Of a DNA stretch of 64,000 nucleotides, positions 1 to 64,000 are shown piece by piece. Origin of the DNA: Streptomyces physcomitrii. Its GTDB lineage: Bacteria > Actinomycetota > Actinomycetes > Streptomycetales > Streptomycetaceae. The stretch covers positions 1 through 64,000 of the forward strand of contig NZ_JAAWWP010000017.1 of NCBI RefSeq assembly GCF_012273655.1, in the 5' to 3' direction. A program made the position numbers and the translations under genes. The notes under the pieces were generated by a model. That model searched no databases, had not been told where the DNA came from, and saw only the letters and a program-made list of their open reading frames with translations. Each line of letters starts with the position of its first letter. The first letter of the stretch is position 1.

Positions 1-221
1 GCCAGTGGAACCAGTACATGCTCCCCACCGTGCTCAACACCCAGCCCGAGAAGAAAGTCCTCTCCCAAGGCCTGGTCGAACTCGCCGTCTCCCAGGGCTA
101 CAAAGGCGACTGGTCCGGACTCTTCGCAGGCCTCGTCATGGCCATGCTCCCCGTCCTGGCCGCCTACATCATCTTCCAACGCCAAGTCGTCCAAGGCCTC
201 ACCGCCGGCGCCGTCAAATAA
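1..221 (+). CDS. Carbohydrate ABC transporter permease, C-terminal fragment
   Basis: The frame is open from the left edge (first full codon at base 3) to a TAA at 219-221, so only about 72 C-terminal residues of a longer gene are visible. They contain one hydrophobic segment (LFAGLVMAMLPVLAAYIIF) followed by QRQVVQGLTAGAVK. This ending is typical of MalG/LacG-type permeases of the binding-protein-dependent sugar uptake family, where FQ(R/K)xxVxGLTxGAVKG is the usual C-terminus. The protein would sit in the cytoplasmic membrane and pair with another permease and an ATPase encoded off the window. The substrate cannot be told from this fragment. A hairpin about 50 bases downstream fits the end of a sugar-uptake operon. 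Confidence 0.85.
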   Translation, partial: QWNQYMLPTVLNTQPEKKVLSQGLVELAVSQGYKGDWSGLFAGLVMAMLPVLAAYIIFQRQVVQGLTAGAVK

Positions 222-270
222 CCCACCCACCACACCAGCCCCGGACGACAGCCCCGGACAACAAGACCCC

Positions 271-305
271 AACGCGCGGCACCCTTGTGGGGGGTGCCGC
301 GCGTT
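271..305 (+). terminator. Hairpin terminator after the sugar permease
   Basis: Bases 271-284 (AACGCGCGGCACCC) are an exact reverse complement of 292-305 with a 7-base loop, giving a 14-bp GC-rich stem. Only a weak T-rich stretch follows, as is common for Streptomyces terminators. It lies between the permease stop and the convergent IclR gene, so it may serve both strands. Confidence 0.75.
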
Positions 306-439
306 GTCGTTCCATTCCCTGAGGAATGAGATGGGGGGGGATCCGCGCGGGCGGGTGCGGTGTCCCGTCTGCGCCGTGACCGAGTGGCCCGGCAGGGTAG
401 TTCGGGGGCGTGCGTCACCGGGGCCGGTCGGCCGCCCGT

Positions 440-1219
440 TCAGGAAGGGTCGGCGGCGGGCTCGGTCGGTTCGGGCGGGAGCCAGCCGAGTTCCCTGGAG
501 ATGACCTCGGTGGTCTCCAGGAGGGTGGGCAGCAGCTTGCGCAGCTCGCCGAGGTCGGACTGCGTCTTGATGGCGGTGATGGAGATGCCGCCCGCCGCCG
601 AGCCGGAGTGGTCCCAGACCGGTGCGGCGATGCAGTTGGACAGGGTCTCGTACTCGCCGTCGTCGTAGGCCCAGCCCTGCCGGGCGACCTCGATGAGGCG
701 TTCCTCGAAGGCGGTCCTGCTGGTGAGCGTGGTGTCCGTGTACTTCTCGAAGTCCGCCCCGGCGAGGATGCGTTCGCGTACCGCGCTGGGCACGTGCGCG
801 AGATAGGCCTTGCTGACCCCGGCGGTGTGCACGGTGGCGTACCCGCCGATGCGGGTGTTCAGCCGGATCGAGCTGGGCGGCTCGATCTTGTCCACATAGA
901 CCAGGTGATCGCCCTGCGGGACCGCGAACTGGACGGTCTGGCCCACCCGTTCGCTGAGTTCCACGATGTGCGGGTGCACCACGGTCCGCAGGTCGAACTG
1001 CTCCAGCGCCGATTCGGCCAGCGCGGCGAGCCGGAAGCCGACGCCGTACCGGCCGCGCTCGTCCTTGCGGATCAGGCCCCCCGCGATGAGGGTCTGCACG
1101 AGCCGCAGCGCCGTGGTCCGGTGCACCCCCCACAGCTCGGAGATCTCGCGGAGTTCACGGGGCCGCCGGCTGCAGAATTCCAGCACCTCGATCGCCCTGC
1201 TGACCGTCTGCGCCACCAT
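440..1219 (-). CDS. IclR-family transcriptional regulator
   Basis: The product is 259 residues, normal for IclR. An N-terminal winged helix-turn-helix (about residues 5-65) has the typical IclR pattern LREISELWGVHRTTALRLVQTL. The C-terminal effector domain (about 75-250) includes VHPHIVELSERVGQTVQFAV and the later AAPVWD and GGISITA strands. The frame is open further upstream, but the IclR homology begins at MVAQTVSRAIEVLEF. An AGGAGG lies immediately before this ATG, and a GTG one codon on (1216) is an alternative start. It is the last gene of a minus-strand set after an MFS transporter and an SDR, 83 bp downstream of the SDR, so it probably regulates them through the palindrome at 3587-3603. 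The effector is unknown. Confidence 0.88.
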   Translation of the reverse strand: MVAQTVSRAIEVLEFCSRRPRELREISELWGVHRTTALRLVQTLIAGGLIRKDERGRYGVGFRLAALAESALEQFDLRTVVHPHIVELSERVGQTVQFAVPQGDHLVYVDKIEPPSSIRLNTRIGGYATVHTAGVSKAYLAHVPSAVRERILAGADFEKYTDTTLTSRTAFEERLIEVARQGWAYDDGEYETLSNCIAAPVWDHSGSAAGGISITAIKTQSDLGELRKLLPTLLETTEVISRELGWLPPEPTEPAADPS

Positions 1220-1302
1220 GCCTCCTGAAGCCCCGCGCCCTGGCGCCATTCTAGTGCGCCACCCATCCCCGACCCGCCTGCGTACGGGCCCGTCCGGGCC
1301 CC

Positions 1303-2064
1303 TCAGCCGAAGTACTGGCCGCCGTTGACGTCCACCACCGTCCCGGTGACATACCCGGAGTCGGCGGAGGCCAGCCACAGCGCGGGCCCCGCCACATCCT
1401 CGGGGGTACCCGCCCGGCCCGCCGGAATGGTGGTGAGGGTCTCCCGCTTGGAGTCCTCCGTGGTGAAGGTGTCGTGGAAGGGGGTGGCCTCGATGAAGCC
1501 GGGGGCGAGCGCGTTCACCGTGATGCCGCGCGGGGCCAGCTCCTTCGCGAGGCCCCGGGTGAAGCCGAAGACCGCGGCCTTCGAGGTGGCGTAGGCCAGC
1601 GCCCCGGGGTGGCCGCCGTTGCGTCCGGCGAGCGAGGCGATGTTGATGACGCGTCCCGCCCCGGCGGTCATCAGCGGCACGGCCTGCTGGGTGAAGAGGA
1701 ACATGCTGTCCAGGTTCACCGCGAGGATGCGGTGCCAGAGCTTCAGGTCGAGTTCGCCTATCGTGGCGCGCCGCACCAGGCCCCCGACGTTGTTCACCAG
1801 GATGTCCGGGCCGCCGGTCTCCTCTTGTACGGCGCGGACGGTCCGGGCGACCTCGGTCTCGGAGGTGGCGTCGGTGGCGAGCGCCAGGGCGGGGCGGCCG
1901 GAGGCCTCGGCGAGGGCGTCGAGGAACTCCGCCGAGGGCTCGTGGCTGCGGTAGGTGAGGGCGATACGCGCACCGGCCCGGGCGAAGGCGAGGGCGATGC
2001 CCTGTCCGATGCCGATGCCGCCGCCGGTGATCAGCGCGGTCCGGTCGGCCAACTGCCGTGTCAT
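1303..2064 (-). CDS. SDR-family oxidoreductase
   Basis: A 253-residue classical short-chain dehydrogenase/reductase. The NAD(P)-binding loop is TGGGIGIG near residue 13, the structural motif is NNVG near 91 (NNAG in most members), and the catalytic Ser and YATSK lie near 143 and 159-163. The C-terminus GTVVDVNGGQYFG is usual for sugar-acid or 3-oxoacyl type SDRs. The ATG is preceded by GGGAG at a good distance. It lies between an anion-type MFS permease (72 bp upstream) and the IclR gene. That arrangement suggests oxidation or reduction of a sugar acid or other carboxylate brought in by the permease. The substrate is an inference from context only. Confidence 0.88.
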   Translation of the reverse strand: MTRQLADRTALITGGGIGIGQGIALAFARAGARIALTYRSHEPSAEFLDALAEASGRPALALATDATSETEVARTVRAVQEETGGPDILVNNVGGLVRRATIGELDLKLWHRILAVNLDSMFLFTQQAVPLMTAGAGRVINIASLAGRNGGHPGALAYATSKAAVFGFTRGLAKELAPRGITVNALAPGFIEATPFHDTFTTEDSKRETLTTIPAGRAGTPEDVAGPALWLASADSGYVTGTVVDVNGGQYFG

Positions 2065-2135
2065 TCCGGGTTCTCCCAGGGGTGAGGGTGAGGTCGGGTG
2101 GATGCGCTGCGGTCGAGCGCTGCGGTCGGGTGCGC

Positions 2136-3506
2136 TCAGCGCCCGACCGCCGTACGGGTCGCGGGGCGGTCGGCAGCGGGTATGCGCGGGGCGGCGGTGC
2201 TCTCGGGGCGCGAGGCCGCGAAGCGGTGGACGAGGAGCCCGGTGACGGCGAGGCAGGCGGCCAGGGCCACCAGGGCGATCCGCAGGTCGCCGGTGCCGCT
2301 CTTGATCAGGCCGACGGCATAGGGGGCGACGAAGCCGCCGACGTTGCCGAGCGCGTTGACCAGGCCGAGTCCGGCCGCGGCGGCGGCGCCCGAGAGTGCC
2401 GCGGAGGGCATCGCGAGGAAGGGGGCGACGGCCGCGTAGATGCCGATCGCGGCCAGGGAGAGGGAGGCGAGCGCGGCCACCGGGCTCACGGCGAGCAGGA
2501 AGGCCGCCCCCACCAGACCGACCGCGGCGAGCACCAGGCTGACGCTCGCGTGCCAGGCCCGGCGGCCGGTGCGGTCGGCGCGCCTGCTCCAGTAGTAGAC
2601 ACAGGGCACGGAGACCGCGTACGGGATCATCGTGATCAGGCCGAGCTGGGTGCTGCTGTAGCCGCCGATGGCGTCGACGATGGTCGGCAGCCAGAGCCCG
2701 AGGCCGTAGATGCCGCACACCATGCCGAAGTTGAGCGCTCCGTACACCAGGGACCTGCGGTCCTTGAGGCCCGCGAGGAATCCGGCGCGGCCCGCGGCGG
2801 GGGTGGCCGCGGCCTCGGCGTCGATGGTGCGGGTCAGCCACTCGCGTTCGGGGCCGCTCAGCCAGCGCGCCTCGGCGGGCCGGTCGGTGAGCAGCAGCGG
2901 GGCGAGCAGCCCGAGCAGCACCGCGGGGGCGCCCTCGACGAGGAAGACCCACTGCCAGCCCTGGAGGCCCAGGGCCCCGTCGAGGTTGAGCAGCAGCCCG
3001 GAGAAGGGGGCGCCCAGGGCGTTCGCCACCGGCTGCGCGAGGACGAAGACGCCGAGTGCGGCGACCCGCTGCGCCACCGGGAACCAGAGCGTGAAGTAGA
3101 AGAGCACGGCGGGGAAGAAGCCGGCCTCCGCGGCACCGAGCAGGAAGCGGATCACATGGAAGGAGGCCTCGCCCCGCACGAAGGCCATCGCCACCGCCAT
3201 GATCCCCCAGCTGACGAGGATGCGGGCGATCCAGCGGCGGGCGCCGTAGCGGTACATGCCCGCGTTGCTGGGGACCTCCATCAGCACATAGCCGATGAAG
3301 AAGATCCCGGCCCCGAGCCCGTAGGCGGCATCGCTCAGGCCGAGGTCCTCCTCCAGGCCCGCGCGGGCGAATCCGACGTTGTTCCGGTCCAGGTACGCGA
3401 TGAAGTACAGCAGGACGATCACCGGCAGGACGCGGCGGCGCACCTTGCGGATCGCCTGCTCCGGGATGCCCTGGTCGGCGGCTGGGCGGGTGGCGTGATC
3501 GAACAC
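2136..3506 (-). CDS. MFS transporter, anion:cation symporter type
   Basis: A 456-residue, 12-helix major facilitator protein. The first loop carries the YLDRNNVGFA motif of the ACS family (glucarate, galactonate, phthalate and hydroxyphenylacetate permeases). This is followed by a VPSNAGMYRYGARRW loop and the amphipathic RFLLGAAEAGFFPAVLFY helix typical of that family. The start chosen is a GTG at 3506, with AGGAG six bases upstream. The frame continues to 3656, but that extension would run through the promoter and operator. It is the first gene of the MFS-SDR-IclR operon. It probably imports an organic or sugar acid across the cytoplasmic membrane; the substrate is not identifiable. Confidence 0.87.
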   Translation of the reverse strand: MFDHATRPAADQGIPEQAIRKVRRRVLPVIVLLYFIAYLDRNNVGFARAGLEEDLGLSDAAYGLGAGIFFIGYVLMEVPSNAGMYRYGARRWIARILVSWGIMAVAMAFVRGEASFHVIRFLLGAAEAGFFPAVLFYFTLWFPVAQRVAALGVFVLAQPVANALGAPFSGLLLNLDGALGLQGWQWVFLVEGAPAVLLGLLAPLLLTDRPAEARWLSGPEREWLTRTIDAEAAATPAAGRAGFLAGLKDRRSLVYGALNFGMVCGIYGLGLWLPTIVDAIGGYSSTQLGLITMIPYAVSVPCVYYWSRRADRTGRRAWHASVSLVLAAVGLVGAAFLLAVSPVAALASLSLAAIGIYAAVAPFLAMPSAALSGAAAAAGLGLVNALGNVGGFVAPYAVGLIKSGTGDLRIALVALAACLAVTGLLVHRFAASRPESTAAPRIPAADRPATRTAVGR

Positions 3507-3564
3507 TGCGGCTCCTGGTCCTCCGGGCTGCCCGTACGTCCCTGAACGGGCGGCGCGAATCCTC

Positions 3565-3603
3565 AAGGTATGCATAGCGCACTGGCTGTGCAATAGATGC
3601 ACA
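3565..3603 (-). promoter_or_regulatory. Promoter and palindromic operator of the MFS-SDR-IclR operon
   Basis: Read on the minus strand, TTGCAC (3593-3588) and TACCTT (3570-3565) are separated by exactly 17 bases. This is a good housekeeping-type -35/-10 pair about 60 bases upstream of the GTG start. A perfect inverted repeat, TGTGCA-N5-TGCACA (3587-3603), overlaps the -35. An operator in this position suits repression by the IclR protein encoded at the end of the same operon, although the pairing of protein and site is inferred. Confidence 0.65.
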
Positions 3604-3886
3604 GCTGAATTTTTCCCGGAGTCCTCACTCCCCGCCCGATCCGGCTCCGCAGCCACCGGCCCTCTCGACTGCCCTGCCGACGCTCGGCCTTGGGCGGAAG
3701 TGCCCTGTTCAGGCGGGTGCGGATCGGCTCACCCAGGTCGCTCCGGGTGGGCGTGTCCGGCGGGGCGGCCGCGGTCGGGGCCCGTTGTCAGTGGTGGCTG
3801 GCATGCTCGGTTCTCACGCTGAGCTACCCGCCGCTCACCCACGGCGTCCGCTCGGCCTGCCCGCTCGTACGTGAACCGGAGAAGTC
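3604..3886. other. Intergenic region upstream of the ABC exporter
   Basis: This gap of about 280 bases between the divergent MFS operon and the ABC exporter should hold the exporter's promoter. I see no clear -35/-10 pair or dyad beyond the operator just to its left, and no convincing small gene. Confidence 0.4.
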
Positions 3887-5878
3887 ATGCCCACCCAGTC
3901 CCCGCCGCCCCGGCACCGCCCCGACCCCGAGACCTCCGAGTCCGAACAGCTCCTGTTCGGCGGCCCCTTGCGCTACGACCTCGGCTGGAGCAAGCACGAG
4001 GACGCCTTCCTCCAACTCGGCTTACGCGCCATGGTCACCCGCCTGCCGTCCATGCTCGCCACCACCGCGCGGCTGGCCTGGCAGGCCGACCGGAACGCCC
4101 TGCGCCTGGTGACCGCGGCGGAGGTCGGACGCGGGATCGCGCAGGCCGTGGGGCTGGTCGCGGTCAACCGGGTCCTCGCCCACCTCCTGGGCGAGGGCAC
4201 CACCGCCGAGCGCCTGGGCGCCGCGGGGCCCGCGCTCGCCGTCGCCGGCCTGACCGCCGTGGCGGGCGCCGCCCTGCGGGCCCTGTCCACCGCGGGTACG
4301 GGGCAGTTGGAGCCCAAGGTCGAGCGGGTGGCGACCGAGAAGTACCTCGCGCACACCGCCGGCGTCGAGCTGGAGGCGGTCGAGGACGAGGAGTTCCACA
4401 AGCTCCTGGACAGCGCCGCCTTCGGGGCCAGTTCGGCGCGCCGCATGATCAAGTACTGCCAGAACCTCATCAACGCGCTGCTCTCGCTGATCGCCGCCAC
4501 CGGTGTGCTCACCGTCCTGCACCCGGTACTGCTGCCGATCCTGCTCGCCATGACGCTGCCCAGCGCCTGGGCCGCGCTGACCATCGCGCGGCGGCGGTAC
4601 CACTCTTTCCACACCTGGGTGCAGCACTCACGGGCCGGGCAGTTGCTCAGCCGCCTGCTGATCTCCACGGACGCCGCCCCGGAGATCCGGGTGCACCAGG
4701 TCGGCCCCTTCCTGCTGCACCACTTCCGGGCCATGTCGCAGACCCAGGAGACGGAGCAGAAACGCCTGGCCCACCTGGCCGCCCGTACCGGCCTGATCGC
4801 CGCGGCCTTCAGCGGAGTCGCGGCCCTCGCCGCCTACGCCACCCTCGGCGCCCTGCTGTGGACCGGCGCCATGGCGCTCTCGGTGGGCGGCACCGCCGTC
4901 CTCGCCATCCGGACCGGCGCCGCCAGCCTCGACAGCCTCGTCGTCCAGCTCAACCACTGCCACGAGGAGAGCCTGTTCGTGGCCGACCTGTTCCGGCTCT
5001 GCGAGGAGGCCGAGCAGCGGGCCATCCCGCGCGGCGGGTGCTCCCTGCCCGCACGGCCCGCCGCCATCCGCTTCGAGCAGGTCTCCTTCACCTACCGGGG
5101 CAAGGACAACTCCCGCGCGCTGGACGGGGCCAGCCTGACCATCCCCACCGGGAAGGTCGTCGCCCTCGTCGGGGAGAACGGCAGCGGCAAGAGCACCCTC
5201 GTCAAACTGCTCAGCGGGCTCTACCAGCCGGACTCGGGGCGCATCCTGTGGGACGGCACCGACGCCGGGGAGGCCGACCGGCAGGAGCTGGTCTCCCGGA
5301 TCGCCGTCGTCGGACAGGACTTCTACCGCTGGCCGTTCACCGCGTCCGTGAACGTGAGCATCGGCCGGCCCGACACCGCGCCCGACCCGCAGCGGCTCGG
5401 TACGGCGGCCGCCTACGCGGGCGCCGAGGAGCTGGTGAGCGGACTGCCGCGGGGCTGGAACACCCTGCTGGCCCGCGGGTACAAGGACGGTCACCAGCTC
5501 TCCGGCGGGCAGTGGCAGCGCCTGGGTCTGGCCCGCGCCCACTACCGCGCCGGGGACGTGCTCATCGTCGACGAGCCCACCTCCGCCCTCGACGCCCGGG
5601 CCGAGCAGCAGCTCTTCGAGCAGATCCGCGCCCTCGCGGACGCCGGCCAGACCGTCATCCTCATCACCCACCGCCTGGGCTCGGTACGGGCGGCGGACCT
5701 CATCCACGTCCTGGAGGACGGCCGGGTGGTCGAGAGCGGCACCTTCGAGGAGCTGCTCTCCGCCGAGTCCGCCGGTCCGGGCGCCTTCCGCGCGCTGTAC
5801 GAGATCCAGGCCGCGCAGTACGCGGGTGCCGTCAAGGTCCCCGAGCCCGCGACGCCGCCCGTCGACGAGGTGGCCTGA
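3887..5878 (+). CDS. ABC transporter, fused permease and ATPase, probable peptide exporter
   Basis: A 663-residue half-transporter. A hydrophobic, multi-helix region (about 60-345) is followed by a nucleotide-binding domain with Walker A GENGSGKST (429-437), signature LSGGQWQR (538-545), Walker B VLIVDEPTSALD (558-569) and the switch ITHR (593-596). All catalytic motifs are intact. There is no N-terminal C39 peptidase domain, so it does not cleave a leader itself. ATG with GGAG five bases upstream. It resembles the ATPase-permeases of bacteriocin and lantipeptide loci. The next two genes on the same strand encode small precursor-like peptides and the next a membrane protease, so export of those peptides is the likely job. 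A homodimer is expected. The substrate assignment is inferred from position. Confidence 0.85.
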   Translation: MPTQSPPPRHRPDPETSESEQLLFGGPLRYDLGWSKHEDAFLQLGLRAMVTRLPSMLATTARLAWQADRNALRLVTAAEVGRGIAQAVGLVAVNRVLAHLLGEGTTAERLGAAGPALAVAGLTAVAGAALRALSTAGTGQLEPKVERVATEKYLAHTAGVELEAVEDEEFHKLLDSAAFGASSARRMIKYCQNLINALLSLIAATGVLTVLHPVLLPILLAMTLPSAWAALTIARRRYHSFHTWVQHSRAGQLLSRLLISTDAAPEIRVHQVGPFLLHHFRAMSQTQETEQKRLAHLAARTGLIAAAFSGVAALAAYATLGALLWTGAMALSVGGTAVLAIRTGAASLDSLVVQLNHCHEESLFVADLFRLCEEAEQRAIPRGGCSLPARPAAIRFEQVSFTYRGKDNSRALDGASLTIPTGKVVALVGENGSGKSTLVKLLSGLYQPDSGRILWDGTDAGEADRQELVSRIAVVGQDFYRWPFTASVNVSIGRPDTAPDPQRLGTAAAYAGAEELVSGLPRGWNTLLARGYKDGHQLSGGQWQRLGLARAHYRAGDVLIVDEPTSALDARAEQQLFEQIRALADAGQTVILITHRLGSVRAADLIHVLEDGRVVESGTFEELLSAESAGPGAFRALYEIQAAQYAGAVKVPEPATPPVDEVA

Positions 5879-6251
5879 GCGGCGGCGGCTCGGGAGGACG
5901 GGGGCCCTGGGGGCGCCGCGCGAGGAGAACGGAGAATTTCGTGCGGGCATTGCGCGCCGAATTCACCTGCCCGTTCCCGGGGCTCGAATTCGGTTTTCGG
6001 GAATTCTCCGCACCTCAGGGTCACCGTCCGTCCAAGCTCACCCGGGAATTTCGTTGCCAAATTAACTTCCGAAAATTGTCAGATCATCAGACACTTCACG
6101 CCGAGGCAATGCTGACACGTTCATGAAGTCCCCTGACCAGCAACGATGCGCGCAAGAGTGAACGACCGTGACCAGCCCGCATTTACTCGCGTTCACCAGG
6201 CGTCACACCCTCGGGCGGGGCAAGCCGCCCGGGATCCACGAAAGGAAAACA
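5879..6251 (+). promoter_or_regulatory. AT-richer leader region upstream of the precursor peptides
   Basis: This 373-bp gap is clearly poorer in GC than its surroundings, especially 5930-6110. It contains five GAATTC or GAATTTC words starting at 5934, 5959, 5986, 6001 and 6046. GGAGAATT (5931-5938) is the reverse complement of AATTCTCC (6002-6009), so the RNA could fold. It probably contains the promoter of the peptide genes, but I cannot point to a convincing -35/-10 pair. An AAGGA precedes the first peptide's ATG. Confidence 0.45.
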
Positions 6252-6551
6252 ATGAACGCGATCACCTTCGAGGAGCTTGACGGTCTCACCGGCGAGCTGC
6301 TGCCCGAGCGCGCTGTTCTGTCCACCGTTGTTCCGTTCAACAACGCCGGTGGCCACGACGGCGGCGGCTCCAGCTCCAGCGCTGTCGCGCTGGGCGGTGG
6401 CGACAGCGGCAACCACGGCGCCATCTCCTCGTCGGCGTGCCAGGCGCAGCAGGTCCACGGCACCCCCGGTCTGGTGGGCGCCCTCGGCCTGGGCTCCAAC
6501 AACCCGAGCGCCAGCCTGACCTGCGTCCCGACCTCGCTCGCGACGTACTGA
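6252..6551 (+). CDS. Small precursor-like peptide 1 (putative RiPP precursor)
   Basis: A 99-residue peptide with ATG start and AAGGA six bases upstream. Three parts are visible: a charged N-terminal leader-like part with EELDGLTGELLPERAVLS (residues 7-24), a Gly/Ser-rich middle (about 33-62), and a C-terminal part with ACQA, GTPGL, GALGLG and LTCVP. Exactly two Cys are present, 28 positions apart, suitable for a disulphide or thioether loop. The gene at 6773 encodes a peptide with the same layout and strongly similar ends but a different middle. An ABC exporter precedes and an M50 protease follows. I do not recognise a named family. A structural cell-surface peptide is an alternative to a bacteriocin or signal. 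Confidence 0.75.
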   Translation: MNAITFEELDGLTGELLPERAVLSTVVPFNNAGGHDGGGSSSSAVALGGGDSGNHGAISSSACQAQQVHGTPGLVGALGLGSNNPSASLTCVPTSLATY

Positions 6552-6564
6552 CAGTTCCTTTGAA

Positions 6565-6616
6565 ACCGGGGAAGGCACGGCGGCGACGCCGGGCCTTCCC
6601 CGGTCCCTTAGGGACC
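6565..6616 (+). terminator. Strong hairpin pair between the two peptide genes
   Basis: Bases 6565-6576 (ACCGGGGAAGGC) pair perfectly with 6593-6604 in a 12-bp stem with a 16-base loop. A second stem, GGTCCC-TTA-GGGACC (6602-6616), overlaps its right arm, so the two could form alternative structures. It lies 14 bases after the first peptide's stop. It may terminate most transcripts so that peptide 1 is made in excess, or protect the 3' end of its mRNA. Confidence 0.7.
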
Positions 6617-6772
6617 GGGGCCCGCACCTGGCGTCCGGCTCACGGCGGACCGCGGTACGGCGCCCCCGCGGAACCCGGACCGGGTCCCGGCGCACCATGC
6701 CCGATCCGCCGTCACGGGACTTCCCGTGCCTCCGGTCCCGCATCGCGACCCACCGGAAAAAAGGAACACCAC

Positions 6773-7105
6773 ATGACCGCCGTCAGTTACCGGGAACTCG
6801 CGTCCCTCGACGGGGAGTTGCTGCCACCGCGCATGCTGCTCTCGCTCGTCGACGTGACCTTCGGCAACCGCAGTCACGATGTCAGCCAGCCCCAGGACAA
6901 CGGTCAGGGCGGAGGCGCCCCCCAGACCGGAGGCGGCCTCCAGCCCGGTGCGAGCCCCCAGGGCGGAGGCGGCAACACCACCGTCGCCTACGCCTGCCAG
7001 GCGACCACCACCCAGGGCACCCCCGGACTCATCGGCTCGCTCGGACTCGGCCAAGGGCCCAGCAGCAGCATGACCTGTGTGCCCGCCGCCGTCGTGAGCA
7101 ACTGA
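6773..7105 (+). CDS. Small precursor-like peptide 2 (putative RiPP precursor)
   Basis: A 110-residue paralogue of the peptide encoded at 6252. The leader-like part has ELASLDGELLPPRMLLSLV, matching peptide 1 at ELxxLxGELLPxRxxLS. The middle (about 35-70) is Gln/Gly/Pro-rich rather than Ser-rich. The C-terminal part repeats ACQA, GTPGL, GSLGLG and MTCVP with its two Cys 27 positions apart. ATG with AAGGA upstream (AAAAAAGGAACACCAC before the start). Conserved ends and a drifting low-complexity middle are what a leader plus core with a linker would show. The stop at 7103-7105 is about 175 bases before the protease gene. The function is unknown. Confidence 0.75.
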   Translation: MTAVSYRELASLDGELLPPRMLLSLVDVTFGNRSHDVSQPQDNGQGGGAPQTGGGLQPGASPQGGGGNTTVAYACQATTTQGTPGLIGSLGLGQGPSSSMTCVPAAVVSN

Positions 7106-7281
7106 CCGCCCGGCTCCCGGCCCCCGTGGCGTTCTCAGGGCCCGGCACCTGAGCCGCGCCGTCCCGGCCCGTCGGTGACGGCACCCCGGGCGGCGGGCGT
7201 AACCGGCGCGGGGGCCGGATCGTTTGCCCTTTCGAGGCCTTCGCGCCCGATGCCCTCGTCGGCGCCTGTGACAGCCCACCG

Positions 7282-9150
7282 TTGGAGATCGTCATCAATA
7301 CGCGAGTGTCCAGCCCCCCGGACCAGACCGCTCAGCTCACCGCCTGGGCCGTACCGAGGCTCACCGAAGGCACCGAACTGGTGGGCGAGTTCGCGGGATC
7401 CGGATACCGCGTCCCGCCGCACCTCGTACACCGCTACGACGGCCAGGTCATCCACCTGCCCCCGCTGCTCTACCAGGCGACCAAGCTGCTCGCGGAGCTG
7501 GAGTCCGCCGGGGCGCGAAGGCCCCGTGACGGGCAGGCCGCCATGGCGAGGGTGGCGATGCAGCTCAGCCAGGCCACCGGACGGGCCTTCACCGCCGAGC
7601 ACATCGCCTATCTGATCGACAAGAAGCTCGCCCCGCTCGGGATCGCCCGCTACAGCGACGGCTCGCCGCCCGACATCCCCACCGCCACCAGCTTTCTGGC
7701 CCTGCGCTTCCGCAAGGCCGTGCTCTCCGAGCGGGCCACCTGGTTCATCAGCGGACTCTTCGCCTGGCTCTTCCAGCCGCTGGTCCTGATGGCCGTGGTC
7801 GCCACCGTGATGGTCGGCGAGGTCTGGGTCTTCATGAGCCAGAACGTCGGCGGCGCGGTCGCGACCACCATGGCCAAGCCCAACTCGGTGCTGATCGTGG
7901 TCCTCCTGACGCTGGCCTCGGCCGCCTTCCACGAGTGCGGGCACGCCGCGGCCTGCCGGTACAGCAAGGTCAAACCCGGCGTCATGGGCTGCGGCATCTA
8001 CCTGGTGTGGCCCGCCTTCTACACCGATGTCACCAACTCCTACCGGCTCGGCCGGGCGGGACGGCTGCGCTGCGACCTCGGCGGCGTCTACTTCAACGGC
8101 ATCTTCATCTGCGGGCTGATCCTGCTGTATCTGCAGACCGGTTCGCCAGTGATCCTCGCGGCGATCCTCTTCACCAACCTGGAGATGGCCCAGCAGCTGC
8201 TGCCCACGCTGCGCTTCGACGGCTACTACATCGTCTCCGACCTGGTCGGCATCCCGGACCTCTTCAAGTACATCGGGCCGATCCTGCGCCGCGCGGTGCT
8301 GCGCAAGCCCGCGGACGCCCGGCTCGACGCGCTGAAGAAGTGGCCGCAGATCGTGGTGACCGCCTGGGTGCTCACCGTACTGCCCGCCATCGCCGTGCAG
8401 TTGGGCATCGTGGTGACCCGGCTGCCCCAGTGGACCGGGGCGGCGTGGCAGTCCACCAGCGGCCTCGCGGGCGGGGCGCTCAGCGGCGGCAACCCGGTGC
8501 TCGGGGTGCTCTCCGCGCTGGTGCAGATCCTCCTCCTGCTGCTGCCGCTGTTCGGTGTCGTCCTGATCCTCTGGCAGTTGACCAGTGCCCTGGTGCGCTT
8601 CCTCTTCCGGCGCTATGTGGCGCAGGAGAAGCGGGAGCGGATGGGCGCCTGGTTCGGTGCGCGGCGCCGGGTCTGGTTCGTCCTCGGACTCGTCCTGTGC
8701 GCCTGCCTGGTGGGGGTGCTGTCCTGGGCCCTGACCCCGAAGCCGGACCGCTCCCCCTCGGTGGCCACCCGCCCCTGGACGCCGCCCGCCGAGGGCCAGG
8801 CCTCCCCGTCTCCCTCGCCCCGCGATCCGCGCCCCTCGGAGCCCGCCCGGGACCGGGACACCGGCGCCGCACAGGACCGGAACGGTGCGGACACCGCGCC
8901 GCCCACTCCCGGGCCGTCCGCCCCCGCCCAGCAGGGCACGGGCGCGGGAGGCCCCGCCCAGCAGGAGCCGGTGGCGAGCGGTCCGAGCAGCGCCCCGGGC
9001 GGCGGCGCGGGGGACGACAAGCCGGGCGCCAGGCCGAGTTCACCCGGCCCGCGCGAGGAGGAGGGCGAGCGGGAGCCGAAGCCCCGGCCCTCGGAACGCC
9101 GCTGCACCACGATCCTCGACCTGCCGCTCGGCCCCCTGCTCTGCCGGTGA
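7282..9150 (+). CDS. M50-type membrane zinc metalloprotease with possible N-terminal peptide-recognition domain
   Basis: A 622-residue membrane protein. Residues about 30-122 read like a PqqD/RRE winged helix: an RYDGQVIHLP strand, helices, then LIDKKLAPLGIA. About seven membrane helices follow. HECGH (217-221) in the second helix is the zinc-binding HExxH, and RFDGYYIVSDL (about 311-321) is the third-ligand region of M50 site-2-like peptidases of the 'peptide zinc metalloprotease' type. After the last helix comes a tail of about 140 residues rich in Pro, Ser, Arg and Gly that ends with two Cys (RRCTTILDLP..LLCR). The start is uncertain: TTG at 7282 has no clear ribosome site, and a GTG a few codons on is possible. 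The neighbouring precursor-like peptides suggest it cleaves or escorts them, which is inference. Confidence 0.82.
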   Translation: MEIVINTRVSSPPDQTAQLTAWAVPRLTEGTELVGEFAGSGYRVPPHLVHRYDGQVIHLPPLLYQATKLLAELESAGARRPRDGQAAMARVAMQLSQATGRAFTAEHIAYLIDKKLAPLGIARYSDGSPPDIPTATSFLALRFRKAVLSERATWFISGLFAWLFQPLVLMAVVATVMVGEVWVFMSQNVGGAVATTMAKPNSVLIVVLLTLASAAFHECGHAAACRYSKVKPGVMGCGIYLVWPAFYTDVTNSYRLGRAGRLRCDLGGVYFNGIFICGLILLYLQTGSPVILAAILFTNLEMAQQLLPTLRFDGYYIVSDLVGIPDLFKYIGPILRRAVLRKPADARLDALKKWPQIVVTAWVLTVLPAIAVQLGIVVTRLPQWTGAAWQSTSGLAGGALSGGNPVLGVLSALVQILLLLLPLFGVVLILWQLTSALVRFLFRRYVAQEKRERMGAWFGARRRVWFVLGLVLCACLVGVLSWALTPKPDRSPSVATRPWTPPAEGQASPSPSPRDPRPSEPARDRDTGAAQDRNGADTAPPTPGPSAPAQQGTGAGGPAQQEPVASGPSSAPGGGAGDDKPGARPSSPGPREEEGEREPKPRPSERRCTTILDLPLGPLLCR

Positions 9151-9156
9151 GCCCGC

Positions 9157-9176
9157 GCCCCGGCACCCACCGGGGC
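9157..9176. terminator. Hairpin between convergent genes
   Basis: GCCCCGG (9157-9163) pairs with CCGGGGC (9170-9176) around a 6-base loop directly after the protease stop. It is followed by a second dyad built on GTACGGAG and CTCCCGTAC (9177-9197). It separates the plus-strand peptide locus from the convergent phosphatase gene. Confidence 0.55.
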
Positions 9177-9212
9177 GTACGGAGGTGACTCCCGTACCTC
9201 CCCGCACAGGGG

Positions 9213-11714
9213 TCAGGGCCGGGCGTCGCCGCCGGAACCGCGCGGTTCCTCCGGGTCGCCGGCAGCGGACTCGCCCGGCTCGTCCTCCAGCCCTTCGAGG
9301 TCTCCCACGTCGCCCCACAGGCCCTCGGCCGCCGTCTCCCCGGTGCCGCCGAGGGCCTGTTCGGTCCAGATGGTCTTGCCGGCGTCTCCGTAACGGCTGC
9401 CCCAGCGGTTGGTGAGCTGGGCGACCAGGAAGAGCCCGCGGCCGCCCTCGTCGGTGCTGCGTGCCTGGCGCAGCCTCGGCTGGCTCTCGCTGGAGTCGCC
9501 GACCTCGCAGATCAGCACCCGGTCGCGGATGAGCCGCAGGGCGACCGGGCCCGCGGCGTAGCGGACGGCGTTGGTGACCAGTTCGCTGACCACGAGTTCG
9601 GTGCTGAAGGCCAGCGAGTCGAGCCCCCAGTCGGTGAGCCGGCCGACCGCCGCCTCGCGGGCGCTCGCGACCGCCGCGGGTTCCGGCGGGAACTGCCAGG
9701 AGGCGACGTCCCGTCCGGGCACCCGGCGGGTGCGGGCGAGGAGCAGCGTCACATCGTCCTGCCGCCCCGGCGCCGCGCGTACGGGGGCGAGGAGTGCGTC
9801 CGCGATCTCCTGGAGTGGGCGTCCCGGCCGCCCGGCGCGGGCGATCCGTGCGCACAGCTCCTCGCCCGCGGACCGGCCGCCGTGGCCGTCGTCGGTGAAG
9901 CCGTCGCTGTACAGCACCAGCACGCTGCCCTCGGGGAGTTCGACCTCGGTCTGCGCGAAGGGCATGCCGCCGACGCCGAGGGTGGGGCCCGGTTCGACCT
10001 CGACCAGCTGGACCGTGCCGTCCGGCCGCAGCACCGCGGGGGCGGGGTGCCCGGCGCTCGCCATTTGGCAGTGACCGGTGACCGGGTCGTACACCGCGTA
10101 GAGGCAGGAGGCTCCCACCGTGTCGGCGTGCTCGGCCTCCTCGGCGATGCGGACGACCAGGTCGTCGAGGCGGACCAGGAGTTCGCCGGGTGGCAGGTCG
10201 AGGTCGGCGAGGGTCTGCACGGCGGTGCGCACCCGGGCCATGGTGGCGGCGGCGTTCAGCCCGTGCCCGATCACATCGCCGAGCACGAAGGCGGTACGCA
10301 GCGAGGACAGCGGCAGCGCGTCGAACCAGTCGCCGCCGACACTGGCGCCCCCGCCGGCGGGCAGGTACCTGCCGACGGTCTCGGCCGCGGCGGAGCTGGT
10401 GGCGAGCGGCGGCAGCAGGCTCTTCTGCAGGAGTACGGCCATATTGTGCTCGCGGGTGTAGCGGCGGGCGTTGTCCATGCTGAGGGCGGCCCGCGCCACG
10501 ATCTCCAGGAGCAGCTCGGCGTCCTCCTCGTCGTAGACGAAGGGGGTGTGGGTGCGCTGCACCTGGACGTAGCCGAGCAGCCGGCCGCGGGCGAGGAGGA
10601 CCGCGCCCATCGCGGTGTGCAGGTCCTCGGGGGTGATCGAGGCGGCCTCGGGTCCGCCGCCGAGCAGGGCGAGGTGCTCGGCGCGGCTGCGGGTGATCAG
10701 CGCCTCGCCGTTCTCCATGCGGCGGAAGTCCGGCCCGGTGGGCAGCCGCGGCAGTGAGGCGCCGACCCCCCGCTGGTCCGCGGGCCAGCTCCCGGTGGCG
10801 CTCTTGGCGGCGGTGCGCCGGACCCTGATCTCGGTGCCGATGGCGCCGGGCGGCGGCTCGGCGCCCTGGGCCATGTTCTCGACGATCTCCACGCTCGCGA
10901 GGTCCGCGAAGCCCGGCACCAGGAGGTCGACCAGGTCGCGGGCGGTCTGCTCGATGTCGAGGGAGGCGCCGAGATTGCGGGAGGCGCGGTAGACCAGGTC
11001 GAGGCGCTTGCGGGAGCGGTAGCGCTCGGTGACGTCGACGAGGGAGGTGAAGACGCCGGTGGGCCGCCCGTCGAGCCCGTCCAGGCGGACCGCCGTGAGG
11101 GAGACGAAGCGGTCGTTCTCGCCCGGGGTGCGCGCCCGGAGCACACCGGCGGTGTCCACCAGGGGCTCACCGCTGTCGACGACCTGCCGCAGCAGCTCGC
11201 CCGCGGTGCCGGTGCCGTCCAGGCAGGGGGTATCGACGAGCGGGTCGCGGCCGTCCGGGCCGATCCGTCCGGCCCGCAGCGCGGCGGGGCTGGCATGGCG
11301 TACCCGCAGGTCGAGGTCGTGGACGGCGGTCTGCCAGCGGTCCTGGCCGAGCACCGCCCGGCCGAGCGCGGTGGCGGCGCCCCAGCGCTCCATCTCCTCC
11401 TCGGGCACGCCGAGGGCGAGGAGGGCGCCCCGCTCCCCGGAGAGCGGCAGCAGGCGTACCCAGACCTCGGCGGGCCGCCCGCCGCGGCGCCGCAGCCGGA
11501 GCCACCGGCCGCCGGGGACGGGGCCCGGGCGCGCCCCGGGCGGATGCGGCAGGACCAGGGCGCGGGCCGCGGTTCCGGTCAGCTCGGCGCTGCTGCGGCC
11601 GAGCATCCGGGCCGCCGCCTCGGTGCCGTGGGTGAAGCGGCCCCGCGCGTCGAGGACCGCCACCACCGCGCCCTCGAACGGCGCCGGGGGCGGGACGGGC
11701 CGAGGACTGCTCAT
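9213..11714 (-). CDS. PAS-GAF-PP2C (SpoIIE)-HATPase regulator
   Basis: An 833-residue cytoplasmic signalling protein. In order it has a PAS-like region (about 12-105), a second PAS (about 125-235, ending VTERYRSRKRL), a GAF domain (about 245-415), a PP2C/SpoIIE phosphatase (about 445-660) and a C-terminal HATPase of the anti-sigma kinase type (about 690-790). The phosphatase shows GGDWFDALPL, VLGDVIGHGLNAAATMA and LVLYSDGFTDD, with metal-binding Asp residues in place. The HATPase shows ELVTNAVRYA and GGRGLFLV. ATG with GGAG seven bases upstream. Such proteins dephosphorylate anti-anti-sigma factors and can also phosphorylate them. Streptomyces genomes carry dozens, and the partner cannot be inferred. 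It converges with the peptide locus and is probably unrelated to it. Confidence 0.92.
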   Translation of the reverse strand: MSSPRPVPPPAPFEGAVVAVLDARGRFTHGTEAAARMLGRSSAELTGTAARALVLPHPPGARPGPVPGGRWLRLRRRGGRPAEVWVRLLPLSGERGALLALGVPEEEMERWGAATALGRAVLGQDRWQTAVHDLDLRVRHASPAALRAGRIGPDGRDPLVDTPCLDGTGTAGELLRQVVDSGEPLVDTAGVLRARTPGENDRFVSLTAVRLDGLDGRPTGVFTSLVDVTERYRSRKRLDLVYRASRNLGASLDIEQTARDLVDLLVPGFADLASVEIVENMAQGAEPPPGAIGTEIRVRRTAAKSATGSWPADQRGVGASLPRLPTGPDFRRMENGEALITRSRAEHLALLGGGPEAASITPEDLHTAMGAVLLARGRLLGYVQVQRTHTPFVYDEEDAELLLEIVARAALSMDNARRYTREHNMAVLLQKSLLPPLATSSAAAETVGRYLPAGGGASVGGDWFDALPLSSLRTAFVLGDVIGHGLNAAATMARVRTAVQTLADLDLPPGELLVRLDDLVVRIAEEAEHADTVGASCLYAVYDPVTGHCQMASAGHPAPAVLRPDGTVQLVEVEPGPTLGVGGMPFAQTEVELPEGSVLVLYSDGFTDDGHGGRSAGEELCARIARAGRPGRPLQEIADALLAPVRAAPGRQDDVTLLLARTRRVPGRDVASWQFPPEPAAVASAREAAVGRLTDWGLDSLAFSTELVVSELVTNAVRYAAGPVALRLIRDRVLICEVGDSSESQPRLRQARSTDEGGRGLFLVAQLTNRWGSRYGDAGKTIWTEQALGGTGETAAEGLWGDVGDLEGLEDEPGESAAGDPEEPRGSGGDARP

Positions 11715-11795
11715 GCCATCTCTCCGGGGCCGGTACGCACCTGTCCCCCAGTCTGCCGCGAGCGGGCGGGGGTGGCGCGCCGGGTGGCCACGGGC

Positions 11796-12761
11796 TCAGA
11801 GGGCGTGCAGCGCGGGCAGCAGCTCGCGTTCCGCCCAGTCGAGGAAGGCGGGCTGGCTCTCACCGCCGATCTGGACGAGGGCGACCTCGGTGAACCCGGC
11901 CTCCGCATAGGGGCGCACCGCGCTCACGAAGTCCTCCGTACGGTCGCCGCAGGGGATGGAGGCGGCCACGTCCTCCTCGCGGACGAACTGGGTGGCGCCC
12001 GCGAAGGCCTCGGTGGTGGGCAGTTCGGAGTTGACCTTCCAGCCGCCGCCGAACCAGCGGAACTGCGCGTGGGCGCGCTTGACCGCGGTGTCCCGGTCGG
12101 GGTCGTAGCAGACCGGGATCTGGCCCACCCGTGGTTTGCCCTCGCCGCCGAAGCGGTCGAAGGCGGCGACGAGTTCGGGCTTCGGTTCGGTGGCGATCAG
12201 CAGGTCGGCGAGTTCCCCGGCGAGTTCGCAGGAGGCGTTGCCGGAGACCGCGATGCCGATCGGGGGCGGGTCGGCGGGGCGGTCCCAGAGGGTCGCGGAC
12301 TCCACGTCGAAGTGGGGGCCGTGGTGGTTGAGGGTGCCGCCCTCGAAGAGCTGCCGGATGATCTGCACCGCCTCGGCGAGCTTCTCCTGCCGCTCCACGA
12401 CGCCGGGCCAACCGCCGCCCACCACATGCTCGTTGAGGTTCTCGCCGGAGCCGAGGCCGAGCCGGAAGCGCCCCTCGCTGAGCAGTTGCAGGGTGGCCGC
12501 CTTCTGCGCGACGACGGCCGGGTGGTAGCGGGTGGTCGGGCAGGTCACGTACGTCATCAGCGGGATGCGAGTGGTCGCCTGCGCGGCGGCGCCGAGGACG
12601 CTCCAGGCGTAGGGGGCGTGCCCCTGCTCCGTGAGCCAGGGCGAGTAGTGGTCGGAGGTGACGGAGAAGTCGAAACCGGCCTGCTCGGCGCGGACCAGGT
12701 GCGCGACAAGGTCCCGCGGCCCGGCCTGCTCGGTCATCATCGTGTAGCCGATGTCCACCAT
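11796..12761 (-). CDS. LLM-class F420-dependent oxidoreductase
   Basis: A 321-residue luciferase-like TIM-barrel protein. The start MVDIGYTMMTEQAGPRDLV, the SDHYSPWLTEQGHAPYAW motif and LGLGSGENLNEHVVG identify the F420-dependent glucose-6-phosphate-dehydrogenase-like branch of the LLM family (TIGR03557-like). These enzymes transfer hydride between deazaflavin F420 and a small substrate in the cytosol. The frame opens earlier, but homology and the ATG at 12761 agree. It stands alone, downstream of the phosphatase regulator gene on the same strand. The substrate is unknown; many members of this group are annotated only by cofactor. Confidence 0.88.
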   Translation of the reverse strand: MVDIGYTMMTEQAGPRDLVAHLVRAEQAGFDFSVTSDHYSPWLTEQGHAPYAWSVLGAAAQATTRIPLMTYVTCPTTRYHPAVVAQKAATLQLLSEGRFRLGLGSGENLNEHVVGGGWPGVVERQEKLAEAVQIIRQLFEGGTLNHHGPHFDVESATLWDRPADPPPIGIAVSGNASCELAGELADLLIATEPKPELVAAFDRFGGEGKPRVGQIPVCYDPDRDTAVKRAHAQFRWFGGGWKVNSELPTTEAFAGATQFVREEDVAASIPCGDRTEDFVSAVRPYAEAGFTEVALVQIGGESQPAFLDWAERELLPALHAL

Positions 12762-13008
12762 GTCCTCAGCCCTTCCGGTCGTACGGGCGGTCGCCCGCGC
12801 GCGTACGGGTGCCCGGTACGTGCCTGCGCACACGGGCCCTCGCGCACCGGGTGGCCGCTCGCGGACAGCGGGCGCGGACCGGGCGGCGGACGCGGCGCAC
12901 GGCTATGTGCGCCGCGCACGCGCCCCCGGCCGCGCGCCTGTCGCTCTTCACCGTCGCACGGGCGGGCGGTGCGCGCAGGCTCAGCGGGCCGGGGGCGGGC
13001 CAGGGGCC

Positions 13009-13890
13009 TCAGGCGTGGCGGATCTGCATGATCGCGACGCGGGCGTCGTGTCCGTCGACGTGCATCGGGACGCTCGCGGTGCGGTTCAGCCGCAGCTCGG
13101 TGCCGTTGGTGCCGGGGAGCCAGGCGATCTGGTCGATGCCCTTGGCGAAGGCGCGCTGCTCCTGGCCGGGGACGAGCAGGGGCAGCGGGGTGCGGTTGAC
13201 GTCGCCGGTCCAGATCACCGGGTAGCCCTGGGCGTGCCAGTGGGCGAGGACCTTGTCGCGGTGCGCGGCGAAGTGCTGCTGCCACATCTTGTCGCGCCAG
13301 GCCTCCGCGGGGTCGTCCTTGCCGTTGAAGGCCCCGGCGACGTAGTGGGTGTTGGCGAAGACGAACTTCACCTGGGGGTCCGCCGCGAGTTCCAGTACCG
13401 CCTCGGTGAGGACGCGGTGCGGGGAGACCCCGGCCTTGCCGCCGTGCGCCCAGGTGACGCGGTGGGCGGTGACGTTGAAGGCGGTCGGGGCGGAGATCGG
13501 GACGCGGGAGGCGGTCTTGTCGCCGACGAAGAGGTTGCGGTAGGCGCTGCCGAAGTGCTTGCCGATGAATCCGGCCTCCTTGCCGTCGTCGTCGCCCTCG
13601 CCGATCTCCTGCCAGCCCACCAGGGGCTGGGCGAGCGCGCCGTCGACGGTCACCGCGTGGCGTACGTCGCGGATGGCCCGCTCGCGTTCGGTGAGGTGCT
13701 CGCGGCCGATGTTGGCGGTGACCACCACCAGCCGGTGCCAGGCGCCGGCGGCCCGGGCCCGCGCGGGACGGGTGCCCCGGTTCCCGGCGGCCGCGGTGCC
13801 CGCTCCCGCCGCACCGGCCAGGACGCCCGCCGTGCCCAGTGCGGCGCCGCCGCCGAGTGCGAGGGCGCGCCTCCTGCTGAGCGATTCCAT
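13009..13890 (-). CDS. Tat-exported endonuclease/exonuclease/phosphatase-family hydrolase
   Basis: A 293-residue secreted protein. The N-terminus SRRRALALGGGAALG followed by an Ala/Gly-rich hydrophobic stretch is a twin-arginine signal, with cleavage likely near residue 35. The mature part follows the EEP fold: VVVTANIGRE (first strand), VGWQEIGEGD (metal-binding Glu), VFANTHYVAG, IWTGDVNRT (GDxN) and near the C-terminus HVDGHDARV with the catalytic D-H pair. ATG with AAGGAG six bases upstream. EEP enzymes cleave phosphodiesters in nucleic acids, lipids or inositol phosphates. Which of these applies here is not visible. Confidence 0.83.
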   Translation of the reverse strand: MESLSRRRALALGGGAALGTAGVLAGAAGAGTAAAGNRGTRPARARAAGAWHRLVVVTANIGREHLTERERAIRDVRHAVTVDGALAQPLVGWQEIGEGDDDGKEAGFIGKHFGSAYRNLFVGDKTASRVPISAPTAFNVTAHRVTWAHGGKAGVSPHRVLTEAVLELAADPQVKFVFANTHYVAGAFNGKDDPAEAWRDKMWQQHFAAHRDKVLAHWHAQGYPVIWTGDVNRTPLPLLVPGQEQRAFAKGIDQIAWLPGTNGTELRLNRTASVPMHVDGHDARVAIMQIRHA

Positions 13891-14026
13891 GCCTGCTCCT
13901 TCCCTTGGCCGTCGCCGCGGGCCCCGGGCCTGCCGGGCCCCGCGGGCGTGATCAGGAGCGGCCATATTGTCAGGGGCACGCCAATCACTGGAAGAGGGCA
14001 CCCGCCGGGGGCAGGCCCCGGGGCGT

Positions 14027-14704
14027 CTACCCCCGCACGTACTCCCGCGCCGCCGTGTTGATCGCCCGGCTGTCCAGGACGCGCGGCCCGGTGCCGCCGC
14101 GGCGGCTGACCACGAGCATGGCGCGGCCGACGTTCTCGGTGGTGGTGACATGGGCGGGCCCGAGGAGGCGCAGCACCGGGTAGAGCCAGGAGGTGGCCAG
14201 GTAGAAGAGGCGGTACCAGCGGGTGCGCGAGCGGGCGCCGTGCAGCGGTTTGATGAAGCCCGGCCGGAACATGTACGCCTCGAAGTCCCGGGCGAGCAGG
14301 GCGTTCTCGGTACGGCCCTTCACCCGGGCCCACATCCGGCGGCCCCGCTCGGTGCCGTCGGTGCCCTCCCCCGAGACGTACACGAAGGTCAGCTCGGGCT
14401 TTGCCGGCAGCGCGCGGGCGGCGGCGAGGGCGTAGTCGTAGGTGACGGTGGTGTACGCGCGCTCGTCGTGGCCCGCCGCGGAGACGCCGAGGCAGAAGAA
14501 GCAGGCGTCGGTGTCGGCGAACTCGGCGGTGAGCGCGGAGAAGTCGGTGAAGTCCCGGTGCCGCAGCTCGCGGAGCTTGGGGTGCGAGACGCCGAGCGGC
14601 GCGCGGACCACAGCGGTCACCGACGCGACGCCCTCGTCGCGCAGGCACTCGCGCAGCACCCCCTGTCCGACCATGCCGGAGGCGCCGAAGAGAAGTACGT
14701 GCAC
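14027..14704 (-). CDS. NAD(P)-binding epimerase/dehydratase-like protein (atypical SDR)
   Basis: A 225-residue Rossmann protein. The N-terminal GASGMVGQGV (residues 8-17) is the dinucleotide-binding loop. FFCLGVSAAG, Y-rich DERAYTTVTYDYA and VYVSGEGTDG follow in the order seen in YbjT/HTATIP2-like atypical SDRs, with PGFIKPLHG in the C-terminal half. Start is GTG at 14704 behind GGGAGG. It lies between the EEP hydrolase gene and an alpha/beta hydrolase gene on the same strand, with gaps of more than 100 bp. The reaction is unknown. Confidence 0.8.
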   Translation of the reverse strand: MHVLLFGASGMVGQGVLRECLRDEGVASVTAVVRAPLGVSHPKLRELRHRDFTDFSALTAEFADTDACFFCLGVSAAGHDERAYTTVTYDYALAAARALPAKPELTFVYVSGEGTDGTERGRRMWARVKGRTENALLARDFEAYMFRPGFIKPLHGARSRTRWYRLFYLATSWLYPVLRLLGPAHVTTTENVGRAMLVVSRRGGTGPRVLDSRAINTAAREYVRG

Positions 14705-14821
14705 GGGCCCTCCCGGGCGGTGGGGTGCGGCGGCTGCGGCAGCGCGCCGGTGCCGGTGGTGGCCGGGACCCGGACGGTACCAGCAGCCGCCGCCCGCGCC
14801 GAGCCGCCCCCGCCGCGTGCC

Positions 14822-15646
14822 TCAGCCGGTGGTGGTCATGAACTCCCGCAGGACCGCGACCAGTTGCTCCGGCTGGTCCTCGGCGATCAGGGTGCGCGTG
14901 TCCGCGATCTCGTGCAGGCGGCCCTGCGGCAGCAGTGCGGCGAGTTCCCGCCCGTGGGCCCGCGGCATCATCAGGTCGTCCGCCGCCCAGACCACGAGGG
15001 CGGGCTTGTCGAAGCCGGTCAGGCCCTCGGCCGCCTCGGTCAGCTCGGATCTGCGGACGCCCTTGTTGTAGCGCCGGAAGTCGTGGCGGATCGCCGGGTC
15101 GGTGCGCAGCGGGCGCAGCCATCCCTCGGCGGGCACCGGGCGCCTGGTGAGCGCGCCGAGCCCCACCGGCAGCCGCCGCAGCGCCCTGAGGCCGAGCACC
15201 CACGCGAGGAGCGGCACCCCGCCGGGCATCCGGCAGGCGAGGGAGAGCATCTTGCCGGGCAGTCCCGGCGGATAGTTGTCGAAGGCCTCGCAGGAGACCA
15301 GGACGAGACGGGCGAGGCGCTCGGGGTGCCGGACGGCGACGGTCTGCGCGCGCCCGCAGTCGCTCTCCACCAGGGTGACCTCGCGCAGGTCGAGCCGTTC
15401 CAGGAACTCGGCGACGAGCGCGATGACGGTGTCCGGGGAGAGCGGCACCCGCGGGTTCATCGGCCTGCGGTGCGAACCGTAGGGCAGGGTGGGCGAAAGG
15501 ACGCGGTAGTCGCCGCGGAGTCCCGGGACCACCTTGCGCCAGACGCTCGCGTCGTGGACCAGCCCGTGCAGCAGGACGATCACCGGGCCGGTGCCGCCGG
15601 TGTCCTCGTAGGCGACGGGCCCCGCGGTCAGTTCGATCTCCGGCAT
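14822..15646 (-). CDS. Alpha/beta hydrolase, probable Asp-nucleophile type
   Basis: A 274-residue alpha/beta hydrolase. The oxyanion region is LLHGLVHDASVW (about 25-36). At the nucleophile elbow it has VESDCGRA (about 93-100) where most esterases have GxSxG. The Asp in this position is the pattern of epoxide hydrolases and haloalkane dehalogenases, and of many uncharacterised Streptomyces hydrolases with LVGNDTGG. The acid region is VVWAADDLMMP. The segment that should carry the catalytic His (IADTRTLIAEDQPEQL) has none, so catalysis is uncertain. ATG with GGAAGG upstream. The substrate is unknown. Confidence 0.8.
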   Translation of the reverse strand: MPEIELTAGPVAYEDTGGTGPVIVLLHGLVHDASVWRKVVPGLRGDYRVLSPTLPYGSHRRPMNPRVPLSPDTVIALVAEFLERLDLREVTLVESDCGRAQTVAVRHPERLARLVLVSCEAFDNYPPGLPGKMLSLACRMPGGVPLLAWVLGLRALRRLPVGLGALTRRPVPAEGWLRPLRTDPAIRHDFRRYNKGVRRSELTEAAEGLTGFDKPALVVWAADDLMMPRAHGRELAALLPQGRLHEIADTRTLIAEDQPEQLVAVLREFMTTTG

Positions 15647-15904
15647 CGGCGCGCCTTCCGGCCCTCGCCCTCGGGCGGGGCACCCTCGCTCGTGCGTCGG
15701 GCCCACTCTAGGACGTGCCCGGTACGGGCGTGAGCGGTACGGGCGTGAGCGCGGCGCTCTCACGGGCTGTCGCGGGCCGGGGACGCCGAGTGTGCGGGAG
15801 GGCCGAAGGTCCCGGCCGGTGTGTGACGGGAGCCTCTCCCCGTTCCCGGACGGGCCTTCGTAAGGTGGGCGGAGGAATGCCCGCTGTGGAACGGACCGAG
15901 GGCC

Positions 15905-16345
15905 TTGTACGAACTCACCGGACTCCCCACGTGGCGTGTCGAGCTGCCGCACACCGCGGCGGCCGTGCCCGTCGCGCGCTCCCTGGTGCGTACGGCGCTG
16001 GCGGAGCTCGAACACGGCGCGGACTGCGACACCGCGGAACTCCTGACGGCCGAGCTGGTCGCCAACGCCGTGGAGCACAGCTCGGGGGACGCCCCCATCG
16101 AACTCGTGGTGGAGGTCCTGCCGACCGGCTGCCAGGTCGAGGTGCACGACCGCAACCCGGAGCCGCCGGGTGACATGTCCTTCCCCGGACCGGCCGAGGA
16201 GCCCGACCCGTGGCTGGAGCACGGCCGGGGCCTGCTCCTGATCCGCACGCTGAGCCTGTCCTGCGGCCACCGCCCCACCGACTCGGGCAAGGCCGTGTGG
16301 TTCACGCTGCCCGCGATCCCCCAGCAGCGGCACCCGACCGCCTGA
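15905..16345 (+). CDS. HATPase-domain anti-sigma-factor-like kinase
   Basis: A 146-residue single-domain ATP-binding protein of the RsbW/SpoIIAB-like HATPase_c_2 group. ELVANAVEHS (about 50-59) is the N-box, EVHDRNPEPP the G1-type box and HGRGLLLIRTLS the G2 box. The start is doubtful: TTG at 15905 has GAGG three bases upstream. A better ribosome site, GGAGG before the ATG at 15877, sits in another frame. Such kinases hold sigma factors or phosphorylate anti-anti-sigma factors. It is divergent from the hydrolase gene and convergent with the carbamoyltransferase gene, so no partner is adjacent. Confidence 0.82.
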   Translation: MYELTGLPTWRVELPHTAAAVPVARSLVRTALAELEHGADCDTAELLTAELVANAVEHSSGDAPIELVVEVLPTGCQVEVHDRNPEPPGDMSFPGPAEEPDPWLEHGRGLLLIRTLSLSCGHRPTDSGKAVWFTLPAIPQQRHPTA

Positions 16346-16372
16346 GCGGGAGCCGCCCCCGTACGGCCGCCG

Positions 16373-17386
16373 TCACCTGCCGCCGAGGGTGGCGACCAGG
16401 ACCGCCTTGATGGTGTGCATCCGGTTCTCCGCCTCGTCGAAGACGACCGAGTGCGCGGACTCGAAGACCTCGTCGGTGACCTCCAGCGAGCTGAGGCCGT
16501 GGCGCTCGTGGATCTCCCGCCCGATCTTCGTACCGAGGTCGTGGAAGGCGGGCAGGCAGTGCAGGAACTTCACCGCCGGTTTCCCGGTGGCGCGCAGGAC
16601 GTCCATGGTCACGGCGTAGGGCCGCAGCGCCAGGATGCGCTCGTCCCAGACCTCTTTCGGCTCCCCCATCGAGACCCAGACGTCGGTGGCGACGAAGTCG
16701 GCGCCCCGGACGCCCTCGGCGACCTCCTCGGTGAGGGTGAGCCGGGCGCCGCTCTGCTCGGCCAGGAGGCGGGCCCGGGCGATCACGGGCTCGGCGGGCC
16801 AGTAGGCCTCGGGCGCCACGATGCGGACGTCCATGCCGAGCAGGGCGCCGGTGATCAGGTAGGAGTTGCCCATGTTGAAGCGGGCGTCGCCGAGGTAGGC
16901 GAAGGCCAGCTCCGCCAGGGGGCGGTCGGCGTGCTCGGTCATGGTGAGGATGTCGGCCAGCATCTGGGTGGGGTGCCAGTCGTCGGTCAGTCCGTTGTAG
17001 ACCGGGACGCCCGCGTGCGCGGCGAACTCCTCGACCTTCTCCTGGCTGTCCCCGCGGTACTCGATGGCGTCGAACATCCGGCCGAGCACCCGCGCGGTGT
17101 CCTTCACCGACTCCTTGTGGCCCATCTGCGAGCCCGCCGGGTCGAGGTAGGTGGTGGTGGCGCCCTGGTCGGCCGCGGCGACCTCGAAGGCGCAGCGGGT
17201 CCGGGTGGAGGTCTTCTCGAAGATGAGCGCGATGTTCCTGCCCACCAGGCGCCGGGCCTCGCCGCCCGCCCGCTTGGCCGCCTTCAGCTCGGCGGCGAGC
17301 GCGATCAGGGAGCGGAACTCCTCGGCGTCGAAGTCGAGTTCCTTGAGGAAGTGGCGGCCGGCGAGGCCGGGCGGGACAGTCGCCAT
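16373..17386 (-). CDS. argF: Ornithine carbamoyltransferase
   Basis: 337 residues, full length. STRTR (about 58-62) binds carbamoyl phosphate, WHPTQMLAD contains the HPTQ motif, and HCLPAF holds the catalytic Cys. Together these separate it from aspartate carbamoyltransferase. It makes citrulline from ornithine and carbamoyl phosphate, or runs in reverse in arginine catabolism. It sits 159 bp downstream of an arginine deiminase gene on the same strand, so it may be the catabolic arcB rather than biosynthetic argF. No carbamate kinase gene lies beside them. ATG at 17386 with AGGAG upstream. Two ARG-box-like sequences precede it. Confidence 0.93.
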
Positions 17387-17421
17387 CGGGGCGCTCCTGG
17401 GTCGCACAACAGACAAAGACA

Positions 17422-17458
17422 ATGGAATTCTATACGGCGAGCCACATTTCTATGCGAG
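17422..17458 (-). promoter_or_regulatory. Tandem ARG-box-like sites upstream of the carbamoyltransferase gene
   Basis: On the minus strand CGCATAGAAATG and CGTATAGAATTCCAT are spaced 20 bp apart, about two helical turns, 40-75 bases upstream of the ATG. The second contains the near-palindrome ATaGAATTCcAT. Paired weak palindromes of this size and spacing are what ArgR hexamers bind. The identification is by resemblance only. Confidence 0.45.
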
Positions 17459-17545
17459 AGGGGCGGGTGACCGTCCTCACTGTGGCGGGCCGGTCCCCCG
17501 GCACCCCGGTGGACCGGCCCGCCGGGGACCGGACGGCGGACGCGC

Positions 17546-18790
17546 TCAGGACACCGCGTCGCGCTCGACCGGGCAGCTCATGCAGCGCGGTCCGCCCCGG
17601 CCGCGGCCGAGTTCGCTGCCGGGGATCTCTATGACCTCGATGCCCTGCTTGCGCAGATGCGTGTTGGTGGTCGCGTTGCGCTCGTAGGCGACCACCACGC
17701 CCGGCTCCACGGCGAGGACGTTGCAGCCGTCGTCCCACTGCTCGCGCTCGGCGGCGTGCACGTCCTGGATCGCGGTGAGCACCCGGATCTCGTCGAGCCC
17801 GAGGGCCGCCGCGATCGCCCGGTGCATGTGCTCCGGCGGGTGGTCGGTGACCTTCAGCTCCTTGGCGTCCACCCCGGGCTCGATGCTGTACGAGCGCAGC
17901 ATCCCGAGCCCCGCGTACTGCGTGAACGTATCGGCGTCGACCATGGTCATCACCGTGTCCAGGTGCATGAAGGCACGGCGCTTGGGCATGTCCAGGGCCA
18001 CGATGGTGCGGGCCGAACCGGCCGCGAAGAGCTTGTGCGCGAGCATCTCCACGGCCTGCGGGGTGGTGCGCTCGCTCATGCCGATCAGCACCGCGCCGTT
18101 GCCGATGACCAGGACGTCGCCGCCCTCGATGGTCGACGGATAGTCCGCCTGCCCCTCGGACCAGGTGTGGAAGGGGCCCGCGCTCTCCGCGGCGAACAGC
18201 GGGTGGTGCCGGTAGATGGCCTCGAAGTGCACGGTCTCGCGCTGCCGGGCCGGCCACCGCATGGCGTTGATCGAGACGCCGTCGTAGACCCAGGCCGAAG
18301 TGTCGCGGGTGAAGAGGTGGTTGGGCAGCGGGCCGAGGAGGAAGTCGTCGAGCTCCATGGCGTGGAAGCGCACCGAGGTCGGCTCGGGATGCTGCTCCAG
18401 GAACTCCCGCTTCGTCATGCCGCCGATGAGCACCTCGGTCAGCTCCGCCGCGCTCATCGTCTCGAAGGCGGCGCGCAGATGGTCGGTGGCGAGCGGCCCG
18501 TACTCCTTCTCGTCGAAGACCCGGTCCAGCACGAGGGACCGGGCCTTGGACAGCGCCACCGTCTCGCGGAGCAGATCGCCGAAGAGGTGCACGGTCACCC
18601 CCCGGTCGCGCAGCACATCCGCGAAGCCGTCGTGCTCCTGCCGGGCACGGCGTACCCACAGGACGTCATCGAAGAGCAGCGCGTCCTTGTTGCTGGGCGT
18701 GAGGCGTTTCAGCTCCAGGTCCGGCCGGTGGAGGATGACGCGGCGCAGGCGTCCGGTCTCGGAGTCGACGTGATATCCCATGGGGTCCAT
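17546..18790 (-). CDS. arcA: Arginine deiminase
   Basis: 414 residues. Arginine deiminase hydrolyses arginine to citrulline and ammonia in the cytosol. FTRDTSAWV, the EGGDVLVIG loop, [10 protein letters not shown] and the C-terminal [10 protein letters not shown] with the nucleophilic Cys are all present. These are the guanidinium-binding Asp and catalytic Glu/His/Cys elements of the family. The start at 18790 (MDPMGYH) has a GGGGAA upstream; the next Met, three codons on, has none. The ornithine carbamoyltransferase gene follows 159 bp downstream with its own putative sites. Together they could turn arginine into ornithine and carbamoyl phosphate, but no arcC kinase or arcD antiporter gene is adjacent. 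Confidence 0.94.
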
Positions 18791-18990
18791 ATTTCCCCGG
18801 CCGGGGGCCCGATGCGGGTCCTTCCACCGGAAAGTTGTGGGTCTGAGGCCGGTTTCCGTGATCACCGTGTACGAAGCGGGCCTCCGCACCGGAGGTCTTC
18901 CTGCGCGGGGGCGACGAAGCGTGACGGGACGGACGGGAGGGGTGAGCGGCCGGGCCCCCGCCGGAGCGGAGGGGCCCGGCGTGAGCCCTC

Positions 18991-19914
18991 TCAGCTCAGC
19001 TGCGACTGGACCTGGGCGGAGATGAGTTCGAGATGGTCCAGATCGTCCAGGTCGAGGATCTGGAGGTAGATGCGCTCGGACCCGGCCTCGGCGTACCGGC
19101 CGATCTTGTCGACCACTTCGGCCGGTGAGCCCGCGAGCCCGTTGGCCCTCAGCTCGTCGACCTGGCGGCCGATGGCCGCGGCCCGGCGGGCGACCTCGGC
19201 CTCGTCCTTGCCGACACAGGCGACCAGGGCGTTGGAGTACACCATCTCCCGCGGGGCCCGGCCCGCCTCCTGGACCGCCTCCCGCACCCGGCCGAACTGG
19301 CGGCGGGTGTCCTCCAGGGAGGCGAAGGGGATGTTGAACTCGTCGGCGTAGCGGGCCGCGAGCCGGGGGGTGCGCTTCGCCCCGTGGCCGCCCACCAGGA
19401 CCGGCACCTTCGCCTGCGCCGGTTTGGGGAGCGCGGGCGAGTCGCTGAGCTGGTAGTGGCTGCCCTGGTGGGTGAAGGTCTCGCCGAGCGGGGTGCTCCA
19501 CAGCCCGGTCACGATGGCCAGCTGCTCCTCCAGCCTGCCGAACTTCTCCTTCGGGAAGGGGATGCCGTACGCGGTGTGCTCCTCCTCGAACCACCCGGTG
19601 CCGAGGCCGAGTTCGACCCGTCCGCCGGACATCTGGTCGACCTGGGCGACCTGGATCGCCAGCACGCCGGGGAGCCGGAAGGTGCCCGCCGTCATCAGCG
19701 TGCCGAGGCGGATGCGGCTGGTCTCACGGGCGAGTCCGGCGAGGGTGATCCAGGCGTCGGTGGGGCCGGGGAGCCCGTCCGTACCCCCCATGCTCAGGAA
19801 ATGATCCGAGCGGAAGAAGGCGTCGAAGTGCAGGTCCTCGGTCGCCTTGGCGACCTTGAGCAGGGTGTCGTAGGTGGCGCCCTGCTGCGGTTCGGTGAAG
19901 ATGCGGAGATCCAT
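18991..19914 (-). CDS. LLM-class F420-dependent oxidoreductase
   Basis: A 307-residue luciferase-like monooxygenase-family protein starting [16 protein letters not shown]. It shows [28 protein letters not shown] and [22 protein letters not shown], typical of the F420-dependent TIGR03560-like branch. It differs from the LLM protein encoded at 11796 in nearly all of these motifs, so the two are not recent duplicates. ATG at 19914 follows GGATGGAGG. It lies upstream of arcA on the same strand with a 200-bp gap, so co-transcription is possible but not indicated. The substrate is unknown. Confidence 0.87.
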
Positions 19915-20058
19915 GCCTCCATCCTGCACTCCGCCCCGCCGTCGATCCGCGCAGGCCGGGCCCGTGGTGCGGGGCGCGATCCGCACGGGCGGCCATACGG
20001 GCCGCCGTCCCGTCCCCCGCGGCGCGCGAGACCCATGTCCGCCCCGCCCGGCGGCGGT

Positions 20059-20691
20059 TCACCCGACCCACTCGGGGTCGGTCTGTATCTCCATCACGGC
20101 TCCCATCTCCACCACCGCGCGCCGGGTCACCCCGGGCCGGGCCCGTAAGGCGGGTCCATGGCTGCCGCCGAGGCCGCCCGCGCCGCCTCCGCCGGACCCG
20201 GCCTCCTCCTCGGCCGGGTCCGGGTCGCCCGCCGACTCCGTGAGCGCGTGCTCGCGGTCGGTGAGGCGGCGCAGCATCTCCAGGATCCGGTCCTGGCACT
20301 CGTCGGCGGCGTCGATGGCCTCCATGCACTGCCAGTAGATCCTGTCCTCCGCCGCCGTCGAGGCGATGCCGACCAGGGCGATGCCCACTTCTCCCAGCAG
20401 TGCGCCGAGGCCGGTGAGGGTCTCGCGCGCGTCCGGGATCTCGGACAGCTGCGCGGCGCGGATCCGGTCGACGCCGAACAACGGCGAGGTGAGCGCGCCG
20501 CAGCCGCGACCGCCGATCTCGCTCAACCCCAGTGCCTCGCCCCGTAATTCCGGGGGTCCGGCGACCGCCAGCCTGCTTCCGATGGCCTGGGCGAGCGACT
20601 GCGCCTGCCAGGCCTCCACCATCACGTCCGGCGCCTCATGACTGTCCGCCAGGGCACGCCTGCCTACTCCGATGAGCCGCACCGCATCCAT
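20059..20691 (-). CDS. DUF6099-family protein
   Basis: A 210-residue soluble protein starting MDAVRLIGVGRRALADS. EAWQAQSLAQAIGSRLAV, the GEALGLSEIGGRGCG segment and an Ala/Leu-rich helical second half look like the Streptomyces-restricted DUF6099 family, as far as I can recall it. The last 50 residues are acidic, then Gly-rich. No catalytic motif or membrane segment is visible and no function is known. Start at 20691 with a purine-rich GGGGAGACGGGG upstream. Its upstream region contains three DnaA-box-like nonamers. Confidence 0.75.
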   Translation of the reverse strand: MDAVRLIGVGRRALADSHEAPDVMVEAWQAQSLAQAIGSRLAVAGPPELRGEALGLSEIGGRGCGALTSPLFGVDRIRAAQLSEIPDARETLTGLGALLGEVGIALVGIASTAAEDRIYWQCMEAIDAADECQDRILEMLRRLTDREHALTESAGDPDPAEEEAGSGGGGAGGLGGSHGPALRARPGVTRRAVVEMGAVMEIQTDPEWVG

Positions 20692-20708
20692 GCGCTGCCC
20701 CGTCTCCC

Positions 20709-20829
20709 CTGTCCACACGCTTACTGTGCGTTTACCCGAACTCCCTTTGTCACTACCCAGCGTGAGGGCTCCAGCAACAAAAAGCCAGGGGTAGTCGGAA
20801 AACTGTGGACAGAAGTTACCTGTGGACAA
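20709..20829. promoter_or_regulatory. Cluster of three DnaA-box-like nonamers
   Basis: CTGTCCACA at 20709-20717 (plus), and on the minus strand CTGTCCACA (20812-20804) and TTGTCCACA (20829-20821). The last equals the DnaA-box consensus used by Streptomyces; the others differ at one base. The two right-hand boxes start 17 bp apart in the same orientation. They lie in the least GC-rich part of this gap, upstream of the DUF6099 gene and downstream of mazG. DnaA binding could regulate the neighbouring gene or titrate DnaA. Confidence 0.55.
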
Positions 20830-20908
20830 CTTTGCCACTCCGGAGAGTGACATTCGAAGGTGACGTAAAGTGACGAAACCCGGGCAACTGGGGGGCGTCC
20901 AGGGCTTG

Positions 20909-21295
20909 TTATCGCTGCGCCGCTCCCCCGTCGCCGTCGGCCGCCAGGCCGCTCCCGGGCACCGGGAAGCGCGCTTCATTGCGCGTGATCTTGGCGTCCA
21001 GGGCGGCCAGCGGGTCGATGCCGAGCACCTCGCAGAACTGCAGCAGATAGGCGAGGACGTCCGCCACCTCGTCGCGAACGCGGTGCGCGCCGCCGGGCTC
21101 GTCCAGTACGCGCAGCGACTCCTCGGGCGTCAGCCACTGGAAGATCTCCAGGAGTTCGGAGGCCTCGACGCTGAGCGCCGCCGCGAGATTCTTCGGGGTG
21201 TGGTATGGCTCCCAGTGGCGCGCGGCGGCGAAGTCGGCGAGGCGGCGGCGCAGGGCCGCGAGGTCGGGCGGGGGCGGGGTGTCGGCTGTGGTCAC
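20909..21295 (-). CDS. MazG-like nucleotide pyrophosphohydrolase (RS21-C6/dCTPase-like)
   Basis: 128 residues, all-alpha NTP pyrophosphohydrolase. FAAARHWEPYHTPKNLAAAL leads into EASELLEIFQWL, which has the metal-binding ExxE, and DEVADVLAYLLQFC has the ExxD. This order is that of the small RS21-C6/iMazG group, which hydrolyses dCTP and modified pyrimidine dNTPs to the monophosphate. It probably cleans the nucleotide pool. The GTG start overlaps the stop of the upstream AAA ATPase gene by 4 bases (GTGA), so translation is coupled and the two proteins may work together. Confidence 0.88.
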   Translation of the reverse strand: MTTADTPPPPDLAALRRRLADFAAARHWEPYHTPKNLAAALSVEASELLEIFQWLTPEESLRVLDEPGGAHRVRDEVADVLAYLLQFCEVLGIDPLAALDAKITRNEARFPVPGSGLAADGDGGAAQR

Positions 21296-22485
21296 CGCCC
21301 CAGGTCTACCACCCGCAGCGCACCGGGCCCCGCCCCGTCCGGCGGCTCCGGCAGCCAGTCGGTGCTGCCGACCGCCGCGAGCAGGCGGATGTGGCCGCGG
21401 GCGCAGGTCTGGGCCGCGAGCCGCCCCAGCTCGCCGAGTTGGCGCAGATCCAGGCCCCGGTCGAAGCCGTCGGCGAGCACGGTCAGCGCCTGGAAGGCCT
21501 CCGGCACCTCGGCCGCGGGATCGACTTCGAGCACCCCGGGCCCGGTGAGCAGGACCAAGGCCAGGGCGAGGAAGCGCAGTTCGCCGTCGCCGAGCCGCTC
21601 GACGGGGGTGCGGCCGCCGTCCCGGCGCTGGAGCACGGCCCGCACCCGTCCGCCGCCGAGCTCCTCGGCGAGCAGGTCGGCGGTGGTGCCCCGGCATCCG
21701 GCGCCCAGGGTGCGGACCAGGATGCCGTGCCGGATGGGGCACTCGTCGTGGGTGCGGCGCAGCACCTCGGCGAGGTTGGCGCAGTCGCCGAGCAGCCGGC
21801 CCTGGCCGGCGGGGGCAGGCCCGCGCATCCGGTCCGGCTGCGGGTCGCAGCCGAAGACCGAGCGCAGCGCCACCACCATCTGCTCGGCGGCGGCGAGGAC
21901 TTGGCGCTGCCCGGCGGTCTTGCCCGCGACGCGCAGCGGGAGCAGCGCGGTGCCGAGGAGGTCGTCGGGGAGCGGGGCGCGGGTGACCGGGGCGGTGCCC
22001 GCGGTGTGCCAGGCCGCCTGGACGGCGCGTTTGCCGGGGTCGCGCAGTGCGGTCTCCAGCAGGGTGAGCGGGCCCGCGGTGAGCCGCTCGCCGACGATGC
22101 GCAGCCCCGGTTCGGCCTGTACGGCCAGGTCGAGGCGGACCGGTCCGGCCGGTCCTTCGACCGTGCAGCCGATACGGAATCCGCGGCGGCCCTGGCTGTC
22201 GGCCCGGGCCGACTCCGGCACGCAGGAGACCGGGTCGGGGAAGACCTCGTCCAGCGCGTCCCCGGAGGCGAGCCGGGCCAGTGCCGCGTAGGCGCGCAGG
22301 GCGGTCGACTTGCCGCTGCCGCTGGGGCCGCTGAGGAAGGTGAGCGGACCGAGCGGGATCGTGGTCCTGCGGTGGCCCGCGAAGGCGGACAGGCGCAGTT
22401 CGGTGAGCGTAGGGCGGTCGGGCCGCGCGGCCGCGCCGGCCCGGCCGGAGGGCCCCGGGGCGGCGGCGGTCATGGTCAAGGTCAT
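21292..22485 (-). CDS. AAA-family ATPase (ABC-ATPase-like, SMC-type)
   Basis: 397 residues. LRLSAFAGHRR and LTFLSGPSGSGKST (Walker A, about 53-61) near the N-terminus, then a long middle, then RLGDGELRFLALALVLL in the signature position. The Walker B-like strand GVLEVDPAAEV is degenerate. This is the pattern of the AAA_21-type predicted ATPases related to RecF/SMC and of some defence-associated OLD-like proteins, but no nuclease domain is attached. Start at 22485 has a weak ribosome site; a second Met lies four codons on. It is coupled to mazG by a GTGA overlap. The function is unknown; a housekeeping role with MazG in nucleotide metabolism is as likely as a defence role. Confidence 0.78.
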   Translation of the reverse strand: MTLTMTAAAPGPSGRAGAAARPDRPTLTELRLSAFAGHRRTTIPLGPLTFLSGPSGSGKSTALRAYAALARLASGDALDEVFPDPVSCVPESARADSQGRRGFRIGCTVEGPAGPVRLDLAVQAEPGLRIVGERLTAGPLTLLETALRDPGKRAVQAAWHTAGTAPVTRAPLPDDLLGTALLPLRVAGKTAGQRQVLAAAEQMVVALRSVFGCDPQPDRMRGPAPAGQGRLLGDCANLAEVLRRTHDECPIRHGILVRTLGAGCRGTTADLLAEELGGGRVRAVLQRRDGGRTPVERLGDGELRFLALALVLLTGPGVLEVDPAAEVPEAFQALTVLADGFDRGLDLRQLGELGRLAAQTCARGHIRLLAAVGSTDWLPEPPDGAGPGALRVVDLGR

Positions 22486-22648
22486 ATTCCGGACGCTAAG
22501 CGCGCGCCCGCCAGGCGAACCGTTTTGCCCGGTACCGCTTCCCACGATCGTGCGACCGGGCCGGTGCCCTGTACGGTTTTCCGCCAGACGAACCACGTGT
22601 CCGGAAAGCGGCGGCGCGGCGTACGGATCCGGCCACACCCGGAGGCTG

Positions 22649-23044
22649 CTAGATGCCGGGTGCCGTGGCGTCCTCGATGAGTCCCTGGACCTCGGTGTCG
22701 GCCGGGGAGAGCAGGAAGACATTGCGATCGACGCGGTGCATCCCGCAGTTGAGGCCGAAGACGACTCCGCTGCTGAAGTCGAGGACCCGCTTGGCGACGG
22801 CGGTCTCGGCCCCGGTGAGGTCGAGGAGCACCGGGATCTGCGCCATCAGGGTCTCGGCGACCTCGCGGGCGTCGGCGAAGACGTTGATCCGCAGCACGAC
22901 GAACTTGCGGCGCAGTTCGGTGCCGGCGCCCGGGTCGGCCAGGGCCGGATGCCCGGGCCAGGAGGGCCAGTCCCCGCCGTTGCGCAGCGGAACCACCTGG
23001 GCGAGCCCTTCCCACTGTTCGTCGGTGACGTCGTGGCCGTTCAC
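22649..23044 (-). CDS. SepF-like cell-division protein
   Basis: 131 residues. VVLRINVFADAREVAETLM, IPVLLDLTGAETAVAKRVLDFSSGVVFGL and FLLSPADTEV follow the SepF core: a beta strand, a helix, VxLD, a helix in xRxxDFxxG, and the final strand. SepF polymerises and links FtsZ to the membrane. Streptomyces encode a main SepF in the dcw cluster plus smaller paralogues, and this one lies outside the dcw cluster. The usual N-terminal amphipathic membrane anchor is not evident. Start taken as GTG 23044 behind GGTGGAGAA; a TTG at 23089 in the same frame is possible. Confidence 0.78.
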   Translation of the reverse strand: MNGHDVTDEQWEGLAQVVPLRNGGDWPSWPGHPALADPGAGTELRRKFVVLRINVFADAREVAETLMAQIPVLLDLTGAETAVAKRVLDFSSGVVFGLNCGMHRVDRNVFLLSPADTEVQGLIEDATAPGI

Positions 23045-23324
23045 TTCTCCACCTCGCCCTGGCTCGTCCTGGTTTTCTGCACGGCGCAATTCTTACCCGT
23101 CTTCACCCGATCGGCCCAACTGCGACACGGGTGCGCCCCGTGTCGTATGCCACTCGCCCCGCGGTCGTATGCGCCGCGCCCCGACGGAAGGCGGCCCGCC
23201 CGGAGGTGAAGCCCGGCCGCAAGGCGCGGCGGGTCCGCCGTGCGCCGCCCGGAGACGGCCCATGGCGGAAGCCGGAGTCGCGCGGAGGTGAGGACCGCCG
23301 GAGTCTGGGAACACGTACCCGCAC

Positions 23325-25787
23325 ATGTCCGCGAGCGGAGAGGCGCGGCCCTTCATGAGCGCTGCTGAGACTGCCCAACCGAACGAGGCGGCCGGGACCC
23401 CGGCCGAGGAGAGCGCGTACCCGTCCGAGCACACCGACTATCTGTCCGAGGGCGAGATCTCGGTGCTCTCGCGGTACTGGCGCGCGGCGAACTACCTGGC
23501 CGTGGGGCAGATCTACCTGCTCGACAACCCGCTCCTCGGCGAGCCGCTGGCTCCGGAGCACATCAAGCCCCGGCTGCTCGGGCACTGGGGTACGACACCC
23601 GGGCTCACCCTCGTCTACGCGCATCTGAACCGGGTGATCAGCGCCCGCGGCCTGGACATGATCCATGTGACCGGGCCCGGCCACGGCGGCCCCGCGACGG
23701 TGGCCTGCTGCTGGCTGGACGGCAGCTACTCGCAGGTGTACCCGGATGTGAGCCGGGACGGCGCGGGGATGGCCCGGCTGTTCAAGCAGTTCTCCTTTCC
23801 CGGCGGGATCCCGAGCCATGTGGCGCCCGAGGTCCCCGGCTCGATCCACGAGGGCGGCGAACTGGGCTACTCGCTCGCGCACGCCTACGGTGCCGCCTTC
23901 GACAACCCCTCCCTGGTGGTCGCGGCGATCGTCGGGGACGGTGAGGCGGAGACCGGGCCGCTGGCCACCGGCTGGCACGGCAACAAGTTCCTCGACCCGG
24001 TGCACGACGGGGCGGTGCTGCCGATCCTGCACCTGAACGGCTACAAGATCGCCAACCCCGCGGTGCTCGCCCGGCTCCCGCGGGAGGAGCTCGACGCCCT
24101 GCTGCGCGGCTACGGGCACGAGCCGGTGTACGTGACCGGCGAGGACCCGGAGCGGGTGCACCACGCCCTGGCCGCCGCCTTCGACCACTGCCTGGACCGG
24201 ATCGCCGCGCTCCAGCGCGCGGCCCGCGAGGAGGGCTCGGAAGTGCGGCCCCGGTGGCCGATGATCGTGCTGCGTACGCCCAAGGGCTGGACCGGGCCGC
24301 GGGAGGTCGACGGGAAGCCGGTGGAGGGGACCTGGCGCGCGCACCAGGTGCCGCTGTCCGGGGTGCGCGACGATCCCGGACATCTGGCGCAACTGGAGGA
24401 GTGGATGCGCGGTTACCGGCCATCGGAGCTCTTCGACGAGCGGGGGCGGCCGTGGCCGGAACTGCTCGCCCAGGTACCGGACGGTGAGCGGCGGCTCGGC
24501 TCGAATCCGCATGCCAACGGCGGCCGGCTGCTGCGGAGCCTGCCCGCTCCGGACATCGCCCGGCACGCGGTGCCCGTGCCGAGCCCCGGCACCGGGCAGC
24601 ACGAGCCGACCCGGGTCCTCGGCGGCCTGCTGCGCGAGCTGATGCGGGACACCGCCGAGCGCCGCGACTTCCGGCTCTTCGGCCCGGACGAGACCGCCTC
24701 CAACCGGCTCCAGGAGGTCTACGAGGTCTCCGGCAAGGGCTGGCAGGAGGAGCTGCTCGGCACCGACGAGGACCTCAGCCGTCAGGGCCGGGTCCTGGAG
24801 ATGCTCTCCGAGCACAACTGCCAGGGCTGGCTGGAGGGTTACCTGCTCACCGGCAGGCACGGCCTCTTCTCCTCGTACGAGGCCTTCATCCACATCGTCA
24901 CCTCGATGGCGAACCAGCACGCGAAGTGGCTCAAGGTCTCCCGGGAGCTGCCGTGGCGGATGCCGGTGTCCTCGCTCAACTACCTGCTGACCTCGCATGT
25001 GTGGCGCCAGGACCACAACGGCTTCTCGCACCAGGACCCCGGCTTCGTGGACCACATGGTCAACAAGGATCCGGAGACGATCCGGGTCTATCTGCCGCCG
25101 GACGCGAACTCCCTGCTGGCGGTGGCCGCGCGCACCCTGGACTCGCGGGACCGGATCAACATCGTGGTCGCGGGCAAGCAGCCCTCCTTCGACTGGCTGG
25201 ACCTGGACGAGGCGGTCCACCACGTGGAGCGCGGTGTCAGCGTCTGGGACTGGGCGGGCACCGACACCGGCCGGACCCCCGACGTGGTCCTCGCGGCGGC
25301 GGGCGATGTGCCGACCACGGAGGTCATGGCGGCGGCGAAGCTGCTGCGCGAGGAGCTGCCGGGGCTCGCGGTGCGGGTGGTGAACGTGGTCGACCTGATG
25401 CGGCTGCTGCCCCCGGACCGGCATCCGCACGGGCTCAACGACCGTGGTTTCGACGCGGTGTTCACCACCGACAAGCCGGTGATCTTCGCGTACCACGGCT
25501 ATCCCTGGCTGATCCACCGGCTGACGTACCGGCGCCGGGGCCACGACAACTTCCATGTCCGCGGCTACAAGGAGGAGGGCACCACGACGACCCCCTTCGA
25601 CATGCTCGTCCTCAACGACATGGACCGCTACCGGCTCGCGATGGACGTCATCGACCGGGTCCCCGGACTCGCCCTGACGGCGATCTCGGTACGGCAGCGG
25701 CTCAAGGACAAGCGCGCCGACCACCGCGCGTATGTCGTACGGGAGGGACAGGACCTGCCGGAGATCAGGGAGTGGACCTGGTCGTGA
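23325..25787 (+). CDS. xfp: Xylulose-5-phosphate/fructose-6-phosphate phosphoketolase
   Basis: 820 residues, full length. Cleaves xylulose-5-P (and often fructose-6-P) with phosphate to acetyl-P and glyceraldehyde-3-P or erythrose-4-P, using thiamine diphosphate. Visible marks are GHWGTTPGL near the N-terminus, [18 protein letters not shown], the TPP/Mg segment [11 protein letters not shown] (about 208-218), [16 protein letters not shown] and [13 protein letters not shown]. It is cytosolic and gives carbon a shorter path to acetyl units. Two Met starts exist, 23325 and 23355; neither has a perfect ribosome site and the longer is given. No acetate kinase gene lies beside it. Confidence 0.95.
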
Positions 25788-25861
25788 GATCCGGTCCGGC
25801 CCACCGGGCGGATCGGACCGCGGCGAACTAGCCGGACAACCCCAGCAAGGAGCAGCACACC

Positions 25862-26410
25862 ATGCGTATCGCATTCCTCGTGGCGCCCGAGGGCGTCGAG
25901 CAGGTTGAGCTGACCGAGCCCTGGGCGGCCGTCGAGAAGGCGGGCGGCCAGGCGCAGTTGGTGTCCACCGCACCCGGCAGCGCCCAGGGCTTCCACCACC
26001 TCGACAAGGCGGACACCTTCCCGGTGGACCTGACGGCGGGTGAGACGAGCGCGGCGGACTTCGACGGTCTGGTGCTGCCCGGCGGGGTGGCCAACCCGGA
26101 CTTCCTGCGCACCGACGAGGCCGCCGTCGCCCTGGTCCGGAGCTTCTTCACCGCGGGGAAGCCGGTGGCGGTGATCTGCCACGGCCCGTGGACGCTGGTC
26201 GAGGCGGGCGTGCTGCCGGGGCGCACCCTCACCTCCTGGCCGAGCCTGAAGACGGACATCCGCAACGCGGGCGGCAGTTGGGTGGACGAGGAGGTCATGG
26301 TCTGCACCAGCGGCCCCAACACCCTGATCAGCAGCCGCAAACCGGACGATCTGGAGGCCTTCTGCGCGGCGGCGGTACGGGAGTTCGGCGCGCAGCGGGA
26401 CCGGGCCTGA
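25862..26410 (+). CDS. DJ-1/PfpI-family protein (type 1 glutamine amidotransferase-like)
   Basis: 182 residues. RIAFLVAPEGVEQVEL at the start, DGLVLPGGVANPDFLR, and VAVICHGPWTLVEAG with the nucleophile-elbow Cys (about 110) followed by His, as in PfpI/YhbO proteases and deglycases. LTSWPSLKTDIRNAGG is the strand that usually follows. These proteins act in the cytosol in stress protection or as holdases, deglycases or hydratases; which applies here is not shown by the sequence. ATG with AAGGAG nine bases upstream. It lies 74 bp after phosphoketolase and 16 bp before the small membrane protein gene, so the last two are likely one transcript. Confidence 0.9.
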   Translation: MRIAFLVAPEGVEQVELTEPWAAVEKAGGQAQLVSTAPGSAQGFHHLDKADTFPVDLTAGETSAADFDGLVLPGGVANPDFLRTDEAAVALVRSFFTAGKPVAVICHGPWTLVEAGVLPGRTLTSWPSLKTDIRNAGGSWVDEEVMVCTSGPNTLISSRKPDDLEAFCAAAVREFGAQRDRA

Positions 26411-26426
26411 GGGAGGAGTCGCGGGC

Positions 26427-26936
26427 ATGACCGAACCGGAGGGGGGCTGGACCACACCGGGCCGCCGGGAGACGGCCGAGCAGCGCGCCGACCGCCGCTG
26501 GGCCGAGCTGCTCCAGGAGGTCCGGGTGGCGCAGACCGGCGTCCAGATCCTGCTCGGCTTCCTGCTGACGGTCGCGTTCACCCCGCGCTTCCCCGAACTG
26601 TCCACTGCGGACCGGAATCTGTACGTGGTGACCGCGGTCCTCGGGGCCTCGGCGACGGGCGTGCTGATAGGCCCGGTCTCCTTCCACCGCCTGGTGACCG
26701 GCAAGCGGCTCAAGCCGGAGACGGTGACCTGGGCCTCGGGGATGACGATCGTCGGGCTGGTGCTGCTGCTCTGCACGATCAGCTCGGCGATGCTGCTGAT
26801 CCTGCGGGTCGCGCTGCACAACGACGCGGTGCCGTGGATCGCCGCGGGCGTCACCGCGGTCTTCGTGCTGACCTGGTTCGTCCTGCCGGTCTGGGCGCGG
26901 ATCCGCTACGGCCGGCGGGAGAGCGGCGAGGAGTGA
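26427..26936 (+). CDS. DUF6328-like four-helix membrane protein
   Basis: 169 residues. After a charged N-terminus (RADRRWAELLQEVRVAQTG) there are about four hydrophobic helices: QILLGFLLTVAF, LYVVTAVLGASATGVLI, ASGMTIVGLVLLLCTISSAML and WIAAGVTAVFVLTWFVLPVWA. The end is basic, then acidic. LLQEVRVAQTGVQILLGFLL is the recognisable start of the DUF6328 family found in actinobacteria. The role is unknown. It follows the DJ-1 family gene by 16 bases, and its own GGAGGAG is in that gap, so the two are probably co-expressed in a stress-linked unit. Confidence 0.8.
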   Translation: MTEPEGGWTTPGRRETAEQRADRRWAELLQEVRVAQTGVQILLGFLLTVAFTPRFPELSTADRNLYVVTAVLGASATGVLIGPVSFHRLVTGKRLKPETVTWASGMTIVGLVLLLCTISSAMLLILRVALHNDAVPWIAAGVTAVFVLTWFVLPVWARIRYGRRESGEE

Positions 26937-26950
26937 GCGGGCGCCCGTGA

Positions 26951-26981
26951 CGTCAGGGCGTCAGGGCGTCAGGGCGTCAGG
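26951..26981. repeat. 8-bp tandem repeat at the TetR C-terminus
   Basis: CGTCAGGG is repeated three times and then CGTCAGG, spanning the stop codon and last codons of the TetR gene between two convergent genes. A change in copy number would alter or shift the TetR C-terminus. Confidence 0.85.
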
Positions 26982-27562
26982 TGGGCCTGCACCCCGGGCG
27001 CGTACCGGTCGATCAGGCGGGGCACCGGTTCGGCCCGTAGCCGGGGGCCGCGGGCGATGCCGAACATCACGCCGAGGCCGAGCAGCATCGCGACGGCGAG
27101 TTCCGCGCGCAGCCCCGCGTCGGGTCCTTCGAGCCGGGCGGTGAGGCGTTCGGCCACCTGGGTGCGGAAGTTGGCGCGCAGGATCTCGCCGTCCTCGCGG
27201 TGCATGGGGGCGAAGACGATCCGCAGGATGGGGTCGGCGCCCTGTTCGAGCTGGCTGCGGAGCAGGTGCTCGACCATATGGCGGCCGAGGGAGTCCAGGG
27301 GCGCGTCGAGGAGGGCGGCGGCGTCCTCCTCGAAGGACATCACGCGGGCGAGCAGGGCGTCCTTGTTGCCGAAGTACTTGAGCACGAGGGGCGGGCTGAC
27401 CCCGGCGCGGGCGGCGATCGCCTTGAGGGTGATGTCGGCGTGCGGCTGCCGGGCGAGGAGGTGGCGGGCGGCGCGCAGGATGGCCCGCCGGGTCTCCTCG
27501 GCGTCCCGCCGCGCGGGGGCGCCGCCGTCCGCCTGCCGCTGCCCGGTCGCCGGAGTGGTCAT
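26969..27562 (-). CDS. TetR-family transcriptional regulator
   Basis: 197 residues. The N-terminal HTH (about 20-68) reads EETRRAILRAARHLLARQ, then ITLKAIAARAGVSPPLVLKYFGNKDALLA. The C-terminal ligand domain is Leu/Ala-rich with HMVEHLLRSQLEQGADPILRIVF, typical of the TetR_C_33-like group. It lies directly after the MFS efflux gene on the same strand. A GTG three codons upstream (27571) overlaps the MFS stop as GTGA, so translation is coupled whichever start is used. It most likely represses this MFS operon through the two identical-type palindromes at 29083-29124. The ligand is unknown, probably a drug-like substrate of the pump. Confidence 0.9.
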   Translation of the reverse strand: MTTPATGQRQADGGAPARRDAEETRRAILRAARHLLARQPHADITLKAIAARAGVSPPLVLKYFGNKDALLARVMSFEEDAAALLDAPLDSLGRHMVEHLLRSQLEQGADPILRIVFAPMHREDGEILRANFRTQVAERLTARLEGPDAGLRAELAVAMLLGLGVMFGIARGPRLRAEPVPRLIDRYAPGVQAHLTP

Positions 27563-27567
27563 GGCGT

Positions 27568-29037
27568 TCACGCCCCTTCGAGAGCCTGCTTCGGGGTGCT
27601 CAGGCCGCTGCCCGGCCCCGGGTGGTCCGCCCGCGGTTCGGCGGGTATCGCGAGCGCGGCGGCGCAGGCGACCAGGGCGACGGTACCGGCGAGGGCGAAG
27701 GCCATCAGATAGCCGTGCAGGGTCGGTACGGGCGCGCCGCCGACCGTGCTCGTGTGGTGGACGAGGATCGCGGCGACGGCGGCCGAGCACAGGGCCTGCC
27801 CGATGGTGCGCATGAGGACGTTGACGCCGTTGGAGGAGGCGGTCTGCTCGACGGGGACGGCCCGCAGGATCAGGGTCGGCAGCGCGGAGTACGCGAGGGT
27901 GGTGCCGGTGGAGACGACGGCGCCGCCGAGGACGATCACCCACAGGGCGTGGCTGTCGGCGATGCGGACCACGTAGCCGAGGGCGATCACCACGGCGCCC
28001 AGCGCGAGGGTGATACGCGGGCCGCGGGAGGCGGAGATACGGGCCGAGAGCGGCGAGAAGAGCAGCATGATCAGGCCGTTGGGCAGCAGGCACAGGCCGC
28101 TGGCGACGATGGAGAGGCCGAGTCCGTAGCCGGTCTCGGTGGGCGCCTGGACGAGCTGGGCGGTGACCAGGGAGTTGGCGTAGAAGGCGAACCCGGCGAG
28201 CAGGGCGGTCAGATGCGGCAGCGCGACCCGGGGCCGGACGGCGAGGCGGAGGTCCACCAGCGGGCGCGGGGCGCGCAGTTGCTGGCGCCACCACAGGGCG
28301 CCGGTGAGCAGGCTCGCGGCGAAGAGGCCGAGGACGGTGGCGCTGGTCCAGCCCCACTGGCCGCCCTGGGAGACGGCGAGCAGCAGGCAGACCAGGGCGG
28401 TGGCGAGGCCGAGGGCGCCGAGGGTGTCGAAGCGGCCCGGGGTGCGGACCGGGGATTCGCGCACCGCCCACCAGGCGGCGGCGAGGCCGCTCGCACCGAG
28501 CCCGCTGGTCACCCAGAACATCACGTGCCAGTCGGCGTACTGGACGATCAGCGCGGTCAGCGGCAGTCCGAGGGCGGCGCCGATGCCGACCGTGGAGCTC
28601 ATCAGGGCGACGGCGGAACCGGTGCGGTGCGGGGGCAGTTCGTCGCGCAGGATGCTGATCGACAGCGGGACGACGGCGGCCGCGGCGCCCTGGAGCGCGC
28701 GGGCGGCGATGAGCAGCCGGATTTCGCTGGTGAGGGCGCAGACCACGGAGCCCGCGGTCATCAGGGCGAGCGCGGCGAGCAGCACCCGCCGCTTGCCGTA
28801 CATGTCGCCCGCGCGGCCGAGGACGGGGGTGAGCACGGCGCCGGCGAGCAGGGTGGCGGTGACCGTCCAGGAGACGGCGGCCGGGGAGGCGCCGGTCAGC
28901 CGGGGCAGATCGGGCAGCAGCGGGACGACCACGGTCTGCATGACGGCCATCAGGATGCCGCCGAAGGCGAGCACCGGCACGGTGAGCTTTCGGCGCAGAC
29001 CGGTCGGCGGCCCGGCGTCGGATATCGCGGGCTCCAT
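27568..29037 (-). CDS. MFS drug-efflux transporter, DHA2 (14-helix) family
   Basis: 489 residues with about 14 hydrophobic helices. VSWTVTATLLAGAVLTPVLGRAGDMYGKRRVLL carries motif A (GxxxDxxGrRR-like) after helix 2, and the ALQGAAAAVVPLSISILRD region is the usual helix 4-5 motif. Proteins of this family export hydrophobic compounds in exchange for protons. ATG at 29037 has GGAG six bases upstream; another start 18 bases further up has none. It forms a two-gene operon with the TetR gene behind a double operator. It could give resistance to, or export, the polyketide made by the genes to the right, but it is separated from them by two other genes. Confidence 0.9.
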   Translation of the reverse strand: MEPAISDAGPPTGLRRKLTVPVLAFGGILMAVMQTVVVPLLPDLPRLTGASPAAVSWTVTATLLAGAVLTPVLGRAGDMYGKRRVLLAALALMTAGSVVCALTSEIRLLIAARALQGAAAAVVPLSISILRDELPPHRTGSAVALMSSTVGIGAALGLPLTALIVQYADWHVMFWVTSGLGASGLAAAWWAVRESPVRTPGRFDTLGALGLATALVCLLLAVSQGGQWGWTSATVLGLFAASLLTGALWWRQQLRAPRPLVDLRLAVRPRVALPHLTALLAGFAFYANSLVTAQLVQAPTETGYGLGLSIVASGLCLLPNGLIMLLFSPLSARISASRGPRITLALGAVVIALGYVVRIADSHALWVIVLGGAVVSTGTTLAYSALPTLILRAVPVEQTASSNGVNVLMRTIGQALCSAAVAAILVHHTSTVGGAPVPTLHGYLMAFALAGTVALVACAAALAIPAEPRADHPGPGSGLSTPKQALEGA

Positions 29038-29082
29038 GGGCGTCTCCAGCGGCACGGCGGTTCGGGGGCGGCGGATCAGGGA

Positions 29083-29124
29083 GGTGAATTCGTATTCACC
29101 TTACCTGGTGAATTCGCATTCACC
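29083..29124 (-). promoter_or_regulatory. Two tandem TetR-type operators
   Basis: GGTGAATTCGTATTCACC (29083-29100) and GGTGAATTCGCATTCACC (29107-29124). Each has perfect 7-bp arms around a 4-base centre, and the centres are 24 bp apart. They lie 46-87 bases upstream of the MFS start, where the promoter must be, and about 180 bases upstream of the divergent NADH dehydrogenase gene. A TAAGGT between the two sites could serve as a -10, though no -35 is clear. Cooperative binding of two TetR dimers is expected. Confidence 0.85.
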
Positions 29125-29305
29125 TCCGCACTCACCTGCCAAGGGAGCCGGTGCGCGCACGGGTCGCCCATCCCGCCCGCCGAGTCGCCGGTTCCGCAAG
29201 CCGCGAAGCGCCCGGCGCCCGGGCGGCGTAGGCCGTTTCCCCCGAACTGTCCCACCTGCCGGACCGGTGGACTGAACCGGGCGGGGAGCGAGCAGGAGAA
29301 GGACC

Positions 29306-30664
29306 ATGACACGACCCAGGATCCTCATCGTCGGCGGCGGCTTCGCCGGAGTGGAGTGCGCCCGTCGGCTGGAACGCAAACTCGGCCCGGGAGAGGCGCA
29401 GGTCACCCTGGCGACGCCCTTCGGCTACCAGCTGTATCTGCCACTCCTGCCCCAGGTGGCCTCCGGTGTGCTGACTCCGCAGTCGGTCGCGGTCTCCCTG
29501 CGGCGCGGGCTGCGGGGCACCCGGATCATCCCCGGCGGCTGCGTCGGGGTGGACCCGGTGGCCAAGGTCGCCGTCCTGCGCAAGATCACCGACGAACTCG
29601 TCAACGAGCCCTACGACCATCTGGTGCTCGCCCCCGGCAGCGTCACCCGCACCTTCGACATCCCCGGTCTGACCGAGCACGCCCAGGGGATGAAGACCCT
29701 CGCCGAGGCGGCCTATCTGCGCGACCACGTCATCAGCCAGCTCGATCTCGCCGCCGCGACGACGGACGAGCGGGAGCGGCGCTCCCGGCTCCAGTTCGTG
29801 GTGGTGGGCGGCGGTTACGCGGGCACCGAGACCGCGGCCTGCCTGCAGCGGATCACCGCGGCGGCGGCCGAGCGCTATCCGCGGCTCGACCCGCGGGACA
29901 TCAAGTGGCACATCGTCGACATCGCGCCGAAGCTGATGCCCGAACTCGGCGACCGGCTCGGCACGGACGCCATGCACGTCCTGCAGCGGCGCGGCATCGA
30001 GGTCTCCCTCGGGGTCTCGGTGGCCAAGGTGGAGGCGGAGCAGGTCACGCTCACCGACGGCCGGGTGCTGCCCTGCCGGACCCTGGTGTGGACCGCGGGG
30101 GTCGCCGCGAGCCCGCTGATCGGCACGCTCGGCGCGGAGACCGTCAAGGGCAGGCTGGTGGTCACCGACCGGATGACGGTGCCGCGCTTCGACGGGGTGT
30201 TCGCGCTCGGCGACGCGGCGGCCGTGCCCGACCTCGCCAAGGGCGACGGGGCGGTGTGCCCGCCGACCGCGCAGCACGCCCAGCGCCAGGGCAAGGCGGT
30301 CGCCGACAACGTCCTGGCGAGCCTGCGCGGCAAGCCGCTGGAGCCGTATGTGCACAAGGATCTCGGCCTGGTCGTCGACCTCGGCGGCCGGGACGCGGTG
30401 TCCAAGCCGCTCGGGGTGCAGCTCACCGGGGTGCCCGCGCAGGCGGTGGCGCGCGGCTACCACCTGATGGCGCTGCGCACCAATGTCGCCAAGGTGCGCA
30501 CCCTCACCAACTGGCTGCTGAACGCCACGGCCGGGGACGACTACGTCCGTACCGGATTCCAGTCCCGCCGCCCGGCCCGGCTGCGGGACTTCGAGTACAC
30601 GGACACCTATCTGACGCCGGATCAGGTACGCGCGCACACCGAGTCCTTGCACGCGCGGCACTGA
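29306..30664 (+). CDS. Type II NADH dehydrogenase-like FAD oxidoreductase
   Basis: 452 residues. Two Rossmann loops: ILIVGGGFAGVECARRL (FAD, residues 6-22) and FVVVGGGYAGTETAACL (NADH, about 171). VWTAGVAASPLIG and VFALGDAAAVPD (FAD-binding GD) are the usual closing motifs. Such enzymes pass electrons from NADH to quinone at the inner face of the membrane without pumping protons. The C-terminal part has RGYHLMALRTNVAKVRTLTNW, an amphipathic stretch where these proteins bind the membrane. ATG with GGAGAAGGA upstream. It is divergent from the MFS-TetR pair, so its promoter may be near the TetR sites. Confidence 0.9.
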   Translation: MTRPRILIVGGGFAGVECARRLERKLGPGEAQVTLATPFGYQLYLPLLPQVASGVLTPQSVAVSLRRGLRGTRIIPGGCVGVDPVAKVAVLRKITDELVNEPYDHLVLAPGSVTRTFDIPGLTEHAQGMKTLAEAAYLRDHVISQLDLAAATTDERERRSRLQFVVVGGGYAGTETAACLQRITAAAAERYPRLDPRDIKWHIVDIAPKLMPELGDRLGTDAMHVLQRRGIEVSLGVSVAKVEAEQVTLTDGRVLPCRTLVWTAGVAASPLIGTLGAETVKGRLVVTDRMTVPRFDGVFALGDAAAVPDLAKGDGAVCPPTAQHAQRQGKAVADNVLASLRGKPLEPYVHKDLGLVVDLGGRDAVSKPLGVQLTGVPAQAVARGYHLMALRTNVAKVRTLTNWLLNATAGDDYVRTGFQSRRPARLRDFEYTDTYLTPDQVRAHTESLHARH

Positions 30665-30712
30665 GCACCGCTACCGGACGGGCAGCCAACCTCCCGTACG
30701 GACAGGGCAGTT

Positions 30713-30745
30713 GGCCCGGTGCCGGTCGTCAGCCGGTGCCGGGCC
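30713..30745. terminator. Bidirectional hairpin terminator
   Basis: GGCCCGGTGCCGG (30713-30725) pairs along all 13 positions (two of them G-T) with CCGGTGCCGGGCC (30733-30745), with a 7-base loop. It lies between the convergent NADH dehydrogenase and PKS-linked exporter genes and probably closes the polyketide operon on the minus strand. Confidence 0.8.
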
Positions 30746-30785
30746 GCGTGCTGTCCGCCCCGGGGGAAGGGGAGTCGGGGCCCGC

Positions 30786-32267
30786 TCAGGCCGGAGCGCG
30801 CCCGGCGGCCCGGCGGCGGGAGGTCCGGCCCCGGTGCCGGGCGCGGCGCTGGGCCCGGGCGAGCAGGAGCGCGGTGAGGGCGGCGAGCGCGGCGGCGCCG
30901 AGCGACCACCGGAAGGTCGCGGTGAACGCCGCCATCCGCTGCTCGGCGGTGGCGTCCGCCTCGTCGAGGCCGTTCTGCAGGACCGCGACGAAGACGGCCG
31001 TGGCGAGCGAACCGCCCAGCCGCTGCGCCATGTTGAGCTGCGGGGAGGCGTCGCTGATCTTCTGCGGGTCGAGGGCGCGGAAGGCGGAGGTCATCGCGGG
31101 CATCACGGAGAGCCCGGCGCCGAAACCGGAGACCCCCATGGCGGCGGCGACCACCGCGTAGGGGGTGTCCGCGGTGATCAGGACGAAGGGCACGGCGGCG
31201 GCCAGGCTCAGCGCCGCCCCGACGAGTGCGGTGCGCCCGCCGCCGAGGCGCTCCACCACCCGGCCCGAGAGCCAGGTGGCCGCGGCGGCGCCGATGCTGG
31301 AGGGCACCAGGAGGACGCCGGTGGCCACCGGGTCCTCGCCGCGCACGCTCTGGAAGTACAGCGGCATGAGGACCATCCCCGCGTACATGCCCATCGCGAG
31401 GAAGACCGTGGTGAGGGAGGCGGCGCGGAAGACGGGGTCGCGGTAGAGGCGGATGTCGAAGAGGGGGTGCGGGATACGCAGGGTGCGGACGACGAAGAGG
31501 AGGAGCAGCAGCGCTCCGGCGCCGAGGGCGAAGAAGGTGCCCGCCGAGGCGTCCCGGCCGGCCTCGCCGAATCCGTAGGTGAGGCCCGCCATGCCGAGCG
31601 AGACCGCCGCGAGGCCGAGGACGTCGAGCGGGGCGGCCTCCTGGGGCCGGTCGGGTGCCAGCAGCCGCAGCGCGCACAGCACGGCGAACGCGCCGACCGG
31701 CAGGTTGACCAGGAAGATCCACCGCCAGTCCGCGAAGTGCAGCAGCAGCCCGCCGGCGAAGGGGCCGAAGACCGGGGCGAGCACCAGGGGCACCCCGACC
31801 ACCGCCATCACCCGGGGCAGGTTCGCCGGTCCGGCCGCCCGGGCGAGGATGATCTGCCCGACCGGCATGATCAGCCCGCCGCCGAGGCCCTGCAGGGCCC
31901 GGAAGGCGATGAGCTGGCCCTCGTTCTGCGCCAGCGCGCACAGCAGCGAGGCGAGGGTGAACAGGACGACCGCGGTGGTGTACGCGCGCCGGGCGCCGAA
32001 GCGCCGCGCCGCCCAGCCGGAGGCGGGGAGGGCGGCGGCGACCGCGAGGAGGTAGGCGGTGGCGATCCACTGGATGGTGTCCAGGGAGGTCCCGAAGTCC
32101 GAGGCGAGGGCCTTCAGGGCGACGTTGACGATGGTGGTGTCGAGGAAGGACAGGGTCGCCCCGAGGATCACCACGGTCGCGGCCCGCCGTACCTCGGGCC
32201 CGAGGCGCGGCGCCCGGCCGGGTCCCGGCGCCCGGCCGTTCCTCGTCTCACGGTGTCGTCCGGTCAC
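30786..32267 (-). CDS. MFS exporter of the polyketide cluster (DHA2 family)
   Basis: 493 residues with about 14 hydrophobic helices. [16 protein letters not shown] (helix 1 motif of EmrB/QacA proteins), [30 protein letters not shown] (motif A), [17 protein letters not shown] and [18 protein letters not shown] (motif C, antiporter). It is a proton-driven exporter in the cytoplasmic membrane. The GTG start overlaps the TGA stop of the thioesterase-bearing PKS gene (GTGA), so the two are made from one mRNA with coupled translation. This is strong positional evidence that it exports the finished polyketide. The C-terminus is Arg-rich. It differs in sequence from the MFS protein at 27568. Confidence 0.92.
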
Positions 32268-35200
32268 GGCCGGGTCCTCTCCCCCTCGATGCGCTGCGCC
32301 CCCGCTGCGGTGCGCAGCCAGGCGTCGACGGCGCCCGCGGCGGCGGCCGCCTCCTGCTCCAGCATGGTGAAGTGGTCGCCGGGGACGTCCACCGGGGTGT
32401 GCGGCGCCGGCCAGCGCGGCCGGTGGTCCCCGGTGAGGGAGCGCTCGGCCCGTACGAGGAGGACCGGGGTGGCCAGCGGTGCGGGCTCCCAGCGGTGGAA
32501 GAGCCCGAAGTAGCCGCCCATCGCGGTGAGCCGGGCGTCGGTGGCCCAGCCGAAGTCCTCCTCTCGCGCGAACATGGCGCTGACCATCTCGCCGCGGAAG
32601 GCCGGGTCGGCGGCATCGCCCGGCAGGAAGGTGTCGAGCAGCACCAACGCCCGTACGGGGGCGCCGAGTTCTTCGAGGCGGGCGGCGACCGCGTGGGCCA
32701 GCCAGCCGCCGGAGGAGTATCCGGCGAGCGCGAAGGGGGCGCCCCCGGTGTGCTGCCCGAGCGCCTCGGCCACCCGCCCGACGAGCGAGCCGAGGTCGGC
32801 GGGCAGCGCCTCGCCGTCCACATAGCCGGGCAGCGGCAGTACGGACAGGGCGCGGCGCTCGCGCAGGGCGGCCCCGAACCGGGCGTACTGGTGCGGGCTG
32901 GACAGGGCGGTCAGCGAGGGCAGCGCGAACAGCGGGAGTCCGCCCGCGCCTTGGTCCCCGCTCCGGCTCTGGCCCTGGCTCTGGTCATGTTCCTGGCTCC
33001 GGCTCTCGGCGAGGCGGACCGCTTCGAGCGGGGCCTGATCGGTGTCCCCGGGCCGCCAGGTGAAGGCGGGCCGCAGCCGGGCGGCGGCCACCAGGAGGTC
33101 GGTGGCCGCCTCGATCTTGCCCTCGGCGCAGGCGGCCCGGTAGAGGGCGGCGACGGGTCCGCCGCTCTCGGCCGGGTGCCGAGGCGCCCCGGGGGATGCG
33201 CCGAGCAGGGTGGCGAGGTGGGCGGCGAGCTGGGCCGGGGTCGGGTGGTCGAAGATCGCGGTGGCGGTGAGGCTGAGGCCGGTCGCCGTGTTGAGGCGGT
33301 TGCGCAGCCGTACCGAGGTCAGCGAGTCGAAGCCCAACTCCAGGAATTTGCGGTCCGCTTCGACCTCCTCGGCCGAGGCGTGGCCGAGCACGGCGGCGGT
33401 CTGGGCGCGCACCACGGCCAGCGGGTCCGAGAGGTCCGCCGCCGCGGCGGCGTCCGCCCCGGGCCTCACGGCAGGGGCGGAGACCAGCTCGCGCAGCAGA
33501 TGCGGGATGCCCTCCTCGGCGGCGCGGGCCCGCAGCGCCGCGGTGTCCAGGCGCAGCGGCACCCGCAGCGGGTCCCGCTGGGCTCGGGCGGCGTCGAAGA
33601 GGGCGAGCCCCTCCTCGGTGCTCAGGGCCCGCACCCCGCCGCCCCGTGCCGGCTCCGCCGCGTCCAACCCCGCTGTCATCGCGCCGCGTTCGGCCCACAG
33701 TCCCCAGGCGAGGGAGAGTCCGGGCAGCCCTTGGGCGCGGCGCAGGGCCGCCAGGGCGTCGAGGTGGGCGTTGGCGGCGGCGTAGCTCGCCTGTCCCGGC
33801 GCGCCGAGCAGGCCGGAGGCGGAGGAGAAGAGCACGAAGGCGGTGAGGTCGAGCCCGGCGGTCAACTCATGGAGATTCCACGCCCCTTCGGCCTTCGGGG
33901 CGAGGACGGTGTCCAGCCGCTCGGGGGTCAGCGACTGCACCACACCGTCGTCGAGTACGCCCGCGGCGTGCACGACGCCCCGCAGCGGAGCCTCGGCGGG
34001 AATCGTCGCGAGCAGGGCGGCGAGAGCCTCGCGGTCGGCGACATCGCAGGCGGCCAGGCGCACCGACTCCGCGCCCGCGGCGGCGAGTTCGGCCCGTACC
34101 TCGTCCGCCGCGCCCGCGCCGCCGCCGCTGCGGCTGACGAGCAGCAGATGGCGTACGCCGTGCGCGGTGACCAGGTGCCGGGCCACGGCGCGGCCGAGCA
34201 CACCCAGGCCGCCGGTGAGCAGCACCGTGCCTTCGGGGCCGAACTCCCCGCCGGGCCACGGGGCTTCGGCATCGGCGGCCGGGAGCGCGGCGCGGGTCAG
34301 GCGCGGTGCGTGGGCCGCTCCCCCGCGCAGCGCGAGGCCCGGTTCGTCGAGGCCACGGACGGCGGCGGCGAGGAGGGCGGGCGGCTCGGTGCCGTCGGTG
34401 TCGAGCAGCCGGAAGAGCCCCGGGTGCTCGGACTGCGCCGAACGCAGCAGCCCCCAGACGGCCGCGGCCACCGGGTCGGTCCCCGCCTCCGGCGCCTGCC
34501 CGGGGACGTCCATCGCCCGCCGGGTCACGAAGACCAGCGGACCCGCGGCGGGCGCGCGCAGGAACTCCTGTACGGCGCCGAGCGCGGCGTGCAGGGTGGG
34601 GCGCAGCCCGGCGCCGGTGTCCACCTCGACGGTGCGCGCGGCCTGCGGGTACGGGCCCGCCTCCGGTACGGGCAGCCGCCGCCAGTCGACCTGGAACAGG
34701 GCGTCCTGGACGCCGAGTCGGCCCGCGGCGAGCGGGCGGAGGAGGAGCGAGCCGACGGTGGCCACCAGGTTCCCCGAGCCGTCCAGGACGGTCAGCGCGA
34801 GCGCGTCCGCGCCGGCCGGGGACAGGCGCACCCGCAGTGCCTCGGCGCCGGGGCGGTGGAGCCGTACCCCGGTCCAGGAGAACGGCAGCCGGACCCCGTC
34901 CCCGAAGCCGCCGAGGCCCGCGGCGTGCAGGGCGGCGTCGAGCAGCGCCGGGTGCAGCGCGAAGCGTGCGGGGTCGGCGTCCTGCGGGGCCCCGACCTCG
35001 GCGTAGAGGTCCGCGCCGTGCCGCCAGGCGGCGCGCAGTCCGCGGAAGGCGGGCCCGTACTCCAGACCGGCCTCGGCCAGCGCCGGGTAGAAGCCGTCGA
35101 GCGGGACGGGCTCGGCTCCCCGCGGCGGCCACACGGTGTCCACGGCGGGGGCCTCGGCCGTGGCGGCGGGGGCGAGGGTGCCGGAGGCGTGCCGGGTCCA

Positions 35201-38200
35201 GGGCTCGCCGGTGCGGCGGGCATGGACGGCGAGCTGTCTGCGGCCCCCGGCGTCGGCTGCCTCGACCGTCACCTGGAGGTCGACTGCGCCCTGTTCCGGC
35301 AGCAACAGCGGTGTCTCCAGGGTGAGTTCGGCGATCTCGGCGGCGCCGACCCGGGCCGCCGCCTGCAGGGCGAGTTCGGCGAAGGCCGTGCCGGGCAGCA
35401 GGGCGGTGCCGCGTACCGCGTGGTCGGCGAGCCAGCGGTCCTCGCGGGCGGAGAGGCGGCCGGTGAGGACCACCGTGTCCTTCTCGGCGAGGGCGAGGTG
35501 GGCGCCGAGCAGCGGGTGGGCCAGGGACTCCACCCCGGCGGACTCCATCTCGCCGGTGCGGGCGGTGGAACGCAGCCAGTACCGCTCGCGCTGGAAGGCG
35601 TAGGTGGGCAGGTCGACCCGGCGGGCCCCGGCGAGGACGGCGGCCCAGTCGGCCTCGACACCCTGGGTGAAGGCCTCCGCGAGCGCGGCCCGGAAGCGGC
35701 CGGTGCCGCCCTCGTCGCGGCGCAGGGTGCCGAGGCCCGGGTGGTCGAGTCCCGGGACGAGGACGGGGTGCGGGCTGACCTCGATCAGGACATGGCCCCC
35801 GGATTCGCCGAGGATCCGGGTCACCTCGTCGAAGCGGACGGTCTCGCGGAGGTTGCGGTACCAGTAGCCGCCGTCGAGTTCGGTGCCGTCCAGCCACCGG
35901 CCGGTCACCGAGGACAGGAAGGGCACCTCGGCGGGCCTGGGGCGCACCGGGGCCAGCGCGCGGGCCAACTCCGCTTCCAGCTCCTCCACCTGGGCGGAGT
36001 GCGAGGCGTAGTCCACGGAAACCCGCCGGGCGCCGGGCACCCGGTCGAGCACCTCCGTCAAGGCGCTGGTGCCGCCGGAGACCACCACCGAGCGCGGGCC
36101 GTTCACCGCGGCCACCGAGACGCCCTCGGGCAGCGCCGCGCGGGCCTCGGCGAGCGGCAGCGGCAGTACGGCCATGCCGCCGCGTCCGGCGAGGGAGCGC
36201 AGGGCGGCGCTGCGCAGCGCGACCACCCGCGCCCCGTCGTCCAGGCTCAGCGCGCCCGCGACACAGGCCGCCGCGATCTCGCCCTGCGAGTGCCCGGCGA
36301 CCGCGGCGGGGCGCACCCCGCAGGAGCGCCACAGCTCGGCGAGCGAGACCATCACCGCCCACAGCACCGGCTGCACCACGTCCACCCGGTCGAGCCCGGG
36401 CGCGCCCTCGGCGCCCCGCAGGACCTCGGTGAGCGACCAGTCCGTATGGGGCGCGAGGGCCCGCGCGCACTCTTCGAGGCGCGCGGCGAACACCGGTGCC
36501 CCGTCGAGGAGTTCGAGGGCCATGCCCTGCCACTGCGCGCCCTGCCCCGGGAAGACGAAGACGGGGGCGGCGCTTTGGCGGACCCGGCCCTCGTGGAGGT
36601 GGTCGGCGGGTTCCCGCTCCGCGAGCGAGGCGAGCCCGGCGAGCAGGCGCGCCCGGTCCTCGGCGACCACCGCGGCCCGGTACTCGAAGGCGCCCCGGGT
36701 GGTGGCGAGGGAGAGGCCGAGGTCGGCCGGGTCGAGCGCGGGCCGCTGTGCGGCGTACGCGGCCAGGGCGCGGGCCTGGGCGCGCAGGGCCGCCGGTGAC
36801 TTGGCGGAGAGCAGCCAGGGCACGGCGGGGCCGGGGAGCACCGGCTCCCGGGGGGCCGGGGCCTGGGCTGCGGGTGCCTGTTCCAGGATGACGTGGGCGT
36901 TGGTTCCGCTGATCCCGAAGGAGGAGACGGCGGCGCGGCGGGGGCGGCCGGTGGCGGGCCAGTCGCGGCGCTCGGTGAGCAGGCTGACGGCGCCGGAGTC
37001 CCAGTCGATGTGCGGGCTCGGCTCCTCGGCGTGCAGGGTGCGCGGCAGCACGCCCTCCCGCAGGGCCATCACCATCTTGATGACCCCGCCGACCCCGGCG
37101 GCGGCCTGGGTGTGCCCGAGGTTCGACTTCAGCGAGCCGAGCCACAGCGGGCGGCCCTCCTCGCGCCCCTGCCCGTAGGTCGCCAGCAGGGCGCCCGCCT
37201 CGATCGGGTCGCCGAGCCGGGTGCCGGTGCCGTGCGCCTCCACCGCGTCGATGTCCCCTTCCCGCAGGCCGGAGTTGGCGAGGGCCTGGCGGATCACCCG
37301 CTCCTGCGAGGGGCCGTTGGGCGCGGTGAGGCCGTTGCTCGCGCCGTCCTGGTTGACGGCCGAGCCGCGCACCACGGCGAGGGCCCGGTGGCCGTTGCGC
37401 CGCGCGTCGGAGAGGCGCTCCAGGAGGAGCAGGCCCGCGCCCTCGCCCCAGCCGGTGCCGTCCGCCCCGGCGGCGAAGGACTTGCAGCGCCCGTCGGCGG
37501 CGAGTCCGCCCTGGAGGGAGAACTCGACGAAGGTCGTCGGCGTCGCCATCACGGTGGCCCCGCCCGCGAGCGCGAGTCCGCACTCGCCCTGCCGCAGCGC
37601 CTGGGCCGCCAGGTGCAGGGTGACCAGGGAGGAGGAGCAGGCCGTGTCGACGGTGAGCGCGGGACCTTCGAGACCGAGGGCGTAGGAGATCCGCCCGGAG
37701 AGCACGCTGCCCGCGTTGCCGGTGCTGAGATGGCCGTCGACGCCCTCGGGGACCTCGCCGAGCCCGCTCGCGTAGTCGTGGTACATCACGCCCGCGAAGA
37801 CGCCGGTGCTGCTGCCGCGCACCGAGGCCGGGTCGATGCCCGCGCGTTCGAAGGCCTCCCAGGCGGTCTCCAGGAGCAGCCGCTGCTGCGGGTCCATCGC
37901 CAGCGCCTCGTGCGGGGAGATCCCGAAGAAGCCCGCGTCGAACTCGGCGGCCCCGTAGAGGAATCCGCCCTCCCGGACCGCCGAGCGTCCCGCCTCCCCG
38001 GGCTCGCCGAAGAGGGCGTCGAGGTCCCAGCCGCGGTCCTCGGGGAACCCGGCGATGCCCTCCCGTCCGGCCGCGACCAGCTCCCAGAGGTCCTCCGGGG
38101 AGCGGACCCCGCCCGGGTAGCGGCAGGCCATCCCGATGACCACGATCGGGTCGTCCTCGGTACGGGTCCGGGAGGGCGCCCGCGGGGACGGCGCCGGCGC

Positions 38201-41200
38201 GGCTTCGGGTCCCGCCACGAGCCGGGCGCGCAGGTGGGCGATGAGGGCCGCGGGGGTGGGGTGGTCGAAGACCAGGGTGGCCGTGAGGCGGGTGCCGGTC
38301 TCGGCGGTGAGGCGGTTGCGCAGTTCGACGGCGGTCAGCGAGTCGAAGCCCTGCTCGGTGAAGGCGCGGTCGAGGGCGACCGCGGCGGTGCCGGAGTGGC
38401 CGAGCACCGCGGCCACCTGCCGCCGTACCAGCTCCGCCACGCCCTCGGCGGTCCAGGTGCCGCCGGGTTCCGTGCCGCCGGAGCCCGCGGCCGGGCGGCG
38501 GGTGGCGGTACGGATCAACCCCCGCAGCAGCGGCGGTACTTCGGCGCCGGAGGGCCGCAGATCCAGCGGGGTGGGCACGAGCAGCGGCGCGGGGTGGCCG
38601 AGCGCCCGGTCGAAGAGGGCGAGGCCCTGCGGGGCGGTGAGCGCGGCGAGCCCGGAGCCGGTGATCCTGCCCCGGTCGCCCTCCGCGAGCCGCCCGCCCA
38701 TGCCGCCGCCCTCGGCCCACAGGCCCCAGGCCAGCGAGGTCGCGGGCAGTCCGCGGGCCGCCCGGTGCTGGGCCAGCGCGTCCAGGAAGACATTGCCCGC
38801 CGCGTAACTGCCCTGCCCCGGCGCCCCGAAGACACCGGAGGCGGAGGAGAAGAGCACGAAGGCGGCGAGGTCCCGGTCCGCGGTGAGTTCGTGCAGATGC
38901 CAGGCCGCGTCCGCCTTGGGCCTCAGCACGGTGTCCAGGCGGTCAGGGGTGAGCGAGCCGATCACCCCGTCGTCCAGTACGCCCGCCGCGTGCACCACGG
39001 CGGTCAGCGGATGCGCGGCGGGGATGCCCGCGAGCAGCGCGGCGAGGGCCGCCCGGTCGCCGACATCACAGGCCGCGAGCCGCGCCTCACCGCCCGACTC
39101 GGCCAGCTCCGCGACGAGTTCACGGGCCCCCTCGGCTCCGGCGCCGCGCCTGCCGACCAGCAGCACGTGCCGTACGCCGTGCGCGCGCACCAGATGGCGG
39201 GCGAGCAGGGCACCGAGACCGCCGGTGCCGCCGGTGATGAGGACCGTGCCCTCCGGGTCGAGGGAGGCGGCCTGCTCGGGCCCGGCGGTGGCACGGGCGA
39301 GCCGGGGGGCCAGCACCCGGCCGCCGCGCAGGGCGAGTTGGGGCTCGTCGAGGGTGAGGGCGGCGTCGAGGTCGGCCTGCGGGGGCAGTTGGGCATCGAG
39401 GCGGGTGGGCGTCGACGGTCCGGCGTCGGGCGCCGCCTGGGTCGGCGATCCGGCGCCGGGCCCCACGTCCTCCGCGTCCACCAGCCGGAAGGCTCCCGGG
39501 TTCTCCGCCTGCGCGGACCGCAGCAGTCCCCAGACGGTCGCCGCCGCCGGGTCGGGCACCTCCTCGCCCGGTACGGCGGCCAGCGCGCCCCGGGTGACGA
39601 ACACCAACTGGGCGGCGGCGTACCGCTCTTCGGCGAGCCAGGCCTGCACAAGCCCGAGGGCGCGATGCGCGAGGCCGTGCGCCGCGGGGACCGGCCCCGC
39701 CGGGGAGTGCCCCGAACCGGTGCAGGAGACCAGGACCCTGGCGGGCACCGTCTCCAGCGCGGCCAGCTCCTCGGCCGAACTCACCCACACGGACGCGGAG
39801 TCGGGCGTCGCCTCCGGCACGGGAAGCTCGGTCCAGTCGACCTCGAAGAGGGAATCGGGGCGCCGGGCGGCGGCTCCCTCAACCGGCCGCAGCGCCAGCT
39901 GCTCGACGCTGACCACGGGCGCGCCGCCGGGGTCCACGGCCACCAGGGCGACGGTGTCCCGGCCCGCCGGGGAGATCCGCACCCGCAGGGCCTCGGCGCC
40001 CGCCGCGTGCAGGGTGACGCCCGTCCAGGAGAAGGGCAGGCTCGGCCGGTTGCCGGTGACGAACTCGCCCAGGCCGACCGCGTGCAGGGCCGCGTCGAAC
40101 AGCGCCGGGTGCAGCCCGAACCGGTGCGCCGCGCCCGCCTCCTCGGGCAACTCGACCTCCGCGTACACCTCTTGGCCCTGGCGCCAGACCGCGCGCAGCC
40201 CCTGGAAGGCGGGTCCGTAGCCGAAGCCCGACTCCGCGAGATGCGCGTACAGCCCCTCCACCAGGACCTGTTCGGCATCGGCGGGCGGCCAGGTGAGCGA
40301 GGGGAGCTGCGGGGCGGCAGCGGCGCCGAGCCGGCCGGTGGCGTGCCGGATCCAGGGGTCCCCGTCCTGCCGGGAGTGGAGGGCGAGAGTACGGCCGCCG
40401 TCCGGCTCGGGCGCCCCCAGCCGGATCTGGAGCTGTACGGGGGCCTGCTCGGGCAGTATCAGCGGCGCCTCGATGGTCAGCTCGTCGAGCCGCCCGAGCC
40501 CCACCTCGTCACCGGCCCGAACCGCCAGCTCCACCAAGGCGGTTCCGGGAACGAAGACGGTGCCCTCGACGGCGTGGTCGGCCAGCCAGGGGTGGGTACG
40601 CAGCGCGAGACGGCCGGTGAAGAGCACCTGCTCGTCCTCGGCCAGGGTCACGGTCGCGCCGAGCAGCGGATGCGCGGCACCCCGCAGCCCCGCCGCGGCG
40701 ACATCGCCCACGCGCTCCGGCTCGGGCCAGTACCGCTCCCGTGCGAAGGGATACGTCGGCAACTCCACCCGGCGGCCCGGCAGGACCCCGGCCCAGTCGG
40801 CGTCGATCCCGTGGGTGAACAGCTCCCCCACGGCCGCGAGCACCGACTGCGCCTCCCCTCGGTCCCGGCGCAGCAGGGCGGTGCAGCCGTGACCGCCGGA
40901 CGCGGACTCCGCCAGGCACTCCTGGGCGGCGGCGGTCAGCACCCCTTCGGGCCCCAACTCCAGGAAGACCAAGGCGCCTTCGCGGGCGAGGGTACGTATG
41001 CCGTCGTGGAAGAGAACGGTCTGACGGGCATGGCGTACCCAGTAGTCCGGAGAGGTCAGCTCGGCGGGCTGCGCCAGCTCACCGGTCACGTTCGAGACGA
41101 GCGGGATCCGGGGCTCCGACAACGTCAACCCGCCCACGACCGTGGCGAATTCGACGAGCATCGGGTCCATACGCGGGGAATGGAACGCATGACTCACCGC

Positions 41201-43450
41201 GAGGCGCTTGACGCGATGACCGGCCTGACGCGCGGCCTCCTCGATCTCCGCCACCGCATCCGCGTCACCGGACAGTACGCACGCCAACGGGCCATTGACC
41301 GCGGCGACTTCCACGCGGTCGACGTACCCCGCACACAGACGGGCAGCCTCCTCCGCCGCCACGGAAACCGCGAGCATCGCACCACCCGAAGGCAACGCCT
41401 GCATCAACCGGCCCCGGGCCGACACGAGTTGAGCCGCATCCGCGAGCGAGAACACCCCTGCCACATGCGCGGCGGCGATCTCCCCGATCGAATGCCCCAG
41501 AAGGAAGTCCGGCCGCACACCCCACGACTCCACCAACCGGAACAACGCCACTTCCACAGCGAACAACGCAGGCTGCGCCCACACCGTCTGCTCCAAAGCC
41601 TCCGCATCACCGCCGAAGACGACGCCCTTCAGCGACCGGCCCACATGACGGTCGAGTTCCGCACACACCACATCGAAAGCCTCCGCGAAGACGGGAAACG
41701 CCTCGTACAACTCCCGCCCCATACCCGCCCGTTGCGCCCCCTGCCCCGTGAACAGAAAGGCGGTCGTCGGCTCGCTGCGGCCCTCTCGTACGGCGAGGTC
41801 GTCGAGGGCGGTGAGCAGGTCCTCGCGGGTGGTGCCGGTGGCGGCGGCGCGGTGCGGGAAGCGGGGGGCGCGGGCGAGGGAGTGGGCGAGGTCGGCGGGG
41901 GTGTGGCCGGGGTGCCGGACGGCGTGGGCGCGCAGTTGGTCCGCGCGGCGGCGGAGGGCTTCGGGGGTGGCGGCGGAGAGCAGCCAGGTGTGCGCGGGCG
42001 GCAGGGGCCGGTCGTGGTTCTCGTCCGCGGCGGGCCCTTCGGGGGCCTCTTCCAGGATGACGTGGGCGTTGGTGCCGCTGACGCCGAAGGCGGAGACGCC
42101 GGCGCGGCGGGGCCGGCCGAGGGCGGGCCATTCCCTCTGCTCGGTGAGGAGTCGGACGCCGCCGGTGGACCAGTCGACGTGCGGGGTGGGGCTGTCGACG
42201 TGGAGGGTGCGGGGCAGGGTGCCGTGCCGCAGGGCGAGGACCATCTTGAGGACGCCCGCGACCCCGGCGGCGGCCTGGGTGTGCCCCAGGTTGGACTTCA
42301 CCGAGCCGAGCCAGAGCGGGCGTTCGGCGGGGCGGTTCCTGCCGTAGGTGTCGAGGAGGGCCTCCGCCTCGATGGGGTCGCCGAGGATGGTACCGGTGCC
42401 GTGTGCCTCGACGGCGTCGATCTGGTCGGGGGTGAGGCGGGCCTGGGCGAGGGCCTGGCGGATGACGCGCTGCTGGGCGGGACCGTTGGGGGCGGTCAGC
42501 CCGTTGGAGGCGCCGTCCTGGTTCACCGCCGAACCGCGCAGCACCGCCAGGACCTGGTGGCCGTTGCGCCGCGCGTCCGCCAGGCGCTCCAGGACGAGGA
42601 CGCCCGCGCCCTCGCCCCAGCCGGTACCGTCTGCGCCCGCCGCGAAGGCCTTGCAGCGGCCGTCGGCGGCGAGACCGCGCTGCCGGGAGAACTCCACGAA
42701 GACGCGCGGGGTCGCCATCACGGTGGCCCCGCCCGCGAGCGCGAGGCCGCACTCGGAGCGGCGCAGGGACTCGGCGGCCAGGTGCAGCGAGACCAAGGAG
42801 GAGGAGCAGGCGGTGTCCACGGTGACGGCGGGGCCGCCGAGGCCGAGGACGTAGGAGAGGCGCCCGGAGAGGACGCTCGCCGCGTTGCCGGTGCCGAGGT
42901 AGCCCTCCAGTCCGTCCTCGGCGGCCAGGGCGCCGAAGAGGGCCCCGTAGTCCTGGCCGTTGGTGCCCATGAAGACACCGGTGCGGCTGTCGCGCAGGGC
43001 CGCCGGGTCGAGTCCGGCGCCTTCCAGGGCCGCCCAGGCGACTTCGAGCAGGATCCGCTGCTGCGGGTCCATCGCCTTCGCCTCGCGGGGGCTGATGCCG
43101 AAGAAGGCGGGGTCGAACTCGGCCGCCCCGTCGAGGAATCCGCCCTCGCGCACATAGCTGGTGCCCGGCCGGTCGGGGTCCTCGTCGTAGAGGGCCGCCA
43201 GGTCCCAGCCGCGGTCGGCGGGGAAGGGGACGAGGGCGTCGGTGCCCTCGGCGAGGAGCCGCCACAGCTGCTCCGGTGAGCGCACGCCGCCGGGGAAGCG
43301 GCAGCCCATGCCGACCAGGGCGATGGGCTCGTGCTCGCGGTCCTCGGCGTCCTTCAGCCGCTTATTGGCCTCGTCGAGGTCGCTGGTGACCCGCTTGAGG
43401 TAGGACAGCAGCTTCTGCTCGTTGCCCGTCGGCTTCTGCGCGTCGCTCAT
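32264..43450 (-). CDS. Type I polyketide synthase, last two modules and thioesterase
   Basis: 3728 residues: N-terminal docking coil (about 1-40), KS (40-467), AT (563-845), DH (925-1185), KR (about 1200-1590), ACP (near 1702), KS (1770-2190), AT (2294-2580), DH (2645-2905), KR (2925-3250), ACP (near 3373), TE (3506-3718). Both KS have DTACSSS, HGTGT and [10 protein letters not shown]. The first AT has GHSIGE and HAFH (malonyl-CoA); the second has GHSQGE and YASH (methylmalonyl-CoA). Both DH have HxxxGxxxxP and DAALH. Both KR have LDD (B-type, D-alcohol) and the catalytic Ser and Tyr. The TE has GYSSGG (Ser near 3579), LLDTF and GDHFTM. Each module therefore adds a double bond, giving a 2-methyl-2,4-dienoyl end that the TE releases, probably as a macrocycle. 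The stop is 4 bp into the exporter gene. Confidence 0.96.
41029..41765 (-). repeat. Nearly identical AT cassette, copy in the 3728-residue PKS
   Basis: Covers most of the malonyl AT of the penultimate module. It matches 45710-46446 without gaps, differing at roughly one base in fourteen by eye. The coding strand is rich in G and T and poor in C compared with flanking modules (many GTG, TTG, GCG and GGT codons). Confidence 0.85.
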
Positions 43451-43451
43451 G

Positions 43452-46400
43452 TCAGCGGGTTCCGTACTTCTCGTCGATGTACGCGAACAGGTCGTCCGCG
43501 GTGTCCAGGCCCGCGCTGCCCGCGTCCTCCTCGGCGGCCAGGTCCTCGGCCGGGGTGTCGCGCAGGGCCGCGAGGAGGGTTTCCAGGCGGTCCGCGACCT
43601 CCGCCCGGGTGGCCGCGTCGTCGAGTCCGGGCAGCGAGCCCTCCAGGCGGGCGAGGCCGTCGAGGGCCCGGCCGGCCGCGGTGCCGCCGAGGGCGGAGAC
43701 CAGGTGGGCGGCGAGCGCCTCCGGGTTCGGGTGGTCGAAGACGACCCCGGCGGGCAGGCTCAGACCGGTGGCCGCGCCGAGGGCGTTGCGCAGGTCCACG
43801 GCCATCAGCGAGTCGAAGCCGAGGTCGCGGAAGGGCTTGCGGGTCTCGACCCGGTCGGCGCCGCCGTGGCCGAGCACCCGCGCCGCCTGCCCGCGCACCA
43901 ACTCCCGCAGCGTGCCGAGCTGTTCCTCCTCGCTCTGCGTACCGAGCCGCTCGCGCAGACCCCCCTCCGGGGCTTGCGCGCGCTGCCGGGCCGCTTCGGG
44001 TATCCGCGCGAGCAGCGGGCTGGGCCGTACGGCGGTGAGCCCGGCGGCGAAGCGCTCCCAGTCGATGTCGGCGACGGCCAGGCAGGCATCCCCGTGGTCG
44101 AGTGCCTGCTGCAGGGCGTCGAGTGCCCGGGCGGGCGCCATGGCGCGGACGCCGTGCCGGTCCAGGCGGGCGCTGACACCGTCCGCGGCGGCGGCCATGC
44201 CACCGCCGCCCCAGGCGCCCCAGGCGAGCGCGGTCGCGGGCAGCCCGTCGGCGCGGCGCTGCTCGGCGAAGGCGTCCAGGAAGGCGTTGGCGGCCGCATA
44301 GTTGGCCTGCCCGGCGCCGCCCACCGCCCCGGAGAAGGAGGAGTAGAGGACGAAGGCGTCCAGGTCCCGGTCGGCGGTGAGTTCGTGCAGGTGGCGCACG
44401 GCCTCCGCCTTCGGCCGCAGTACGGTGGCGAGCCGCTCGGGGGTCAGCGCGTCCAGGACGCCGTCGTCGAGGACCCCCGCGGTGTGCACGACCGCCGTGA
44501 GCGGGAACTCCGCCGGCACCTCGTCGAGCAGTGCGGCGAGCGCGGTCCGGTCGGCCACGTCGCAGGCGGCCAGGGTGACCCGGACGCCCCGCTCGCCGAG
44601 TTCGGCGGCCAGTTCCCGGGCCCCGGGCGCCTCCGGCCCGCGGCGGCCGGTGAGGAGCAGGTGCTCGGCACCGCGGTCCGCGAGACGGCGGGCGAGGTGG
44701 GCGCCGAGGGCCCCGGTACCCCCGGTGATCAGGACGGTTCCGGAGGGCCGCCACTCCCCGGCCGCCGCCGTGGGACGCTCGGCGCGCACCAGCCTGCGCG
44801 CGTACAACCCGCCCTCGCGCACGGCGAGTTGGTCCTCCCCCGCCGGATCGGCGAGCACCCGGCAGAGCAGATCGAGCGTCTGCGTGCCCTCCGCCACGGG
44901 CAGGTCGAGCAGGCCTCCCCACCGCTCGGGGCTCTCCAGGGCGGCGGCCCGGCCGAGCCCCCAGACCTGGGCCTGCGCGGGTTCGGCGAGCCGGTCGCCC
45001 TCCCCGGTGGAGACGGCTCCCCGGGTGGCGCACCACAGCGGGGCCGCCACGGCGGCGTCGCCGAGCGCCTGGTGCAGCAGCAGCACCTCGTCGAGTCCGG
45101 ATTTCCCCGGCGCGGCGGGCAGGCTCAGCACCCCGGCGGGCGCCTGGCGCCCCGCCAGCGCCGCACGGATCCGCTCCGCCATACCCTCCCGGCTCTCCGC
45201 CGCCGCCAGACTCAGTACCTCGGCCCCCCGTTCCAGGAGAGCCTGCCGTACGGTCCCGCCCCGGTCACCGACCAGGAGCCAGGTCCCGGCAGGCCCGGCG
45301 GCCGAGGGCTCCGCGAGGCGTTCCCAGACGACGCGGTACTGGAGGCCCGCGGCGGCCTCCCTCCCGGCAACGGCACCTCCGCTCCGCGCCGCCGCCCAGT
45401 AGCGCTCCCGCTGGAAGGGGTACGTGGGCAGTGGGACACGTGTCGTGGGCGAACTCCCGTACACGGCACGCCAGTCGGGGACGACACCGGCACAGAACAG
45501 GGCACCGAGCGCGGCAGCGGCCGAACGCTCCTCACCGGCGTCGCTTCGGAGCACCGGCACCGCGACCGGGTCCGCTTCCTCCCCCGTAGTGGGCAGGGCC
45601 TCTCGCACCAAGGCGGTCAGGACAGCTTCCGGGCCCAGTTCGAGAAAACGGGTCACTCCCGCGTCGGCGAGAGTGCGTACGCCATCGTGGAACAGGACGC
45701 TCTGCCGGACATGGCGTACCCAGTAGTCCGGAGAGGTCAGCTCGGCAGGCTGCGCAAGCCGGCCCGTCACGTTCGAGACGAGCGGGATACGGGGCTCCGA
45801 CAACGTCACCCCGCCCACGACGGTGGCGAATTGGGCGAGCATCGGGTCCATACGCGGGGAATGGAACGCATGACTCACCGCGAGCCGCTTCACCCGGTGA
45901 CCAGCCTCACGCGCCGCCTCCTCGATCTCCGCCACCGCATCCGCGTCACCGGACAGCACGCACGCCAACGGACCGTTCACCGCGGCCACTTCCACCCGGC
46001 CCACGTAACCCGCACACAGCCGGGCAGCCTCCTCCGCCGCCACGGAAACCGCGAGCATCGCACCACCCGACGGCAACGCCTGCATCAACCGGCCCCGCGC
46101 CGCCACAAGTTGAGCCGCATCCGCGAGCGAGAACACCCCCGCCACATGCGCGGCAGCAATCTCCCCGATCGAATGCCCGAGCAGGAAGTCCGGCCGCACA
46201 CCCCACGACTCCACCAACCGGAACAACGCCACTTCCACAGCGAACAACGCAGGCTGCGCCCACCCCGTCCGCTCCAACAACTCGGCATCCCCACCGAAGA
46301 CAACAACCTTCAGCGACCGGCCCACATGACGATCGAGTTCCGCACACACCCCATCGAAAACCTCCGCGAAGACGGGAAACGCCTCGTACAACTCCCGCCC

Positions 46401-48275
46401 CATACCCGCCCGTTGCGCACCCTGCCCCGTGAACAGAAAGGCGGTCCGGCCGTCGGGCGGGGTGCCCTGGACGGTTCCGGGGGTGGGGTCGCCGGTCGCG
46501 AGTGCGTGGAGGGAGGTGAGGAGTTCGGTGGGCGTCTCGGCGGTGAGGGAGGCGCGGTGGTCGAGGGCGGCGCGGGTGGTGGCCAGGGCGAACGAGGCGT
46601 CCGTCAGGGGCAGTTCGGGGAGGGCGGAGAAGTGGGCGTGCAGGGAGGCGGCCTGGGCGCGCAGGCCCGCGGTGTCACGGGCGGAGAGGACGAACGGGAG
46701 GGGGCCGCGGCGGACGGGCTCCGGCGGCACGACGCCCCCGCCGGGCTGTTCCGCGGACCGCTGCCCCACGACCTGCCCGAGTGCCTGGTCCGCGACCTGC
46801 GCGGGGGTCCCGCCCGCGACCTGTGCGGGCGCGCGCTCGGGTGCCTGTTCCAGGATGACGTGGGCGTTGGTGCCGCTGATGCCGAAGGAGGAGACTCCGG
46901 CGCGGCGGGGGCGGCCGGTCTCGGGCCAGTCGGTGTGTTCGGTGAGGAGGCGTACGGTGCCCGCCGACCAGTCGACCCGGGGTGTCGGCTCGTCGATATG
47001 CAGGGTGCGCGGCAGCCGGCCGTGGCGCAGGGCGAGGATCATCTTGATGACACCGGCGACACCCGCGGCGGCCTGGGTGTGCCCCAGGTTGGACTTCACC
47101 GAGCCGAGCAGCAGCGGGAGTTGGCGAGCCCTGCCGTAAGTGGCCAGGAGCGCCTGGGCCTCGATGGGGTCGCCCAGCTCGGTGCCGGTGCCGTGTGCCT
47201 CGACGGCGTCGACCTGGTCGGCGGTGAGGCGGGCGTTGCCCAGGGCCTCTTCGATGACGCGCTGCTGGGCGGGGCCGTTGGGGGCGGTGAGGCCGTTCGA
47301 GGCGCCGTCCTGGTTCACCGCCGAACCGCGCAGCACCGCCAGGACCTCGTGGCCGTTGCGCCGCGCGTCCGAGAGCCGTTCCAGGAGCAGCAGCCCGGCG
47401 CCCTCGCCCCAGCCCGTACCGTCCGCGCCCGCCGCGAAGGCCTTGCAGCGGCCGTCGCGGGCCAGACCGCCCTGGCGGCTGAACTCGGAGAACAGGGTCG
47501 GCATCGCCATGACGGTGGCGCCGCCCGCGAGCGCGAGGGCGCACTCCCGGCGCCGCAGTGCCTGGGCGGCCAGGTGCAGGGCGACCAGGGAGGCGGAGCA
47601 GGCGGTGTCCACGGTGACCGCCGGGCCTTCGAGCCCGTACACATAGGAGAGGCGGCCGGAGAGCACACTGGCCGCGTTGCCGGTCATGATGTGACCGCCG
47701 AGGTCCTGCGCGGAGTTGACGGCGACGGGGGCGTAGTCCTGACCGTTGGTGCCGATGAACACACCGGTCCTGCTGCCGCGCAGGCTGTCCGGGTCGATCC
47801 CGGCGCGTTCGAAGGCCTCCCAGGAGGTCTCCAGGAGGAGGCGCTGCTGCGGGTCGAGGGCGAGCGCCTCGCGCGGGGAGATGCCGAAGAACCCGGCGTC
47901 GAAGTGGGCGGCCCCGGGCAGGAAACCGGCCTCGCGGGCGTGCGAGCCGTGCGGCGCGTCCGGGTCGAGGAGCGCGTCGAGGTCCCAGCCGCGGTCGGTG
48001 GGGAAGCCCGTCATGGCGTCGGTGCCCGCGGCGAGGAGGTCCCACAGCGCTTCCGGAGTGTCGGCGCCGCCGGGGAAGCGGCAGCTCATGGCGACGACCG
48101 CGAGGGGTTCGCTGTCGCGTGACTCGCTCTCCCGCAGCCGTTCCTGGGTCTGCTCCAGCTCGGCGGAGACGCGCTTGAGGAAGTGGCGCAGCTTGTCTTC
48201 GTTGGACACGGGCGGGTTCTCCGTCGGGGTCGTGCGAGGGGTGGGGCGGGAGGCCGGTGGCGGCGCGGTGCTCAC
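43452..48275 (-). CDS. Type I polyketide synthase, one module (KS-AT-KR-ACP)
   Basis: 1607 residues: docking coil, KS (about 57-480, DTACSAS, HGTGT), AT (612-895, GHSIGE and HAFH, so malonyl-CoA), KR (structural half from about 950, catalytic half 1175-1370 with [15 protein letters not shown] and NYAAAN), ACP (GFDSL near 1486) and a C-terminal docking tail ([16 protein letters not shown]). There is no DH, so a D-configured hydroxyl is left at C7 of the predicted product. GTG at 48275 overlaps the upstream stop by 4 bases; the docking coil starts at a second GTG (48209) with GGAG, which may be the true start. Its AT closely matches that of the first module of the next gene over bases 45710-46446. 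Confidence 0.95.
45710..46446 (-). repeat. Nearly identical AT cassette, copy in the 1607-residue PKS
   Basis: Partner of 41029-41765, at a constant offset of 4681 bases. Both ends stop abruptly, at the first strand of the AT (FLFTGQGAQ) and just after its end (WVRH). Confidence 0.85.
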
Positions 48276-51200
48276 GAGATGCCGAACTTCTCGCCGATGA
48301 GCCCGAAGAGCTCGTCGTCGTCGGCCGTGTCGAAGCCCTCGGCGGCGGGCTCCTCGGCGGCGGATTCCTCTCCGGGTCCCTCGCCGGGGCCGTCCCGCCA
48401 GGCGGCGACCAGGGCCTGCATCCGGAGCATGATCCTGGTGTGCTCGGCGCTGCCCGCGCCGAGGCCGCGCAGCTGCCGCTCGACCTGGTCGAAGGCCTCC
48501 TCGAAGCCGCTCCCGTCACCGGCACCCAGCTCGGCGGCGAGGTGGGCGGCGAGCGCGGCCGGGGTCGGGTGGTCGAAGACGAGGGTGGCGGACAGGGTGA
48601 GGCCGGTGGCGGCGCCGAGGCGGTTGCGCAGTTCGACCGCGGTCAGGGAGTCGAAGCCGGCGTCGCGGAAGGCCTTCGTACCGGCCACCGAGGCGGGTGT
48701 GCTGTGGCCGAGGACGGCGGCGGCCTGGGCGCGTACGAGGTCGAGGAGCGCGCTCTCGCGGTCGGCGGGTGCGAGGTCGCGCAGGCGGAGCGCCAGGGCG
48801 GATCCCTGGTCCTCCTCGGCCGCGCGGGCGGCCACCAGGGCCTGTACTTCGGGGAGTTCGCCGAGCAGCGGGCTGGGGCGGCCGGTGAGGAAGGAGTCGG
48901 CGAAGCGCTCCCAGTCGACCCCGGCGACGACGAGATGGGTCTCCTCGCGGTCGAGGGCGGCGCCCAGGGCGGTGAGGGCGAGCGCGGGGTCCATCGGCCG
49001 CATGCCGCCGCGCTTCAGACGTTCGGTGACGGCCTCGCTTCCGGTGGCGAGCCCGCCTCCGGCCCAGGAGCCCCACCCGAGGGAGAGGCCCGGGAGCCCT
49101 TCGGCCCTGCGGCGTTCCACCAGCGCGTCCACCTGCGCGTTCGCCGCCGCGTAGTTCCCCTGACCGGCACCACCGACCGCACCCGCGAACGAGGAGAACA
49201 CGACGAAAGCGCAGAGGTCCATCCCCCGCGTCAACTCATCCAACAACTCCGCACCCCCCGCCTTCGGCCCCAACACCCCCGCAAACCGCTCCGCGGACAA
49301 CGACTCCACCACCCCGTCGTCCACCACACCCGCCACATGAAACACCGCCGAGAACGCGTACTCCGCAAGCAGGGCGGCAACCGACTCCCGATCACTCACC
49401 TCACACGCCATGACGTCAGCCCGAACGCCCAAACCCTCCAGCTCCCGGACCAGCTCCCCAGCGCCAGGCGCCGAAGCACCACGACGACCGGTCAACACCA
49501 GATGCTCCGCACCCCGACCCGCCAACCACCGCGCCACACCCGAACCCAACGCACCCGTACCACCCGTCACCAGGACCGGCCCCGACGACACCCGCCAGCC
49601 CGCACCGGGGGCCGCCGACGCGGCCGGCGGGGTCACCGCCGTGCCCGCGCGCACCAGACGCCGCCCCAGCAGACGGCTTCCGCGCAGCGCGACCTGGTCC
49701 TCGCCGGTGGCTCCGGAGAGCATGGCGGCGAGCAGACCGGCATCCGCGCCCTCGGGCGGCAGATCCACCAACCCGCCCCAGGCCAGCGGCCGTTCGAGCG
49801 CGACCACCCGTCCGAAGCCCCACACCTGGGCCAGCACGGGATCGGGCGCCTCACCCGAAGCAGCCGACACCGCACCCCTGGTCAGACACCACAACCGCCC
49901 CGAGACCCCCACCTCGTCCAACGCCTGCACCAACGCCAGCAGTTCGGTCGCCGAGGCCGGACAGGCGACCACACCGGCCACCGGACCGCCCGCCGCCGCC
50001 TCGGTGAGCAGCGCGGCCAGGGACTCCCGGGTGGGTTCCCCGGTCCGCAGTACGAGGGTGTCGGCGCCCGTGGCGGTCAGCGCGCCCTCGATGTCGGGGG
50101 TGCCGGCGGTGCCGGGACTCGTCTCGGAGAGCAGGAGCCAGCGGCCGCTGAGCCGGGCTCCGGTGGGCGGGGCCGCGAGGGGCGACCAGGTCACGCGGTA
50201 GGCCCAGGAGGCGAGTTCGGCGCGGGTGCGGCGGTCGCGGCGCCAGTGCCGGAGGGCGGGCAGCGCGCCTTCGAGGGCGGTACGGGCCGGTTCCGCGGCG
50301 CCGATCTCCTCGGCGAGGGCGGGCAGGTCGGCGCGGTCCACGGCGGCCCAGAAGGCGCGCTCGGCGGGGTCGGTCTGCTGCCCGCCCGGGGTGCCGGGGC
50401 GCGGCCAGTAGCGCGTGCGCTGGAAGGGGTAGGTCGGCAGGGCCGTGGTGCGGGCGCCCGGGAAGGCGGCGCTCCAGTCGGCCTCGACGCCGCGGGCGTG
50501 CGCCTCGGCGAGGGAGCGCAGGAAGCGGTCGAGGCCACCGTCGGTGCGGCGCAGGGTGCCGACCCCGCCCTCGGGGAGCGAGGGCAGCAGCACCGGGTGC
50601 GGGCCGACCTCGATGAACTGGTGTCCGCCGCGTTCGCCGAGGAGCCGGATCACCTCGTCGAGGCGGACGGTGCCGCGCAGGTTGCGGTACCAGTAGCCGC
50701 CGTCCAGCTCCTCGCCCCGCAGCCACTCCGCCGTCACCGAGGAGAGGAAGGGCACCCGGGCCCGACCCGGCGCCACCGGCGCCAGAACCTCGGCCAACTC
50801 CGCTTGGATCTCCTCCACTTGCGCGGAGTGGGAGGCGTAGTCGACGTCGACGCGCCGGACCCGTACGCTCCCGGCGCCGGCCCGGGCAACCAGTTCGTCG
50901 AGGGCTTCCGCGTCGCCGGAGAGCACGGTCGAGGACGGCCCGTTGAGCGCGGCCACCGAGATCCGGCCGGGCCACGGGGCCGCGAGTGCCTCGGCGGTCT
51001 CCCGGTCGGCGGCGACCGAGACCATGCCGCCGCGCCCCGCGAGCGCGACCAGCGCCCGGCTGCGCAGGGCCACCACGCGTGCCCCGTCGTCCAGGCTCAG
51101 GGCACCGGCGACACAGGCCGCGGCGATCTCCCCCTGCGAGTGCCCCACCACCGCCGCGGGCTGCACCCCGTAGGACTCCCACAGGGCGGCGAGGGAGACC

Positions 51201-53119
51201 ATCACGGCCCAGAGCGCGGGTTGCACCACATCGACGCGGTCCAGGCCCGGCGCGCCCTCCGCAGCGCGCACCACCTCGGGGAGCGACCAGTCCACATAGG
51301 CTGCGAGGGCTTTCGCGCACTGGCCGAAGCGGTCCGCGAAGACCGGTGAGGTGTCGAGCAACTCCCGTGCCATGCCGGGCCATTGGGCGCCCTGCCCGGG
51401 GAAGACGAACACCGGTTTGCGGGCGGTGGGGGCATGGCCCTCGGCGGCCGAGGGTGCGGGGCGGCCCTCGGCGAGCGCGGTCAAGGCCTGCCGGAACTGC
51501 GGCTGTTCGGCGGCGACGACGATCGCGCGATGCGCGAAGCGGGTGCGGGTGACGGCCAAGGAGAGGCCGATGTCGGCGAGTTGAGCATCGGGCCGCGCGG
51601 CGAGGAGGGCGGCCAGATCACGGGCGCGGGCGCGCAGCGCGGACTCGGACCGGGCGGAGAGGACCCACGGCAGCGGCCCGCCGCTCTCGGGCGCGGTGGC
51701 GGACTCGTGCTCCTCGGCGGGGGCCTCCTCCAGGAGGACATGGGCGTTGGTGCCGCTCATGCCGAAGGAGGAGACACCGGCGCGGCGCGGCTCCGCGGAC
51801 CGGGGCCAGGGCCGGGGCTCGGTGAGGAGGCGTACGGCGCCGGAGGACCAGTCGACCTGCGGGGTGGGGGTGTCCACGTGCAGGGTGCGCGGCAGTTCGT
51901 CGTGGCGCAGGGCGAGGACCATCTTGAGCACGCCCGCGATTCCGGCGGCGGCCTGGGTGTGCCCGAGGTTCGACTTGACGGAGCCGAGCCAGAGCGGGCG
52001 CCCCTCGGGCCGCTGCTGCCCGTAGGTGCCGAGCAGGGCCCCCGCCTCGATGGGGTCGCCGAGGGTGGTGCCGGTGCCGTGCGCCTCCACCGCGTCGACC
52101 TGCTCGGGGGTGAGGCGAGCCTGGGCGAGGGCCGCGCGCAGGACGCGCTGCTGGGAGGGGCCGTTGGGGGCGGTGAGACCGTTCGAGGCGCCGTCCTGGT
52201 TGACGGCGGAGCCGCGCAGCACGGCGAGGATCCGGTGCCCGTTGCGCCGCGCGTCGGGCAGGCGCTCCAAAAGCAGGACGCCGACGCCCTCGCCCCAGCC
52301 GGTGCCGTCGGCCGCCGCCGCGAAGGCCTTGCAGCGCCCGTCGGCGGCGAGGCCGCGCTGCCGGGAGAACTCGGTGAAGGTGGTGGGGCTCGCCATCACG
52401 GTGACCCCGCCCACCAGGGCGAGCGCGCACTCCTCCTGGCGCAGCGCCTGGGCGGCCAGGTGCAGGGCGACCAGGGAGGAGGAGCAGGCCGTGTCCACGG
52501 TCAGCGCGGGACCTTCGAGACCGAGCGCGTAGGAGACCCGGCCGGACAGCACACTGGTGGCGTTGCCGGTGGCGAGGTAGCCGTCGGTCTCCTCGGGGCC
52601 GCCGACCAGGACGGTGCCGTAGTCGGCGCCGTTGGAGCCGACGAAGACACCGGTCCTGCTGCCGCGCAGGCTCGCCGGGTCGATCCCGGCGGCCTCCACC
52701 GTCTCCCAGCAGGTCTCCAGGAGCAGCCGCTGCTGCGGGTCCATGGCGAGGGCCTCGCGGGGCGATATCCCGAAGAACTCGGCGTCGAAGTCCGCGGCCC
52801 CGTCCAGGAAGCCGCCCTCGCGCGCATACGAGGATCCGGCCCGGTCGGGGTCCGGGTCGAAGAGGGCGTCGAGGTCCCAGCCCCGGTCGGCGGGGAAGGG
52901 CGACAGGGCGTCCCGGCCCTCGGCGAGCAGCTCCCAGAGGTCCTGCGGTGAGCGCACGCCGCCGGGGAAGCGGCAGCCCATCGCGACGATCGCGAGGGGT
53001 TCGCGGGAGGCCTCGGCGAGGCGGCGGTTCTGCTCGCGCAGCCGCTCGGTCTCCTTCAGCGAGGTCCGCAGTGCTTCCAGCAGCTTGTCGTTCGAGGCAA
53101 CCATGTCGTCCAGTCCCAT
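48272..53119 (-). CDS. Type I polyketide synthase, one module (KS-AT(methylmalonyl)-KR-ACP)
   Basis: 1615 residues: docking coil [20 protein letters not shown] (about 37-465, DTACSSS), AT (570-870, GHSQGE near 660 and YASH near 763, so methylmalonyl-CoA), KR (catalytic half about 1180-1370, [16 protein letters not shown]-type mark, NYAAAN), ACP (GFDSL near 1485) and an acidic docking tail ([18 protein letters not shown]). The module installs a methyl at C8 and a D-hydroxyl at C9 of the predicted chain. The ATG at 53119 lies 15 bp after the upstream PKS stop with a weak ribosome site; a second Met at 53104 is possible. Its KR shares long nearly identical stretches with the last KR of the upstream gene. 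Confidence 0.95.
49098..49578 (-). repeat. Nearly identical KR cassette, copy in the 1615-residue PKS
   Basis: The catalytic KR core, from the cofactor loop TGGTGALG to the helix after NYAAAN. It matches 53916-54396 with only a handful of differences. The coding strand is again G/T-rich. Confidence 0.88.
49845..50013 (-). repeat. Second shared KR stretch, copy in the 1615-residue PKS
   Basis: This part of the KR structural subdomain (AGVVACP to [10 protein letters not shown]) is nearly identical to 54645-54813. The roughly 250 bases between it and the catalytic cassette are much less alike, so identity is patchy, as after gene conversion. Confidence 0.8.
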
Positions 53120-53134
53120 ACTTCCCGCGCGCCG

Positions 53135-56100
53135 TCAGGATTCGCTGTTGTCCAGCGCCAGCTGGATCAGGGCGTCCGCGTCCATCTCGTCGATGTCCGC
53201 CGACCCGGTCCCGCCCTCTTCGGCGGGCTCCTCCTCCACATCCGCGAGCTTCAGCAGTACGTCGAGGAGCCCGGCCTCCTCGATCCGGGCCAGCGGCAGC
53301 GTCGCCAGCGCCTGCCGCAGCCGCGCCTCCCGGGGGTCCGCACCGCCGAGGTCCGCGCCCAGTTCGCCGAGGAGGTGGGCGGCGAGGGCGTTCGGGGTGG
53401 GATGGTCGAAGACCAGGGTCGCGGAGAGGGCGAGCCCGGTGGCGGCGCCGAGGCGGTTGCGCAGTTCGACCGCGGTCAGCGAGTCGAAGCCCAGGTCCTT
53501 GAAGGCGCCCTCGGCGTCGATGCCCCCGCTGCCGCCGTGGCCGAGCACCGCGGCGGCGTGGGTGCCGACGAGGTCGAGCAGGGCCTCGTGCCGCTCCGCC
53601 GGGGACAGCCCGGCGAGGCGCGCGGTGAGCGGTTCCGCCTCGGGGCCGCCCCGCTGCCCGGCCGCGACCTCGGGGAGGGCGGCGAGCAGCGGGCTCGGGC
53701 GGGCCGAGGTGAAGCCGGGGGCGAAGCGCTCCCAGTCGATGTCGACGACGGTGGCCGTGGTCAGGTCCGCGGCGAGCGCCCGGTCGAGCACCCCGAAGGC
53801 GGTGTCCTGGCGCAACGGCGTCATCCCGGCGAGCCGCATCCGCTCCACCACCGCCTCGTCCACCGCCATGCCGCCCTCGGCCCAGGGGCCCCAGGCGAGC
53901 GAGAGCGCCGGGAGGCCTTCGGCCCTGCGGCGTTCCACCAGCGCGTCCACCTGCGCGTTCGCCGCCGCGTAGTTCCCCTGCCCCGCACCACCGACCGCAC
54001 CCGCGAACGAGGAGAACACGACGAAAGCGGAGAGGTCCATCCCCCGCGTCAACTCATCCAGCAACTCCGCACCCCCCGCCTTCGGCCCCAACACCCCCGC
54101 AAACCGCTCCGCGGACAACGACTCCACCACCCCGTCATCCACCACACCCGCCACATGAAACACCGCCGAGAACGCGTACTCCGCAAACAGGGCGCCAACC
54201 GACTCCCGATCACTCACCTCACACGCCATGACGTCAGCCCGAACACCCAAACCCTCCAGCTCCCGGACCAACTCCCCAGCACCAGGCGCCGAAGCACCAC
54301 GACGACCGGTCAACACCAGATGCTCCACACCCCGACCCGCCAACCACCGCGCCACACCCGAACCCAACGCACCCGTACCACCCGTCACCAGGACCGATCC
54401 GGACGGCACCCGCCAGTCGGCGAGGGCGGTACGGTCCCCGGGCTTCCGGTGGACGAGACGGCGGCCGAGGGCACCCTGAGCACGCAGGGCGACCTGATCC
54501 TCGCCGGTGGCGCCGGACAGCACCGCGGCGAGCAGCCCGCCGCCCTCGCCGTCACGGGGCAGATCCACCAACCCGCCCCAGGTCTGCGGCCGTTCGAGCG
54601 CGACCACCCGCCCGAAGCCCCACACCTGCGCCTGTACGGGATCGGGCGCCTCACCCGAAGCAGCCGACACCGCGCCCCTGGTCAGACACCACAACCGCCC
54701 CGAGACCCCCACCTCGTCCAACGCCTGCACCAACGCCAGGAGTTCGGTCGCCGAGACCGGGCAGGCGACCACACCGGCCACCGGACCGCCCGCCGCCGCC
54801 TCGGTGAGTGCCCGGGGGTCCGCTGAGGCGCAGTGCACGACCTCGGCGCCCGCGGCGGTCAGCGCGCGCTCGACCTCGTACGTGGTGCCGGGCTCCGCTG
54901 CCTCCGCCGTCCCCTTCGCCCCCTTCATCCCCTTCGTCTCCGGGGTCGTCTCGCCGATCAGGAGCCAGCGGCCGGAGAGTCGGGCCTCCGGTGGGGTGAA
55001 GGGCTGCCAGGTCACCTCGTAGAGGAGGCTGTCGAGTGAGGGTCCGGTGCTGCCGCCCAGCCAGGCGGGCAGGACGGCCTCCTCGGCCGGGGCGGGCCAG
55101 TAGCGCGACCGCTGGAAGGCGTACGTGGGCAGGTCCGGCGCCGAGGTGGCGGTACCGCCGAGCAGCCTCGGCAGGTCGACCCGGGCGCCGCTCGCGTACG
55201 CCTGTCCCACGGCGTCGAGCAGTGTCCGTACCTCCGGCCGGTCCCGGCGCAGCAGCGGCAGCAGCACGAAGCGATCCTGGGGGGCGGGGGGTGCGGCACT
55301 GCCGTGGGTCTCGGCCCCGGTGTCGGTGGGGAGGCAGTCCTGGGCGGCGGCGGTGAGCACGCCGTCGGGGCCCAACTCCAGGAAATGGGTGGCCCCTTCG
55401 GCGAGCAGACTGCGCACGCCCGCGTGGAAGAGGACGGTGCTGCGCACGTGCCGTACCCAGTACGCCGGGGAGCACAAGTCCTCGGCCGCGGCGGGTTCAC
55501 CCGTGACGTTCGAGAGGAGGGGAATCCGGGGTGCCGACAGGGTCAACCCGCTCACCACCGCCTCGAATTCATCGAGCATCGGCTCCATGCGCGGGGAGTG
55601 GAAGGCATGGCTCACCGCGAGCCGCTTGATCCGGTGACCGACCGCCTCCGCGAGAACCGCGATCTCCTCGACCGCATCGGCGTCACCCGAGAGCACACTC
55701 GCCCGCGGCCCGTTCACCGCCGCGACCTCGACCCGACCCTCGTACCCGGCACACAACCGGACCGCGTCCGCACCCGACACGGACACCGCCACCATCGCCC
55801 CACCCGACGGCAACGCCTCCATCAACCGGCCACGCGCAGCCACCAGTTCAGCCGCATCCGCCAGCGAGAACACCCCCGCCACATGCGCGGCCACGATCTC
55901 CCCGACCGAATGACCGAGCAGGAAGTCCGGCCGGAAGCCCCACGATTCCACGAGCCGGAAGAGCGCGACCTCCAGGGCGAAGAGCCCGGCCTGCGCCCAC
56001 ACCGTGCGGTTCAGCGTCTCCGCGTCACCGCCGAAGACGACGTCCCGTACCGACTCGCCCAGGTGGCGGTCCAGTTCGGCGCAGGCGGCGTCGAAGGCCT

Positions 56101-59100
56101 CGGCGAAGACGGGGAAGGTCTCGTACAACTCCCGGCCCATGCCGGGGCGTTGGGCACCCTGCCCGGTGAAGAGGAAGGCCCACCGGGCGTCCTCGCGGGC
56201 GGTACGGGGCGGGGTGAGGCCCCCGGCCACGGCGTCCAGGGCGGTTCGCAGCTCGTCGGCGGTGTCGCCGAGGACGGTGGCGCGGTGGGTGAACGGGGTC
56301 CGGGTGGCGGCCAGTTGGCGGCCGATCCGGGCGAGGTCGTCCGGGTCGGCGGTGGGGGCCGGGAGCCCGGCGAGTCCGTCGAGGTGGCCGCGCAGGCGCT
56401 CGGCCTGGGCGCGCAGGGCCTCGGGGGACTTGGCCGAGAGGGTCCAGAGCGCGGGCAGTGCGGGCGGGGTGGTGGGCTGCCCGGTCGCGGCGGCCGTGGG
56501 TTGCGCCAACTCCGGTACCGGCGGGGCCTCTTCGAGGATCAGATGGGCGTTGGTGCCGCTCATGCCGAAGGAGGAGACACCGGCCCGGCGCGGGCGGTCG
56601 GTGGCGGGCCAGTCGCGGCGCTCGGTGAGCAGGCTGACGGCGCCGGAGTCCCAGTCGACATGCGGGGTGGGCGCGTCGAGGTGGAGGGACCTCGGCAGAA
56701 CCCCGTGCCGCAGGGCCCCCACCATCTTGATGACGGCGGCGACTCCGGCGGCGGCCTGGGTGTGCCCGAGGTTCGACTTGAGCGAGCCGAGCCACAGCGG
56801 GCGGCCCTCCGGGCGCTCCTGACCGTAGGTGGCGAGCAGGGCCCCGGCCTCGATCGGGTCACCGAGGGCGGTGCCGGTGCCGTGCGCCTCGACGACGTCG
56901 ATGTCGCCGCCCCGCAGGCGGGAGTTGGCGAGGGCCTGGCGGATCACCCGTTGCTGGGCGGGGCCGTTGGGCGCGGTGAGACCGTTGCTCGCGCCGTCCT
57001 GGTTGACGGCCGAGCCGCGCACCAGGGCGAGGACCTGGTGGCCGTGGCGCCGGGCGTCGGAGAGGCGTTCGACGAGCAGCATGCCGACGCCCTCGGACCA
57101 GCCGGTGCCGTCGGCCGCCGCCGCGAAGGGCTTGCACCGGCCGTCGGCGGCGAGACCGCGCTGGCGGCTGAAGTCGATGAAGGACTGCGGGGTCGACATC
57201 ACGGTCACGCCGCCCGCGAGCGCGAGCGCGCACTCGCCGCGCCGCAGCGCCTCGGCGGCCAGGTGCAGGGCGACCAGGGAGGAGGAGCAGGCCGTGTCCA
57301 CGGTGAGCGCGGGACCTTCGAGCCCGAGGGCGTAGGCGATCCGGCCGGAGGCGACGCTGCTCGCGCCGCCGGTGCCGAGGTAGCCCTCCAGGTTCTCCGC
57401 GGAGTGGCCGACCAGGGCGGTGTAGTCCTGGCCGTTGGTGCCGACGAAGACACCGGTGCCGCCCGCCTCGGCGGGCCGTATCCCGGCACGTTCGAAGGCC
57501 TCCCAGGAGGTCTCCAGGAGCAGGCGCTGCTGCGGGTCCATCGCCAGCGCCTCACGGGGCGAGATCCCGAAGAAGGCCGCGTCGAACTCCGCGGCCTGGC
57601 CGAGGAATCCACCGCCCCGGGTGTACGTGGTGCCGAGCCGCCCGGGGTCCGGGTCGAAGAGGGCGTCCAGATTCCAGCCGCGGTCCGCGGGGAAGGGGGT
57701 GATCGCGTCCCGCTCCTCCGCGACCAGCTGCCACAGCTCCTCCGGGGAGCCGACACCGCCGGGGAAGCGGCAGCTCATCCCGACGATGGCGATCGGTTCC
57801 TCGCTGCCCGCGGTGTGGCGCGCCACGGTGGCGGCGCCACGCCCGTCGAGCAGTTCGCCCCGCAGATGGGCGACGAGCGCGGCGGGCGTCGGGTGGTCGA
57901 AGACCAGGGTGGCGGGCAGCTCCAGACCCGTGGCACGGACGAGCTGGTTGCGGAACTCCACCGCCGTCATCGAGTCGAACCCGAGCTCCCGGAAGGCGAG
58001 TTGGGGGTCGGCCGCCTCCTCCGCCGTGTGGCCGAGCACCGCGGCCACATGGTCCCGTACCAGGCCGAGCAGCACCCGGCCCGGGTCGGCCTCCGCCGCG
58101 AGCCGCCGCGCCAGGGGCGAACCCGCTCCGGCGGGCGCGGACGAACCGGGCGCCTCCTCCGGCTCCGAGGCCGGTCCTGTTCCTGCCGGAGTGCCGCCAC
58201 CCGCGCGGGCGGAGGGCGCGGCGCTCGCGGGCCAGAAGCGGCGGCGCTGGAAGGGATACGTGGGCAGGTCCACGAGGGCGCCGCGCGGGCCGGGGAACAC
58301 GGCCTCCCAGTCGGGGACGGTGCCGGAGCAGTAGAGCACGCCGAGGGCCGCGGCCAGCGAGGAGGCCTCGTCCCGGTCGCGGCGGAGCAGGGCGGTCAGG
58401 CGGTGGCCGGGGTGGGCGGAGGTTTCCCGGCTGATCCCGGTCTCGCGGTCGGCGGGCGTGTCGGGTACGGGGGCCTCCTCACGTACGGGGACCGCTTCCC
58501 GCACGGGGGCCTCCTCACGTACGGGGGCCGCTTCCCGTACGGCCGAGGGAGCCGACTCGGCGGGAGCGTGCCCACCGGCGGGAGCCTCCCCACCGGCGGA
58601 GGCGTCAGCGACCCGCTCGGCAGGGCCCTGCTCAAGCCGGTGCTGAGCCAAGGTCTCTTCGGCCAAGGCGGTGAGGACGGCGTCGGGGCCCAGTTCGGCG
58701 AAGCGGGTGACTCCGGAGTCGGCCAGGGTGCGGATGCCCTGGTGGAAGAGGACGGTGCCGCGGACGTGGCGTACCCAGTGCCCCGGGTCGCGCAGTTCCT
58801 CGGCGGTGGCGAGGCGTCCGGTCACGTTCGAGACGAGCGGGATGCGCGGCTCGGCGGGAGTCAACTCCCGGACCACCGCCGCGAATTCGTCGAGCATGGG
58901 GTCCATGCGCGGGGAGTGGAAGGCGTGGCTCACCGCGAGCCGCTTGATCCGATGGCCGACCGCCTCCGCGAGAACCGCGATCTCCTCGACCGCATCGGCG
59001 TCACCCGAGAGCACACTCGCCCGCGGCCCGTTCACCGCCGCGACCTCGACCCGACCCTCGTACCCGGCACACAACCCCACCGCGTCCGCACCCGACACGG

Positions 59101-62100
59101 ACACCGCCACCATCGCCCCACCCGACGGCAACGCCTCCATCAACCGGCCACGCGCAGCCACCAGTTCAGCCGCATCCGCCAGCGAGAACACCCCCGCCAC
59201 ATGCGCGGCCACGATCTCCCCGACCGAATGACCGAGCAGGAAGTCCGGGACCACACCCCAGGACTCCAGGAGCCGGAAGAGCGCGACCTCCAGGGCGAAG
59301 AGGCCCGCCTGCGCCCACTGCGTACGGTCCAGGGCTCCGGCCCCCGCCGCCTCGCCGTCGGCGTCGGCCTCCGGGCTGAAGACGATCTCCCGTACGGGCT
59401 GGGGCAGATGGGGGTCGAGGGCCGCGCAGACCGCGTCGAAGGCCTCGGCGTAGACGGGGAAGGTCTCGTACAACTCGCGGCCCATACCGGGGCGTTGGGC
59501 ACCCTGGCCGGTGAAGAGGAAGGCCAGGCGGCCCGGCAGCGGTACGCCCTGTTCGAGTCCCGCCGCGGGGCGGTCCTCGGCCAGGGCGCCGAGGGCGGTG
59601 AGGAGTCGCGTACGGTCCCCGGCGACGAGGGCGGCGCGGTGGGCGAGCGGGGAGCGGCCGAGGGCCAGGGCGCGTGCGACCTGAGGGGCGGTCAGCTCCG
59701 GTCGGGCGAGGAGCAGTTCACGCAGCTGCCCGGCCTTGCGGCGGACCGCTTCCTGGGTGCGGCCGGACAGCACGGCGACGGCGGGCCGGGGCGCTTCGGC
59801 GGCCGGGGTCTCCAAGGCGGGGGCGGCGGGGGCCTGTTCGAGGAGGAGGTGGGCGTTGGTGCCGCTGATGCCGAAGGAGGAGACGGCGGCCCGGCGGGGG
59901 CGGCCGGTCTCCGGCCAGGGGCGCTCCTCGGTCAGCAGGCGTACGGCGCCCGCGGACCAGTCGACGTGCGAGGTCGGCGCGTCCACGTGCAGGGTGCGCG
60001 GGAGCACCCCGTGCCGCATCGCCATGACCATCTTGATCACACCGGCCGCGCCCGCGGCGGCCTGGGTGTGCCCGAGGTTGGACTTGACCGAGCCGAGCCA
60101 CAGCGGGCGGTCCTCGGGCCGCCCCTGCCCGTAGGTGGCGAGCAGGGCCCCGGCCTCGATCGGGTCGCCGAGGGCGGTGCCGGTGCCGTGCGCCTCCACC
60201 GCGTCGATGTCCGCGGGGGTGAGCCGGGCGCGGCTCAGAGCCTGGCCGATGACGCGTTCCTGGGAGGGTCCGTTGGGGGCGGTCATGCCGTTGGAGGCGC
60301 CGTCCTGGTTGACGGCGGAGCCGCGCAGCACGGCGAGCACGCGGTGGCCGTTGCGCTCGGCGTCGGACAGCCGCTCCAGGAGGACCATGCCGATGCCCTC
60401 GGACCAGGAGGTGCCGTCGGCGGCCTCGGCGAAGGGCTTGCAGCGGCCGTCGGGGGCGAGTCCGCGCTGCCGGGAGAACTCGACGAAGGTGTGCGGCGCC
60501 GCCATCACGGTGACCCCGCCCGCGAGCGCGAGTCCGCACTCGCCCTGCCGCAGCGCCTGGGCGGCCAGGTGCAGGGAGACCAGCGAGGAGGAGCAGGCGG
60601 TGTCCACGGTGACCGCGGGGCCTTCGAGCCCGAAGGTGTAGGCGATCCGGCCGGAGGCGACGCTGCCCGCGCTGCCGTTGCCCGCGTAGCCCTCGACCTC
60701 GGGCTCGTCTGCGAGCAGGTTGACGTAGTCGTGGTACATGACGCCGGTGAAGACGCCGGTCCTGCTGCCGCGCAGGCTCGCGGGGGCGATCCCGGCGCGC
60801 TCGAAGGCCTCCCAGGAGGCTTCGAGGAGGAGGCGCTGCTGCGGGTCCATCGCCAGCGCCTCGCGCGGGGAGATCCCGAAGAGCAGCGGGTCGAACTCGG
60901 CGGCCCCGTCGAGGAATCCGCCCTCCCGGACATAGGAGGTGCCCTTGCGCGCGGGGTCCGGGTCGAAGAGGGCGTCGAGGTCCCAGCCGCGGTCGGTGGG
61001 GAAGCCGGAGATGGCGTCGCCGCCGGAGCGCACCAGCTCCCACAGGTCCTCCGGGGAGCGCACCCCGCCGGGGAAGCGGCAGCTCATGGCGACCACGGCG
61101 AGGGGTTCCTCGGGGGCGGCGGCGGGCCCGGCCGGGGCGGTGGCGGCGGTGCCCCGGTCGTCCAGGAGCCTGCCGCGCAGATGGGCGGCGAGCGCGGCGG
61201 GGGTCGGCTGGTCGAAGACGAGGGTGGCGGGCAGCCGCAGGCCGGTGGCGGCGGAGAGCCGGTTGCGCAGTTCGACGGCGCTCAGCGAGTCGAACCCGGC
61301 GTCCTTGAACACCTGGGCGGGCTCGGGCAGTTCATGGGCGGCCCGGCCGAGCACTGCGGCGGCCTCGGTGGTGACGAGGTCGAGCAGGAGGCGTTCTTGC
61401 TGCGGCGCCCCGAGGGCCGCGAGGCGTCCGGCGAAGGAGCCGGGGGCGGTCGCGGCCCGGGCCGCCGGCCTCGGCGCGGCGGGGGCGGCGAAGTGGGCGA
61501 GTACGGGCGGCAGTTCGCCCGCGGCGGCGAGTGCGGCGCGGTCGAGGCGTACGGGGAAGAGCACCGGCCGGGGGTGGCCGAGGGCCAGGTCGAGGAGGGC
61601 GAGGGCCTGCTCGGTGGGGAGGGCGCGCATGCCGCCGCGGCCCAGCCGCCGGGTGTCGGTCTCCGCGAGTCCGCTGGTCAGGCCGCTGCGTTCGGCCCAC
61701 AGTCCCCAGCCGAGGGAGAGTGCGGGCAGCCCTTCGGCGCGCCGCCGGGCGGCGAGGGCGTCCAGGAAGGAGTTGGCCGCGGCGTAGGCGGCCTGCCCGG
61801 GGGCGCCGAGCACACCCGCCGCCGAGGAGAACAACACAAAGGCGGTGAGCGGGAGTTCACGGGTGAGTGCGTGCAGATTGCGGGCGGCGTCGGCCTTGGG
61901 GCGCAGCACCACGTCGAGCCGGTCGGCGGTCAGCGTCTCCACGGTGGCGTCGCCGAGCACCCCGGCCGCGTGCACCACCGCGCGCAGCGGCGCCTTCTCC
62001 GGCACGGTGGCGAGCAGTGCCGCGAGCGCCTCCCGGTCGGCCGCGTCGCAGGCGGCGGTGCGCACCGACTCGGCGCCGAGCGCGGCCAGTTCGGCGGTGA

Positions 62101-64000
62101 CCTCCGCCTCGGCCTCGGGGCTCGCACCGCCGCGGCCGATCAGCAGCAGATGGCGTACGCCGTGCGCGGCGACCAGGTGCCGGGCGACCGCGCGGCCGAG
62201 GACGCCCAGGCCGCCGGTGATCAGGACGGTTCCCTCGGGCCCGAACTCGCCGCCGGGCGGGGCCACTTCGCTCTCGGCGGTGTCCCGGGCGGCGGGCACC
62301 AGGCGCGGCACCCGCAACTCGCCTTCGTACAGGGCTGCTTGAGGGTGGCCCTGGCCCGCCGCTGCGGCGAGGGCCTCGGGTTCCGCGGCCGGGTCGGCGT
62401 CCAACAGGGCGAAGCGGCCGGGGTGTTCGGACTGGGCGGAGCGGACCAGTCCGCGGACCGCCGCGGCCACCGGATCGGTCTCGGCGGCCCGGGTCAGGAA
62501 CACCGTGCGCGGCGCGTTCTCCTCGGCGAGGGCCCGGTGCAGGGCCTCCAGGGTCTCGTGCAGGGCGGTGCGCAGGCCCCGGGAGGTGTCGGGCGCGACG
62601 GTCACCGGCGGTTCCTCGGCTGTGCCGGTGGCGGGTGCGGGCACCCAGTCCAGCTGGAGGAGGTCCTGTCCGGCCGTGGAGAGGAGGGCGGGGTCCAGGG
62701 GGCGCAGGGCCAGCGAGGCGACCGAGACCACGGGGTGGCCGCTCTCGTCGGTGGCATCGAGGGCGAGGGCGCCTGGTCCGGCGGCGGTGAGCCGTACCCG
62801 CAGGGTGGTGGCACCGCCGGCGTGCAGGCGCACCCCGCCGAAGGCGAAGGGCAGCCGGGGGCCCGCGGAGCCGGGGAGCACTCCCCCGAGGGCGGCGGGC
62901 TGGAGGGCGGCGTCCAGGAGGGCGGGGTGCAGGCCGTAGCCCTCGGCGGGGGCGGCCTCCGGCGCCGGTTCGGGCAGGCGGACCTCGGCGAAGAGTTCCG
63001 CCCCGCGCCGCCAGGCGGCCGTCAGGCCCTGGAAGGCGGGCCCGTAGGCGAAGCCCTCGGCGGCGCGGTCGGCGTAGAAGCCGTCCAGGGCGAGGGGTTC
63101 GGCGCCGCGCGGGGGCCACTCGGGATCGGGGGCGGGGGCCGGGTCGGTGTCGGGGGCGAGGAGGCCCTCGGCGTGCCGGGTCCACTCGCCGCCCCGGGGG
63201 CGGGCCCAGGCGGTGAGCGGGCGCCGCCCGTCGGGCGCGGCGTCGCCGACGGCGAACTGGAGCTGGATCTCCTCCTGTTCGGCCCAGGCCAGCGGGGCGT
63301 GCAGGGTGAGTTCGTCGAGCCGGGCGCAGCCGACGTGGTCCCCGGCGCGGACGGCGAGTTCCACGAAGGCGGTGCCCGGCAGGAGTACCCGGCCCGCCAC
63401 CGCGTGGTCGGCCAGCCAGGGCTGGCGGCGCGGTGAGAGCAGCCCGGTGAAGACGTAGCCGTCGCTTCCGGCGAGGGCGACCGCGGCGCCGAGCAGCGGA
63501 TGCCCGGCGCCCTCCGCCCCGGCGGGGACCGCGCCGCTCCCGGTGGCGGCGCCGTCGAGCCAGTAGCGGCTGCGCTGGAAGGCGTAGGTGGGCAGCTCGA
63601 CGCGGGGCGCGTCCGGGTGGGGGGCGGCCCAGTCCACCCGGGCGCCGTGGGTGTGGATCTCGGCGAGGGCGCGGGCGAAGGTGCCCACCTCCTCGCGGTC
63701 CCGGCGCAGGGCGGCGCTGAAGCGGACCGGCTGGGCGGCGGGCTCCGCGGCGAGGCAGTCCTCGGCGAGGGCGCTGAGCACGGCGTCCGGGCCCAACTCC
63801 AGGCAGGCGGTGACCCCGTGGGCGGCGAGGGCGCGGACCCCGTCGTGGAAGAGGACAGTCCCGCGGGCGTGGCGCACCCAGTACTCGGGCGCGCACAGCT
63901 CCTCGGGGCGGGCGAGGCGGCCGGTGACATTGGAGACGAGCGGCACGGTGGGCGGCTTGAACTCCAGCCGGGAGACGACCGCGAGGAAGCGGTCCAGCAT
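53135..64000 (-). CDS. Type I polyketide synthase, three modules, 5' end beyond the window
   Basis: The 3621 residues visible begin inside an AT just after its specificity motif. In-window order: AT end (1-115), DH (about 165-430, [11 protein letters not shown] and DAALQ intact), KR (445-790, [11 protein letters not shown] at the B-type position, YAAAN), ACP (near 903). Next KS (965-1390), AT (1493-1790, GHSVGE, HAFH: malonyl) and ACP (near 2008) with no reductive domain. Then KS (2065-2490), AT (2610-2895, HAFH: malonyl), KR (about 2930-3390, VDD: B-type), ACP (near 3504) and an acidic docking tail ([17 protein letters not shown]). It should leave a C14=C15 alkene, a C13 ketone and a C11 hydroxyl. 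The second AT is followed by an insertion of about 75 residues containing six-residue repeats. The first Met at the edge is internal, not a start. Confidence 0.95.
53916..54396 (-). repeat. Nearly identical KR cassette, copy in the 3621-residue PKS fragment
   Basis: Partner of 49098-49578 at a constant offset of 4818 bases, in the last module of this gene. Confidence 0.88.
54645..54813 (-). repeat. Second shared KR stretch, copy in the 3621-residue PKS fragment
   Basis: Partner of 49845-50013. The boundaries are approximate by a few bases. Confidence 0.8.
55587..55930 (-). repeat. Nearly identical AT stretch, third visible module
   Basis: The middle of a malonyl AT, from the GHSVGE region to HAFHSPRM. 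It matches 58905-59248 at a constant offset of 3318 bases with only a few differences, while bases on either side diverge. Confidence 0.87.
58467..58538 (-). repeat. 36-bp tandem repeat encoding a six-residue motif
   Basis: Two 36-bp units (58467-58502 and 58503-58538) differ at two or three bases and are each made of two 18-bp half-repeats. They encode consecutive copies of REEAPV and REAVPV-like hexamers in the insertion after the AT of the KS-AT-ACP module. The product is a flexible, charged, Pro-rich linker. Confidence 0.85.
58905..59248 (-). repeat. Nearly identical AT stretch, second visible module
   Basis: Partner of 55587-55930 in the same gene. Recombination between the two would remove or duplicate one module of about 3.3 kb, and without breaking the frame because the offset is a multiple of three. 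Confidence 0.87.

What the first reader, a model, noticed from the sequence alone, without database searches (positions are those of the whole stretch)
3887..9150. Possible undescribed two-peptide RiPP locus: ABC exporter, twin precursors, M50 protease
The two small peptides (6252 and 6773) share ELxxLxGELLPxRxxLS near the N-terminus and ACQA...GTPGL.G.LGLG....TCVP at the C-terminus, with an unrelated low-complexity middle. That is a leader-linker-core layout. The genes are flanked on the same strand by an exporter without a peptidase domain and by a membrane metalloprotease. No LanM, YcaO, radical SAM, cyclodehydratase or methyltransferase gene is adjacent. The product may therefore be a disulphide-looped or simply cleaved peptide, or it may be modified by an enzyme from elsewhere.
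Basis: partly seen in the sequence, partly recalled or inferred. Interest (0 to 1): 0.85.

Follow-up and report, generated by a model that had tools for sequence, protein, structure and literature searches.

The report
Two-peptide family with dedicated membrane protease
Many actinomycetes carry an apparently undescribed pair of small peptide genes next to a membrane protease that probably recognises and cuts them, releasing short disulphide-closed peptides to the outside without the transporter or modifying enzymes such peptides usually need.

Summary
In detail: two related peptide genes (6252-6551, 6773-7105; 48% identical) precede an M50 metalloprotease gene.

The module is peptide A, peptide B and protease. 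Peptide genes occur in 79 of 81 protease loci examined, in at least six named genera; the two exceptions start at contig ends. Both types occur in 72 of 81. No other gene family is conserved beside them across genera. The protease is modelled as an N-terminal RiPP-recognition-like domain fused to a site-2 protease, as in daptides, but daptide enzymes are absent. The modelled peptide B core is a beta-hairpin with the conserved cysteines opposite each other. A strong stem-loop follows 83 of 93 A genes but 5 of 72 B genes. More distant protease relatives sit beside other peptides that share only the leader motif.

Best reading: the recognition domain binds the leader, and the protease cuts and perhaps exports two disulphide-stapled hairpin peptides. 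My searches of open-licence papers found no description. The final role (surface/developmental or antagonistic) is open.

The parts
6252..6551 (+). Precursor peptide A (99 aa, LPER type): leader about residues 1-26, Gly/Ser-rich linker, C-terminal core with Cys63 and Cys91
6565..6604 (+). Strong stem-loop just after the A gene (putative terminator/attenuator that could give A in excess over B and protease)
   Evidence: 96 nt around it: -56 kcal/mol, z -3.8. Over the family, z <= -2.5 in the 91 nt after 83 of 93 A genes but after 5 of 72 B genes
6773..7105 (+). Precursor peptide B (110 aa, LPPR type): same leader motif, unrelated linker, core with Cys75 and Cys102
6974..7099 (+). Predicted beta-hairpin core of peptide B (strands 68-80 and 97-109; Cys75 lies opposite Cys102 by the strand ranges)
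   Evidence: AlphaFold2 model m0663b0c8fdba, block pLDDT 84-90 over residues 71-110, 61 over residues 61-70
7306..9150 (+). RRE-fused M50 site-2 protease (614 aa from GTG 7306; ORF opens at TTG 7282, start not certain)
7369..7656 (+). N-terminal RRE-like winged-helix domain of the protease (residues 22-117: three strands, then three helices)
   Evidence: block pLDDT 89-98 over residues 11-120; match to residues 2-72 of CteB (5wgg_A), Z 6.1, 70 residues, 2.9 A, and to ThcOx (5lq4_B), Z 5.2; the carbamoyltransferase GdmN matches the same part at Z 5.4
7930..7944 (+). HExxH zinc-binding motif (H209-E-C-G-H213); H, E and H invariant
   Evidence: the surrounding domain aligns to SpoIVFB
8218..8223 (+). 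Second catalytic motif, Asp305-Gly306 in LLPTLRFDGYY (D and G invariant)
   Evidence: assignment as the third zinc ligand is recalled from general knowledge of site-2 proteases

Best explanation
This is a two-precursor, RiPP-like peptide system run by one dedicated enzyme. Steps: (1) two precursors, A and B, are made; a stem-loop after A probably lets A outnumber B and the protease (stem-loop shown by folding, effect inferred). (2) Their common leader, EL-x(2-5)-GE-x-LP-x-R-x-x-L-S, docks on the cytoplasmic RRE domain at the N-terminus of the membrane protease (RRE-like fold predicted, binding inferred). (3) The site-2 protease cuts the precursor between leader and core and may itself pass the core across the membrane; no exporter gene is conserved (inferred, by analogy with the published proposal for EpeP). 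(4) Outside, the two conserved cysteines oxidise and staple each roughly 43-residue core into a beta-hairpin with a Gly/Leu-rich tip (hairpin predicted, disulphide inferred). (5) A and B act together at the cell envelope or surface; I think a structural or developmental surface role slightly likelier than killing of competitors, but this last step is a guess. The confidence covers steps 1-4.
For: Peptide genes found in 79 of 81 protease loci (window plus the best 80 of 219 relatives); the other two loci begin at a contig end; both A and B in 72 of 81. No other family conserved beside them across genera. Cys pair in 155 of 156 called peptides; 8-9 residues after the second Cys in 131 of 152 measured. 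0 of 156 peptides have a hydrophobic stretch of 19 residues, while five of five chaplins used as control do near their N-terminus, so no Sec signal is apparent. RRE-like and S2P folds in one chain. Beta-hairpin core. The A/B profile and the unrelated-core 'NVLSD' peptides beside distant RRE-M50 proteins align only over the leader, E 2.3e-8 for a single comparison, probability 95%. A genome search with the A/B profile found such NVLSD peptides in six genomes outside Streptomyces, five with the start of the protease gene visible in the fetched stretch. Stem-loop after 83 of 93 A genes, 5 of 72 B genes, whatever the gene order.
Against: No cleavage, expression, oxidation or activity data. RRE and hairpin are predictions. 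Foldseek alone gave no significant PDB match for either model. VIA-align Z values of 6-8 are modest; unrelated membrane proteins score up to 5.8, and a non-RiPP enzyme (GdmN, Z 5.4) also matches the N-terminal domain. A solo A copy without protease exists in one genome (L020). One A peptide lacks both cysteines (L145), and the most distant of the 80 loci has Cys-free cores (L151), so the disulphide is not essential to every member. Three of 20 distant protease loci show no peptide with the leader (L191, L192, L195) and one a weak one (L193). Seven of the 79 loci with peptides lack A+B pairing by my rule. The stem-loop has no T-run and a consensus terminator scan of the window missed it.
Confidence: 0.62

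Rival explanations
1. Secreted antagonistic pair: A and B are a two-component membrane-active bacteriocin, their uncharged amphipathic hairpins inserting together into target membranes (it works like a two-peptide bacteriocin or a miniature beta-pore former, processed by the same protease).
For: Two different peptides per locus (72 of 81), up to five A copies (L126), Gly/Leu-rich hairpin tip, almost no charge in the core (4.3% charged residues over 155 cores). Foldseek's top rows for the hairpin model are mostly pore-forming-toxin stem hairpins, but none is significant (E 3.6-10, probability at most 0.12). The passages seen call daptides synergistic hemolysins (PMC10036551) and EpeX toxic to the cell envelope (PMC7614699).
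Against: No immunity gene family conserved beside the module. The cores are not cationic. In Actinomadura the module sits in a neighbourhood shared by many species, unlike typical patchy bacteriocin loci (general knowledge).
Confidence: 0.35
2. One reading: an ABC-exported RiPP whose exporter is the 3887-5878 gene.
For: Same strand and adjacent in the window; ABC exporter-type ATPase region.
Against: Adjacent on the same strand in 1 of 81 loci. 128 of 199 Streptomyces genomes have the gene, while 14 of 392 have the peptides; the 19 relatives inspected (L209-L227, about 1.5 kb of flank) lie beside other genes. An AT-richer 373-nt gap before peptide A is visible in the sequence.
Confidence: 0.05
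3. A true modified RiPP whose tailoring enzymes are encoded elsewhere in the genome.
For: The published RRE-protease fusions seen here are in RiPP clusters (daptides; lasso peptides); cores are rich in Thr/Ser and carry two Cys.
Against: No tailoring family is conserved beside the module across genera; the conserved Cys pair and symmetric hairpin already explain the conservation. Unlinked enzymes were not searched for.
Confidence: 0.15
4. Regulated intramembrane proteolysis: the peptides are regulators or tethers cut by the protease in a signalling pathway, not secreted products.
For: Site-2 proteases are best known for signalling (general knowledge); the protease aligns to SpoIVFB of the SpoIVFB:pro-sigma-K complex.
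Against: No third gene family of any kind is conserved beside the module across genera; peptides lack any membrane segment; the core is modelled as a disulphide-type hairpin.
Confidence: 0.1

Closest known systems
Daptides (MpaP/DapP RRE-fused intramembrane site-2 protease; PMC10036551, passages)
   Same: RRE N-terminally fused to a site-2 protease, several short precursors with an EL-type leader motif, actinobacterial
   Different: No oxidative decarboxylase, aminotransferase, methyltransferase, DUF-RRE or ABC gene conserved; leader LPxR instead of ELExMEAP; Cys hairpin core instead of a core ending in Thr; protease 73 bits against NF041824 cut-off 300
Epipeptides (EpeX/EpeP, YydF/YydH)
   Same: Small precursor cut, and perhaps exported, by an M50 membrane protease (PMC10885120, PMC7614699, passages)
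   Different: No epimerase or ABC gene family conserved beside it; protease 40 bits against NF058609 cut-off 225; two precursors with modelled disulphide hairpin
Pearlin proteases TglG/TmoG (M50; PMC10885120, passages)
   Same: Membrane-bound M50 protease acting on a ribosomal precursor
   Different: Those release modified C-terminal amino acids; here no tailoring genes are conserved and a whole core would be released
Class IIb two-peptide bacteriocins (from general knowledge)
   Same: Two different small peptides encoded side by side, GxxxG-like Gly/Leu stretch
   Different: No double-glycine leader, no C39 exporter, no immunity gene conserved, beta-hairpin rather than helix prediction, nearly uncharged
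Chaplins (ChpA-C, PF03777)
   Same: Small actinomycete peptides with a Cys-Cys loop; chaplin genes lie near the module in one Streptomyces clade
   Different: No Pfam hit on A or B, profile comparison probability 0.2%, no hydrophobic signal segment

Membership tests
Daptides | RRE fused to intramembrane site-2 protease | tested here: met
   Predicted fold only: three strands plus three helices, then S2P; matches the CteB N-terminal region (Z 6.1) and SpoIVFB/mjS2P (Z 7.6-8.1). Z values are modest; GdmN also matches the N-terminal part at Z 5.4.
Daptides | Oxidative decarboxylase, aminotransferase, methyltransferase and DUF-RRE genes | tested here: not met
   Gene-family clustering of 81 loci: only peptides and protease are shared across genera beside each other. 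Neighbouring genes were clustered, not each scanned against Pfam.
Daptides | Precursor motif ELExMEAP and C-terminal Thr | tested here: not met
   Motif here is EL..GE.LP.R..LS; window peptides end in Tyr and Asn, relatives mostly in other residues than Thr
Daptides | NF041824 curated cut-off (300 bits) | tested here: not met
   73.4 bits; an Actinomadura relative 75.9 and two distant relatives 96.7 and 98.5 bits
Epipeptides | Epimerase gene and NF058609 protease | tested here: not met
   40.1 bits against 225; no such conserved neighbour family
RiPPs in general | Ribosomal precursor with leader and core | tested here: met
   Conserved leader, variable linker, conserved core in 156 peptides; leader shared with unrelated cores. 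Cleavage itself not shown.
RiPPs in general | Post-translational modification beyond cleavage | not testable with these tools
   Needs mass spectrometry; only a disulphide is suggested by the model
Class IIb two-peptide bacteriocins | Double-glycine leader with C39-type ABC exporter | tested here: not met
   No conserved GG site follows the leader motif; window ABC has no peptidase match and is not conserved
Class IIb two-peptide bacteriocins | Synergistic killing by two peptides | not testable with these tools
   Bench assay needed
Chaplins | ChpA-C domain (PF03777) | tested here: not met
   No hit on A or B; hhalign probability 0.2%

The most novel reading that the evidence does not exclude
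The RRE-fused site-2 protease is a stand-alone delivery machine (receptor, protease and translocase in one) of an Actinomycetota-wide peptide superfamily. One leader motif carries interchangeable cores: Cys-stapled beta-hairpin pairs, NVLSD peptides, roughly 210-290-residue proteins of the SLLDLN type and others. All are put on the cell surface without ABC exporter, Sec signal or tailoring enzymes, which would make it a new secretion and maturation route for ribosomal peptides.
Probability: 0.35. Interest if true: 0.85.

Novelty: new variant of a known kind. Interest (0 to 1): 0.68.

Why it matters
At least 219 stretches of a one-genome-per-species collection encode relatives of the protease, and 79 of the 81 loci examined carry the peptides. 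The system appears uncharacterised: the two plasmid copies seen are annotated as hypothetical proteins, and the peptides tested match no NCBIfam or Pfam family above cut-off. If the reading is right, it defines a minimal RRE-guided processing module, ready-made for binding and cleavage assays. It would also test whether an M50 protease can both cut and export a peptide, a point still described as prediction for the epipeptide EpeX in the passages I read. A shared leader with swappable cores could also be useful for delivering designed peptides.

Tried and rejected
ABC exporter as a component: rejected. Chaplin homology of A/B: suggested by an NPxxxxTC pattern and by chaplin genes near one clade's module; rejected by profile comparison (probability 0.2%). 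One search made the same comparison with four chaplin rows translated from the wrong strand and is superseded. Defence role: PADLOC gave ATPase-type matches for the ABC and one weak match (18 bits) for the protease tail. PDB sequence search with the protease profile: one hit at E 0.044, taken as chance. Foldseek on both models: no significant match; the pore-forming hairpins are not significant. First protease scan of genome contigs with a single sequence found no relative; repeated with an alignment, it found 219. Promoter/terminator consensus scan of 5800-9300: nothing. Peptide profile A2, built on Streptomyces only, saw no other genus among 137 in 394 class genomes; that was a limit of the profile and the sample, as searches show. 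Literature searches that found no description of this family: (motif strings); the library holds only open-licence PMC papers, so absence there is weak evidence. Rows dropped: the G079 hit (two stops, no module in L028). In one search three peptides were missed by the leader pattern; I read them by eye (two Cys each), and one search counts 155 cores. For the protease model 54 of the 76 listed sequences were aligned, for the peptide model 46 of the peptides. Stem-loops were first folded for 13 A-first loci that I picked (13 of 13 with z <= -2.6), then for every A and B gene on the plus strand with 91 nt after it. Of 26 distant protease matches outside the own genome I fetched 20; one of these, L179, is the same locus as L151.
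Full report
What is there. The window is the first 64 kb of contig C9 of a 7.6-Mb genome; that it is a Streptomyces is inferred from the named genomes that share its genus-level hits. Two peptide genes, A (6252-6551, 99 aa) and B (6773-7105, 110 aa), are followed by an M50 metalloprotease gene (ORF from TTG 7282, more likely from GTG 7306, to 9150). A and B align at 48% identity with conserved ends and unlike middles. Neither matches a Pfam family, and the only NCBIfam row (9.9 bits, for A) is chance. The protease matches only NF041824 (daptide protease) at 73 bits against a cut-off of 300, and NF058609 (YydH/LiaK) at 40 against 225.

The exporter does not belong. In the 16 whole genomes in which I found the module (own genome included), the protease is adjacent to the peptides in every one, while an ABC gene is adjacent only in the window. 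A second set is the window plus the 80 best of 219 relatives of the protease in named genomes (the two sets overlap in species). There, an ATPase gene similar to the window's ABC at E <= 1e-5 lies anywhere in 8 of 81 loci, and next to the module on the same strand in one, the window. Close relatives of the window's ABC gene are in 128 of 199 Streptomyces genomes, against 14 of 392 with the peptides. The 19 relatives inspected have other neighbours.

The module is A + B + protease. By gene calling, 76 of the 80 related loci have a family member beside the protease. A six-frame profile scan raises this to 79 of 81 with the window, including a clear A/B pair in L143 that gene calling missed; the two without start at a contig end, so their upstream DNA is missing. 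72 of 81 have at least one A and one B by a simple rule on the residues before the first core Cys; the other seven with peptides are AA, AAA, AAAA or single A. Hosts named include Streptomyces, Actinacidiphila, Actinomadura, Amycolatopsis, Saccharopolyspora and Actinomycetospora, plus MAGs. No third family is shared across genera next to the module; families shared within Actinomadura look like ordinary synteny.

Peptide anatomy. Among 156 called peptides the leader motif is followed, 14-57 residues later, by a core with exactly two cysteines in 155 of 156 (three were missed by the pattern and checked by eye). The stretch between the cysteines is 26-27 residues in 115 of 152 measured and 12-29 overall; 8-9 residues follow the second Cys in 131 of 152. 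Two A peptides seen have lost the GTPGL..LGLG tip but keep both cysteines (L023, L062). Cores are nearly uncharged (4.3% charged residues). None of the 156 has a hydrophobic 19-residue stretch, while the five chaplins used as control do. AlphaFold2 on peptide B with 46 aligned sequences gives a low-confidence N-terminal part and a C-terminal beta-hairpin, strands 68-80 and 97-109, block pLDDT 84-90 over residues 71-110. By these ranges Cys75 faces Cys102. The disulphide is inferred.

Protease anatomy. AlphaFold2 with 54 sequences gives residues 22-117 as three strands and three helices at high confidence, followed by a multi-helix membrane domain and a disordered tail. Foldseek alone found nothing significant. 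VIA-align 2 on Foldseek's candidates puts SpoIVFB (Z 8.1 and 7.8) and the M. jannaschii site-2 protease (Z 7.6) first, over residues 133-418. CteB follows (5wgg_A, Z 6.1, 70 residues, 2.9 A) over residues 21-124 against its residues 2-72, and ThcOx (Z 5.2) over 11-121. That these parts of CteB and ThcOx are RRE domains is from my own knowledge. Against specificity: GdmN, not a RiPP enzyme, matches residues 13-118 at Z 5.4, and unrelated membrane proteins reach Z 5.8 elsewhere in the chain. HExxH and the DG motif are invariant. [quoted passage not shown]

A wider superfamily. In 296 Actinomycetota genomes, 23 (18 of 198 genera, own included) have relatives of the protease at E <= 1e-15. Of 26 matches outside the own genome I fetched 20. 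Sixteen of the 20 have, beside or near the protease, one or more ORFs with a clear version of the same leader motif (E-x-LP-[DE]-[RK]-x-x-[ML]-S-L and variants) but other cores; one more is weak (L193) and three have none (L191, L192, L195) (read by eye). Commonest, in seven loci each, are multi-copy 'NVLSD' peptides and roughly 210-290-residue proteins with LPDKEVxSLLDLN. Aligning the A/B profile to the NVLSD profile gives probability 95% and E 2.3e-8 (single comparison), over leader residues 3-30 only. Searching 345 genomes of the class with the A/B profile found eight genomes at E <= 0.001. The six outside Streptomyces all carry NVLSD peptides, with the start of the protease gene visible in five of the fetched stretches. 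So the leader goes with the protease, and the core varies.

Expression layout. A strong stem-loop follows the A gene of the window (-56 kcal/mol, z -3.8). Over the 81 loci, the 91 nt after an A gene fold with z <= -2.5 in 83 of 93 cases (47 of 49 when B follows, 14 of 16 when another A follows, 22 of 28 when the protease follows), but after a B gene in 5 of 72 (2 of 50 before the protease, 3 of 22 before A) (60 shuffles each; 13 picked cases agree). So the stem-loop belongs to A, whatever the gene order. Read as a terminator or attenuator it would make A in excess; it has no T-run, and the consensus scan did not flag it.

Mechanism. Shown: conserved pairing, shared leader, Cys pair, stem-loop after A, absence of a conserved exporter or tailoring gene beside it. 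Predicted: RRE and S2P folds, hairpin. Inferred: leader binding by the RRE, cleavage by the protease, passage across the membrane with its help (proposed for EpeP: PMC10885120 passages; PMC7614699 passages), oxidation outside. Final role unknown. Near-absence of charge, no conserved immunity gene and stable synteny in Actinomadura lean towards a surface or developmental role. Two partners, a Gly/Leu-rich tip and membrane-active cousins lean towards antagonism.

Novelty. Nine literature searches and passages of five papers (PMC10885120, PMC10036551, PMC7470986, PMC7794033, PMC7614699) show nothing on this family. The library is partial, and supplementary tables of RRE surveys, which I could not open, could list it unnamed. 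I rate it a new variant of a known kind: RRE-guided, site-2-protease-processed ribosomal peptides, but without any tailoring enzyme or transporter conserved with them, and with paired Cys-hairpin cores.

Noticed in passing
L179-L198, L229-L234: Seven of the 20 distant RRE-M50 loci and the six genomes carry NVLSD peptides, often several copies; some also have a leaderless small ORF or a secreted CTDC-containing protein nearby (e.g. L234 1814-2590, L151 8632-9324). Seemingly another undescribed family.
   Followed up: partly
L198:7342-7599: A leader-bearing peptide beside an RRE-M50 gene has a weakly chaplin-like core (PF03777 15.5 bits, below cut-off 21; local chaplin profile E 1.8e-4).
   Followed up: partly
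L064, L076, L077, L091, L083: Chaplin genes lie on one or both sides of the module in one Streptomyces clade and in L083; in L064 and L091 the ORF of 210 aa upstream of peptide A looks like a VKOR-type disulphide enzyme (recalled, not tested).
   Followed up: partly
window 11796-12758; L096 4463-5431; L195 4096-5061: An F420-type LLM oxidoreductase family (name recalled) lies a few kb from the module in the window, in 29 Actinomadura loci and in one distant genome; synteny or chance not resolved.
   Followed up: no
L021, L022, L023, L020 (genome G129): One genome has the module in two inverted copies near both chromosome ends, a one-peptide version elsewhere, and a solo A gene without protease.
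   Followed up: partly
window 32264-64000: Very long minus-strand ORFs look like modular type I polyketide synthase genes running off the window (reading by eye).
   Followed up: no
loci list: Many Streptomyces hosts are species once placed in Streptoverticillium (recalled); 14 loci have the module next to or near an aconitase-like gene (name recalled). The module may be fixed in that clade.
   Followed up: no
window 3887-5878; L209-L227: The ABC gene belongs to a common Streptomyces family, in many of the 19 relatives next to a conserved ORF of about 60 aa (MNGRTVLERFPAGGPRGSWPAEE...) and an ATP-binding regulator-like gene.
   Followed up: partly
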